DNA from: Diphasiastrum complanatum
Lineage: Eukaryota; Streptophyta; Lycopodiopsida; Lycopodiales; Lycopodiaceae
Direction of reading: 5' to 3'
Length of the DNA: 64,000 bases
Assembly: GCA_029204225.1 (NCBI GenBank)
Contig: CM055102.1
Location: forward strand, 22,892,660-22,956,659
Below, piece after piece: positions 1-64,000 of the stretch. Each line of letters opens with the position of its first letter. Position 1 is the stretch's first letter. A model generated the notes under the pieces. The model was not told where the DNA came from. It worked only from the letters and a program-made list of their open reading frames with translations, and ran no database searches. The translations under genes were made by a program, and so were the position numbers.

Positions 1-2
1 CT

Positions 3-158
3 GTTTTTGTGACAAGCCTGGACGTGCAGAAGCAAGCAAATAAGCAGTTAGCAACAACAAGAACTAGCCTGCATAAGCTTAAGCCTCAGGTGAAAACTCT
101 TAGAGAATGGAGAGAGGAAAAGTACGTTGCTATTGGATGGTCGTTAAATGATAGCTAG
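3..158 (+). CDS. 3' end of an unidentified reading frame (partial)
   Basis: One frame is open from the left edge to a TAG at 156-158, giving about 51 codons; the start lies outside the window. The peptide is rich in Lys, Gln, Arg and Leu and could form an amphipathic helix. I recognise no family. No polyadenylation signal or neighbouring exon supports it, so it may be the tail of a real exon or chance. Confidence 0.22.
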   Translation, partial: VFVTSLDVQKQANKQLATTRTSLHKLKPQVKTLREWREEKYVAIGWSLNDS

Positions 159-313
159 TAAGCTACTTATAAATTTCCAAAAAGATCTTGATCTTGCATT
201 TCGATCTATCATAACCGTTGATACAGATTGTAACGAAGTAGCTGAGAAGAGGGAGTTAATATTAACTTTAGATTCTGATTGCATTCTATCGTTTTGATCT
301 TAGATGTGATTAT

Positions 314-535
314 TTCCCAGCAGCAGATCATTAGATTTCATTGTCATAGATAGAGTTTTTTTCGTAGCCCGAGTCTGATATAAGTATATACTAGTTCCCA
401 ACGGCATACTAAATCTCGTTGCCATAGCTAGAGGTTATTTCTAGCCCAAATCTGATACAATTCGTTCCCAGCATGCTGATTCTCACAAATGCCATAGCTG
501 GAGTTCTTTTAAGCCCAAATAATATGATCTAAAGA
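314..535. repeat. three diverged tandem units of about 70-80 bp
   Basis: Units start at about 314, 395 and 465, each with TTCCCARC. Each continues with a CATAGMTRGAG-like block and an AGCCCRA...TGATA block. The units are clearly related but diverged, so this is an old tandem triplication. No coding frame runs through it. Confidence 0.6.
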
Positions 536-2236
536 ACGAACAAAGCAAACATTCGTACAACATCAGATGGTAGTAAACTTATTTATATTTTATACATGAG
601 CATGGAATAAAAGTTTTGCTAACTATTTGGATATTGTGTTTGCTTATATCCTCATATATCATATTTGGGCGCATTCACTCAGTAACTCTGAAATGTTATT
701 GTCTCATCTTCAATCCAAGATAACCAATTGCTACTTGATAATCTACTGGCTAAGACCACAACTACAAATGCAGTAAAATCTACTCACAACGCTGCAGCCA
801 CATATTATATTCATGCCCACACAGATATGGTTGCACTTGTATTTCTCCATCTTATGTTGTAGGAACAATCCCAATCACCATTTCTGGACTTTTGAAGGGG
901 TTTTATAGGCCGGCGTTGTTGTTCATGAAGGTTTGATCTTAAAGGACATGATTATAATAATAATGCATATAAGGTGCTGATTCACTTTTATATTGGCGCA
1001 TGAAGTTTGGGCATAAAGGCCTTTTGGCATAAAGAGCCAAAAAGTTTGCCTCGAAAAGTTTGTTCATAATAATATTCACGTTGTTTGTTTGTGCCGCGCG
1101 TGCCTCAAAAATAACATAACTATACATCGTCATCAGCATGGCTGCCATTTACCAGCATCAATAGACAAATTTCGCATTAAGGTTGCTAGCTACATTTTGA
1201 CTTATTTTGACTTAGAGAGAGAGAAAGAGAGAGAGAGAGAATGTGTTAATAAGTTGGAGAACACTATAGCACTTCCAACAAGGAATAGCATTTTGAATAT
1301 CCACGCAATGGAACTACAAGATGGGAGTCCTTTGAAAATTACAAAGCTTTGAAAGTGTGCTTTTTATCTACCAAGTAAAAACTTCAACACTAGAATATTC
1401 AAATGATTCTAATCCTATCTTTTCTAAAACAAATATAAACCAAGATGCTCAAGCATTTTTCCTTGTAATACAAAAAGATTGCTTGAAAGACAACTTGATG
1501 AGAATGATGTAAACAACATACAATTTTCAAGTTCGACCTTCAACCTAAATATGAAACAATCAATCAACAACACTTCAAAGATACTAGGGTATGATGAATG
1601 AGACTTACAAAGGAAAACATTAACTCCACAACCCAAGACATTTCCCAACCTTCAAAGAGGATAGTGGGCCCTCCAACACTTATTATCTTAATGTTGTCAC
1701 TTTTCAAATAATATTAAAACTACGTCAAAAAAGGTACATTTTTTTAAAAAATAAACATGACACATGTTTAACACTATACTCACAATTTGTGAGCTACTCC
1801 TTTCAAGCATAAAAACTCAAATGAACAATCCTTGTGTTGCAAATGTCTTTGTCCAAACTTGTTTTTACTTATTAAAAGCTTCAATCTCTAGTTTCTCTAT
1901 TCATTTGCACTTTCTTCCAAGCTAAATACTGTGCCAAGGTGATGGCAATACTTGCTCACGGAAGATAAAAGCTTGCATCAAAGTTTTGAACTAAAGGGAA
2001 AAAAATTTCCAATGTAAAAATAGAGTATCCTTGAAATTTAACTAACAAGTAAACTAATAAAGTCCAAATTTATTATAAAGTTACATGCCCATAAAGACCA
2101 TTTTCTTCCGCTAAGCAATTTATTGTGTGAATAATAGCCAAATATTTGTTAAAATAATGGTTTGATTAATTTTTTGAAGCTTCACCTTGGCCTAATAGGA
2201 TCATTGTATCTTATTGATCCTCCTTATAACCATATA
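536..2236. other. AT-rich spacer without a recognisable gene
   Basis: Both strands hold only short frames with no recognisable motif. A short GA-rich microsatellite sits at 1212-1240. The stretch resembles decayed intergenic plant DNA. Confidence 0.5.
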
Positions 2237-2946
2237 AGAGTTAGAAATCAGAGTCAATCTGATATACATTTTATGTAAGCTCTAAATGTGATATTGTAAT
2301 TAGTGTACAATTAATTAGATTTGCTGTATTTAGTTGTGTTCGGGACATGTCCCGTTAGGATATATTGATTCAAAACTGATTCCATAGACGACTACTTGGG
2401 TTAGCCACAGGTTGAGCCTCAATCACTCATTTTTATCAACTTTACAGGTCTGTGCTTGTAAGTGTCTGATAGGATGTCAGCCTGGCTAGAGGAGGATGTA
2501 AGTCTCATGGTGGTAGTGGGATTTCCTCAATTTAAGCCATGTCGCTCATGTGGTCCATGTGTTGGATGGGGACGAGTTAGTTGGTCGAGAGTATGATAGA
2601 CTCTCTATATGAGCATTGTGTTTACATCATACTTTGTGAGTCAAACCAAGTGGTTTGTTGGTGTGCTTGAGTGTGAGTCAAGTACAGAGTAGCAGGACAT
2701 GCATAACATCTTTTGGACACTCCAAACATTGCTACAAATTATTATTTTTCACTCTTATCACATTTGATCTTAAGGGAGAGTTAGAAATCAGAGTTAATCT
2801 GATATACATTTTATGTAAGCTCTAAATGTGATATTGTAATTAGTGTACAGCTAATTAGATTTGTTGTATTCAGTTGTGTTTGGGACGTGACCCATTAGGA
2901 TATATTGATAGGGCACTGATCCCGTAGACGGCTACTTGGGTTAGCC
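2237..2946 (+). mobile_element. TRIM-like non-coding LTR element (two direct repeats and a polypurine tract)
   Basis: Two direct repeats of about 170 bp lie at 2237-2406 and 2777-2946, exactly 540 bp apart. Both begin AGAGTTAGAAATCAGAG and stay alike to GGGTTAGCC. A purine run (TTAAGGGAGAG, 2770-2780) lies directly before the second repeat, as the polypurine tract lies before a 3' LTR. The roughly 370 bp between the repeats codes for nothing. Short terminal repeats, a tiny non-coding interior and a polypurine tract fit a terminal-repeat retrotransposon in miniature. I did not find a clear primer-binding site, and the repeats do not start with TG, so a deletion derivative of a larger copia is the main alternative. 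Confidence 0.5.
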
Positions 2947-3309
2947 GGGTAGCCACACGTAGGAAAATTAGCCTATATAGTGTCTTTTTTATGGCATGTG
3001 CTATACTCCGGGGCATGTCCTGAGTTTGTCAGGGCTCTGATAACAAAAAACTTCACAATGTCAAAACATTTCTAAAACTAACATAATGAGTTTAAAATAC
3101 CAATAAGTTTCGAAAACCTAAGGTTTATAATCCTAAACGTGTTTAAAACCGAAATTTCCTACAAAATAAAAAATAATAGTTATAATTTCTTTGGAGGTCA
3201 ACACTTTTCAAAAAATCTATTAAATTGATTTTGAGAAAAAATCATGGTTTTCTTTTTAACTTTACCAAGTTTTTCCAATGTTGAAATACAAGTAATAGGA
3301 ATTCGATGG

Positions 3310-3388
3310 AAACATAGTCCATTGAATTTTCTGCCACTTGTCATGGCTCGATCATGACAAGTGGCAGAAAATTCAATGGACTATGTTT
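3310..3388. repeat. perfect 36-bp inverted repeat (long hairpin)
   Basis: Arms at 3310-3345 and 3353-3388 are exact reverse complements, separated by a 7-nt loop (GCTCGAT). A transcript from either strand would form a 36-bp perfect duplex. I see no terminal target duplication. Confidence 0.85.
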
Positions 3389-3913
3389 TTGGAACTAATC
3401 AAAATACCGAAACCAGTGTAATGAGACTCAAGAATCAAGATTTGCTAGTGATCAAAAAATATGTAGGAAGCATGGCATTTCTAATGACCCTATAGTTGAA
3501 ATTCTGATAGAATCTAGTGCAGTATGCAGATCACATCACACAATCACCATAGCCACTCCTCACAAGCTCTCAAAGATGGCACAACAAAAGTTAATAGATT
3601 ACAAAGAGAAAACTGTACATATAGTAAAAGCCCCAACATGCATGGGCTCGACAAGTGTCAACTCACTGAAATAGGCACTTGTCTAACTAATATGCATGAA
3701 AGTTATGTCAACAAGCTAGTACAAAGACTATTTATAGAGTTGAATCTGGCCAATACAAACACAATTTATGTTCAAATTTGTAATTGTAGTCATATGAGAA
3801 CCATCCATATAATAGGTTTGAATTTTTCTACTATGAACGGTAAATATTTAGATAACAAGGGTGGTTTGGATTTCTTTTCATAATTTTGTAATAATATAGT
3901 TATTAAAAACTAG
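3389..3913. other. spacer with one unrecognised 119-codon frame
   Basis: A plus-strand frame (3524-3883) is open but has no recognisable motif. It ends directly before the gypsy fragment and may be part of a degraded element. Confidence 0.3.
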
Positions 3914-5025
3914 CAACAAAATTTAGTAGTTGAGAAATTTGGACATTATCTTTTAGGATACCCTTTTGTTTTTCATGTAGATCACTATGCATTGAAACAT
4001 TTAGTGAATAAACCTAATCTTTTAGGTAGGGTAGCTAGATGGGTATTGTTATTAGATGAGTTTAATTATGAAGTAGAATTAAGGAGAGGCAAGGATCATC
4101 AAAATGGTGATTATATATCCCGCCTCCAAATGAAAAATCAGTTTGACCCTATTTCTGATGAATTTCCGGATGAACATATAATGCGTATCCAATCAGAAAC
4201 ATCAATTTATATGGACATTATTAACTTTTTACAAGACCAAATTTATCCTGATCATTTTGATAAACAACAAAAAATTGTTTTCCTTTTAAAAGTAGGACCT
4301 TATACAATTATAAATAAAATAGGAGCCGACGATAATCTTCGTCAATATTTAGAACCCACCGAAATTGTCACTGTAGTACGTGCACTTTATGAAGAATATT
4401 TGGGGGGCCATTATGCTCTTAAAAATACTGCAAGAAAGATCCTTAACAGTAAGTATTGGTGGCCTACCGTCTATAGACATGTTAAATTATTCATTCAAAA
4501 ATATGATACATGTCAAACGATGGGGAAACCTAGTTTCGTGACACATTGGCCACTTACTCCGATTATTCCCTTAGCACCTTTTGAGAAGGTGGGGATTGAT
4601 TTTGTAGGGCCTATCAAACCGATGACTCGTAAAACTCGTCGATGTTACATTCTTGTTGCTACGAACTATGCTACCATGATGGTAGAGGCCGAAGCCACGG
4701 TTAAAAACGATGCTAAGACTGTAGCAAAGTTTTTATTCAAAACATTATCACACTTTATGGATGTCCCTTGGAACTCATTAGTGATAGGGGAACCCACTTC
4801 CTTAATCAGACCATCGAGGCTATGTTGTCATATTTTTCCATTACACATTGTCAGACCACTCCATATAATCCTAAAGCGAATGGACTTACGGAACGGGCAA
4901 ATGGAATTTTGTGCAAAATTCTGAATAAATAATAGAAACGCATGAGATCAGAAGTTACCATCTCTCTTATGGGCATATAGAACTGCCGAGAAGATCACAA
5001 CTACCCAGACTCCTTACTATCTTGT
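3914..5025 (+). pseudogene. Ty3/gypsy RNase H end and integrase, frameshifted and cut off
   Basis: The frame runs from the end of a gypsy RNase H/tether region (HVDHYALKHLV, 'RRGKDHQNGDYISRL') into an integrase. The integrase has an H2C2-type zinc region at about 4395-4530, in which the first Cys is Tyr (YDTCQ), and a core starting GIDFVGPI at about 4600. Near 4780 the frame shifts: the expected second-Asp and 'TPYNPKANG' motifs continue in another frame to about 4920. A further block with TAEKITTTQTPYYLV continues to 5025, where homology stops abruptly. Integrase joins element cDNA to host DNA; this copy cannot encode a working one. Its C-terminal end reappears at 6539. Confidence 0.85.
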
Positions 5026-6538
5026 GTGAACTCTCATTCCACCTTTCTGGATCAGACTTCGGCTCCCTTCACTAGCAGAAGTCGCGATGGTCAGACCACT
5101 CCTCAGAAACAGAGTCGCATGGACTGCACATAGCTGTTTCCACAAAGGATCGCTCCTCAAAATTCCAGCAGAGGTTGCGTTCACAAACAGATCCTTTCCA
5201 AATTTTGTAAGTCGCCCTTCACTGAACATGCATTTTCAGACCTGTGCAGATTGTTCCTCGTACTGTAGCGGCTCAGTTCACAGATCAAATGGCAGAGAGT
5301 TTGAGCAGACATTAATGCTTTAGACAGTAGCGATGGCTTCCAGCGAGCAGCAGGCACAATGGTATTTCCCACTTCTTCAAATCTCACATATTCAATAGAA
5401 TTCAGATTTAGTGCAACAACAAACATCAGATCTGGTTCACCACAACTGTAAACAGATTGCAAAAAGATCCCTATCTTGAATCTGCACTTTAGTTTTCTCA
5501 CAAAGATTCAGTATGTAATTACTTCAAACATAAAGCAATGAACACATTGGGTTGCTTCCACAATGGAAATCTGAGGGACTGGCTGCTCTGTGATCATCTC
5601 TCTTGACACAGTTCTTGCACAGTCTCTAATCTCTTCTCTCCACTACGTAGAATGCACCACTTCTTCTTTCCACTTTCCCTGCCTTATTCACGTGAGAGAG
5701 GAGAGAGGAGGTGCCTCATGACTAACTTTTCACTAAAGTCATATCTTGAACATTTTGGCTTCCAAAACCATTTTTCCAGTTTTGGGTTTTCGAAACTCCG
5801 ACTTCTTCTCCGGATGTCGAACTGTCTCATAGGTATCACCATTCCTTCCATTCTTGTCTGTGTTACTCGTGACTTCGTATTCAACACGAACCATCATGAA
5901 ACTGGCAACTCAGCATCACGTATAAACCGAAACTCGGTATAATCAACCGTCATCCCCACCAAGGGGCAATCACCAAAATATCAATCTTTCGAACTCGGAA
6001 AACTTGTCTGACATCAACCCAGCAAGTTTGATTTGTAAGTCTGCACTGTACTTTGCCTCAACAGTTTTTTAACTGCCGTTTCCATTTCACTTCTTTCAGT
6101 AACAAGATTTTTTAAGTCACAAACTGCTCTTCACTGGAAACCGCAACTGAACGTCGTCGAACCCTTAACCTTAGGACACCCCTTGAACTTTAAGACAATA
6201 CCTAAAAATCATCTGGGCATTTTTTATTAACGTCAGTAGAATGAGTACATCGTCATATTACAGTCTCGGCAATGCCGAAAAATCGTAAAAACCCATAAAA
6301 CTCTAATTTATGTTAATTTTGTTGATTTGAAGGCAATTATTACTGTAGATATCATCTCTAAACTGTATAGAGTAAAACTGACATCATGTATAAATATAGC
6401 AATATTGCTAATGCCATGCCAATTTACTTACTAAGAATAGTAAATAACCATTATGAAACCTCTTATAGGAATCAAATAAACTTCAAATAGCTCATTTTTA
6501 GCCCGAATTATGTCATCAAAAATTTGGCTAACACGTTG
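5026..6538. other. about 1.5 kb of unrelated DNA separating the two halves of the gypsy integrase
   Basis: The flanks on both sides are gypsy integrase, but this block shows no retroelement motif. Several overlapping frames of up to about 105 codons exist on both strands, including a minus-strand frame at 5181-5501, none recognised. About 100 integrase residues appear to be missing, so this is either an insertion with a deletion or a join of two copies. I found no terminal repeats. Confidence 0.45.
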
Positions 6539-6685
6539 TTTCCTGGAAAATTACATACCAGACAGATGGGGCCTTACAAAGTCATAGAAGTTTTTAACAA
6601 TGGATCACTCCAGTTAGCCGATCTTGAAAGATATTTACTTGATACTCAAGTAAATGGCTCAAGAGTGAAGCGCTACTATGACTAA
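6539..6685 (+). pseudogene. Ty3/gypsy integrase C-terminal domain
   Basis: The frame reads FPGKLHTRQMGPYKVIEVF and then a QVNGSRVKRYYD end with a TAA stop at 6683-6685. This is the usual C-terminal DNA-binding end of a plant gypsy integrase (G-K-hydrophobic, R-x-GPY, then VNGxRhKxY). It has the orientation expected for the continuation of the integrase broken at 5025. Confidence 0.75.
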
Positions 6686-6998
6686 TTTCCGATGAATATG
6701 AAGTTGTTCAGTTTTTTTTGAAAAACATGCATAATTTGTGACACTGTTCACATTTCATCCAACTCGTTATTTCCAATTTTGAAACCACAAAAAGTCCGAT
6801 ACTTTTGTTCCATCCTTTACCTTCGAAAAATTTGAAGAAAAGAAAACAATATTTCGCTAGTATGTTGATATCCATTTATCACGTCTGTTTGTACAATTCT
6901 ACCATGTTTCCATGTTTATAGCATATTGGAAATATGCATGGAAAGGTATCCAAGGGTGAAATTTCTAGACCTTCCAGCTATAGTACCTCCAACTGCAA

Positions 6999-7537
6999 AT
7001 GACAACAAAGTTGAAGGAAGAGTTGGAAGAGGCAAAATTCAATTCAAGCCAAATCCAGGTTTCTAACGAAGACCCAATCCAGCAACAAGATCAAGCAATG
7101 CAGATAGATGCACCAGTTGCATCCACATCAGCAAAAGCCATCCATGCCAGACAGATGAAGTCTTCAGGTAGGTGCAAAAAGAGCAATATATTCAGACCGA
7201 AGCCGAGAAGACAAAGCTAGCAGTTGCCGAAGTTGTATCAACTTTGCCACAACCTGTAGCACTACCACTTGCAGTCATGCCACCACAAAGCGAAATTACA
7301 CCTGAGGGGATTGTGAAGCGTAAGAACAAGGTTGTGTATTTACTATTGAGGACAGAATTCCAGTCATTTCAACAAAAAATAACCTACTATCTACCTCCTT
7401 TCTATAGCCCAGAACTTCAGTGGAGAATGGATTACCTCCTTCTACCAAAACTTTTTGGCTATACTAAAGACCAATGGGAAAGTCCTCGGACTTTCGCTAA
7501 TCTAAACACTTTTTGGGCTAAGTTAACAATGCACTAA
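6999..7537 (+). CDS. extra ORF between gypsy integrase and 3' LTR (two overlapping frames)
   Basis: Two overlapping plus-strand frames, 6999-7220 and 7172-7537, follow the integrase end by about 300 bp and precede the polypurine tract. The first is Gln/Glu rich. The second has a Pro-rich start and an aromatic-rich end. A single frameshift near 7180 could join them. Some plant gypsy lineages carry an additional gene at this place, often of unknown function. I do not recognise the protein, and the element is clearly decayed. Confidence 0.35.
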
Positions 7538-7539
7538 AA

Positions 7540-8018
7540 AAGCGTTCTTGCTCATGCCATTGTTCGGAATAAATTCAGTGTGCAAACTAGTTATATTCAC
7601 GTTGTTATAGGATGCTTGTACATATATATCCAAAAATATTTAAAACATTCATAAACAATATTTTTCTTGCGCTGGATGAGTATGAAATAAGCTAGAATCA
7701 ATCAGCATTTTTGATGTCAAAGAAGTTGTTCCTAGCCCTAATCCCATCCCTTTCAGATTCTCCAGTGGATTACTAATACATTGATCGACAACCCTCTTGC
7801 ACCATGGGGCAATTGTGAAATGGGAGGCTATCCCAATTTATCTTTCCAGAAAGATTACCTGTAGAGGAATAACTATTTCCTTGCTACAAAAGGGATGACC
7901 ATCGAACAAGTTAATGATGAAAATGAAGGCTGAGCAAGAGCCATTTTCCACAGAAAGCCAGCTAGCAGAAAGCGACAAAGACGAATGTGAACAATTTCTT
8001 TGTGAGATGTTGTACAAC
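7540..8018. other. non-coding 3' region of the gypsy element
   Basis: No motif-bearing frame is seen on either strand. The stretch lies between the extra ORF and the polypurine tract and is taken as the element's 3' untranslated region. Confidence 0.35.
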
Positions 8019-8560
8019 TAAGGAAGGGGATATGTGGAGCCTCATGATCCCACATTATCCAAAGTTATTATTTTATATTGTAAAATTTTTCAAATTTTGT
8101 ACATGTAAATATTATATAGTGCCTAAATCCATATAAAGTCCTATTTGCATCTTGTAAATTCATTTTAGGATAGAACTCATGACGTTTTGTGCGACGTTCT
8201 ATAGAGACACACTAGCGCGGATCCCAACTGACATCTTAATGGTTGGTGAACGACGCTCATGTCAGTGTTCGTTTCTATATGATCGACACTCCATGCCATT
8301 GTAAAGGTGCACAGATTTGAATATCAATAGAGAGAAGAGAGCCAATTTCTATAAGCTTGAGCATTCTTTCCCTCTGCCATCTCTTATAGCATTACTTCTT
8401 AGCAAATGTGCGAATACACTCTGAACGATCTATAACTGCTTGTGATACTCGACTATCTGCGCCACACACCTTTCATCTTTTACTGAATTTCAGTTACTCT
8501 AACTCAGATTTTCAGACATCATAGAGAGCGACAATTCTAACTAATAATGTGCAGAGAATT
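8019..8560 (+). mobile_element. polypurine tract and probable 3' LTR of the gypsy element
   Basis: A purine run (AAGGAAGGGGA, ending 8030) is followed by TGTGGAGCCTC at 8033, the expected start of a 3' LTR. Within the LTR are a TATA-like stretch near 8112 and a GA-rich stretch near 8329. No second copy lies in the window, so the right end is a guess; it could extend to about 8820. Confidence 0.5.
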
Positions 8561-9027
8561 AGCCGAAGCTGTTAAGCATAACCATAAGCAAAACTTCTTT
8601 CAATTCTGAATGAGCTATGTGTTCAGATAACGAAATTGTTTGATGCTCTGTTCTGTTTGCTTCCAATGATAAGAACTAATTCTCTATGTTCGATTAGTAG
8701 AAATCATTAGCCAATTCGATTATGTTTGATGAATCTATTTGCTAGTTGCAATCTGGTCTGATTGCTTATTGTTATCCTAAGAGCTTGGAAGATAAAGTAA
8801 CCTTTATAATCACAGACCTTGACCAAATCGTTTTATCGTTGGTGTTACTGGATGTCAATTCACTCAATATCTTTGGATAACCAGTTATGGCGCTGTAGTA
8901 TTCATTGTGAATATTACACATCACATTCCATTCACCTTCTTACATACACTTATCATACAAAAGCTGAGATTATTCTCTCTCTTGGGGAACAATTAAACCT
9001 TTTATACTACTTAATTCACTATAATGA
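8561..9027. other. no recognisable gene
   Basis: Possibly the rest of the gypsy LTR or its target. The only frame of note (8819-9031, plus) has no motif. Confidence 0.4.
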
Positions 9028-9166
9028 CTAGGCTGCCACAACAAACAAGAAACTTTTGAGACTCCAATAGAGAATGATGTCCAGGAAGGATCTTTCACCA
9101 CCGCTTAGAGGATCCCTTACAAGATGTTTCATAAATGTATCTATATATATGTAGCACACTTCAAAA

Positions 9167-10620
9167 CTAAACATCATGCCAAGCCATGGAATCCAAGAAA
9201 TTTTGTGCACTTGAAGATACATCAATTAAACTAGTAAATGCATACATAATGTTGCCAAAGACAACTTGCCTTGCCTGATCCTCAAGATCTTCCTCCTTTT
9301 GATGATCCTCCTTAATGCAAGCAAGATCACACTTTGCCAAGATCTCCTCCTTTGCCAAGCTCACTCTTTCAAAAGCAACACTAGCTTCCAACTTAAACAA
9401 TCTCCCATGTTCAAATCCCTTTGCAATGCAAACATCATTCTTCAAGATGAAACAAACACCATGCTTAAAGTTGACATCTAAACCACTTTCTAAGAGTAGA
9501 CCAACACTAAGCATATTCTTGGTGATTGATGGTACATAAAGGACATTTTCTAGATCTATGTATTTTGAGAATTCTAAACACAAAGGGATGGTGCCAACAC
9601 CATCTATCCTACACTCTTCATCATTTGTAGTAAAACAAAACTTTTTAGCATCATTGAATGAGTGTAAGGTTGAGAAAAAGTCCTTTTCACAAGACATGTG
9701 GGAGCTAGCCCCACTGCCAATCCACCAATTGTCTCTTGAATTGTTATTGCTTGTTGGTGAGGATGTAGATGCCATCAAGAATACATCTAATTCATCCTCC
9801 TCCTCCTCCTTTGCAAGGTTTCCTTGTTTGTCCTCCTCCATTTGGGCTCAGCCTCTTGTAGCATTCAAATGCATAATGCCCCTTCTTTCCACAAAAGAAG
9901 CATTTATGCTTTGACTTGTCCTTTGAGCTTGATGCATCATTCTCTTCTTGGTCTCCTTTGGATGCTTCTTCTTTCCATTGGTCTTCTTTTTTACCTTGAA
10001 TGAGAAATTGGATTTCTCATCACCATCCTACAAAGACAAGAAACTCATACTAGATTTTGCATGGAGCATCCTACACTCTTCAACCACTAATACATTGTGA
10101 AGTTTTTCTATAGTTGGCAAAGTGTCTTAGATGGCAAAACTTTAGACCAAATTTGCAAAGTCATCTCCTAGACCATTAATAACAATTTGTGAAAGCTCTC
10201 CATCACTAATCTTCTCTCCAATGGAAGCCAACTCCCTATTTAGAGACTTGATTATGAGTACATAATCATGTGCACTCTCCTCACTTCTTTTCATGCAAAG
10301 TTTCTAAGCATGAGAACCCTCGAAGTGTTACTAGATTCATAGCTTGATTTTAAAGACTCCCAAGCCTCTTTAGAACTTTTGCATGATGATACTCCCCCCA
10401 AAAGATCACATTCATTTTCACACAATGAAGTGCTAGCCTAGATTTTTTTGTGTATCTCACTAATTCATGTGTACCTATAAGTTCATGTTCATCCTCAATC
10501 AAAAACTCATAAAAGACTTGGAGCACCAAAATTGACTCCATCCTGATAACATAATTTGTAGAATTCAATCTCTCACTAGTTTCTAGAAGGTATCTCCAGC
10601 AGATCTCATCTTACTAGTGA
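9167..10620 (-). pseudogene. Ty1/copia gag and protease fragment
   Basis: Read from right to left: a Gag N-terminal piece (ERLNSTNYVI-type, near 10570), degraded gag with stops, a CCHC zinc knuckle (CFFCGKKGHYAFEC, about 9890-9930), then an intact 224-codon frame (9167-9841) with the protease motif. That motif is WWIGSGASSHM, so the catalytic Asp of the usual D-S-G is Gly. After the protease the frame stops; reverse transcriptase and integrase are absent. The zinc knuckle binds element RNA and the protease matures the polyprotein. Here the missing Asp and the broken gag mean an inactive remnant. Confidence 0.85.
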
Positions 10621-10653
10621 CTTCTACAAACAAGAAATAGATTTTATTGACTT

Positions 10654-10983
10654 GAAACTTTCAAAGGTCTCACACTTGTAGTGTTTCACTCAAATTTGAT
10701 TTCTAATCCAACAAATGAACTTATAATAACAGTTCTATCAGTCCTTCACAAAGCTGAAATGAAGATAAGATGAAGTGAAAACTATTTTCAAACAAATCTT
10801 GCCAAGAATTGGATTTGATTGTCTCTAGAAACTCACTAAGGTCTCTTTCTTGTAGTGTTTCACTCAAATTATATTTTATTCCAAAAAATGGACTTATAAT
10901 CTCAGTTCTAGCAATCCCTCACAAAGTTGGAATGAAGATCAGATGATGTGAAATCTACTTACAATCAAATCTTGCCAATTTTG
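10654..10983. repeat. tandem duplication, period about 174 bp
   Basis: Units at about 10654-10812 and 10828-10983 share CTTGTAGTGTTTCACTCAAA, a TGGAATGAAGAT-like block and CAAATCTTGCCAA. They are diverged by point changes. No coding function is seen. Confidence 0.7.
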
Positions 10984-10990
10984 GCTATTT

Positions 10991-12595
10991 TTGGACAATA
11001 ATATGACTATCTATATGGCTCCCTTGATACATGAGCTAAAGATTCTATGGCAAGGAGTCCAAGTGAGCGATATATCAAGACCACATAGACAAAGAGATTT
11101 TGTGGTAAAGGGGATCTTGATGTGGACGATGCATGACTTTCTTGGATATGGGAAATGTTCAGGTGAGATATCCTTGTTATTGGTTCTCAATTCATGGTAC
11201 TAGATCTTATGTGTATTCACAAATTTTCTTTCAATTAGAACATTAGAGTCACAATTAAGTTGGCTCTTCTGTCTCGATGTAGGGCTCCAAACTAGTGGCT
11301 ACAATGCATCACCATTTGTGGCGAGTATTTGCAAGCACCACTCACAACATCTATGATAGATGGTTTATGAGGGCCACACTTGATACCTTCCACCCGATCA
11401 CCCTATGCGTGATGGGCTTGTTTGTCGACGTCCCAAATCCATGAAGGTACAATACATATTTAGGCCAATTAATGTACATGTCATTCATGTATTTTATAGT
11501 TGTAACTCTCTTTGGATTTCTTCTAGCGATAATCTACATTAAATGTGTGTGCTTGTTTGTTAATATTGTAGGCAAGCGATTTTCTTCAAATTTGGAGATC
11601 CAATCAAGATCTAGGGTGACTCCCTCCTGGTATGAAGAGGCTATCAATATTACATAAACTTCCATATTGGGAAGAATTGTTGATAAACCATCTTTTGGAC
11701 CCGATACACATATTCAAGAATGTCGGGAGTTCAATTTGGGAGCACTTGACCGGGTCAAAAAATAGAAAAGATGCACGACATGACTTAAAAGAAGTGGAAA
11801 GATGGCCGACTTATGGCCACAAATGGTGGGGAATTCAATTGTCCTCCCAAAGGCTCCATGGATCTTCTCAAGGACAGAAGAGACAATTGTAAAAAAGGCA
11901 ATAGCCTCATTTCGAACTCTGACAGGACACATGCGATGCCTAAAGGGTGCCTTCACAAGGGACAACAAGCTAAGTGGACTAAAATTTCATGAGTGGCATA
12001 AAATTTTACAGGTTGGCATGGCATGTTTTTTTTACGTTGCTTTCACCTCAACATTGTGGATTACATTTTATAGCATGTATAATTGTAATTTAATGATGTT
12101 CCCTTTACACATAACTGTATCTCAATGACCAAATTGTTTTTGTGCATGCAGTTTGTGCTTCCCTTGGTGCTGAGAGGGTTTTTGACATAGGAGTTAAGGA
12201 GTGCAATCTACAAAATCACTAGTTTGGTGAGGTACGGTGAATGCGACTCACATCATTTTTTCTTGGGGTGATTCAAGATGATGATTTTACTAACGTGTAT
12301 GTCATTTGTGTTTACTTTTCTTTTGAAGATACATTTCATCCAAGGAGATACCGTTGGCATCCATTGAGGTGGCAAGACAAAGCTCCATCGAGGCAATGTG
12401 TTTGATCGAGAAGCACTTTCCCACATCCATTCTCACCATTCAAATGCATCTCATTGTACATTTGGTAGATGAGGTGGCCATTGCAGGTACATCATCTACT
12501 TGCATCAATTGCCTATTCTTACTCCATCCTAGACTATTGCTATTGTGGTTATTGCAATGTTCTTGCACTAACATTGATCCATATTTTTAATTCAG
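10991..12595 (+). pseudogene. CACTA (En/Spm-like) transposase remnant with introns
   Basis: Successive plus-strand pieces match the layout of plant CACTA TNP2-type transposases. 10991-11160 has PLIHELKILW...LMWTMHDFLGYG; a GTGAGA donor near 11163 and a TGTAG acceptor near 11280 keep phase into a GYNA..P(I)CGEYL-like zinc region. 11650-12010 carries LLINHLLDPIHIFKNV and later DNKLSGLKFHEWHKILQ, ending at a GTTGG donor. 12350-12490 carries EKHFPTSILTIQMHL.VHLVDE. Such proteins cut and rejoin element ends in the nucleus. Stops and frameshifts (for example near 11310) break the gene. No CACTA termini were located. Confidence 0.75.
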
Positions 12596-12611
12596 GTTGG
12601 ACCCTCTTTAT

Positions 12612-12785
12612 AACCCTCTCTATAAATGTCTCAAAAAAAATCTCAAATTTGGTAGGCTTACACCAATATACTCCTCAAATTAGCTTGAGTATTCCGATGT
12701 ATGTTCCGAGGCCCTTTAGTGAATTGATAACCCTCTCTATAAATGTTTCAAAACCAAGTTTAAATTTGGTAGGCTTATACCGAGG
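12612..12785. repeat. tandem duplication of about 117 bp period
   Basis: The block AACCCTCTCTATAAATGT...AAATTTGGTAGGCTTAYACC occurs at about 12615 and 12732. It contains no coding frame. Confidence 0.6.
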
Positions 12786-12919
12786 CCAAACACTGGACCT
12801 GAGGCTTGAGCATTTTGCTCTCCCGCAACTCATTTTATAACTATCTTTCAAGGAAATGCTCAAAAAAAGCCTTGGTAATCACCTGTCCTTTTGTAGTGAA
12901 ACTACAACATCAACATGGA

Positions 12920-13074
12920 GATCGAATGGAGGAATGTCTGGTAGGTGTTGAAGACAACCATGAAGGGAGCAAAACAATTAGACGTCTGAGACAACCATGC
13001 TTCCTTTGAGATTAGACATTTCGAATTGAGTGAGCATCAATTGAGAAAGAAAATTATCAGAAAGCATTTGTAGT
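12920..13074 (+). repeat. 155-bp dispersed repeat, copy 1
   Basis: This stretch is nearly the same as 54153-54307, with sharp ends on both sides. It contains two internal repeats of a GTxxxAGACAACCATG-like motif and a tail ending GAAAGCATTTGTAGT. It is non-coding and may be the end of an unrecognised transposon. Confidence 0.75.
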
Positions 13075-13224
13075 GGAATACACATAAGAAACTAGAGAAT
13101 CTGAATTAAACTTATTGTGAATACAATGATCAAATCACGATCCTGTGCCCAAGAATGGTGCACAATAGTGGCACACTATGTGCAGTGATCTTACTTAGCT
13201 AGCTATAGATCAAATAACTATCTG

Positions 13225-14474
13225 TTAGCTCTTTGGCATCTAATTTCGGATATTGCTCTTTCTAGCATGGCTACGGCTGTCTCCCATCTAGTCGATGCTA
13301 AGCCTTCTTCCTACTAGCATGAATATGGATGCTAAAAAGGCAATGCAAGCATAGGGTGAGTATTTTGAGGGTAAGATCTGCTCTTCTCTCATTTCTCTAC
13401 TAAGGAACTAAACTCAAATGACGGCTTAACCTAAAATCCAACTTCCCAAAGGCTAAAATTATCACATAGGAGAACTCTCAATGGAAGAAGATAAAGCTCT
13501 ATTATGCAAATGAGGTTCTTCTGGCAAAATGGACTCTTCCACTCCTATATATACTTGGAGCGGTGGTCACTTACAAAAAGGCACTATGGGACAAGTTATA
13601 GATGGAGGTGTCGTCGTCTTTCGTACAGAGCTGCGTCAAGTAATTCCTTTCAAAAGGTTGCCCTCTATCGTGCTCTCCTTCATTCGAGAACCCCAAGTGG
13701 TTAAGGATATGTGGTGATATAGGAATTGGATCATCGTCTTTGCATATAGGGATCCTGAATATTTAGAGCTCGTCATCAAATGTAGAATAAGTCGCACGCA
13801 CCAGGCATTCATGTTGCACACCTGAGAAAAGTTGTGTGTCGAAGTTTAGCCGCTCCAAGAAAGGACGAGCCGCTGCTAGCTTCTTAGAAAAAGAAAGAAA
13901 GCAAAAAGCAAAAATCAGTAAGCAACAAAACGATAGCAACAAGCAAGAAAAGAAAAGCAACAAGCAAAAAACACCAAACAAGAAATAGCTTAAAAAACAA
14001 GAAGAGTAGCTAGAAAGTAGAGAAAGCAAAAAATAGAACGACAACGGTACCAATATTAGCTCTCTGGCATCTAATTACAGCTAAGGCTCCTTCTAGCATG
14101 GCTATGGCTATCTCCCATCTAGTCGATTCTAAGGCTTCTTCCTATTAGCATGAATATGGATGCTAAGGGTAAGATCCACTCTTCTCTTGTTTCTCTACTT
14201 GGGAACTTAACTCAAATGATGGCTTAACCTAACCCAAAATGACGGCTTAACCTAAACTTCCAACTTCAAAAAGGCTTAACCTACTTGTGAAAGGTCCAAC
14301 AATAAAATAAAATTTGGTTCATAGGGAGAAATTATATTACACAGTATAACAACCATAAAATTGTCATAGAGGAGAACTCTCAATGGAAGAAGATAAAGCT
14401 CTATTATGCAAATGACATTCTTCTGGAAAAATGGATTCTTCCACTCCTATATATACTTGGAGTGGTGGTCACTT
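13225..14474 (+). repeat. two direct repeats flanking about 480 bp
   Basis: Blocks at 13225-13571 and 14056-14474 begin TTAGCTCTNTGGCATCTAAT and end with ACTTGGAGYGGTGGTCACTT. The second is longer through internal insertions. Between them is a purine-rich AAGCAA-type low-complexity stretch (13880-14040). This may be a solo-LTR pair of a TRIM-like element or a segmental duplication; no primer site or polypurine tract was seen. Confidence 0.6.
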
Positions 14475-14478
14475 CAAG

Positions 14479-15906
14479 TAAGCCACATAGGCTTAACTTA
14501 ACTTTCAATTACATTGGTGTCATGGGACAAACCCCCAATGGACCATAAACAACTGAACTTACTTAGACTAGCTTAAGTTCCAATGTTCTAGACTTAGGCT
14601 TAAAACTAAATAACCTTAAGCCGTTACAGCATGGTGTAAAGGCCTAAACTTGACTAATCCAATTTTAGGCCTAAGTTTATATCCTTTTCAAGATGGCTCG
14701 AATATACTTTGGAATATCAGCCTTTACACTATATCTATTCCTTGAATAGCTTCCACTCTCTTAAATATCTCTGATTCTAAGAATTTAGATAATTAAGACG
14801 CAATGGAATTCGCACAAAGACTCTAATTCACTCTTCTCCTCTTGCATATCCCACTTCATGAGTGGACGTTTTGTACATATACATGGAATAGTTACAATGA
14901 TTGTGTGAGCAACGAGCGTGAAACAACGTAGTTACTAAAAAGTACTAAAGTGAATTGTAACGTGGTCTGTGTTGGACGAGACAATGTGGATAACATGGAC
15001 CTCGAACTTGAAGATCTCGAACTCGAAAGAGATCGAAGGAGATGTAGAACTCGAAGACCCCTCGAACTCGAAGATTTCGATGTCGATCCTATTTTCGCTC
15101 CAATTGATTGATTGCACAAACGTTCGACTTCAGATTTTTTTTAAAATGTCTATATTCAAAATGCTTTGTAATTTTATATTTTCATGCCAAAATAAAATCT
15201 TTATTTGTGAAAAACTAAAATTATACTTAAGAAACTAGATATAAAATTCTAACAACATATTCGATATTGTACATATTTTAAATTAATTAATACTAAATAA
15301 AATCATTATATACAAAAATACTAGAATCAACATAAAAATTTATTCTACTTATTCGAGAAATTTCTTGCTAACAAATATTTTGCATGAATACAATATGAAG
15401 TCAAATCAATATTTTTAAAAAAAATTAATTTTTTAAAATAATAATTTGTACAGATTCAAAAAGATTTCGCAATTTAGGTCTATAATATATAGATTTTAAT
15501 TATAAAACTTTTACTTAAATATACATCTAAAATTACATGACTTTTGAAAATATTAAAATTATTTAAAAAGAATCATTTTTTTTTATCTTCATAATTAATA
15601 ACTTGAAATTTTACTAAAAAATTTCTACATTTCAATAGATGAAATATTTTACAATCTCAATAATATTTATTAATTTTTTGAAAATATGATTTTAGAACAA
15701 ATTCAAAACAATATTATCAATCCAGAACAAGATTCATTAAAATAAACATTTAGTAATTTATCTTATAGAGTAAGATTAAAAAATGAATTTTAAAATATTT
15801 GAAAATATTTCAAGTAACAAATAGTAATAAAATATGTAAATGAATTTAAAAATTTCATGCCAAAAAAGTTTAATATTCACATATTCAAAATAATCAGATG
15901 AGTACA
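14479..15906. other. AT-rich spacer; a small CTCGAA-rich patch
   Basis: From 14997 to 15075 the motif TCGAACTCGAAGA recurs several times. From about 15120 to 15900 the sequence is extremely AT-rich with no usable frame. It abuts the last exon of the ParB-like gene and may hold its 3' untranslated region. Confidence 0.45.
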
Positions 15907-18480
15907 CTATTCCCAAAAGTCATGAAGGTCATTGACATCTTTGCGCTTTTCTAGAGGTCCAGCCTCAGTAGAAACAACGACAACTTTTTCCACGGTTTCT
16001 TCTACAATTATAACATTATAATCTTGAACTAGTACATCTGCAAACTCCCCTTTGTCACCCACTTTCCTACTAGCGGGAGGTTGTAGTTCTTTGAATAGTG
16101 AAATTACAGAGTTTTCGTCAAATTCTATAGACTTTCCTACCTTAGTTAACTCATCCGGCAAAGCTAAGACTTCATTCGTATTTTATAAATTCTACTAAGC
16201 TATAAGGTGTGAAAAAATGTCTACAGGATGATTAATTAATTGTTGTGACTTTGGATAAGATCAAGCCATGGAATTTTCAGCTTCTTTATTACTGTCAAAA
16301 ATTGAAACAAGTTTCCAAAATTGGTCAGTCCGATGGTGTTATAGTGCAGCATCGAAGGTTTGTCATTCAATGAATAATAACCAATGGTTATGTATTCAAT
16401 CTTGTTACACAACCGTGCACCACCAGCATTGCAAACATTGGGCTTGTACCTATAAAAAAAAAATTAAATCATTAGCTTAACTTAATTATCTATGTTATGC
16501 TAAGCATAGAAGATTAAAATCAAATTATTATCTTAAACAATTATCTATGCTAATCATAGAATACTTAAAAATTAAAACAAATAAAATTTAGTTTTAAGAA
16601 AGACATACCATATAGCATTGTCAATCCGAACATTGCAAAAAGTTAGAAGAACTTTTTGCACTGAAGCCGACTGCCAACTTGAATAAAATATTACAACTTT
16701 CCAAATAGAAAAAGTTGTGATTTCAAGAAATCCTTGCATCACACTATGGATCTTAGTGAATTTGAATCGAGAATCATCATTTAAAGATTCTGTCATCTGA
16801 AATCCGTAGGGGATGTTTGCTATGCAAAGAGTATAGAGTCTTTTCTTTTAAAAAATTGAATTCTCCCTACAATCTCCTCCTTTCATAGTGTAAAGAACAA
16901 TGGATCATCGAAACATTTCGGGAGGAAAATCTCTGTCGAATCCTCCTCGACAATAGTCTCACCCCCTATCAATATTTCTATGTCTCTTTCTTCTGTCTTC
17001 ACTTTAAGAATATGTCATTTAAATTGCTTTTTCTAGGACTTTATTTTTCTTGTCTTTAGCCGACTAAAAGAAGAGAGAATGCAACTATGCTTAGCATAAG
17101 ATGTACAAACAAAAAATTAAAAAATTTGATTTTAAGAAATATAAAAATGAACATAATGGATAATTAGTAAATTACATCTATACTAGGCTTGAGATCCTAG
17201 CAAAGAGAATATGATTATTATGCTTAGCATAAGATATGAATGTTTTTTATAAAAAATTAATATATTTATCTGCTAGGCATGAGTGAAGTGAATACCATAT
17301 CTCTAAATAATATCAAAAAAGAAGTGAGAGTTTCATTTTTACTGCTCAGAGGATACAGCCTCTGGCACTCCTCAAAATCATTATAGCTCAACCTTATTAC
17401 TAGGGCCTTTTGAACTTTCATTAATAATTTATGCTTGTTTTAGAAAATAAATTAATGATCAATATCACAAAAGAATAACAAAATTCGTAATTACTATTAA
17501 AAAAAATTATTAACATAAAAAAAATCTGATCTCTAAAATTCCTTGTCCATTTCAACAAGGGAGAGCTGACCATCAATAATTATCAAGAGGAGACTGTTTA
17601 CAAACTCGGAAGAATTTTTTTCTTGTATGTTTTTCCACTCAAAAATACCCATCTCTATTGGTATGGGTTTTAATGTGTGTGTGGTGGCAACAATGTTTTT
17701 TTTGGATTTTGAGCCTCCTTGAGCTAGCTGGCCTTTTATTTCAAACTTTTCTTATTTTTCAAAAAATTTATCCACAAGCGCTCAAACCTGAAAAAAAATA
17801 TTGTAAAGACAAAATATTAAAAGCTTTGTAACTTTTAATTATTTAATGGTAAAAATTTTTGAACCAAACACTCAATGCTAAGCATAGCAAGGCAATTAAC
17901 TGGCCATTTCAAAATGCAAGCTGATAAAAATTATCATATTTGATTGGGCTCTACGTTGGATTCTTAGAATAAAATGGCAAGTCTGTTTCTTGAGCACAAA
18001 ATGCTTTTAGCTCCAACTGGTTAAAATCTCCAGCTTTGGAAACTTTGACAAATTTTTTATGAAAAAATTTAATCCTTTGTATGACCATCATCTTCATCCG
18101 ATAGTCTTAGTCAATGTTATGGTTGCAGACAAGAAGTTTAGCTTCTTCCACTGTCAATCCACTGAATGCAATGGCACCAACAGTTTGGAAAGAAGCAACA
18201 TGAGAGTACTCCTGAGACAGTGGTTTTTTAGCTTGTACACTATGAATGCCTCCCAAAACAAAAAAAAATGATAATTATCTATAGAAGAAAAATTAAAATT
18301 GACAACAGATAAACATTCAGTAGGTTCTACCAAAATAACAAAAGGTGTCACAATTGTCTGCATATGATCTTTCTAATTTTTAAGTTATGTACATGTGTTT
18401 CATTGGGCTCTCGAACCTCCATTGGTCGATCTCCAGTAGAGAGATCAATGGGAGGACGATTGCACTTGGCTATATCAAAA
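15907..18480 (-). pseudogene. multi-exon gene with ParB/sulfiredoxin-like region, copy 1 (broken)
   Basis: Exons read right to left. 18478-17955: conserved RPPIDLSTGDRPMEVREPNE, then TPFVILVEP, FFVLGGIHSVQAKK and GLTVEEAKLL..NHN. The order R-E-P-N-E, PFVVLV, GG.HS.QA, EEA..L..HN parallels ParB-type domains (R...L, PI.V, GERR, EEA...EN). 17787-17530 is a Lys-rich exon; 17425-17275 has RLSYNDFEECQRLYPLSSK. 17020-16860 has a GETIVEEDSTEIFLPKCFDD piece. 16830-16609, 16449-16250 and 16163-15907 are three final exons whose phases fit (TG|G, A|CT) with a TAG stop at 15907-15909. Damage: a 4-bp deletion after HNLKI, an extra T in the HFFF run, a TAA after NHNID and a frameshift near 16840. ParB-like folds bind or cut nucleic acid or nucleotides; the role here is unknown. 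Confidence 0.6.
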
Positions 18481-20877
18481 ATCAAAATAGTTTTTCTAAA
18501 AAAAATTTATTTTATGAATTTCATCTCTAAGTTTAGAGATCTTAGATGAATCTCTCAGAGGTTGGATAGAGGTTCCAAGCAAAATTAAAATACTTTTTTA
18601 TTTATTTTTACTTTCTTAAGAAAGTACTTTGGGTCGTTTGGCCATTGATTTATTTTCTAGACTTCAGTTGTTGGATTTGTTTCCTCTACTCTCCCAAATC
18701 CCATCTTTAATTTGCCTCCATTAATGCTACATATTTGCTCATGTTGTCACGCAGTCTGCACATTAATAGACAAATTCTCACAAGCGATGAAAGGACAAAA
18801 AACAAAGGCTGACATCACACTCTCTTCACGCTCACCCCACGCAACTGCGCTAACATACTGAACAACGATTGCAGCAACCCACGATCTCTTACAGACAACA
18901 CATTTCGAGAGGAAAATCTCTGTTGAATCCTCATCGACAATAGTCTCACCCCGTGCCAATATTTTTCTCTCTTTTTTCTGTCTTCGCTTTAAGAATATGT
19001 CATTTAAATTATTTTGAGAGGACTTTATTTTTCTTGTCTTTAGCCGACTGAAAGAAGAGAGAATACAACTACGCTTAGCATAAAATGTACAAAACAAATA
19101 ATTAAAATTTTTGATTTTAAGAAATATAAAAATGAACAAAAATAATTAGTAAATTAAATCTATATTAGGCTTGAGATCCTAGCAAAGAGAATATGATTAT
19201 TATGTTTAACATAAGATATGAATGTTTTTTATAAAAAATTAATATATTTATATGCTAAGCATGAGTGAAGTGAATACCATATTTCTAAATAATATCAAAA
19301 AAGAAGTGAGAGTTTCATTTTTACTGCTCAGAGGATAAAGCCTCTGGCACTCCTCAAAACCATTATAGTTCAACCTTATTACTAGGGCCTTTTGAACTTT
19401 CATTAATAATTTATGCTTGTTTTAGAAAATAAATTAATGATTAATATCACAAAAGAATAACAGAATTTGTAATTACTAGTAAAATCATTTATTAACATAA
19501 AAAAAATCTGATCTCTAAAATTCCTTGTCCATTTCAACAAGGGAGAGCTAACCATCAACTATTATCGAGAAGAGACTGATTACGAACTCGGAAGAATTTT
19601 TTTCTTGTATGTTTTTTACTCAGAAATACCCATCTCTGTTGGTATGGGTTTTAATGTGTGAGTGGTGGCAACAATTTTTTTTGGATTTTGAGCCTCCTTA
19701 AGTTGGCTGGCCCTTTATTTCAAACTTTTCTTATTTTTCAAAAAATTTATCCACGAGTTCTTAAACCTGAAAAATAATACTGTAAAGACAAAATATTAAA
19801 AGCTTTGTAACTTTTATTTATTCATGATAAAAAATTTTGAACCGAACACTCAATGCTAAGCATAGCAAAGCAATTAACTAGCCATTTCAGAATGCAAGCT
19901 GATAAAAATTATCATATTTAATTGGGCTCTACGTTGGATTCTTAGAATAAAATGGCAAGTCTGTTTCTTGAGCACAAAGTGCTTTCAGCTCCAACTGGTT
20001 AAAATCTCCAGCTTTGATAACTTTGACAAATTTTTTGTGAAAAAATCTTTCTTTGTATGACCATCATCTTCATCCGATAGTCTTAGTCAATGTTATGGTT
20101 GTAGGCAAGAGGTTTAGCTTCTTCCACTGTCAACCCAGTGAACGCAATGGCACCAACAGTTCGGAAAGAAGCAACTTGAGAGTACTCTTAAGACAGTTGT
20201 TTTTTAGCTTGTACACTATGAATGCCTCCCAAAACCAAAAAATGATAATTATCTATAGAAGAAAAATTAAAATCGACAACAGATAAACATTCAGTAGGGT
20301 CTACCAAAACAACAAAAGGTGTCACAATTGCTTGCATATGATCTTTAAATTTAACTTTTAAGTTATGTACATGTATTTCATTGGGCTCTCAAACCTCCAT
20401 TGGTCGATCTCCAGTAGAGAGATCAATGGGAGGACGATCGCACTTGGCTATATCGAAAATCAAAATAGTTTCTCTATTTTTATTTTATTTTATGAATTTC
20501 ATCTCTAAGTTTAGAGATCTTAGATGAATCTCTCAGAGGTTGGATAGAGGCTCCAAGCAAAATTAAAATAGTTTTTTATTTATTTTTACTTAGAGAAAAC
20601 TACTTTGGGTCATTTGGCCATTGATTTATTTTCTAGACTTCAGTTGTTGGATTTGTTTGCTCTACTCTCCCAAATCCCATCTTTAATCAACCTCCATTCA
20701 TGCTGCATATTTACTCGCGTTAGCGCGCAGTCTGCATATTAACATGCAAATTCTCATAGGCGATGAAAGGACAAAAAACAAAGGCTGACGTCACACTCTC
20801 TTCACGCTCACCCCACGCAGCTGCGCCAACAGACTGGACAACGATTGCAACAACCCACGATCTCTTCCAAACAAGGA
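16913..20877. repeat. head-to-tail tandem duplication of about 2 kb
   Basis: Unit 1 (16913-18899) and unit 2 (18900 to about 20877) match almost throughout, with small indels and substitutions. The join at 18899/18900 falls inside the GETIV..DSTEIFL exon: in unit 2 that exon runs directly into the CKRSWV frame of unit 1. The duplication therefore copied only the middle of the minus-strand gene. The last three exons (15907-16830) exist once. Confidence 0.85.
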
Positions 20878-20911
20878 GTACAATGATACTAGTAGATCCA
20901 CGAGCTACCAC
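18900..20911 (-). pseudogene. ParB-like gene, truncated copy 2
   Basis: Right to left: a frame 20911-20720 with KRSWVVAIVVQSVGAAAWGE, shared with unit 1 at 18890-18747. Then the ParB-like exon (about 20460-19935) with the same block order as copy 1, including LVLGGIHSVQAKKQL and FTGLTVEEAKPL. Then copies of the Lys-rich exon, the SYNDFEECQRL-type exon and a partial GETIVDEDSTEIFLS exon ending at the duplication join. Copy 2 keeps the KFKDHMQAIVTPF reading that copy 1 lost. It has its own stops: a TGA replacing the Arg of MEVREPNE and a TAA after KKQLS. The TAA after NHNID is shared with copy 1, so that lesion predates the duplication. Confidence 0.55.
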
Positions 20912-20943
20912 TATGCTTAACTATGATTAGACCACACTTTGTC

Positions 20944-21072
20944 ACCTCTTAATCCTATTGGACCATTGATCCATGCACCTCTTAATTCTATTGGACTATT
21001 TTTTAACAAACCTCAAATTCCTATTGGACCTCACATGGTTCTACCTCTAAATCCTATTGGACCTCTTAGAAT
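20944..21072. repeat. short tandem-like repeats of ATCCTATTGGACC type
   Basis: The motif WTCCTATTGGACC or a close variant recurs about five times at irregular spacing, each following a CCTCTTAA-like or CCTCAAAT-like lead. No frame. Confidence 0.6.
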
Positions 21073-22144
21073 TCATCAAACAAAAGCATTACACTTGTCT
21101 ACACTCTAATTGGCATGAGTTTAGCCTCTTACTCTATTTTGGCTCAATAGTGGCATTACAATTGGAAATGCATAATTTGCCATCTATGCCAAATTTGTTC
21201 CTATCAACATCCTACACCTAGATGCTTGATATAAAAACATAAGACCTCTATATCTAACATAGATAATCTTTTTCAATTCTTCACAGTAAGGTGCATTCAT
21301 TTACATGGAAAGTAGTGCGGGCAGATGCGTGAAGAAGTTAGAAAATGATATTATAATTACTTTATAGTTATTTATCTCTCTCCTACATGGCATTTCTTAT
21401 AGGGCCCTCTTTGGGCCCATATTTTCTCTAATGAATACATAAAACAAAATAGCTGAATGCATTGAGACGAATACAAGACATGTATATAATAACTAAATTT
21501 GAGTCTAGTGCAACTAGTCTCTAGAAATTAATATACAAGATAAATTAAACCAAATTTTAAGATCATTCTAATTAAATCCCTACTCATTCATATTTGTGAG
21601 AAGGCCAACCACAATTTTGTGATCCATCCTCGTTGGTTTGTGACAAGGCCAACTACAATATTGTGAAGAGCAAGGCTAGCCATGTGCTGATGCACATAGG
21701 CATGTATCGGATTATGCCTGCATATGCAAACCATGCCTACGTGCATCATTACATGGCTAGTCTCACTCTTTAGTTATCCCAAGCCAATGAAAACTGAGTT
21801 TTGCATACTGTTCTATTTCTGTGTCCAATTGAGGGGTTGCACGAGGGGAGGGGGGGGTGTGTTAAGGGGTTCAAGGTTCAATACTCCTAAACTAATGAAA
21901 ACAATAGGGATCTGCTTGATAAGAATATAATTTTGTACAATCAATTGCAAAAGAGTACGTCATTGAGGGATTCAAGGTGTTTTTGATCAATTCTTTTGGA
22001 TTTTTGTACGTAGGCCTTTATTACGATCAAAGTTTATTACTAAAGTATATTGCTGATTTTTTCGATTTTCAAAAATAGATCCAGACCAAGTTTTTATAAG
22101 AACCACTTGTTCCTATATAAGGTTCTCAATATATACTATTTACA
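21073..22144. other. spacer without a recognisable gene
   Basis: It holds a short imperfect duplication (AAGGCCAACYACAATWTTGTG at about 21602 and 21646) and a G-run at 21846-21857. No coding motif was seen on either strand. Confidence 0.45.
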
Positions 22145-22717
22145 TTTTGTAGCGTAGGACTACATTTAATTTTATTTACATTAGAATTTAGGAAAATAAA
22201 TCTACACATCTTAGAAACAAATCTGTACTTTTATTGATAAAAATGTTGATAATGGGCACATCTATCAACTAGGGTGAAAATCAGTGGAGATAGAAACATA
22301 TCTCGGAGTATGTGAATCTGTTTAAGGCAATATACCATCTCTTATTTTGAGGTCCATTTGCTCATATATTTTTACAATTCATAAACAGATTATATGCTAG
22401 ATTATTACTGGCTCATAAATGCTAGATTATGTACCTCTGCTCATAAATTTTTACATAAAATAATGTTTGTCTCCTATTTTTTGTTGTAGATGCACGTTTT
22501 GTAGCGTAGGACTATATTAATTTTATATTACATTAGGATTTATGAAAATATATCTACACATTTTACAAAAAAATCTCTTCTTTTATTGATGAATCTGTTG
22601 ATAATAGGTGGGAATCAGTGGAGGTCAGAATAGACCTTGGAATATTTGGATTTGTTTAAGACAATATACCATCTCTTATTCTGAGGTGCATTCCGACATC
22701 TGCTCTTACATTTTTAC
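22145..22717. repeat. tandem duplication with a period of about 350 bp
   Basis: Blocks at about 22145-22384 and 22494-22717 share TTTTGTAGCGTAGGACTA, a TTTTATTGATRAA block and CAATATACCATCTCTTATT. Old, non-coding. Confidence 0.65.
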
Positions 22718-23089
22718 TTTTTAGAAAAAGATCTCTGGTAAACATTCGCAATTTGTGCTTGAAGAATGCTAGATTATTACCACCCCAACTGATATATCAT
22801 GATTACAAAATTCTCACCCTAGTTGATACATCAAAATAAACAAAATTTGACTCAATACTACCACATTTTTTAGATTCTTTTACCACATTGAGGCCTTCAT
22901 GTTGTCTTCTTGATTACGTTTGTCCTTGGAATGATGACACTTCTTAACAAATATTTTTATGAACCCGCTGGGGAACTCCATAGTTGGCCTAAGAAAACAA
23001 ATGATCCCCACTCTCAACAATTATGTCTGTCCTTCAAGTATAGACTGACCAATAATCGACCACAATTATTTGATCTTAGAACTTTGATA

Positions 23090-23250
23090 GTCTTGTTGAG
23101 TTAACAGCCACAGATTATGCAACTAAATGGGTTGAGGCTCGGGCAACAAAGGACGCCAATGCAAAGACTGTAGCTTGTTTTCTTTACGAAAACATTATTA
23201 CATATTTTGGTTGTCTTATTGAGCTAGTTAGTGATCGCGCCTTCTCGACA
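23090..23250 (+). pseudogene. small Ty3/gypsy integrase-core fragment
   Basis: One frame reads LTATDYATKWVEARATK, then a TVACFLYENIITYFGC block and ELVSDRA, the usual run around the first and second catalytic Asp residues of a gypsy integrase core. Nothing else of the element is present on either side. Confidence 0.7.
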
Positions 23251-23829
23251 TATCTTACGATGACGAGAACAAAAACATGGCCAAGTCAGCATAATAACTT
23301 AGAGCACCCTTAGAAGTTGCACTGTATTTGCAAGCCAATGGCGTGAGAAGTAGAAATAGATATATGCTCCAATGGGCCAAAAATAAGAAAGGACCCAAAG
23401 TAGTTAAAAATGCAATTTGGTTTATAACTTTTAAAATAGTCAAGTTCTTATGGCACATGGTTTTGGGTGCACCAAAAACTTTAATCCTAGCTTTGTCTAT
23501 AAGTAAGGATTGCAAGGGATGATAGTTGCTCCCTTGGAAGAAAAGTTCATGTATTTGAACTCTAGATGTCAAGCTTGGAAAAAAGTGCTCCATTGTGCTT
23601 GTAAAGGCAGTTTGCACTTGCAAGGGAATCAATGGTAGAAGCCTCACAACCTTTTATGTATGTCCAACTTGGTGATGTATTGGATCTTGAGAAGTATTTA
23701 ACTTTGTCACCAAAATTTGGCGCTAAATTGCAATTCGCCTTCACATTCACTACTAGGAATTTTGTTTTGTGAATAAACTAATATATAATATAATGTTGAT
23801 GCTTTAGACACCCAAGTGCCTCTTCGTCC

Positions 23830-23849
23830 GCGCGCGCTCGCTCGCTCGC

Positions 23850-23887
<38 letters not shown>
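23830..23887. repeat. (CTCG)n/(CT)n tract upstream of the seven-exon gene
   Basis: A CGCTCG run passes into pure CT and ends at 23887, about 120 bp before the ATG at 24009. CT-rich tracts are frequent in plant 5' untranslated regions, so this may be leader or core-promoter sequence. Confidence 0.7.
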
Positions 23888-24008
23888 AGGTATCCGGTTT
23901 AAATATATTCATCTCTATATAAGATGTATTTTTCTTGCTTGGAGTGAGTGAGTGAGTGAGTGATATACGTTCGAATTTAGGTGCAATATCTGCGTTGAGA
24001 ATTTTTTG

Positions 24009-26312
24009 ATGGATAAAAACCAGGTGCCGCACAATCGTAGATGGGATCGGCAGCGGGCCTCCGCTGGGAAGCGAAAACTTGGCAATCCTATAGCTAGCAA
24101 CAGCGGGAGTGAGAAGAAAGCGGCAGACGCAGAACAGGTAGCCGGAGGGAATAGAAACAATGAGGGCGAGGCAGGAAGCAGTCATGCAGGCCCCAGGAAT
24201 CGCAATCCCGCCTCAGGTGTGCAGATCAACAACAACAGCCAGCCGCCAGATGACAACGCCGCTGCAGATGCAGAGATTGGACAGGGGGTTGCGGCAGATG
24301 CTGAGGATCATCGTGGACACTTCGAGGCTGCATATTCACAAATTAAAGTCGATTCGGACTCTTTCATTCCAGCCATTGTAAGCCCGTATGGCGTGGTGAT
24401 GACGTTTTGGTCAGGAAGCAAACCAGGTCGCAAAAAATCGGCTCGCGATGATAACTACCTAGGCTGCCGTCTTTACGATGCGGAAAATGGCCTACATGAG
24501 GCATATGTCTGGTAAATAATTCTAAATGAGGATATAATTTGATATATCTTTCGTTTAAGCTACTTTCAGCTTGGTTTTTCTGTCTCCCTCTCTCGAATTA
24601 TATCACTATCTATTCCAAGACTCGGTATCTATCCAGGCTGAATCAAACAGAGGCGGACCAAATGCACGATCTGTTTAAGAATCCGAAAAAAGAGGGTGCA
24701 AAAAGAAATCAGCTTCCTATTGGTGAGCGTAGAATTGCAACAGCTTTGTTCGTGACGTACTTTGCATAATAATGAAAGTTTTTCTATTGTCAAGTAAAAC
24801 TAATGGACCCATTATTTGATCTCATCCTGTAATGTTCTTTTAGGACTCTGGAGGGAAAAAGAAAAAGCTGCCAGGTAATTAATAAAATCATTTCGGGTCA
24901 TCTGCTTTGATAATTAAACTATACACAATATCTTCGTGATTCGCCTGCAACGATCACGGATCTACAATTAGCTCAATACTACGGATTCTGTAGTGGAATC
25001 GAGATGTCTTCTTATCCATGAATGCACTGGAATGGTCCAGCATAACACTGACTCCAACCTATAAGTGTTTATGCGATCAGGACATTTGACAGAGCAATGA
25101 TAAAGCTTAGAATGCGAACATATAACTTCCATCCTCCAAGATACGCAAACGAATTGCACAAGGTTCACTGTAGTAGCACATTTCTGATTCTGTTTCATGT
25201 ACTGATTCTACATTTTAATCACGTGTTTTAGTACTTCCTGCTCCTATCCGTGATTGCAATAGGCAGCTTGTTCGTTCATGAATCTAACAAGCACGACCTC
25301 ATGTTTTTCCTCTTCGAAGTATATGGGTATCGAGGACAACATAGAGTTTTTCCGGAGACTGAGGGCTGATGAACTGAATCTCAGCGATCAAGAAATGAAT
25401 CCAAGGCCTGCAAAAAGGTAAGTACAAAGATTTTTCTTTTTTTTCTGAAGCAAGAGTCTTTGCTTTTCTCTGGAAACTTTCTCCTGCACTCATCCCGCTA
25501 GCTGGAGTTTGCGGCAACAATTAAGTATAGCTAAAATTACTTATGTGCTGGGAAACCAATAGACCTTTTTAGCCCAAACCCGAATCTTAGCAAATAGAAA
25601 CTGCACCTTAGAAATCATTTTGTAGGTTACGATTATTGTGTGAGAAACTCAAAAAAAAAATAGACTCTGGAGAAGATACGTTTTCTTCCTGATATCATTT
25701 CAAAGGCAACATCAACACGCACGCAAACAAATGCTCTCAGATATTTGTTTCAGCGATATTATGTGTCTGTTGGGATTAGCTCTGAAAGATAAGAGGTTGC
25801 TACATTATATGTAGGAGGAAGGCCAGCGCGGCACTAAAGAAGCTAGCAACAGCAGCACAATTAGGAGCACCACCAAAAAGAAAAAGACCAAAGAACCAAC
25901 AACAACAAGAACAATAACAACAGCAGCAGGAGGAGGAGCAACAAGGTACGAAGTACAGGCATTAATCAAGCTCTTTCCCAAATACAAGAAGTCATAATCT
26001 TACGAAAAACCTTTATTTTCTCTGACGTATTTGAGCCACTTTATTAATATGCACATAAACAATCAAGCAGACGATGAGATCCAAGCTGAGTTAGAGCAAG
26101 GAAGCCGTAAAACTCCAAATGAGGAAGGCGTTCAATTTGGCGAGGCAGATTGAGAACAAGAACATCAAATTTTCATCGAGTGGGAAAATGATTCACGTTC
26201 ATTTACGTCGGAAGAAGAAATGCATGAGCAAAACACAGGAATTGGAGCGACCCATGAAGATGATATTTCTAAGTCGCTAGAAGTTTTGAACCAGCAAGCA
26301 TCTGCTGCATGA
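24009..26312 (+). pseudogene. seven-exon gene of unknown function with two in-frame stops
   Basis: Proposed exons: 24009-24511, 24637-24722, 24844-24874, 25081-25162, 25320-25417, 25815-25945 and 26071-26312. Every intron is GT-AG and the reading phase is kept at all six junctions, which is hard to get by chance; the exon 4 donor (AAG|GTTCAC) is the weakest. The start is the ATG at 24009. Exon 1 is hydrophilic, Ala/Asn-rich, then has SPYGVVMTFWSG and DDNYLGCRLYD. Exons 4-5 give a charged helical part (TFDRAMIKLRMRTYNFHPPR). Exon 6 has a nuclear-import-like PPKRKRPK and a Gln/Glu run. Exon 7 is acidic. The mature product would be about 390 residues. A TAA interrupts the Gln run at about 25914 and a TGA lies at 26151-26153; coding character continues after both. 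Probably a nuclear protein; I do not recognise the family. Confidence 0.6.
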
Positions 26313-26384
26313 CGACAAGAACAAGGAAATTGTAGAAGTTGCAATACTTGCACTTCCATAGTGGTCTCGTTATGGTCAGGTGCT

Positions 26385-26516
26385 GCTGTTTATTAACAAA
26401 AAACAGGATCCTTAATATGCCATAATCTGCCTTATTATTTTTAGTAAGTCAGCTTTGAAAGGCATAATTTCTTGAACTTTCAAAATGAAAGGTGAAGTTG
26501 TTTCGCGAGAGAGGCC
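26385..26516 (+). repeat. duplicated block downstream of the seven-exon gene (partner at about 27560-27750)
   Basis: ACAGGATSCTTMATAAT, CATAATCTGCCTTAYTATTTTTAGTAA and TTTCAAAA..GAAAGGTG recur in the same order at about 27560-27690. The block may be part of the gene's 3' untranslated region copied downstream, which would mean a second gene copy was once present. Confidence 0.6.
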
Positions 26517-26559
26517 TAGGTTCCTTCCCAAGCTTTTAAGCTTTTGATATTGGAGTTAC

Positions 26560-26561
<2 letters not shown>

Positions 26562-26598
<37 letters not shown>

Positions 26599-26609
26599 AC
26601 ACACACACG
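26562..26609. repeat. (GA)n followed by (CA)n microsatellite
   Basis: A pure GA run (26562-26595) passes into CA, then into CCACCACCGACACACA. Confidence 0.9.
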
Positions 26610-26929
26610 CCCACCACCGACACACACACGCCAACCACCTGCTGATCTTGGGGAAGTGCCACCCGATTGTTTTTGGATTTTGCTCTTGAAGCCATCAGAA
26701 AACACTCTTGAAGCCATCATCAAAAAACTGATATATCAAACGAGGTGCAACAATTGGCCATCATTGTTGTCTGAAGCTCGCTGTTTTCTTCAAGCCATTT
26801 AGAAAAGATTAAGTGCAAATTTGATAGCTGTGTTCAGACATTTGTTCTTTGAAAGATGATCTGTTTTTTAATCTTTATTCTACCTCGACTGCTGCTAGTA
26901 GACTCAACAATCTGACAAAATCTGAAATT

Positions 26930-27130
26930 CATTGAAACTCATGAATAGATGAAATGCGCTAATAGACTCTACAATCTACCAAAATCTGAAAATCATGAAT
27001 AGATGAAATGCGCTGGTAGACTCTCTGGCGGATTAAATCCTGTAATCCGCCGTATCTGTCTAGTTGCATACCATATCGTATATGTTTAGTTGGGACCATA
27101 CCGTATCTGTCTAGTTGCGGACCATACATT
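26930..27130. repeat. two adjacent short tandem duplications
   Basis: CATGAATAGATGAAATGCGCT with a flanking TAGACTCT..AATCT.CAAAATCTGAAA block is repeated at about 26939 and 26994. Next to it, ACCATA..GTAT.TGTYTAGTTG is repeated at about 27050-27130. Non-coding. Confidence 0.6.
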
Positions 27131-27447
27131 ATACGATATTTATACTGATCGTGGCGTTATAGGCTTGGCAGCAGCAGCAGCGGTCACTCCTTGCTCTCAC
27201 CTTTCCAAGCCTTCCGTGAGCCTTGGATCTAGATATTTGCCAAGCGTGGCTTCAGATCCGCTACTCCATCGTGGGCAGGAGTGATCATGGCAAAGGCAGC
27301 TCCTCTTCTGGCTACCGCAAGAACAGAGACAGAGAGAAATTTGGAAGAACAGAGACAAAGAGAAACCCGGGCTCATGATGTTGCGATGTATGAATACGGT
27401 ACAAAAAGTATTCATACAATATTAAAAAAAAAAGTGCTAATAATGTA

Positions 27448-27553
27448 AGATAACGGGCCCCACAGGGTCCGTTATGAGTTTTTGGGGGCGGGCTCGCCCT
27501 CCTGGGCTCGCCTCCCAAAAACTCATAACGAGCCCCTACGGGGCCCGTTATCT
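27448..27553. mobile_element. GC-rich foldback (MITE-like) element
   Basis: The 106-bp segment starts AGATAACGGGCCC and ends GGGCCCGTTATCT. The two halves are near-perfect reverse complements. Each end is itself a small palindrome (ATAACGG...CCGTTAT), so the whole can form two terminal hairpins on a larger stem. A second partial copy is at 28476-28542. No clear target duplication was seen. Confidence 0.6.
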
Positions 27554-27928
27554 ACTACGCTATGGTCAGTTGCTGCCGATTCTGTTGTAAAAACAGGATG
27601 CTTCATAATACATAATCTGCCTTACTATTTTTAGTAACAAAGATTTGAAGGGCAGCATAAGTTCCTACCTTTCAAAAGTGAAAGGTGCACACCTAAATTA
27701 AACGCTCCGCAGAGAATTCTCTGTGAAAGGTGCAAGCATTTCACGAGTCTGCAATCCTTCAACTGGCCGCTGCCACACACACAACCAACATACATGATTA
27801 GTTGCTTTTGGGATTGTGATTAGTTCCATTTCCAGACAAGATTTACAGACACTTACGGATCATTCCACTGTTCAAGTTGTTCCAATAACCGTGAGTCTCC
27901 GAGGCCTGTGATTGAGTACTACTGTCGC

Positions 27929-28030
27929 AGGTGCGATGAAAAGACGACAGAGAAAAGACCAAGGTGCTCACTAATTCACAGGTGTGATGAAAAAATGGCA
28001 GATAAAGACCAACGTGCTCACTTTGTTTGA
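27929..28030. repeat. two tandem units of about 51 bp
   Basis: CAGGTGYGATGAAAA...GACCAA.GTGCTCACT occurs twice in a row. The surrounding 27700-28360 shows no recognisable gene. Confidence 0.6.
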
Positions 28031-28362
28031 CGAACTGTGCAGCTAGCACTATTGCAACATGTGTGACAAACAAAAGATAGATCAAATGGAAAGCAAGATG
28101 GACTTCTTGCAATTGAAGTGGCAGCCTTAAGGTACTAAGGAAGGCGACAATGTGTCTACAAGTGTTTCATTTCATCTTTTCTGCTCTTATTTGCGTTGCA
28201 GTGCATGACACTATCTGTAGTTTCAAGCTCTGCCCCGTTTGCAGTGGATTTGTGTAGATTAGGCATTTGGGTGCTGGTATTTGTGTGCCCTTTCTCGGTA
28301 CTGCTCCTCAATCCAAGGATTAGATCCTCTCATCAGTGCTCTTGATCTTGATCTCGATCTCG

Positions 28363-28467
<105 letters not shown>

Positions 28468-28475
28468 CTGACTCA

Positions 28476-28542
28476 CCGGGGCTTGCCCTCCTGGGCTCGT
28501 CCCCCCAAAATCTCATAACGGGCCCTCTAGGGCCCGTTATCT
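28476..28542. mobile_element. partial second copy of the foldback element
   Basis: It matches the right half of 27448-27553 (GGGCTCG.C..CCCCAAAA, then CTCATAACG). Its right end, 28515-28540, is a perfect palindrome: two 11-bp arms ATAACGGGCCC around TCTA. The left half is replaced by the GA microsatellite. Confidence 0.6.
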
Positions 28543-28547
28543 AATAC

Positions 28548-29204
28548 CTAATGTATAGTCTGAAGTTTTTCTGAAAAAATATAGTAAACAAACAATAAAT
28601 GTGAGTGATCAACTTGCATGTTTCCTCCTTCTTTGTCCTTTGTTGCCATGTATCCACCATGACACTCCATGAATGAGCCTCCAGCTTCATCTTGCCATAA
28701 GAAACCATCAAGCCTTGAAAATCCATGAGTAAGTGAGCTCATTTATGATACTAAAGTAGCACCACATGACTCCATAAACCAAGCAAGTTTTACTAGTCCA
28801 TCTTCAAGATCTACTTGACACAAGAAAATGACTATGAATTCAGCAAAAAATGACAATCTCCAAACATTGGCACTAAGTATCTCAACACTTGAGAACTTAG
28901 CCATGGATGAGTGATATAATGAGCCTCCAATAGATTCATTTCCATCTACAAAACCAGCCAAGAATGCTAGTACAAATCCAACATCAAAATGATGCTCACC
29001 AATGTAGCTAGTTTTACCATATCTTGACAATTTGCACACATCCACACAAAAATGCTCAAGCATGAGATAGTACAAGTAAAGTAGACTTGAAAAACATTTC
29101 ATTGATGCTCCTTGGACCTTACTTGAGTCTTCAATAAGCTGCAAACATAGATCCAAAACATCTTTGCCAATTACCTCTCCTTTGATGCTCTTGACTAGCT
29201 CCAA
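28548..29204 (-). CDS. unrecognised hydrophobic reading frame (153 codons, then a stop, then 64 more in frame)
   Basis: The frame 29204-28743 is open for 153 codons and ends in TAA; the same frame continues open to 28548. The peptide has several hydrophobic stretches (SSLLYLYYLMLEHFCVDV, VGFVLAFLAGFVDG, FFAEFIVIFLC) that could span membranes. Upstream the frame is interrupted near 29230. I recognise no family. It could be an exon remnant, or the antisense of something else. Confidence 0.3.
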
Positions 29205-29494
29205 ATTGCCAACTTCCTTTTTGCCTTGTTAAAGCCCTTTGAGATCAACCTCTTGATCATCAATTGATATTAGCCAATTTTTTAGCACACAAAATTGAGC
29301 TAATTTTCAAAGTTTCATGCAATAACTTCTATGGTTTCTAGGAAAAGTGGATTAAATCAAAGTGTGATCGGCACAGATTTGGCTAGTGTAGCCCATGCCA
29401 AAGGGATCCCAGTTCACCCAAAAAGAACTAATTTTTAGATAAAATTAGCCTTAGAGTTGGCTATAAGGTTTTATTTTGGTTGATGTACGCCTGA

Positions 29495-30345
29495 TTTCAT
29501 CTATGTAACCTCGGGTGATTGTTTTGCTGGTTACAATCAGATAGCAATGCGGAATGAAGATAAGCTGAAAACCACATTCATGACCACGTTTGGAGTTTTT
29601 GCATACCACGTAATGTCATTTGGGATGTGTAATGCTCCTGCTACCTATCAGAGATTTATGAATGAGAGTTTCAATAATATCCTAGATGATGATTTAAAAA
29701 TATTCATGGATGACCTATGCGGTGCTTTTAGCAAGAATGGACATTTATTTGTACTTGAGAAATGTTTTCGAAAATGTGCTACTACCTGTATTGCCCTGAA
29801 TGCAAATAAGTGCGTATTCGGCGTACCATATGGAGTGTTGTTGGGCTGTATTATTAGTAAATATGGAATAGCTACCAATCCTAAAAAATAAAACTACTCC
29901 TAGCTTTGATGGCTCCGACTACTATCACTCAGTTACAATCCTTTTTGGGAGGTACCAAAGATTATAGACCCTATGTGATGGCTTATGCAACCAGAGCCCA
30001 CCCCCATAATGGATTGTTGAAGAAAGACATAGTATGGAAATCGATACATTGGAGGAGCTAGATGAATAGAGACTAGCCTCCTTAGTCCATCAGAAGACCT
30101 TTAAGAAACAGATGAAGTTGACTCACAATCAAAAGATAAAAGGTTACTCTTTTTTCCTAGCTCAACTAGTACTATTCAGAGATCCATGTCATGATCTTAT
30201 GCCCCAGAAGTTGGTCTTCAGGTGGAGTGGACCTTATGTTGTAAAGAAACTCTACGACAATAATACCGTGAAGTTGGTTGATCTATCAAGCAAGGTGTTC
30301 AAGCACCGAACCAACATTGATAAAATCAAACCTTATTACGTCTAA
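29495..30345 (+). pseudogene. Ty3/gypsy reverse transcriptase joined to integrase C-terminus (internal deletion)
   Basis: 29495-29891 encodes the reverse-transcriptase palm: FAGYNQIAMRNEDK, FGMCNAPATYQRFM and the active-site box IFMDDL (the Y/F-x-D-D motif). The connection region LALMAPTTITQLQSFLGG follows to about 30060 with a stop. At 30112 the frame turns directly into an integrase C-terminal end with FRWSGPYVVKKLYDNNTVKL and HRTNIDKIKPYYV, stop at 30345. RNase H and the integrase core between them are missing. Reverse transcriptase copies element RNA into DNA; this copy is defective. Confidence 0.85.
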
Positions 30346-30403
30346 AGAGGGGCAAAGATTTTACTTGTACAGTGTATAATATTGTTATGTTTTATTTTCA
30401 GGG

Positions 30404-30712
30404 TTGGAAAAAAGAATGAAAATGAAAAAAAGCAAACAATTAGTGGATGAGATTGATATGACAAACAAGGAGACCTATAACAAACAAGATCGAAACAACA
30501 CCGAGATAGATAAATGGGGTTCTGGTTTATCTGTACCTACGATAGAGATTATACAAACCAAGGTGAGAAGTTTTACTATGGATGCAAGATCCAGGAATGC
30601 TAGGATAGATTCAAAACTAATGTGGGAATGGGACAATCAGGACAACTTGTCCTACTTATCCGTTATGTGGGAACTTGGATTAGTGGAAAGGGCTTTAATA
30701 GATTGTGAGTAG
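30404..30712 (+). CDS. unrecognised 102-codon ORF after the integrase end
   Basis: An intact frame begins about 60 bp after the integrase stop. It is Lys/Asp/Asn-rich and hydrophilic, with no known motif. It lies between the integrase end and the downstream RNase H, so it is probably part of the element's extra 3' coding region. Confidence 0.35.
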   Translation: MEKRMKMKKSKQLVDEIDMTNKETYNKQDRNNTEIDKWGSGLSVPTIEIIQTKVRSFTMDARSRNARIDSKLMWEWDNQDNLSYLSVMWELGLVERALIDCE

Positions 30713-30985
30713 GACAGCCCTTGTTGATCTCACTATGATGATGATAGTATCTATTTCAATATAGTTATCATAGATGAAAGAACCTTGGATGAAATTTTAG
30801 AAACAATCCATGTTAGAAAGACAATCTGTGCCTATTTTCAACCTGCCAAACGAAGTGTTCCCAGAAGATTGTGACACAAGATCACTACCTTTATGGGCGG
30901 TCTACACTGGGGTACAACTGTTGTCACCTACCCAACTCATCTAAGAACATCTAGAAGACAGGCAAGTTGTAAGTGTAAAGAAAGA

Positions 30986-30988
<3 letters not shown>

Positions 30989-31019
<31 letters not shown>
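30989..31019. repeat. (TA)n microsatellite
   Basis: A pure TA run of about 30 bp between the ORF region and the downstream RNase H fragment. Confidence 0.9.
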
Positions 31020-31021
<2 letters not shown>

Positions 31022-31084
31022 CTTTTACGGTTGGAAGTTTGGAGGAGTGCCTGAAATGATTATAACTCCTCCGGAGACAATGGA

Positions 31085-31482
31085 GGGAGATCAAAGTAAA
31101 ACCATACTCATTGTTTTTTGATAAGGCCTCTAGAGATACAGAGTAGAGAGGGGCCATTGGTGTGATTTTAAGGGACCCATAGGGAGTAGAAGTGGCTAGC
31201 ATGGGAGTTTTTATTGGTGAGAGATTCACCAACAACATGGCAGAGTTTAAAGCACTTATTTTGGGTTTCCAAATGATAGTGAGAGCACAAAGAAGGATAT
31301 CTTCTATAAGGATTATAGGAGACTCACAACCTGTGATATATGGTATGAATGAGAAACACCGAATTGCAGTGAACCATCTTTTTCAATACCAACTGATCCA
31401 TCCATCTATGCATAATCACATAGCATTATTGAGGACGGATTCCGACATCCGACGTGGGTGTCATGTGGCAAATTTTCTTTGA
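31085..31482 (+). pseudogene. second (plant/archaeal-type) RNase H domain downstream of gypsy integrase
   Basis: The frame reads YSLFFDKASRDTE, then a stop, GAIGVILRDP, a second stop, and the open part GERFTNNMAEFKALILGF...IRIIGDSQPVIYGM. Asp in FFDKAS, Glu in MAEFKAL and Asp in GDSQ are the expected metal-binding residues. The TNNxAE and GDSQ motifs are typical of the extra RNase H that Tat-lineage gypsy elements carry besides their retroviral-type one. In the usual Tat order this domain precedes integrase; here it lies about 700 bp after the integrase end. RNase H degrades RNA in RNA:DNA hybrids. Two internal stops make it a pseudogene. Confidence 0.7.
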
Positions 31483-31640
31483 GCTGGCATCCTAGTTGGA
31501 TGTCGAAATCCGACACATTTTTAAATCTGTTAGATTCTGACATCCAGATCAGCAATCCGTGTCGATGATTGAATGTTTTGGCTTCTAAAAATTATGTCAG
31601 AATTTGACGGATCCTATGAATGTCGAATTTCGACACTGTG
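31435..31640. repeat. cluster of TGTCGAAATTCGACA-type palindromes
   Basis: TGTCGAATTTCGACA at 31621-31635 is a perfect palindrome around one base. TGTCGAAATCCGACA at 31501-31515 is nearly perfect. Two further degenerate forms lie near 31441 and 31588. No frame explains them. Confidence 0.55.
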
Positions 31641-31697
31641 TTTGTATTGCTTCCCGCGACCTCCATTTTCGCGATACCTTTCCAAAGAAATTTTGGC

Positions 31698-31753
31698 GCT
31701 TGGAAGTGGAGGAGCTTGGAGAGCTTGGAGCTTGGAGCTTGGGGAGCTTGGAA
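31698..31753 (+). repeat. GAGCTTGGA short tandem repeats
   Basis: The 9-mer TTGGAGAGC/TTGGAGCTT recurs about six times with small spacing changes. Confidence 0.7.
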
Positions 31754-31807
31754 ATTCATATTTTGGAGGTTTTCATTTGTTAATTTAGTTGATTTTACAT
31801 GTTTTAG

Positions 31808-31850
31808 ATAGATAGATAGATAGATAGAGATAAATAGATCGATAGATAGA
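31808..31850. repeat. (GATA)n microsatellite, interrupted
   Basis: Tandem TAGA units, broken by GAGATAAATAGATC. Confidence 0.9.
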
Positions 31851-31984
31851 TGGAAAGAGAGAGAGTGTGTGTGTAAAAAAATTTGTGACATTTGATTTTT
31901 AAAGAGAGTGTGTGTGTGTGAGTGATTGAATTTGTGAGAGAGAAATTGAGAATGAAAGAGAGAGAGAATGAAAAAATGAATTAA

Positions 31985-32319
31985 AGGTGAATGAGTTGAT
32001 TTTAATTTTTGGTTTCAATTTTTTGTTTTGAGAAAAGAGATTGAGAGTGAAAGAGAGAGAGAGAAAGAAAGGTTATGTGTATATAATAGAATGAATGAAT
32101 TGTTAATTAATTGATTTTATTTTTGGTTTTGATTTTTTGTTTTGAGAAAAAAGATAGACGTTGAAAGAGAGAGAGAAAGAGAGGTAATGTGTGTGTTTGT
32201 GTCTATAAGAAAATGTATGAAATGTGAATGATTAGGAAAAGAAAGATTGTGTGAAAAAAAATTGATATGAATGAATTGATTCTGATTTTTGGTTTTAATT
32301 TTTTGTTTTGAGAAAAAAG

Positions 32320-32416
<97 letters not shown>

Positions 32417-32570
32417 GGGGGGGTAATGTATGTATAAAAAAAGGAATGAAATGTGAATGAATTGATTTTGATTTTATGTTTTCAAAACAAAGATAGAAGT
32501 TGAAAGACACAGAGAAGGAGAGGTAATGTTTATGTTTTTATAGGAAAAAGAGAGATTGTGTGAAATTTTT
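31985..32570 (+). repeat. minisatellite: four GA-tract-bearing units of about 110-190 bp
   Basis: Each unit starts TTGATTTTRATTTTTGGTTT, continues TTTTTGTTTTGAGAAAAAAG(A) and carries a GA tract, then GGTAATGT. Units start near 31996, 32109, 32276 and 32462. The long GA run at 32322-32413 lies inside unit 3, while the other units hold short GA runs at the same place. Confidence 0.7.
32322..32413. repeat. (GA)n microsatellite, about 90 bp
   Basis: A pure run inside the third minisatellite unit, ending in GGAGGGGGGGG. Confidence 0.95.
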
Positions 32571-32620
32571 TTTATGAGAGAGATAGAAAGGTAATGTTTT
32601 TTTAGAGAGATATTTTGTGT

Positions 32621-32787
<167 letters not shown>

Positions 32788-33481
32788 TAATGTGTGTAAG
32801 GCTTTTAGCATAATCAATTCATTCACTTGAAAAGCTTTCTTCCATTCTCTACATGCACACATCATTTTTTATTTTATCCATAATAATTGTCTAAGAATTC
32901 TGACCTCATTAGCATAGTCACTTTTGATATTGCCCACTGTGATATCCTTGGATTCCTATTAAGGCTCTTGGAGAGACACTTGGTTTGTATCAATGGGTGT
33001 AGCTAAGTTTCGCATTTATATTGTCACTTAGGCTTTCTTGAAGGATGTTTCAGGAAGGTCGTAGTCTCATCGTAGGTGCTCAAGTTCACTTAATCATACA
33101 TGGTTGAAATTTCATACTCAATTTTCTTTGCAATACTCAAGGGGTCAACTCACATTGCATGTGTGTGTGTGTCTTGAGAACCCACATAACCTCATCTACT
33201 CTACTCCTTAGCTAGCGCCCTCTATGCTTCTCATAATCAACAATGATGATAGCTCCTCCTCTTGAAAATCGCTTATTAGCTCCTTTGCTCCTCAATTGAA
33301 AACTCCTTTTCACCTTGACGAATGACGTTCATCAAGAATGCCCATGAACTGTCCAAGTGCGTGCCATACAACTAAGCTTTGATGAACAATGTTCGTCAAG
33401 AAATGTTGTTCAATTTTTCTTGTAAAAGAAAATAGATGAGACTTGCACAAGACTCAAAATTACTAAACATGCCTTATAGGA

Positions 33482-34267
33482 TGTTAAAATTGAAAAACAA
33501 TCCATATTGATTTCTTGCCTTGCTACAAATGTTGTACCATGCAAGTATGTAGCTCATTAATGCATAATGCCAAGTTTGGTCTACATAGAACTCGAGCTAC
33601 ATGGTTATGAAATATCTAGATTGATGAATACAACTTGCATATAGTTTGTAGACATAGAATTAGCAAAGTCATGCTTGTAGAAACTCGTGGCAGTTCACAT
33701 GCATTAATTGTAAGTGATCCATAGTGACATGCAAGGCATGCACAAAATGTAATGGACACATGCATGATGATTTGGACATTTCTAGTTAGAAATAGTACAC
33801 TTGTAAAAAGTTGATAGAATTTCATGCATGGCAAAAAAATGTCACATAGACTCTAGATGTCACTTTAGATGTCATTTCGTAATGAATGGATGTGCTTCTA
33901 CCTCGAGCTACCTCAAACTCCATAAATATGTGTAGCTCTCCTCACAATCAATGATGAAGAACCAAAGTTCTGTAGCTATCTCATGTCATTTTGGATCTAA
34001 ACTATTTTGTTTTTTATCTCTCTACTTTTCTCTCTCTAACTTGTGTTGAAGCTAATGCTTATACACTGATATCTTGTACTTTTGCTCATAATTGATTCAT
34101 TGCTATCATATTTAGTAGCTTAGCATGCTAGATTGTGGTTAAGCCATTTCTTCTGAACTAGATCTTGCTAATCAATCTAGAATCAGGTTACTGTTGGCAC
34201 AAAGCTTAATTAGATCCATCATACTTGTGGGCATTCCCCACACGTGTGAAATCTGGAAATTTTGTCA
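33482..34267 (+). mobile_element. 5' LTR of copia family A
   Basis: It starts TGTTAAAATTGAAAAACAA and ends TTTTGTCA directly before a primer-binding site. Its first 450 bp or so match 40266-40723, which follows a polypurine tract. A CACGTG-like block (CACACGTGTGAAATCTGG) lies near the 3' end. The minus-strand copy at 46470-46650 is the same family. The LTR would carry the element's promoter and polyadenylation signals. Confidence 0.85.
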
Positions 34268-34281
34268 TGGTATCAGAGCCA
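34268..34281 (+). promoter_or_regulatory. primer-binding site, initiator-Met tRNA
   Basis: TGGTATCAGAGCCA follows the LTR end without a gap and is complementary to the 3' end of plant initiator-Met tRNA, the primer for minus-strand DNA synthesis. Confidence 0.95.
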
Positions 34282-34311
34282 AATTAAGCTTTGCATGCTA
34301 ACATCACTGAT

Positions 34312-34603
34312 TGTACAAGAATTATATCTCCCTATCTTGAGTTTTGGGGCCATGCCTATGTTATTTATATTGTATACTTTATTGTACATAAAGTTATGTG
34401 AATCGAGCACATAACCTTCTAGAATAGGTCGAGTTTGAGTTAGGTAGATTCAATCTTGATGTCATGCAAAAGTTTAGATTACATGCAATGCCATTCAATG
34501 TGCATGCAAGCAACATGCAAAGTAGTTTTCATTATCTACACATGTCTAGGCAATTTTGAGAGATGACATGTAGTACATGCAATATCCATGCATGCAGTTA
34601 TAC
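34312..34603 (+). repeat. LTR-like direct repeat R1 (partner 36906-37203)
   Basis: It runs from TGTACAAGAATTATATCTCC through GAGTTTTGGGGCCATGCC to the ATGCATGC-rich end. The same block follows the polymerase at 36906-37203. Position on both sides of a pol gene suggests LTRs of a second, nested copia. The left copy joins family-A leader sequence exactly at GATTGTACAAG, so a recombination origin is also possible. Confidence 0.65.
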
Positions 34604-34639
34604 ATGTGGATCCCTGTTAGTTGAGTTAACTAAGTTAAG

Positions 34640-36917
34640 TGGACTTTCCATGCAACTCCACTGTAGGAGGTGAATAAACCTCCAATAAGTTTAAAGACTT
34701 TTGTGAGGAAGAGGGAATACAAAGAGAATTTCTTGTTCTTATACTCCTCAACAAAATGGAGTTGTTGAGAGAAAAAATAGAACTTTGTGTGAATGTGCAA
34801 AAGCCATTAGGCTAGAAGCATCTCTGCCTAAAGAATTTTGGGGAGAAGCAGTTGCATGTGCAAATTATCTTTGTAATAGGCTTCCTAATGTTGCAACAGA
34901 AAGAAGAACACCATTTGAGATGTTGTATAAGAAAAAGCCTAAGGTAGATCATCTTAGGATCTTTGGCTGTGTATGCTTTGTGCATGTACCTTTAGAGACT
35001 AGGAAGAAGGATGACCCTAGTGCTATGAAAGGAATTTTTGTAGGATATGCATCTACTAAAAAAGCATATAAAGTATATCTTCCCTCTATTGACAAATGTT
35101 GTAAGTAGAGATGTGATCTTTCATGAAGATCAAAAGCTTAACTTGGATGAAGCACAAATCAAGGAGTCTCATGCAAGATCTACAATCATCAATCTTGATG
35201 CTGCTCAAGAAGTGGTGAGGCTGAGGCTTGAGGACGAGCAACTTCAAGCACCTACACCAAGAAGATATACAAGAGAAAGATCTGAGCCAAGAAGGCTCAC
35301 ATATGATGAGGAAGGAAGGCAAGTGGAAGGTGAAACTTCCTATCATGCTCTCTTCATATCAGATGAAGAGCCTAACGATGTCCAAGAAGCACTTCAATCC
35401 AAGAAGTGGGTTGAAGCAATGACCCAAGGGTTTGAAGCCTTGATGTCAAACAACACATGGGAGCTTGTGGAGCCACCAAACAACATGCAAGTAATTGGAT
35501 GTAAGTAGGTTTGCAGGATCAAGTATAAAAATGATGGATCCATCAACAAATATAAAGCAAGACTTTGTGCCAAAGGCTACTCTCAAATCAAAGGTCTTGA
35601 CTATGAAGGCACCTTTGCACCAGTTGCAAAAATGGTAAAAATTAGAATACTCAAATCTCTTGCATGTTATCACAATTAGAGGATGTTTCAGCTTGATGTT
35701 TCTAATGCCTTACCTTGAGGAGGAGATTCACATGGAGCAACCACCTGGATTTGTGAAAGAAGGTGAAAAATCAAAAGTTTGTCTTTTGTTCAAAAGTCTC
35801 TATGGACTAAAACAAGCACCAAGGTCTTGGTATGCAAGGCTCAACTCATTTCTCATATCACTCGGATTTTGTCTTAGTGAATATGATCCCTCTTTGTATA
35901 TTGAGTTTGTTAATAACTTTGTAGTTATACTTCTCATCTATGTAGATGATATCATTCTTTGTGGAAATAATGAAAAGCTAGCTGAAGAAACTAAGATGGC
36001 ACTTGGTAGTGAATTTAGGATGAAGGACTTAGGAGTTTTTCACTATATTTTAGGCCTTGAAATTGACTATTGGAAAGGTCATGCCTTCGTAAGTCAAAGT
36101 AGATATGCACTTTCCATGCTCAAGAAATTCCAAATGAAAAACTGTAAAGGCATAGATACACCAATGGAGCACATTGTAAAAGTTCCTATGAAAGATGATG
36201 AAAAATCCTTTGAGGACATCACTCTTTATAGGAGTCTTATTGGCTCACTTATATGGGTAATTGTGACAAGGCCTGATCTAAGCTTTAGTGTGCATAAGCT
36301 AAGTCAACACATGAAGGATCCAAAGATATATCATTGGAAGTTGGCTAAAAGAATCTTGAGGTATATATCTTCTACCTTAGACTATGAATTAATCTACAAA
36401 GGAGAATATCTGACTTGGGTTGCTTTTTCAGATTCAAATTTTGCATAGAAAATCCACAAGCGCTTACACAATTTTTCTTGGAGGGAATATAGTTTCTTGG
36501 CCATCAAAGAAGCAAGCAACTATATTTTTATCATCCTGTGAAGCTGAATACAAATCTCTTACAACCACAACAAAAGAGGTTTTATGGATCAAAAGGCTAC
36601 TCTTGGAGCTAAAGTGTTATGGAGGTGAAAATCTTCCAATTATCGAGAATGATAACATCTCAACTCAAGCTCTAGCAAATAATCTTTTGTTCCATGCAAG
36701 GAGCAAACATATCGAGGTAGCTCATCATTTTGTAAGAGAAAAAGTTATTGGGAGAGAGATCTTATTGGAGCATGTTGGATCTTCAAATTGTGTTGCAGAT
36801 CTTCTCACCAAGCCATTGCTCAAGAATGTTTTTGTCAAGATGAGGTCTAACCTTGGCCTAATTTCAAAGTCTATGTTGGATAGGAACATATATTTTAAGG
36901 AGGATTGTGAAGATTAG
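34640..36917 (+). pseudogene. Ty1/copia integrase-RT-RNase H, 5'-truncated, several lesions
   Basis: Integrase begins in mid-core near 34660; the usual GGGEY motif is damaged (TGTAGGAGGTGAATAA). 34785-35108 has ECAKAIRLEASLPKEFWGEA and HLRIFGCVCF. After a frameshift near 35100 comes the linker (35047-35508), ending at a TAG in IGCKW. Reverse transcriptase (35520-36448) keeps LYGLKQAPRSWYARL and the active site IYVDDIILCG. RNase H (36420-36917) has RKSTSAYTIFLGG, SSCEAEYKSL and HARSKHIEVAHHFVREK, stop at 36917. A purine run (AAGGAGGA) at 36898-36905 precedes repeat R2. Gag, protease and the integrase N-terminus are missing. Confidence 0.88.
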
Positions 36918-37203
36918 TAAAATTATATCTTCCTATCATGAGTTTTGGGGCCATGCCTATGTTATTTCCATTGTAAACTTTATTGTACATAAAGGTATGT
37001 GAATTGAGCACATAACCTTCTAGAATAGGTCGAGTTTGAGTTAGGTAGATTCAATCTTGATGTCATGCAAAAATTTAGATTACATACAATGTCATTCAGT
37101 GTGCATGCAAGCAATATGCAATCAGTGCATGCAACATGCAAAGTAGTTTTCATGATTGCACATATCTAGGCAATTTGGAGAGATGACATTCAATACATGC
37201 AAT
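36906..37203 (+). repeat. LTR-like direct repeat R2 (partner 34312-34603)
   Basis: It starts TGTGAAGATTAGTAAAATTA right after a polypurine run, as a 3' LTR would, and matches R1 until ACATGCAAT, where the two diverge. Confidence 0.65.
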
Positions 37204-38382
37204 TATGAGAATAATCTCACTACAACCCAATACATAAACACATTCTTATCTGGTAGATTTCTCAAAAGCCCACATCTGTTACTCACATATCTCACTGAGA
37301 ATCTTGTAATCTCAGCTATAAAAGTTCTCATGAGTAAATAGCATATATGAGAAATCTCGGAGATAAATAACATATTCACTCTCACAAGTTTTCCAATCCA
37401 ATTTACTTCTAATAACATAATTTCTTTCACTCAATCGACCCCTCCCTGATCCTAGAACTCAAACTAAGATTAAGTTAATCTAATACAGACACTTTAGACT
37501 CAATATTCCGATCAAACTTACTCTTATTCCAATTAAAATGGAATTAGTAACTTTTGACCTTTCACTCTATAACTGCTTATTAATAATGGTTCAAACTTCA
37601 AACCAATTCTAGCTCCAGATTATTACACATAATCCCTAGCGAATTTCTCTTATTCAAAAACTTCCAATTTGGCATCTTACTAGAGATTTGTTCAAAAATA
37701 CCTCCAGAAAATCCCATTCCTATACCACAACTAGTTCTCTTTAAAAAATTATGCAATCAACAGATCCACAGATAGAATTTCAGATCGGAGTGACGAGGCT
37801 CGGTTGAAGGGGAAGTCAGGACTTGCATGAAGTTGTATGTGGAGGAGTTAGGCGAGATGTTAGTGAAGGGGCTCGGTTGAGTTTCCGTCTGGTGAGGGCT
37901 TGGACGAGTTCAAAGAGAAGGAGTCGGTCGAGAGAGAAGCGAAGGTGGAGTCTGTTGAGGTCAGTTGGAAAATGGGAGATGGTTGAGGCAGTGTGGAGGG
38001 TAGTGTGGAGGGTGTGTGCAAGAGCGTGATGAAGGGGTGTGGCTGATGGAGTGTGTAGAAAAAACAAGATGAAGACACTGTTGCAACAAGGTGTGGTGTA
38101 TGAATGTGTCTGAATTCAAGTGGCAACGGGCGTCAAATGTTTACAGATTCTTCATTTGTCTATTGATGCTTTGTTGTTCTTTTTTACGATATGGTTACAA
38201 AATAGTGTGTTGCATGTTACCAGGTTGGGATGTTTCCAGATTATTACATTCTTGTTTCAAAGCCCAGGTTAGGCAGAAGAGAAAGAGCAATGTTTATACT
38301 TGTCCTGTCTATCAGAGGATACTCGAGGAGGTCGCTCTTGAACCGTATTCACATGCATAAATAGTCAAAGAGAGACTACATT
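37204..38382. other. unassigned insert inside the copia nest
   Basis: 37204-37800 is AT-rich without motifs. 37800-38060 is purine-rich (GGAG/GTGGAGG). 38280-38350 shows a faint match to 52920-52995 (TGTCCTG.CTRTCA, GAAGTCNCTCTTGAAC, CACATGCATAAA). No gene is supported. Confidence 0.4.
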
Positions 38383-39307
<925 letters not shown>

Positions 39308-40255
39308 TGGTTCAAGATGCAAGATCTTGGAAAAATTCCCTATATTCTAGGATTAGAGTTTGACTTTCTTAAAGATAAAGCTTTTGTATATCAATCCAAG
39401 TTGAATTGTAAGAGTATAGAAACACCTATGGAGCAAAATGTAAAGGACTCTAACAAAGGTGATGAAAGATCTTTCATGGACATCACAGGCTCCTTAATTT
39501 GGCTCACAATAACTAGACTTGACATAAGCTTTAGCGTTCATAAGTTGAGCCAGACTATGCAAAATCCTTCTGTTTATTATTGAAAAATGGCCAAGAGAGT
39601 GCTTAGATATATATCTTCAACTTTTGATTTTGGTTTATTGTATAAAAGTGAAGATCTTTCTATTATTGGTTATTCTGACTTGGATTTTGCAAGTGATAGA
39701 GCAGATCAAAAATCTACAAGTGCTTATGTCATATATCTTGGAGGAAACTTTATTGTTGGCTTTCCAAAAAGCAAGATACTGTATCACTCTCATCATGTGA
39801 AGATGAGTACAAGGAACTCACTACAACAACAAAGGAAGTGCTTTGGATCAAGAGGTTACTAGTGGAGCTAAAGATAATAATGCTTCTTGGTTTCCAAGGG
39901 GAGGCTCGAACCTGAGACCAAAGAAACTTTGGATGTCAAGCTAACCAACCAAGACAACCCCGTTGGTTTAAAGATAATAATGGAAGAGGATCTACCTATG
40001 ATCATGTATGACAACATTTCAGCCCAAGCCTTTGCTAACAACCCAATATTCCATGCAAGGAGCAAACACATCGAAGTTGCACATCACTTCGTGAGAGAGA
40101 AGCTCATTGGAGGTGAAATCAAATTGAGCACATTGACACATCATCTTGTATTGCTGATATGCTCACCAAACCTGTGAGCAAAAGTTCCTTCATCAAGCAT
40201 AGAGCCAATCTTGGAGTTATACCAAGATCCATGTTCAAATCGATATAGATTATTT
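39308..40255 (+). pseudogene. Ty1/copia RT end and RNase H, interrupted by a SINE
   Basis: It starts in reverse transcriptase (KMQDLGKIPYILGLEFDFL) and continues through SLIWLTITRLDISFSVHKLS, RYISSTFDFGLLY and [12 protein letters not shown]. Near 39860 an 86-bp tRNA-like insertion breaks the frame. After it come DNISAQAFANNPIFHARSKH and HHFVREKLIGGE, then a frameshifted ADMLTKP end. A polypurine tract and 3' LTR follow directly. Confidence 0.85.
39883..39968 (-). mobile_element. 86-bp tRNA-like SINE, copy B
   Basis: On the minus strand the element starts AACCAACGGGG, carries a complete B box (GGTTCGAGCCT), a weak A box, a CCAAAG-TTT-CTTTGG hairpin and the terminal CTTGG-AAA-CCAAG hairpin, and ends AAGAAG. 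Perfect 14-bp duplications of TAAAGATAATAATG flank it at 39869-39882 and 39969-39982. It sits in copia RNase H. There is no poly(A) tail. Confidence 0.85.
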
Positions 40256-40265
40256 TTAGGAGGAG
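40256..40265 (+). promoter_or_regulatory. polypurine tract
   Basis: TTAGGAGGAG lies directly before an LTR starting TGTTGAAATTG. It is the primer for plus-strand DNA synthesis. Confidence 0.85.
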
Positions 40266-40723
40266 TGTTGAAATTGAAAAACAATTGATATTGATTTCTT
40301 GACTTGCTACAAATGTTGTACTATGCAAGTATGTAGCTCATTAATGCAAAACGCCAAGTTTGGTCTACATAGAACTCGAGCTACATGGTTATGTAATATC
40401 TAGATTGATGAATACAACTTGCATACAGTTTGTAGACATAGAATTAGCAAAGTCATGCTTGTAGAAACTCGTGGCAGTTCACATGCATTAATTGTAAGTG
40501 ATCCATAGTGACATGCAAGGCACGCACAAAGTGTAATGGACACATGCATGATGATTTGGACATTTCTAGTTAGAACTAGTACACTTGTAAAAAGCTGGTA
40601 AAATTTCATGCATGGCAAGTGACAAATGTCACATAGACTCTAAATGTCACTTTAGATGTCATTTTGTAATGGATGGATGTGGTTCTACCTCGAGCTACCT
40701 CAATATCCATAAATATGTGTAGC
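40266..40723 (+). mobile_element. 3' LTR of copia family A, truncated
   Basis: It matches the first part of 33482-34267. It stops at AATATGTGTAG, where copia B integrase begins (CCTCAACAAAATGGAGTAGC). The last 330 bp of the LTR are missing. Confidence 0.85.
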
Positions 40724-42948
40724 CTCAACAAAATGGAGTAGCTGAGTAGAAGAACGTCACATTGTTGGAAGCTGCACGATCCATGACAACCAATTCCCAT
40801 TCACCTCAAACATTCTGGACAGAAGCAATCTGCAGAAATACTCTAGCACTAAAGCAGTTGATTCCAAGACATCGTTTGAAGCCTACTATGGATACAAACC
40901 AAGCTTGAAACATCTACATGTTTTTGGATGTCTTTGCTATGCCCAAGTGCCATCTGATCTAAGGAAGAAGATGGACCCAGTAAGCTGTAAGGACATCTTC
41001 ATCGGCTACTCAACGTCTCATAAAACTTCTCGCATCTATGATGTTGATTCAGGTCATATCTCAATCAGCCATGATGTTGTCTTTCTTGAAGACAAGTATC
41101 ACGATTTCAAACAGAAGTAGCTGATGCAAGAGTATGCCACAACAACTCCACCATCCGTCATTATGCAACGACCTACAATTGTTCAGACATTGTCCCAACA
41201 TCTCCGCTTACCATCGATGGGCCTAGACCCACGATTGTTCAACCACAAGATGCTACAGTCCCAGTCATTCACCAAGGAAAATCATCCACTCAAGCACTTG
41301 CAGCTCGAAGGTCTGCAAGACAATGACAGAAACCTGATCATTTTGTCCCTTAGGCATTCATCAATCACGATGAACCTGCCATAGTTGCAGAAGCTCTGTG
41401 AATGCCCAATGCAAACAATTGGAAGGCTGCCATGGATGCTGAGTATCAGTCTCTAATGAAGAACAAGACTTGGAGTCTTGTCAATCCTCCTACTAGTGTA
41501 AAACCAATTGACTCCAAGTGGATCTTTAAGCTGAAGCTTAAACTAGATGGATCCATATCCAACTGGAAAGCTAGACTAGTGGTTAAAGGCTTTGAACACG
41601 TATATGGGATAGACTACACTGATACCTTTAGTCCAGTGGTAAACCATTAGTCTATTCGTACCTTACTGGCTATAGCTATTGTAGAAGATCTGGACATTCA
41701 CTAGATGGATGTCCAGATGGCATTCCTACACGGATTCATACAGGAAGATATATTCATCTATCAACTAGAAGGTTATGTCCTTCAAGGCAAGGAGCATCTG
41801 GTATGTAAATTGCATAAGGCTTTATATGGTCTTAAGCAAACTCCCAGGGCCTAGTATAATAAAGGTAATCGCTTCTTGTTGCAACACAGTTTTACTTCTT
41901 GCTCTGCAGACTACAATGTATATCTCAGGCGTAAAGGGTCAAGCTATGTCATAATAGCATTATACGTTGATGATTCTTTAACTATAGTCAATTCAGATTA
42001 GTTATTACAGGAAATCAAATCTCTACTTTCATCAAAGTTTGAGATGACTGATTTAGGCCCAGTCCATTACCTTCTTGGTATGGAGATCAGCAGAGATCGC
42101 ATAGGCAAAAGAATAACTATGAGCCAAGAATCTTACTTGACTAATGTACTTCATAGATATGGCATGGAGGACTGCAAGCTCATAGACACACCTATGATAT
42201 ATGAGTTAAGCTATCCAAAGACATGTGTCCCAAAACTCAAGCAGATCAGCAAGAAATGTGCAGGTATCCTTATCAGTCTATCTTAGGATCTATTATGTAT
42301 TCTATGATCTACACACAACCTGATCTAGCATATGTAGTTAGCACATTGTCTCAGTACATGTCCAATCCAGGCCTACAACATTGGAAATCTCTAAAAAGCA
42401 TACTGAGGTACATTCAAGCTACAAAGCACTATGCATTGAGCTATAATGGCGATATAGAAGTTGCACTCACATTGACCACTTATTCATATTCAGATTGGGC
42501 TGAAAACATAGATACTAGAAAATCCACATCAGGCTACATTTGTTTCCTTGTAGGAGGACCCATCTCATGGAACAGTAGAAAGCATAAATGCATTTCTCTG
42601 TCCTCCACAAAATCTGAATATGTTGCAACTACATCAATAGTGAAAGAGATAATTTGGCTAAGGAGGCTGCTGCAGGATCTACAATTCTCACATATCAGTC
42701 CAACAATACTCCAGTGCAACAATCAAAGCTACATAGCTCTATCTCTGAACCCACGAACTCATAATAGAACTAAGCATATAGAAGTTCAATTCCATTTTCT
42801 TAGAGAGAAAGTTCAGAGTAAAGATGTTGTACTAAGTTACTGTCATGCAGACAATATGTTGGCTGATATTTTGATAAAGCCATTGTTTAGAGATAAGTAT
42901 TCTACTTTAGTAGGTATGTTAAATCTCAATTGCAAATCACATTCATAG
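40724..42948 (+). pseudogene. Ty1/copia family B integrase-RT-RNase H, 5'-truncated with stops
   Basis: It starts at the integrase motif PQQNGVAE. Then KHLHVFGCLCYAQVPSDLRK (40905) and a GYS.SHKTSRIYD end. Reverse transcriptase (41402-42280) has [30 protein letters not shown] and the active site LYVDDSLTI, broken by stops at 41120, 41650, 41704 and elsewhere. RNase H (42223-42948) is open: SIMYSMIYTQPDLAYVVSTL, KSTSGYICFLVGG, SSTKSEYVATTS, HIEVQFHFLREK and ADILIKPL. A polypurine tract and LTR follow. Confidence 0.88.
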
Positions 42949-42956
42949 CAGTTAGC

Positions 42957-43106
42957 TTAAGGGAGAGTGTTGGAATTTACTCTAAGTCCTACTCATCCCA
43001 ACAACCCTCCTTTATTCTCTAATTTTTTCTCTCTCAAATGTAACCTACAAAAAATGAACTATTTTTAAACAGTCTGCATTTTTGAACTAATTGTCGCTAC
43101 AGTCTA
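42957..43106 (+). mobile_element. polypurine tract and truncated 3' LTR of copia family B
   Basis: CTTAAGGGAGAG (42957-42968) is followed by TGTTGGAATTT. The first 140 bp or so match the minus-strand LTR starting at 48267 (CTCTCAAATGTAACC, AAACAGTCTGCATTTTTGA). The LTR is cut near 43106 by the minus-strand copia. Confidence 0.8.
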
Positions 43107-46078
43107 TTTTTTTTTCCAAGTGCAATCTTGGTTTCCTCAACTAACTTGATACAACTTCCTGTCAGAATAATATCATCAGCATAGATAAGAATGATGACAA
43201 TATCTTTATCAAAAAACTTGACATATAAGGAACGATCATAGTTACTAAGATTAAATCCTAGTGACTCAAAAAAGGTGTTAAGTCGAGAATACCATAACCT
43301 TGGAGCTTGTTTCAATCCATATAAACTTTCGAAGAGCAAGCAAACTTTTTCTTTGTCATGGATGAACCCAATAGGCTGATCCATATAAATCTCTTCTTCT
43401 AGATACCCATTTAGAACTGCATTAGAGACATCTAGTTGAATAACTTGCCAATTGAAAAAACAAGCAAGAGAAATTATGATTCTAATTGATACCATCTTTG
43501 CAATTGGAGAAAAGGTCTCCTCATAATCAAGTCCATAAACTTGAGAAAAACCTTTAGCACAAAGCCTAGTCTTGTACTTGTTGATTGTTCCATCTTGATT
43601 ATACTTGATTCGAAAAACCCACTTGCAACCAATTGTGTGCTTGTTGGATGGAAGATCCACAAGCTCCCATGTCTTATTGGCCATCAAAGCATCATATTCC
43701 TCCTTCATGGCAAGGTACCATTCCTTCGAGTTGAGAGCATCATATACATCCTTCGGCTCCTCATGAGAAATAAAATAAGCACAATTAATGGAGTTGATTT
43801 CTACTTGCTTGTCTCTATCTTCATAGGTAAGCCTTCTAGGCTTGGATCTTTCTCTTTGAGATCTCCTTGGTGAAAAGATTCGAGGAGACTCCTCCTCAAT
43901 TCTTGGCCCCATATCTCCATGATAGTCTTCAAGAGTGATGATTGGAGTATCTTTGTGAGAATCTTTGAGCTCGGCCTCCTCAAGAATGTATTTTTTATCT
44001 TCATGGAATATAACATCTCTACTCTCAATTATAGCTGAGGTAGAGGGAACATAGATTCTGTAGGCTTTCTTGTTGGATGCATATCCAACCATGATTCCTT
44101 TAATGAAATTAGAAACATGGGCACATTTACAAAGCAATCACAACCAAAAACTCTAAGGTGATCTACCTTAGGTTTCTTCTTAAATAAGACTTCAAAAGGT
44201 GATTTTCCAGCAAGTGCATTGTGAGGTAATCTATTGCACAAATAGTTTGCACAATTTATAGCTTCACCCCAATATTCAATAGGCAAAGAAGTTGCTATTC
44301 GAATTGCTTTAGCACATTCACATAAAGATCTATTTTCCCTCTCAGCTACTCCATTTTGAGATGGAACCCAACGGGGTTGGCTCAGTTGGTTGGCTTGGCA
44401 TCCAAAGTTTCTTTGGTCCCAGGTTCGAGCCTCCCCTTGGAAACCAAGAAGCATTTTGAGATGGAGAATAAGCACAAGAAAACTCTCTCTTTATTCATTC
44501 ACCTTCACAATAATCATGAAACTTGTTGGAGATGTATTCACCTCCTCCATCACATCTTAAAGCTTTAACTTTGAAAGAAAATTGTTTCTCAACATAAGCT
44601 TTGAAGACTAGGAAGTGATAAAAAATCATAGCCTTTGAAGAAAGTAGATACAACCAAGTATATCTAGTAAAGTCATCAATAAAGGTGACAAAACATGTTG
44701 CACCACCAATACTTTTAGAAGAGAAAAAATGTACATCTGAATGCATGAGCTCCAAAGGATGAGTAGCCTTTATAAAAGACTTCTAATATGGCTTTCTATG
44801 TGACTTTGCAATGGCACAAGCCTCACAAGGCTTGAGATCTTTAGAAAGAGATTTTGGAAGACCAATAGCCTTCACCTTCTTAACCATAGAAGACATAGAT
44901 TTAAAGTTAGGATGACCCAACCTTCTATGCCACAGCTCCTCCTTAGATAACAAAGCAACTTCACAAAGGTTTGCATTCTCATAAGAATTCAACTTAAAAA
45001 TTTCACCACATCTAGATCCATCAGCAAGGATCTCATCATTTTTCTTGGTAAAACAAGTAGTGGAGTTGAACTTTACATCACAACCATTATCAAGCAACTT
45101 TCCCACACTAATTAAATTCTTTGTAACTTTTGGAATGAAAAGAACATTAGAAAGTGCAAGAACTTTTGAATAAGCAAGTTTCAATGGAATGTTGCCAATT
45201 CCTTCTATTGGGAACTCATGATCATTAGCAGTATAAATAGATCTCTTGAGTCCTTCGTAAGGTAAGATTGAGTCAAATGACTCCTTTGAACAGCACATAT
45301 GTGAAGAAGCTCCATTGTCAATGTACCAAGCTCCATCTTTCTTGAAAGATGATGATGAAAAACTGGACACCATGAGTGATCCTTCTCCATCATTTGCAAC
45401 ATAATCTTCTTCAATCTCTTTGGAGAGATTAGCTTGCTTGAGTTGGTTTTTCTTCTTAAAGCAATTAGAGGCATAGTGTCTCTTTTTGCCACAGAAGAAA
45501 CATTTCACTTTCTTTTTCTTGGTCTTTGAGCTAGAAGGATGAGATGTATCATCCTCTTCACCATCTTTGTCTCGATCTTTGGCTTTGTCTTTGTTGGATG
45601 CTTGAGAGAACTGGTTCTTACTCCTTCCTTTCTGCTTGCCTTTGACAAAGAGGGCTTTGTCACTTCCACCATGTTCAAGTTTGTTCATCCTGGAGAGTTT
45701 ATAGCTTTGTCTAGATTCTTCAGAAATAAGAATTCCTTGGAGAGTTTCTAGATTAGGCAACTACTCCTTAATAGCAAAAGACTGAACAAGATTATCATAG
45801 TCATCTTTCAAGCCATTCAGTATGACTTGAACTAGCTCATCTTGGTTAATAGTAACACCAGCACAGGAAAGCTCTCTATGTAAATCTTTAACTCTCAAAA
45901 CATAGTTAGATGTACTCTTTTCACTTCTTTAGAAATTTTGGAAAATTTGATTCCTAAGAGTGAGTATTCTAGATGTATTCTTTGCTTTATAGATGGACTT
46001 TAGCACATCCCAAGCTTCTTTGGCTATAGTGCAAGATCCTATCTCTCTCAAAATTTCATTAAATACATTCATCTCAAA
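43107..46078 (-). pseudogene. Ty1/copia family A relative: gag-protease-integrase-RT, 3'-truncated
   Basis: Right to left: gag without its N-terminus (46078-45770), CCHC zinc knuckle CFFCGKKRHYASNC (about 45510), protease WYIDNGASSHMC (D-N-G instead of D-S-G), integrase HHCC zinc region ELWHRRLGHPNF...CEACAIAK (45760-44783), and integrase core LMHSDVHFFSSKSIGG and CDGGGEY (44755-44495). An 86-bp SINE insertion lies at 44366-44451. Then integrase end, linker and reverse transcriptase (44137-43097) with LYGLKQAPRLWYSRL and IYADDIILTG. RNase H and the 3' LTR are missing, cut at 43107 next to copia B's LTR. It is among the least decayed elements here. Confidence 0.9.
44366..44451 (+). mobile_element. 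86-bp tRNA-like SINE, copy A
   Basis: It reads ACCCAACGGGG... to AAGAAG. A-box match TGGCTCAGTTGG at 44378-44389 and B box GGTTCGAGCCT at 44422-44432 form an internal RNA polymerase III promoter with 32 nt between them. Hairpins: CCAAAG/CTTTGG around TTT (44402-44416) and CTTGG/CCAAG around AAA (44436-44448). The ends can pair as CCAA-GGGG with CCCC-TTGG. Perfect 14-bp target duplications CATTTTGAGATGGA lie at 44352-44365 and 44452-44465. Two of the three copies lie in copia coding DNA. The whole element is little longer than a tRNA, with no tRNA-unrelated body or poly(A). Confidence 0.9.
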
Positions 46079-46455
46079 ACAAAATGTTGTCACTCATATT
46101 TTGGACCTATCCCTGTCCTCTTTAAGAGCTCATAACTCTTGCTAGACATATCAGATTGATTTGGTTTTGATTTTTATAAAAAGTACAGATCACAAGCTTT
46201 CCATCAAGCTATAAGACTGCTATCTTTGGATCTATAAGCAAGGAGAACAAAGGGACTGAATATCTCTGATTTTCAAACGTGTGGAATTCCAGAATTCCAT
46301 ACTACCACATTTCCGGTCTGAAAATTCAGTTCCAATCCGATTTGATCCATATACACTTCAGAGAAAGGTGAGAAAAAGTACAAAACTATTTTTTTTGCTT
46401 GATTTAGCTCTCAATTTCTTGTACAATCAGTGATGTTAGCATGCAAAGCTTAATT

Positions 46456-46469
46456 TGGCTATGATACCA
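46456..46469 (-). promoter_or_regulatory. primer-binding site of the minus-strand copia
   Basis: On the minus strand TGGTATCATAGCCA, one mismatch from the usual initiator-Met site. It lies between the LTR at 46470 and the leader, which is shared with 34282-34311. Confidence 0.85.
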
Positions 46470-46650
46470 TGATAAAATTTTCAGATTTTACACGTGTGAG
46501 GAATGTCCATAGGTATGATGGATCTAATTAAGCTTTGTGATTAGCACAGTAACCTGATTCTAGATTGATTAACAAGATCGAGTTTAGAAGATATGGCTTA
46601 ATCACAATCTAGCATGCTAAGCAACTGAATATGATAGCAATGAATCAATA
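46470..46650 (-). mobile_element. 5' LTR of the minus-strand copia A relative, truncated
   Basis: It is the reverse complement of the last 180 bp or so of the family-A LTR (34080-34267), including the CACACGTGTRA block and TAGCATGCTAGATTGTG. It ends at CTCATTATTGATTC, where another element's gag start begins (TGTACTTTTTCTCAT shared at the join). Confidence 0.8.
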
Positions 46651-46740
46651 ATGAGAAAAAGTACAGAAGTCATCTCCGTTGAATTTGTTGATCAAGCGGA
46701 TCTCTAAAGTTGAACCTTCCATAGCAATCATGTAACAGAG
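46651..46740 (-). pseudogene. copia gag N-terminal fragment
   Basis: On the minus strand MEGSTLEIRLINKFNGDDF is a typical copia Gag start (E-I-x-L-x-x-K-F-N-G-D-x-F). It is cut after about 25 residues by the LTR fragment at 46650. Its leader contains the primer-site array at 46814-46930. Confidence 0.7.
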
Positions 46741-46813
46741 ATGAAACACAAACAGAAAGAACAGTTCTATAGAGTTAAAATAAGTCCTAGACTCTAGTAA
46801 TCCAATGAACCTT

Positions 46814-46930
46814 GGCTCTGATATCACTTTTGTGGGAGCAGGCTCTGATACCACTCCTATGGAAGCAGACACTGATATCACTCTATGGGCAGAAATAGAT
46901 ATCAACACTAATACCACTTCTATGGGAAGA
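46814..46930 (-). repeat. fourfold 27-bp repeat of a primer-binding-site motif
   Basis: Units at 46814-46840, 46841-46867, 46868-46894 and 46904-46930, the last after a 9-bp spacer. On the minus strand each holds TGRTATCAGAGCC or a decayed form, preceded by a CCATAGRAG-like stretch. On the plus strand the units read as a 9-residue repeat (GSDITFVGA, GSDTTPMEA, DTDITLWAE), probably by chance. Confidence 0.75.
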
Positions 46931-48267
<1,337 letters not shown>

Positions 48268-48556
48268 GACTGTTTAGATGAAAAAGTAATAGTGTAGCCC
48301 TCATTAGTTATCTTACAGATTAACAACAGGTTCTTGGATAACTGCGGTACGTGAAGAACGTTGGGAATAGAAATATACAGACTATTTTTTAGCACAATTT
48401 TGATTGTCCATTTGCCTTCAACACTGATGGTGCTTGAATCTCCGAGCTAGATGAATTGCGGTCTGGTACACGCTATGTATCCTAAACTCGTTTATTTGAA
48501 TTTATTTCATGCACTTATTAACTCTACAAGGTTGTATTTTTTAAAAATATCTTTTA

Positions 48557-49225
48557 TTGCTTGTAGCAATTGTCCCAATCGTATCCTCAATGTCTTGTGA
48601 CACATTTCCAAGTCACAAATCTAGCGGCAATCGCAGGTCGTCTCGTTTTATATCCATGAGAGACAATGAGGTCCTCAGTTATATGGATGGGATGTCCCCC
48701 TCACGTGTAGGCAGGATCATGGAGAGACTACAGGCCCATTGGGATGCATAGAATTCGGGTAAGTTGTCCACATCGCCTTGTTTTGAGGAGATCCAGTCTC
48801 CACAACCCTCTAACGGAGGTGTTTCCCCCTTCCACGAGGGTCTATCTGGCGGGAGTCCCTCCCTCGCGCACTGTAATGCCAGTGCCTCCTCCCGATATTC
48901 CGGCCGAGAAAAGAGAGATCGTAGGAGTCGTCCCCTCATTGGTGGCTCTTGTTGTGGCAGTGACACCGATGATGTCGTGTTTCATGCGGCCTCGAGTCCC
49001 GCACATCCTCCTAGCAGTCCTCGTCATAGGGATTTCTTACTCCGAGAAACCCTAATCCAGGAAGCAATGCGAATGGCATGTGATACTATGACTCCTGCAT
49101 CTGTCACACTTGATTATCCCGACACCCCCACACTCTCTCCTCACATATTTCCTTCTTTGGTACCCAAGCCTCTTATGGGGTCTCCATGGCATCGTGATTC
49201 CTTCTCTGCCTCTCCAATAACTTGA
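48557..49225 (+). CDS. orphan Ser/Pro-rich reading frames, possibly two exons
   Basis: The first frame (48557-48751) follows a CTTGTAG acceptor-like site and holds SYMDGMSPSRVGRIMERLQA; it ends in TAG near a GGTAAGTT donor-like site. The second (48764-49225) is open for 153 codons, Ser/Pro/Arg-rich, with LLRETLIQEAMRMACDTMTP, stop at 49225. GC content is clearly higher than the flanks. No family recognised. It could be a gene fragment carried by a transposon. Confidence 0.4.
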
Positions 49226-49565
49226 GTACTGCCTGCGTACTATTTGAATATGCATATATGTACCCATCATGTGTGGGAGACCGCCCCACGGTGGGATCGC
49301 TAGTCAAACATTTCAAATTTTGATCCTAAAAAGAGATCACTTTATTCCAACGTGCCTTACGAAAAAACCCCAAGAGCAAAAAGAAATAAAATAAATGGGT
49401 GTAGGGTAGACTTACAAAGTTGGCTTGAAAATATCCTTCAACGCCATTGCTCAAGTGAGAAGCCCTCGTGGCCTGTAGGGACTCTGGCTGCCTCTCGCTG
49501 CTGTCTGAAGCGTTGGAGATCATTTCTATATCTTTTTTCGCATACTTCTAGTCCTCTTTCTCCAT

Positions 49566-50126
49566 GTGGAAAGGCCTGCCTCTCTCAAATTTAACTGCAT
49601 CTCGGATCTCCGATTTGCAGTGGCTCATCACAGATCCCATGTGGCTCCTCATCCATTTTCGTGTGAATTTTATGTCCTGGGATGGGACAGGAAACTTACT
49701 ACGCAACTGTTCAATGACACGATTCTTGTGGTTATCACTAACATCACGCTAGTCATGAAACATGTCTCTGGGAAAGTGTATATAAATGAGCGCCCTCATG
49801 CACGAGATGACCCTCTTACCATGGTTATTCTCAATGATTTGACCATCCCTATCTATGTCATACAATGGTTTAATGGTAGATGGTGGCGATGTGGCCATGG
49901 GAGTGTCTATGGAGGTGGCCTCCAGTGTGAGAGATGTGGCCCTGAGAGTGTCTGCGGGGGTGGCCTCAAGTATGGAAGATGCCCCGCCAATGGGAGAATA
50001 CTAATGATGTGGGGTGTACGTAATGTGTTGGGAGAGAGAATAGGCAGGAGAGGGGGAGGGGGGGGGGGTGTGAAAGATTCAACTAGTTTATTCATATTTG
50101 CTATATTTCCATATTTGGCATATTGA
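49566..50126 (+). CDS. orphan reading frame with a Cys/Gly tandem repeat
   Basis: A 186-codon frame. Its middle (FSCEFYVLGWDRKLTTQLFN) looks protein-like. It then enters a 45-bp tandem repeat (49888-49932, 49933-49977, partial third) encoding RCGHGSVYGGGLQCE and RCGPESVCGGGLKYG. It runs into a G-rich tract (50043-50068) and the LTR at 50069, so its end is not genuine. Unknown family. Confidence 0.35.
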   Translation: MERPASLKFNCISDLRFAVAHHRSHVAPHPFSCEFYVLGWDRKLTTQLFNDTILVVITNITLVMKHVSGKVYINERPHARDDPLTMVILNDLTIPIYVIQWFNGRWWRCGHGSVYGGGLQCERCGPESVCGGGLKYGRCPANGRILMMWGVRNVLGERIGRRGGGGGGVKDSTSLFIFAIFPYLAY

Positions 50127-50717
50127 GGCCAACTTTGTTTTAGCTTAGAGATTGAATTTTCAAAGTTTATTAGTCTAAATTTCATTTGAATAAACACTTT
50201 TTGAAAGTGTGGAAAAGTTAGAAGGCGAGTTTGAGTAGATTCAAATTTAAATATTGGGTACTTTGAATCTAGACCCAAAAATAAGTACGGTTAGCATTTT
50301 GGAGGGAACACTAAGTGGCCAAATAGGTTTTGGAGCTGCTATTAAGGGAGAAAACTCATGGAGAGATACATCTTCTCTCTTCTCTATCTCATTTCATGCT
50401 TATATATGGTTCTCTTGGGTTCTACTATCCATTGGTGCACTATACTTGTGATTGCATGCAATTCTATGTGTGAAATGATCTATATTTGTTATTTTTGGAT
50501 CCACACGTGTGAAATATAGTAGCTTTCTGGTTTTGTACGGACAACAGTAGTACATTATCATTTTATTCATGTTTGATCAAGTTCTATTAGAGTTTGCATC
50601 TCATTTTGTGTGTAGAAGCTGATTTTTCAACATTGGTGAGATTGGTGGGATTTTCTTCTTTTGTAGTCCAAGATTAGGGACATGGATTGGATCATCAATG
50701 ATCTGAAATCCTTTGCA
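50069..50717 (+). mobile_element. 5' LTR of copia family D, copy 1
   Basis: TGTGAAAGATTCAACTAG at the start and CCTTTGCA at the end, directly before a primer site. It closely matches 63170-63816 and, with more divergence, 60143-60810. A purine run (GAGAGGGGGAGGGGGGGGGG) lies directly upstream, which is unusual for a 5' LTR. Confidence 0.88.
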
Positions 50718-50729
50718 TGGTATCAGAGC
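50718..50729 (+). promoter_or_regulatory. primer-binding site, initiator-Met tRNA
   Basis: TGGTATCAGAGC abuts the LTR end. Confidence 0.93.
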
Positions 50730-51300
50730 TTGTGTCTCAGGTTATGAAGGAGGAAATAATATCTATCAATGATTTGGTGAAGTGTCAAGGCTAGAGCATG
50801 CTAGAGAGGATTCTATACTGAAATTGAGTTTTTTGCTTTTATAGATTGGATCTTTTGTAGATCAAAATCTTATATAGGTCTATTAACTTGATAAATTCCA
50901 ATTTTTGATTTCACATACTGGATTTGGCCGATTTTTGGATCATTGGATTAGCCTAAGTGGCGGCTAAAAGATTGCATATCAAATTTTCAGCATTTGCATG
51001 TAGATTTGGAATAGTCAATTTTTTGTGATTTTGTCAAAATCCTAATTTTGATTGGATATCTAGATAGTGAGATTGTTGGACCTCATTTGAGTGTGTTTCA
51101 ATCTTAGGAAGTGGAAAAAGTCATTAGATTGAGTTAAGATTCCATGATTCTATGTGTTGATTTGCTTGATATAAGTGCTAGAAGAGAATTTTTGAGATAG
51201 TTTCAAATCTTTGTAATTTCTTTTGAAAACATTTGTTGTTCTTCAAAGGAGTGCTTTGTGCATTGAAACAGGTTGAAAGAAAAGATAAGGTCATTGCTAG

Positions 51301-51492
51301 ATGGCAACCTCAATTGGAGTCATGTTGGAAGCCAATGATAGGCTTACCTCAAGTAACTATTCAATGTGGAAAGTAAGAATGGAGTCACTTCTTGAGATCA
51401 ATGATGTTTTGGATATTGTTGTAGGTCTGGAGGAGATACCAACAACACAACAAGATCAAGTGAGGTATGATAAGAGGGCCAAGAAGCTCTAG
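51301..51492 (+). pseudogene. copia family D gag start, truncated
   Basis: The ATG at 51301 starts a Gag frame with NDRLTSSNYSMWKVRMESLL and LDIVVGLEEIP. It ends at 51492, where the sequence changes to unrelated DNA (AGAAGCTCT/AGGTGGTATGG). About 570 bp of leader separate it from the primer site. Confidence 0.85.
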
Positions 51493-51499
51493 GTGGTAT

Positions 51500-52072
51500 G
51501 GTATTGAAGCGTCTCAAGATTTTGTCCTCTAGAATAGGATCAGAATTATAACATCTCTTGTTCTCCTCAAATATATGATGGGTAAAATGCAAGGCTCGGT
51601 TGATTCCATTATCTCCCCAGTCTCGTTGCTTCCAAAAGAGATACTATACGCTGATGATACATGATTTTCATCCCGACTAACAGGACAATGTCCAAGTGAG
51701 ATGTATTTATATAAGGAATATCAGATCCTAGCAGAAGATTTTTGTTGAACATCTTCCCTAGCTCAGAATTTTGTGATGCATGGAATGTCTCTACTATAAT
51801 GATACTTTCTCACCTTCTCAAAGCACACCTCGCTCTCTAGAAAAGAATTAGAATTCGAATCTCTCGAGAATGATGATAATTTATAATGGGCAAAATAAGA
51901 GGCTCTGGGCATCTCATAATTTCACCTAGACATGTGACTCCTAGGATAGATATAATCATTTGTTGATATATCAATTTTATCCCGATGTTTAAATACAATG
52001 TATTGACATAGGGAATACCTGGTCCTATGGAAAGATTTAATCGCAACATCGAAATGATTTTCTAGAGTACTC
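51500..52072. repeat. diverged tandem duplication of about 320 bp
   Basis: Blocks at about 51520-51765 and 51838-52052 share TAGAA..GAATTAGAAT, TGATGAT, ATTTTTATCCCGA, RGGAATAYC..RTCCTA and a CATC end. Heavily diverged; function unknown. Confidence 0.5.
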
Positions 52073-54152
52073 TAAGCCATGTACCCAGTGGTTTTCTCAA
52101 CTTTCAATGAGAGTTTGTAAAATTTGTCTTTCCACTCTCCAGTGATTTGGTACTCTCTTCTCTCTATGACAGACAATAAATTCTTCAATTTATAAGAAAA
52201 GATTTTTTTAAGTGCAATATCCAATCCCTAAACATCTCGGTTTTTAGATGTTCTATAGTGAGAGACTAGGAGCTGTATATTCCAATGGGGTATTCTAGCC
52301 ACTGTGTTCCTAAGTGAATATGCCAGCAGGTTGAGTTTTTAGCTCTAAATAGTATATTCCAACCATGTCGAGTATAGACCTACCTCTTGTATTCCAAGGA
52401 GATAGGGTGAGATTACCATTCTAACATACAGAGGCACATATATGATTCAACTCTCTATTTCAATGACGATTCACTAAAACTTTTCTTAGTTCATATCCAG
52501 ACACCAAGTACTCAATAACATTCTCAAAAGAATTCAAATTGTATGCTAAAGGGTGATACTTGAAAGTAGTTGGCGGTTCCTTCTCCAATCAGCCCATCAA
52601 GAAATCTAAAACCCGAGAGGGTTCTTTCTTTGATGACTCCATCTTTTGATAGTAATGTGGCTCAAGATATTATCGCAAAAAATGATTGAAAATGTATCTT
52701 TTTTTTCAACTCTCTGAAGTGCGATGGAATGCAGGGACAATTCATCAATTATACCTATGACATTGTTGGCATCTTCAGAGCCTATATAATCTGTTTACTA
52801 GTTCTTCCTTGTTTCTTGTTTACAAAATCTGTTTTTTGGCTGTTTAGAGGCTTGTTGGCATTTTCTTGAATGTCAGCTTCTTAGTTCAATGCCAAAACCA
52901 AGTAGAAGAGACTGATATCAATGTAGTAAATGTCCTGCCTGTCAAAGGACAATCCAGGGAAGTCACTCTTGAACTAATGCACATGCATAAACAACCACTC
53001 ATATATGCCAAAACATTCAACCATAAAATTAGTGTGCAGATCCGTTGAACAAACAATAAAATTCTACTTCTACTTTGCTGCAAAATGAGCTAAAATCAGA
53101 TCCTACACTCTTTTACTTGCATAAATTGACAAAACGAGAAACAATAACTAATCTACAGCATGTTAGAAGTCCAAGAATCAAGAAACTAACCAGTCTTTTG
53201 ATTCTTGGACATCCCAAGAACATCAAGAACTATAATGTTAGAGAATATTCAAGATTTATGCCACATTTCTAGCCTATTTAGTTTACTTGAATGTTGGCTC
53301 CTACATTAATCCACAAGAAAACATGAAATCTAATCCACAACTAGAAAAGCAAGAAAACTAATCCACTCTAAATCCACAACCACACACAATTGAATGGAAG
53401 GGCAAGATCATAGGGGCATCACTCAAGAAAACCATCATGATCAAGGAGCTCAATGGATGCATCTAACTCATGGAGGCTCTTCTCATTTCAGCATGGAGTT
53501 GATACAATACACAAAAAGCTCATCTTCACAAAGAGGGAGTCTCTTAAATAAGCAAGAGAGCTCCTTAGGTGGCATCCTAGTGGAATTTCCACATTTCACA
53601 AATTACAAGTGGAATAATGCTCTCCACTAGAGATCACCATCAAAAGGTGGCTCACTCTACTTTCTTTAAGAAAGGTCTACTTGCATTTATTACATTTGCC
53701 TAGAAATACTAGTCCCTACATGGTCATTCCATCTTCCAGGATTCACCATGAGGCTTATACTGTTCTTGCATGTCTTTCCTAGCTAGTATCTCTCAGCTCT
53801 CATACTCGGCTCTCAATCTTCATTAGTCTCATCTTCTCAGAGACCTCCTCGGTATAAGGTGAGAGATGCTCTTGAGTTGCCCTGTCCGAGTATCTTGGGG
53901 ATTTGTCAAAATCAGCCAACAGACATATGAAACTTGAATATCTTGCACTTCTGTCAAAGAATCCGATTTGAAGAATATTCTTAAAGTCCAATATTTTTTT
54001 AATGGGATAGATTTTAGAGTGATTCCTATAATTTCATGAGTTATGTTGTGTTGGATCCTCTTGTGATTAATTAGTGCGGAATAGTAAAGAAAACTCAACA
54101 TAGAAAATTATAATAGGAGCTCTACCAAACTATAGTTTCAGACCTTAATTTA
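52073..54152. other. no recognisable gene
   Basis: Only short frames without motifs. 52860-53050 has a faint resemblance to 38280-38350. 53394-53630 is a 78-codon frame of unknown meaning. Confidence 0.45.
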
Positions 54153-54307
54153 GATCGACAAGAGGAATGTCTTGTAGGTGTCGAAGACAACCATGACAAG
54201 AGCGAAGCAGTTAGGAGTCTAAGACATCCAAGCTTCCTTTGAGATTAGACATTCCGAATTGAGTGAGCATCAATAGAGAAAGAAAATTATCAGAAAGCAT
54301 TTGTAGT
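54153..54307 (+). repeat. 155-bp dispersed repeat, copy 2
   Basis: Partner of 12920-13074, same length and orientation, sharp ends. Confidence 0.75.
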
Positions 54308-54369
54308 CCAGAGGATTTCCGACCCTATTAACGAGGCCTTTATGAAGAATTTTTTTTTGAATAAAGATC

Positions 54370-54545
54370 ACAAACCTCGGTATACACCATGAAGTATGCC
54401 TTGGCACGAGATCCTCGATATATCCCTCGGTAATCGAGGCTTTTTCATCTAATATATACCGAGGGACCTCGGTATATCCCTCTAAAAAGGCTATGTTTGA
54501 CATGTTTTTTTCGAGGGATATGGTATATCCCTTTCAAAATGGCAC
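54370..54545. repeat. cluster of CCTCGGTATAT motifs in both orientations
   Basis: The motif or its complement occurs about six times. 54454-54477 is a perfect palindrome (ATATACCGAGG-GA-CCTCGGTATAT). It is AT/GC-patterned and non-coding. Confidence 0.6.
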
Positions 54546-55364
54546 CCTATTTCAAGGATTATTCCGAGGGTTAAATACCAAAAAATAAATAAAAATTAGG
54601 GCAGTTGGCTCCATTCTGCCCTTAAAATGGACTCCATCCAGCCCTAGTCTTTTGCACCACTTCTAATAAAGTTGGTAAGCAAAATCATTTGTTCATTATT
54701 CTTAATAAAACAATTTGAGAAATTTATTTGAGTTACATATATAACACCTAAAAAATGATGAAGGAAACTTAAATTCAACAAATATACATTCATACATAAA
54801 TGTTCCAAGTACAGAGATATGTTACAAATTGGATCATTGAAATATACCTAGTTATATTTAGATCCAACTGAGGTGTCCTCGTCCTAGCCATTGACGTTTC
54901 AATCGGACTCATGTGACTATGATGCATGGGATTGAGACTATGATACTTGTATCCAATGAAGATGATTCAGTTATCTGTGAAATGTGATGAGAGTGAAAGT
55001 TAGACCACATGAATGTAGTGAAGTTAAAGTATATCTTGAAGCCATATATTCCTCAGATCTGGAATATCCATCCGAATCAAGGCACATGGAAGACTTGAAG
55101 TTTGTGAAAAAAGGATTTCCCAAAAATCCACATTGTGTCAAACAACAATGGGAGGTTGCTAAGTAGCTACAGGAGACTTTAGGGACCATCTCACCTGGGC
55201 AGTGGTGGCGAAGGTTCTCCCATCATCGTTATAACCTTGTCAAATGGCTCCATTTTGTCCTAAAACTAGACTCCATGCAATTGAAGATCCATGTAGAGGA
55301 CTTAACTTGAACAAATTATATATATTGATGTTTTAATTACAAATATATATCAACACTCTCTCTC
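54546..55364. other. no recognisable gene
   Basis: Two short related blocks (GGCTCCATTYTG.CCTAAAA...GACTCCAT) lie at about 54609 and 55244. A 60-codon plus frame at 54984-55166 is unrecognised. Confidence 0.4.
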
Positions 55365-56957
<1,593 letters not shown>

Positions 56958-57059
56958 ATTTGCTTTTGATTGTTTTTTGGATCCATTTGATGGTGGTATT
57001 TATGAAATGTGCTAGAATAATTTTACTATAAAGGTCACTTCCTAGGTCTTGATAGAGTG

Positions 57060-57462
57060 AAACTAACCTTTATTGATGGATTTGTTGGACTCAACTTGTA
57101 TGTATGTTCTAAAAAGCCAAGTATACTACTACTTTTGTATAACTCCATTCAAACTTGTGTTTTAAAACCAACTCACTTCCACTATCGGGCTGATTGGTCC
57201 AACAAAGTCGATTTCCCACTTATGGAAGGCTTCGCCTTCTATAATGGGGGTCAAGGGTGTGAATTCTACTTTCGTATTTTTCTTGGCTCATTGGTGACAG
57301 CAAATGTGTCTTTAAATAATGATGGCCACCACAAGCTTGCTTGAAGGATAATCTTAGTTGTTGCTTCAGCAGAGAAGTGTCCGCCGCCAATGCCCTCATG
57401 AGCCTGAGATATGATAGGTCGTATCTCAAATTCATAAGCGCATCGTCAGATAATACCGTCAA
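57060..57462 (-). pseudogene. Ty3/gypsy integrase fragment (zinc region and start of core)
   Basis: Right to left on the minus strand: HEGIGGGHFSAEATTKIILQ and LWWPSLFKDTF, the H2C2 region of a gypsy integrase, then in another frame KWEIDFVGPI, the start of the catalytic core with the first Asp. At least two frameshifts lie between. Nothing upstream or downstream continues the element. Confidence 0.7.
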
Positions 57463-58046
57463 TGCCCCTTTTGTAAAGTTAACCTGCTATTAGCTGAAAG
57501 GGCATTGCTTTTAGCAAAAATTCTATTTTTGCAACTGTATTCAGGCCTTCTGCATAATGTCTTCATCTTTAATGTACTACCACCGGATTATGGTACTATA
57601 TGGCAACAACATACATCAACGGTGTTTCATTCCCTCAGCATACAACAGACTTACGCACACAATGACAACTTCTATGCTCAAGACAACTACATTTAGACAA
57701 TGTGACAATAGGATTTTCATCACTAGCATCTCATAACACTTACTCAATCAACATTCAGAACTGTATCAACCACATACTTCACTGGATCTCCTCCACCACC
57801 TCTCTGAAAAGCTTATGTTGTCAAGCCATCAACCTCTTACTATAGGTAGATTTACCCAGAGTTAACTCTCTAACCAGTGGCATTAGAACTCTCCTTCTTT
57901 AACTTAGTTAAAGAAGGAGACCATGGTCGCAGACTCTGCCTTCATTTTCCTAACTCTAAATACTCCACTGCTCAGCTTTTGTCACGTAGCATAAGCGTCT
58001 CACCCCCAACAGGTTCACATACTCTCTCTCTCCATTCTAACAGGGT
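57463..58046. other. no recognisable gene
   Basis: Unassigned sequence between the gypsy fragment and SINE copy C. A small hairpin CTCTCCTTCTTTAAC / GTTAAAGAAGGAGA lies near 57890-57920. Confidence 0.4.
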
Positions 58047-58133
58047 TAGTTAAGGGTGTTGGCTCAATTGGTTATCTTGACATCCAAAGTTTCTTTGGTC
58101 TCAAGTTCGAGCCTCTCCTTGGAAACCAAGAAG
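58047..58133 (+). mobile_element. 87-bp tRNA-like SINE, copy C
   Basis: It starts TAGTTAAGGG, has A-box-like TGGCTCAATTGG, B-box-like AGTTCGAGCCT and both hairpins (CCAAAG/CTTTGG and CTTGG/CCAAG), and ends AAGAAG. Perfect 14-bp duplications CATTCTAACAGGGT lie at 58033-58046 and 58134-58147. It is slightly more diverged than copies A and B. Confidence 0.85.
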
Positions 58134-59000
58134 CATTCTAACAGGGTGGTAGGACACAGGTGTAGTAGAATAGCATGGTGCTCAAAACTCTCCTTCAATC
58201 AGCATCACTAGTTGAAATAACTCAACTTCATCAATAGCAGCATGGGGGGTGCCATCTTTTAGCAGTAGCACATCAGTATTACATAGCAGCATATCAACAC
58301 AACATATCAAAGCATATCAACACAACAGCACAACATGATAGCAGAACATAGCAGAAGAATAGCAAAAGAGCAGCAAAACAATACAAGAGCAAATCTCTTC
58401 AATAGTGTCTCCTCTGAACTCAACGTTTTGTGGCATTTTATAGAGGGTGGTAGAGGGCCATCCTTCAACCAGTTATTTTGTCATTCTTCATCCTTTTCTC
58501 TCTATTTCAACATGTGAACAAGAAACCGACCGTTCCTGAAAAGCACAGAGATTTTTGTATTAGTAAAAACTTGGTAAGTACATCAAAATTTTGCTCGACA
58601 TTGCCGGCATTTTATATCCGGGTCAATTCTAAGGCCGTAAAAACTTCCAACTAGTGACATTTAGGTGGGCTGAGACCTATTTCTACATGGACCGGCATTT
58701 TTTGCTTGGTCTTACAAACTTTGGCCTTTGTCAAATATTTTCGACGGTTCTTGTGATCATTTTTATAGATCTATTACTTAGTATCTAACAACGTGTCTAG
58801 CCACTTTAAGAGCATGATGGGACCTCTTTTTGGTCCAATATTTTGCGTCAATTTAAGTAGGATTCACAGTATTTTGGTGCTCGCCAAATGCTCTTTCTGC
58901 TCAATATTAGCCTGATTTTTGCCACCAAAATTTTGACTAACAGTAGTCGTCAAAATCCCAATAAGTAACTACAATACAACAAGTTAATTATTGCTCTTTT
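58134..59000 (-). mobile_element. unassigned sequence, right part probably the 3' LTR of the next copia
   Basis: On the minus strand a polypurine run (TTAAGGGAGAGAG, about 59002-59015) follows the RNase H fragment and is followed leftward by TTGAAAAAGAGC. The LTR's left end was not found. 58260-58380 is rich in AGCA-type repeats. Confidence 0.4.
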
Positions 59001-59013
59001 TCAACTCTCTCCC

Positions 59014-60080
59014 TTAATAATTAACGTTTTGCATGTTATCAACAAGAAAATGATTCATGGAACATGCCTCCATGATATGTGTAGTTGAACATAAAGCTTT
59101 ACATTTCTTCTCTATGGTGGAAAGTAAAACAATGTCTTGCTTTTTATTTGACCATGAGAAACCAAAAGCACACCTAGTGGGTGATCTTCTATCATCTATA
59201 CTACCACTCCAATCAGCATACAGATAACCTTCCAGCTTCAATAAATCAAATTGTCTTGAATAGACTAGACCAAGATCAAGTGTGCCTTTCATGTACCTCA
59301 AAATGGGCTTGGCTACTTTCCAATGTTCCATAGTAGGTGCTGCCAAAAACTGACTCACCAAGCTCACAATATAACTGATATCTGGTCTAGTGGTGGTGAG
59401 ATAAATAAGACTACCAACAAGTTGACAATACAAAGTACTATCATCAACTGGACCACTCTCATCAAAGACTACCAACAAGTTGACAATACAAAGTACTATC
59501 ATCAACTGGACCACTCTCATCAATCATCAACTGGACCATTCTCATCATAATGTGTTAATTTATTACTAATATCACTAGGCAAAGTCAAGGATTAGCAATC
59601 AAACATATGAAATATTTCTAAAACTTCATGAGAGTATTTGGCTTGTGAAAGCTTAACATTGTTTCCATTTTGCCACACTGTTATACCTAGGTAGTAATAT
59701 ATCAAATCTAAGTCTGACATCTCAAAATGATTACATAAACTAATCTTGATAGACTTTACCAAACATTTCCTATGAAAATGAAGTCATTTACATATGCAAC
59801 ACTACCAAAGCAACATCATCACTAGTAAGCACATAGATATTAGGATCAAAATTCGTCCTCAGAAAACTACTAGAGAGAAAGTAGGTATCTATGTGACCAT
59901 GCCATGCATGCGTAGTGCTTGCTTTAGACCATATAGCACTTTCCACATACTTTTTCCTCTTGGCCTTTGACTACATATCCTTTTGGTTTGGAGCATATAA
60001 ACTTTATCTTCCAAGTTGTCATTCAAGAATGCTGATTTCACATCCATTTCATGTATTTTCCACAATGGTGTGATTCTTTC
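59014..60080 (-). pseudogene. Ty1/copia RT and RNase H fragment
   Basis: Right to left: degraded reverse transcriptase (WKVLYGLKQALR near 59940; active site decayed), then a frame 59523-59014 with GSLIYLTTTRPDISYIVSLV, HWKVAKPILRYMKGTLDLGL and YADWSGSIDDRRS. An exact 58-bp tandem duplication (59408-59465, 59466-59523) plus a partial third unit breaks the frame in the middle. Confidence 0.82.
59408..59547. repeat. exact 58-bp tandem duplication in copia RNase H
   Basis: AGACTACCAACAAGTTGACA and the following 38 bp occur twice in a row without a mismatch; TCATCAACTGGACCA(T/C)TCTC occurs a third time. The identity points to a recent event in an otherwise decayed element. Confidence 0.9.
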
Positions 60081-60142
60081 TTTTGGCTACTCTATTGTTA
60101 TGTGACATATGAGCTTGAATAAATTGTCTCTTGATTCCTTAT

Positions 60143-60810
60143 TGTGAAAAATATATTCAACTAGTTATTTTAGTCATGTTGAGTTTATGTGGCAATTTTG
60201 AGGCCAATATGCATTTTCAACTTAGAGATAGACTTTATAAAGTTAATAAGATCTAAAAACAGTGAGTTTATTTGATAACTTAGGCAAGTCGATAAGGTCA
60301 AATTCATACTTACTCTAATTGGTTAGTAGAGATGCATTGAATTTAGTCATTTTAGATCTAGGGTTTGGAAGAGATCTAGAAACTTCCATAAGTAGATAAG
60401 CTTGTGTAAGAGCATCCAAATAGGGAAAGGGGATGTTCTAAATAGGCTACAAGAATGGGAGAAATTCATCTCTTTCATTCTTCTTTGATTCATTCTTATG
60501 GAAGATATCTCTTTGGGTCCTACATCCATTTTCTACATATTTGTGATGATATAGTGGATTTTTGTGTATAGAATGCTATTTTTCTTATGTGTTTGAATTT
60601 CCACGTGTGAGTACTACTTTTTTATGACTTCTGTATGGACTAGAATAGTAAATTATCATATCTAAGTATTTATGACAAGTACTTGTTGAGTTTTCATCTT
60701 CTATGTGTAGTAGATGCTTGATTTCTACATTTGTAGTGATGCTAGATGTGTTCTCCTAGTGATCAGAGGGCATAATTAGGTCCTTGTGATCTGTTTAACA
60801 TGGTATTAGA
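60143..60810 (+). mobile_element. 5' LTR of copia family D, diverged copy 2
   Basis: It starts TGTGAAAAATATATTCAACTAG and ends TGTTTAACA before a primer site (TGGTATTAGAGC, 60811-60822, one mismatch). It shares the TTCATGCT/ATGTGTAG.AGCTTG layout with the copies at 50069 and 63170. Confidence 0.75.
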
Positions 60811-61384
60811 GCTTTGTTGCAGGCCATATTTTGAGGAGAACCCATTTCTAGTGAGTGATTTGGAGGTATCACCAATTCTAGATTGTGCTAGAGTGATTCC
60901 TTGTCAAAATCAAGCATTTTCAAGTATAGAATGAGATTTTTGTAATCCAAAACTCAATTTAGGTCATGCCAATTTATCTCCCTAATAGTTGGATTGTAGT
61001 GATTTTTAGTGCATAAGAAAAAGAAAATATCATTCTTCAAGATTTTATATCAAGTTTCTAGCTTTTGCATGTAGAATGTGAATGATTCAATTTGTGTACT
61101 TTTGTGGAAACCCTAAAATTGATTGGATCTATTGTGTTTGTAGTTGCTGGACTTTTCAAGAGTGTGTTTCAATATTAGAGAGCTCAAAAGTTCATAATAT
61201 TGTAGGTTGATCATCTGTTGATCAAGTGTCATAATTCTATTTCTTGGATTTGCTGGTTTTTGTGCAAGAAAGAGATTTAAGAGGTTTCATATCTTTGTGA
61301 TTCCTTCTTGAATCCATTTGTTGATTTCAATAGAGTGCTAAGTGCATTGGAACAGGCTGAAAGAGAAGATCAAATCATTGCAAC

Positions 61385-62065
61385 ATGGCTACAAATGGAG
61401 GCTTTAGGTTGGAGAGCAACGATAGGCTTACCTCAAGAAACTATTCAACTTGGAAGGTGGGAATGGAGTCTCTCCTTAAGTTGAATGAGTTGATGGACAT
61501 TGTTGTAGGTGTGGAGGAAAGACCTTTGGAACCTCATGAAAAATTGAGGTATGATAGGAGGGCAAAGAAAGCTCTTCATGCTATAGAGATGAATGTGACT
61601 AATGAACTTCTCAAGGAAGATGGCAAGTTCACTACCCCTAGTGAGGCTTGGGAGTTTTTAAAGAGAATTCATGACTCCAAGTCTACATCAAGGGTCCTAA
61701 CCCTTAGGAGGCAAATCTTTTAAAGTTTTTAAAAGAAACATGAAAGTGTTCATGCTTTTTTTCTTAGGGCTAAAACATTCAATGATGAGTTAGCATGTAT
61801 TGATGAAAGCATTAAGGAGATAGAACTTGTTCAAGTAGTTCTTCATGGATTGTTGGATGATCATGATAATCTTGCTCAAAGTTTTTCTATTCAAAATACA
61901 TTGAAGACTTTCAATAAACCTTGGAGAATGAGGAGTTTAGACTTCTATCAAGAGGAGGATCTACTTTCATATCTCAAGTTGGAGAGGAGGAGGTACTTAC
62001 ATGTGGGTAGCTTATCAAGATCTTTGTCAGGTTCTATTTCTGATGTTTTGAACTTTATTACCTAG
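61385..62065 (+). pseudogene. copia family D gag with one frameshift
   Basis: The ATG at 61385 opens a frame with ESNDRLTSRNYSTWKVGMES, ALHAIEMNVTNELLKE and EAWEFLKRIHDSKSTSRVLT, ending at 61723. Gag continues in another frame with RAKTFNDELACIDESIKEIE and VVLHGLLDDHDNLAQS. It runs out near 62065; no zinc knuckle, protease or pol follows. Gag packages element RNA. Confidence 0.85.
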
Positions 62066-62892
62066 CCACCCCTTCAGGATTGATGTAGATGTTGTTGTAG
62101 AAACTTCTGAATTTCCTCCTCAATGGTTAAGAGTCTTCGAAACAATGGTGCGACCGTAGAAGTGGATGGCCTTGTTTTGGTTTCTTGTGTAAAAATAGCA
62201 ACAAAAAGGATCACAAATCAATTGAAATGATGAGAGAAGCAGTTATAGATTATGATTCTATACGATTAGCACAATTTGCTCCATCAAAATCTACCAAATT
62301 ATATGCTTAAATCTTACTAAATGGCCCAAATCCTTGTGTATGGCTTTACACGTGTGAGTGTACGGCCTCCCACAGTCTGAGCATAGTACACCAAATCCAC
62401 ACACACTCCAATAATTATTAGAAATCACAAGTACTCAAATAATTACAAACATAGAAAGTAATTGCACCAATATGAGAGGAAAATCACATAATTTGTTGAT
62501 TGATCATCACCTATATATACATGATCCATCTCGGATTTGAGCAGGTATGAGAAGCCCTAACCCTATCCCTAATGCTATTTTAAGTGGATCTTGCATCCCT
62601 ACCAAGTTAGGTTTCTAATCATGGCGATCCCTCGACAATGTAAAAACTACCCAAAATAGCTCCTATTTTCTCTCTCTCTCTTGGATCTAAGCATGATTTG
62701 GACTCATTCCAAAGGTGATATCACTAAGATAAACTTGAGAATATCATTATAAATGGAATCCTAGGCTATTTGGAACTTGTGACATGCCACGTCATGGCCA
62801 TTTAGCTATATACAAGTCATATGACCAAAACTAGTCAAGCTAGAATTGTGAATTATTAACACTCATCATCACAATCTAGCTTGGTCCTAACA
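62066..62892 (-). mobile_element. probable copia 3' LTR on the minus strand, left end uncertain
   Basis: Next to the RNase H fragment, the minus strand starts TGTTAGGACCAAGCTAG at 62892. A CACACGTGTAA-like block lies near 62353. The left part (62066-62270) may be unrelated. Confidence 0.45.
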
Positions 62893-62924
62893 TAGCTTTA
62901 CTAATCACTCCAAATTATGATCTG

Positions 62925-63165
62925 AATTTCATAAAAGGTTTCTTTTGAAGTGGCTTAGTAAGTAGATTAGCTACACATTCATTGCTTGGAACATGCCTCA
63001 AAGCAATCTCCTTGGCTTGCACCTTTTCTCTCACAAAGTGATGACATATCTCGAGGTGCTTAGATCTTGCATGGAAGATTGGGTTAAATGCAAAGTGTCT
63101 GATATATTGTCAGTGTAGATGATTGGCGCCTCCTCTAGATCCATGATCTTTGGCTCCACCAATAA
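62925..63165 (-). pseudogene. Ty1/copia RNase H end
   Basis: The minus strand reads IYTDNISDT, then a frameshifted run corresponding to HARS/HHFVREK and LTKP motifs. It is short and broken, and cut at its 5' side by the family D LTR starting at 63170. Confidence 0.65.
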
Positions 63166-63169
63166 TATT

Positions 63170-63816
63170 TGTGAAAGATTCAACTAGTTTGATCACATTT
63201 GCTATATTTCCATATTTGGCATATTCAGGCCAACTTTGTATTTAGACTTAGAGATTGACTTTTCAAAGTTCATTAGTCTAAATGTCATTTGAATAAACAC
63301 TTTTTGAAAGTTTGGGAAAGTTAGAAGGTGAGTTTGAGTAGATTCAAATTTGAATGTTGGGTACTTTGAATCTAGACCCAAAAATAGTAGAATTAGCATT
63401 TTGGAAGAAAAGCCAAGTGGCCAACTAGGGTTTGGACCTGCTACAAAAGGATGTAGCTCATGGAGAGAGTGATATTCTCTCTTCTCTATCTCATTTCATG
63501 CTTATACATGGTTCTCTTGGGTTCTCCTATCCATTGGTGCACTATGCTTGTGATTGCATACAATTTTATGTGTAGAATGATCTATATTTTCTATTTTTGG
63601 ATCCACACATGTGAAATACAATAGCTTGCTGGTATTTGTATGGACATCAATAGTAATCTATCATTTCATTCAAGTTTGATCAAGTTCTATTAGAGTTTGC
63701 ATCTCACTTTGTGTGTAGATGCTAATTTTCTACATTGGTGAGACTGGTAGTGTATTTCTCTTTCTAACCAAAGATCTTTCAAGTGCATTGGATCATAATA
63801 TCTAAAATCCTTCACA
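63170..63816 (+). mobile_element. 5' LTR of copia family D, copy 3
   Basis: TGTGAAAGATTCAACTAG to CCTTCACA. It is close to 50069-50717 along its whole length. It has inserted at the RNase H fragment of the minus-strand copia. The internal part runs off the window. Confidence 0.88.
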
Positions 63817-63828
63817 TGGTATCAGAGC
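63817..63828 (+). promoter_or_regulatory. primer-binding site, initiator-Met tRNA
   Basis: TGGTATCAGAGC abuts the LTR end. The leader 63829-64000 matches 50730-50900; gag would start beyond the window. Confidence 0.93.
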
Positions 63829-64000
63829 TTGTATTTCAGGTTATTAAGGGAGAAATCAGATCTATCAATGATTTGGTGAAGATATCAAGGCTAGAGCATG
63901 CTAGAGGGGATTCTACACCAAAATTGAGTTTTTTGCTTATGTAGATTGGATCTTTTGTAGGTAGAAACCCTAAATAGGTTTACATATTGATCAATTCCAA

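Follow-up and report, generated by a model that had tools for sequence, protein, structure and literature searches.

Three copies of a short unit of 86–87 bp, each enclosed by a target-site duplication of its own, lie in the 64-kb stretch of Diphasiastrum complanatum DNA that we analysed (the window). Within this window the mobile unit is 86–87 bp long and complete, since the flanks of the copies are unrelated, the duplications bound the unit and two of the insertion places are empty in a related copia element. We believe that it is very probably an extremely short element without body or tail that works like a SINE, being transcribed by RNA polymerase III from internal boxes and then inserted by LINE-driven target-primed reverse transcription.

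The original prediction had placed three insertions with a common sequence in the window, and their coordinates, strands and lengths proved exact (copies a, b and c, Table 1). The three copies align without gaps apart from one base at the 5' end of copy c. Seven columns of the aligned copies differ between a and b and 13 each between a and c and between b and c, so that the copies are 8–15 percent apart in pairwise comparison, with 6 of the 13 differences of copy c from a (and from b) falling within the first 15 columns. An nhmmer profile built from the three copies recovered a, b and c from the window with E values of 2e-29 to 8e-31 and detected no fourth copy there, the next match having an E of 0.37. 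A 19-base piece of the unit, with 3 mismatches allowed, matched the window three times and matched none of 100 shuffled versions. The GC content of the copies is 0.55 (a), 0.49 (b) and 0.43 (c), versus 0.37 for the window as a whole. Outside the duplications, the 100-bp flanks are identical at 21–32 of 100 positions in six ungapped comparisons, which is to say that they are unrelated. It had been considered that the copies might turn out to be embedded in longer conserved elements; within the window this is excluded because the flanks have nothing in common beyond the duplications. All three copies thus have the form expected of a SINE: the unit is short, non-coding and complete, and its ends stay fixed from locus to locus. 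Exact-pattern scans of viral and prokaryotic contig collections gave no match, as expected there, and no paper on this element is among the matches listed in the open-licence literature. A search of open-licence papers by sequence words listed one 12-letter word in common with PMC1950885, a paper on endoderm gene expression.

Table 1. Coordinates in the window of the three copies, their duplications and motifs, and the copia sequences beside or related to them.
Feature	Position	Strand	Remark
Copy a, whole element	44366..44451	+	86 bp
Copy b, whole element	39883..39968	-	86 bp
Copy c, whole element	58047..58133	+	87 bp; most diverged
5' target-site duplication of a	44352..44365	+	CATTTTGAGATGGA
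3' target-site duplication of a	44452..44465	+	exact copy of the 5' one
5' target-site duplication of b	39969..39982	-	CATTATTATCTTTA
3' target-site duplication of b	39869..39882	-	exact copy of the 5' one
5' target-site duplication of c	58033..58046	+	CATTCTAACAGGGT
3' target-site duplication of c	58134..58147	+	exact copy of the 5' one
A box of a	44378..44389	+	0 mismatches to TRGYNNARNNGG
B box of a	44422..44432	+	1 mismatch to GGTTCGANNCC
3' end of a	44437..44451	+	TTGGAAACCAAGAAG, identical in all three copies; TTGGAAACCAA can form a small hairpin
TTTT in 3' duplication of a	44454-44457	+	could end a Pol III transcript
Pfam rve beside a	44498-44782		
Pfam SH3_retrovirus beside a	44032-44490		
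Pfam RVT_2 beside a	43100-44137		
Related copia, stretch aligning with both flanks of insert a	34662..36006	+	insert place near 34752-34758, empty
Related copia, stretch aligning with both flanks of insert b	36140..36814	+	insert place within 36614-36631, empty

The predicted perfect 14-bp duplication at each insertion is likewise found in all three copies. The duplications, which are of retroposition size, have a different sequence at each locus, and none of the 42 duplicated positions differs. As a control, 30 windows simulated with a Markov model contained 9 exact repeats in total (at least 13 bp, at a distance of 60–250). Under the same criteria the real window gave 11 repeats, including the duplications of a and c and others that belong to longer repeats; the duplication of b is missing from these 11 because it was removed by the complexity filter. 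A scan for further direct repeats resembling insertions returned 45 rows, many of them within longer duplicated stretches. Separately, an 18-bp exact direct repeat (22145-22162 and 22497-22514) encloses 334 bp and is possibly a further insertion with a long target duplication.

All three duplications begin with CATT and are directly preceded by TC, a site unlike the TT/AAAA of mammalian L1. In the window CATT occurs at a frequency of 0.0068 per position and strand, and 87 of its 873 CATTs are part of TCCATT. The chance that the second and third copies would agree with the first on CATT is ∼5e-5, and that of TC standing ahead of all three is ∼0.001, both values being computed post hoc on three copies. 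This shared start suggests, from three sites, that the RNA of the element may end in ...AAGAAGCAUU and pair with the nicked target. Because the duplications all start with CATT after TC, the simplest reading would be an RNA that has CAUU as its end or as its priming site, the four bases being common to the end of the element and to the target. The start of the target would then be complementary to the 3' end of the RNA, as described for tail-less retropseudogenes; here the CATT at the start of all three duplications is observed, and the RNA end is what we infer from it. In copy a the duplication reads CATTTT..., which places a run of four T directly at the end of the element. No TTTT follows directly after the element in b or c.

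Two of the insertions were predicted to lie in copia coding DNA, and this is borne out for a and b by reading frames and by alignment to a related copia element; copy c sits in DNA without a recognised frame. When the insert and one duplication are removed at site a, the rejoined minus strand continues over the junction in an open copia integrase frame (SPSQNGVAERENRSL), with a stop codon ∼10 codons before the junction. We assign this site to copia because of the neighboring Pfam matches to rve, SH3_retrovirus and RVT_2. At rejoined site b a plus-strand frame is open across the junction and aligns with a related copia downstream of its RVT_2 match. The two ORFs flanking copy b matched no Pfam family, and the copia label of this site is given because of its alignment with the related copia, which adjoins an RVT_2 match at 35639-36445.

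In the related copia both insert places are empty. Local BLAST alignments to it from the two sides of each insert show an offset that jumps by a net 100 bp at the insert, equal to the 86 bp of the element plus the 14 bp of one duplication. The offsets are 2049 to 34758 vs 2143 to 34752 at site a, and 874 to 36614 vs 991 to 36631 at site b, where 16 diverged junction bases are unaligned. The empty sites are defined by these BLAST offsets, as MAFFT, applied to site a and its paralogue, placed the gap uncleanly. The related copia lies 3–10 kb from the inserts, and because the identities are 67–77 percent these are paralogues rather than alleles. No empty counterpart was found for copy c. It had also been claimed that the elements moved after the copia elements landed. 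This is likely for a and b, but mobilization of an insert-bearing copia in trans would in principle be possible.

The window contains other repeats. Around copy b, two pairs of direct repeats resemble the LTRs of nested copia elements, namely 34320-34520 with 36921-37121 (94 percent over 201 nt) and 33478-33936 with 40261-40723 (94.4 percent over 463 aligned columns). Microsatellites of (GA)n/(TC)n form long stretches at 32288-32810, 38505-38850, 47345-47652 and 55780-57000, and a 300-nt stretch at 38537 is 98 percent like one at 47345. In 55397-56900 units recur at a spacing of 504–528 bp, accompanied by runs of (TC)n and (CA)n. A diverged tandem motif around GTGTCGGGTTTTTCGC is found at two distant places, 39102-39294 and 47910-48102.

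Each copy contains sequences that resemble what we take to be the A-box and B-box consensus of RNA polymerase III promoters, TRGYNNARNNGG and GGTTCGANNCC. Mismatches to the A and B boxes are 0 and 1 in copy a, 2 and 1 in b, and 0 and 2 in c. The A box begins at +13 or +14 and the B box at +57 or +58, a start-to-start distance of 44 nt, which is the spacing seen in tRNAs. If each box may have no more than 1 mismatch and the starts must be 30–60 nt apart, the pair in copy a is the only one in the window, whereas allowing 2 mismatches per box yields 46 pairs. Against these 46 background pairs the boxes of b and c do not stand out and are counted solely for their homology to those in a, and the predicted promoter is unique in the window in copy a only. 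ARAGORN found no tRNA gene in the window, Rfam gave no match there at gathering scores, and Rfam applied to copy a alone with E up to 10 reported no tRNA. What Rfam did list for copy a were four weak matches (mir-2778, mir-8864, mir-351 and GlsR5, E of 0.58–5.4), which are far below gathering scores and which we regard as chance. Of a recognizable tRNA, 7SL or 5S RNA head there are thus the box motifs alone, as ARAGORN and Rfam report no such RNA. The description of the elements as tRNA-like therefore stands as far as the box motifs and their 44-nt spacing go, clearly so only in copy a, but it does not extend to a tRNA that ARAGORN or Rfam can see. An ordinary tRNA gene or a recognizable tRNA pseudogene is rejected on the same empty results.

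After the B box only ∼20 nt are left, closing with TTGGAAACCAAGAAG. A tail of A, T or simple repeats is absent from all three copies, and AAGAAG directly abuts the duplication. Because this usual hallmark is missing in all three copies, we class the element as a SINE-like variant, one that probably works as SINEs do, and not as a strict member of the class. The small 3' hairpin is predicted in b, in c only if the four following bases are left out, and not in a. Fold stabilities have z values of -1.1, -1.6 and -0.8, and the best folds differ among the three copies; since the folds differ and are not unusually stable we claim no conserved structure, and with z between -0.8 and -1.6 a specially stable foldback RNA is rejected. 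Variation is crowded toward the 5' end, with 13 of the first 34 columns variable versus 3 of the last 53 (Fisher p 0.0003, the cut having been chosen after seeing the data). This distribution fits a 3' end that may be constrained for recognition by a reverse transcriptase, and other causes of a fast 5' end are possible.

Placed on a three-branch tree, the copies show divergences of about 4, 4 and 11 percent. Had all of this arisen after insertion, ∼5.3 mismatches would be expected in the duplications, an upper bound because part of the change on the long branch of c may be older, and none is seen (P ∼0.005). With no duplication mismatch against the ∼5.3 expected, much of the divergence likely predates the insertions. 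From this it would follow that more than one source sequence was likely active and that the insertions themselves are likely fairly recent.

The mechanism that we propose would begin with an RNA of ∼90 nt, made by RNA polymerase III from the internal boxes of the unit. An endonuclease/reverse transcriptase encoded by a LINE would nick the target between AATG and GA (AATG|GA; TC|CATT on the top strand), and the freed ...AATG-3' end would pair with CAUU at or near the 3' end of the RNA and prime cDNA synthesis. Cleavage of the second strand 14 nt away would produce the duplication. We propose that the short homology takes the place of a tail, so that the insertions carry neither poly(A) nor poly(T). 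Copy a sits at CATTTT, and its own transcript could stop there, which would regenerate the same 3' end. The exact 14-bp duplications, the same 3' end in all copies, lengths within 1 bp of each other and the lack of terminal inverted repeats (2–3 of 15 end bases match) support this reading, as do the open frames at the rejoined sites, the empty places in the related copia, the box positions of copy a, the shared CATT start after TC and the crowding of variation toward the 5' end. Counting against it are that there are only three copies in one window, the missing tail, the lack of a recognized tRNA, the background-level boxes of b and c, the unremarkable and differing folds, and the absence of TTTT directly after b and c. 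A Pfam scan of 27 of the 77 stop-to-stop ORFs that reach 90 aa also recognized no certain LINE. An RVT_1 match at 29484-29888 reads as gypsy by eye, and an RVT_3 match at 31183-31479 is compatible with either gypsy or LINE. A more specific version, which we hold only tentatively and consider rather doubtful, is that a minimal tail-free SINE-like RNA is a Pol III promoter unit ending in CAUU, that base pairing of this end to the nicked AATG determines the target, and that insertions at CATTTT re-create the stop and become new sources. Should this hold, the same four bases would govern both where a copy lands and whether it can act as a source.

Other origins can be weighed against the same data. 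The copies might be 3'-shortened descendants of a longer SINE with body and tail, if internal priming took place at one and the same CAUU in all three. Mammals do have SINE copies that were primed internally and lack a tail, according to a passage in PMC5322556, but the terminal base is the same in all three copies here and nhmmer detected no longer relative in the window, so that we find this unlikely. The copies might instead be tail-less retropseudogenes of a tRNA-like host RNA, copied by a LINE through internal priming at matching DNA and not forming a self-propagating family. They share with the therian retropseudogenes described in part of PMC5322556 the missing tail, the duplications and a possible complementarity between the target start and the 3' end of the RNA. 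Those are truncated copies of known RNAs, in which target and RNA end are complementary at TT/AAAA or TT/WAAAA, whereas ours are a repeated, boxed unit at another site (the mammalian TT/WAAAA is not seen) with no tRNA or other Rfam RNA matching at threshold, and thus no known RNA of origin in Rfam. Moreover, the copies are 8–15 percent apart and yet their duplications are perfect (the P of ∼0.005 above, by an upper-bound reckoning); more than one diverged source is therefore probable and an element family is the easier fit. We regard retropseudogenes as decidedly unlikely.

Two further possibilities fare worse. A derivative of a DNA transposon such as a MITE would also be short, non-coding and enclosed by target duplications. 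We reject it as highly improbable since terminal inverted repeats are missing, and it also sits poorly with Pol III-type box motifs and with a 14-bp duplication, target duplications of plant TIR superfamilies being shorter than this. That the copies spread by segmental duplication, or arose as an assembly artefact, might be entertained in a window so rich in repeats, but the flanks and the duplication differ at each copy and two insert places are empty in a related copia. The unrelated flanks refute it, and we give it next to no credence.

The reading that we prefer, a minimal SINE-like element, can be compared with established SINEs. Animals have simple SINEs that consist of a tRNA part only, such as rodent ID, with A-rich tails and a clear tRNA identity; our element resembles them in being scarcely more than a tRNA-sized head, but has no tail and no recognized tRNA. 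Au-like and p-SINE elements of plants are longer than 86–87 bp and end in T, unlike the AAGAAG found here, or AAGAAGCATT when the overlap with the duplication is counted. In having a 3' end other than poly(A) our element is nevertheless like those with a short T ending that are treated in sections of PMC3747384, and its source RNA may end in a few U. More generally it resembles the seed-plant SINEs with tRNA promoters covered in parts of PMC2774510 and PMC3747384 (ZmSINE, Au, p-SINE and TS) in box positions, in being non-coding and in a presumed LINE helper. The boxes of copy a at +13 and +57 fit the maize SINE anchors, for which a passage of PMC2774510 gives an A box at ∼+14 and a B box at ∼+54, and the 14-bp duplications fall inside the 8–20 nt range stated in an excerpt of PMC8825457. 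In contrast to seed-plant SINEs, it totals 86–87 bp with ∼20 nt after the B box, has no body, inserts at TC|CATT and has no poly(A), poly(T) or TTG tail. Plant SINE 3' repeats consist of A, T or short repeats in the portions of PMC3747384 and PMC2774510 that describe them, and a passage of the former calls the partner LINEs of T-ending plant SINEs unidentified.

The plant SINE annotation criteria quoted in part of PMC8825457 ask for boxes, a tail and 20–500 nt between the B box and the tail, and an element without a tail and with ∼20 nt after the B box could escape them. A SINE-Finder-like pattern misses all three copies. Whether the tail is too narrow a hallmark of SINEs is a question raised in a passage of PMC5322556. 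If the element is widespread, it would lower the known size limit of a working plant SINE and would offer a test of the minimum 3' sequence that a plant LINE requires in an RNA in order to copy it.
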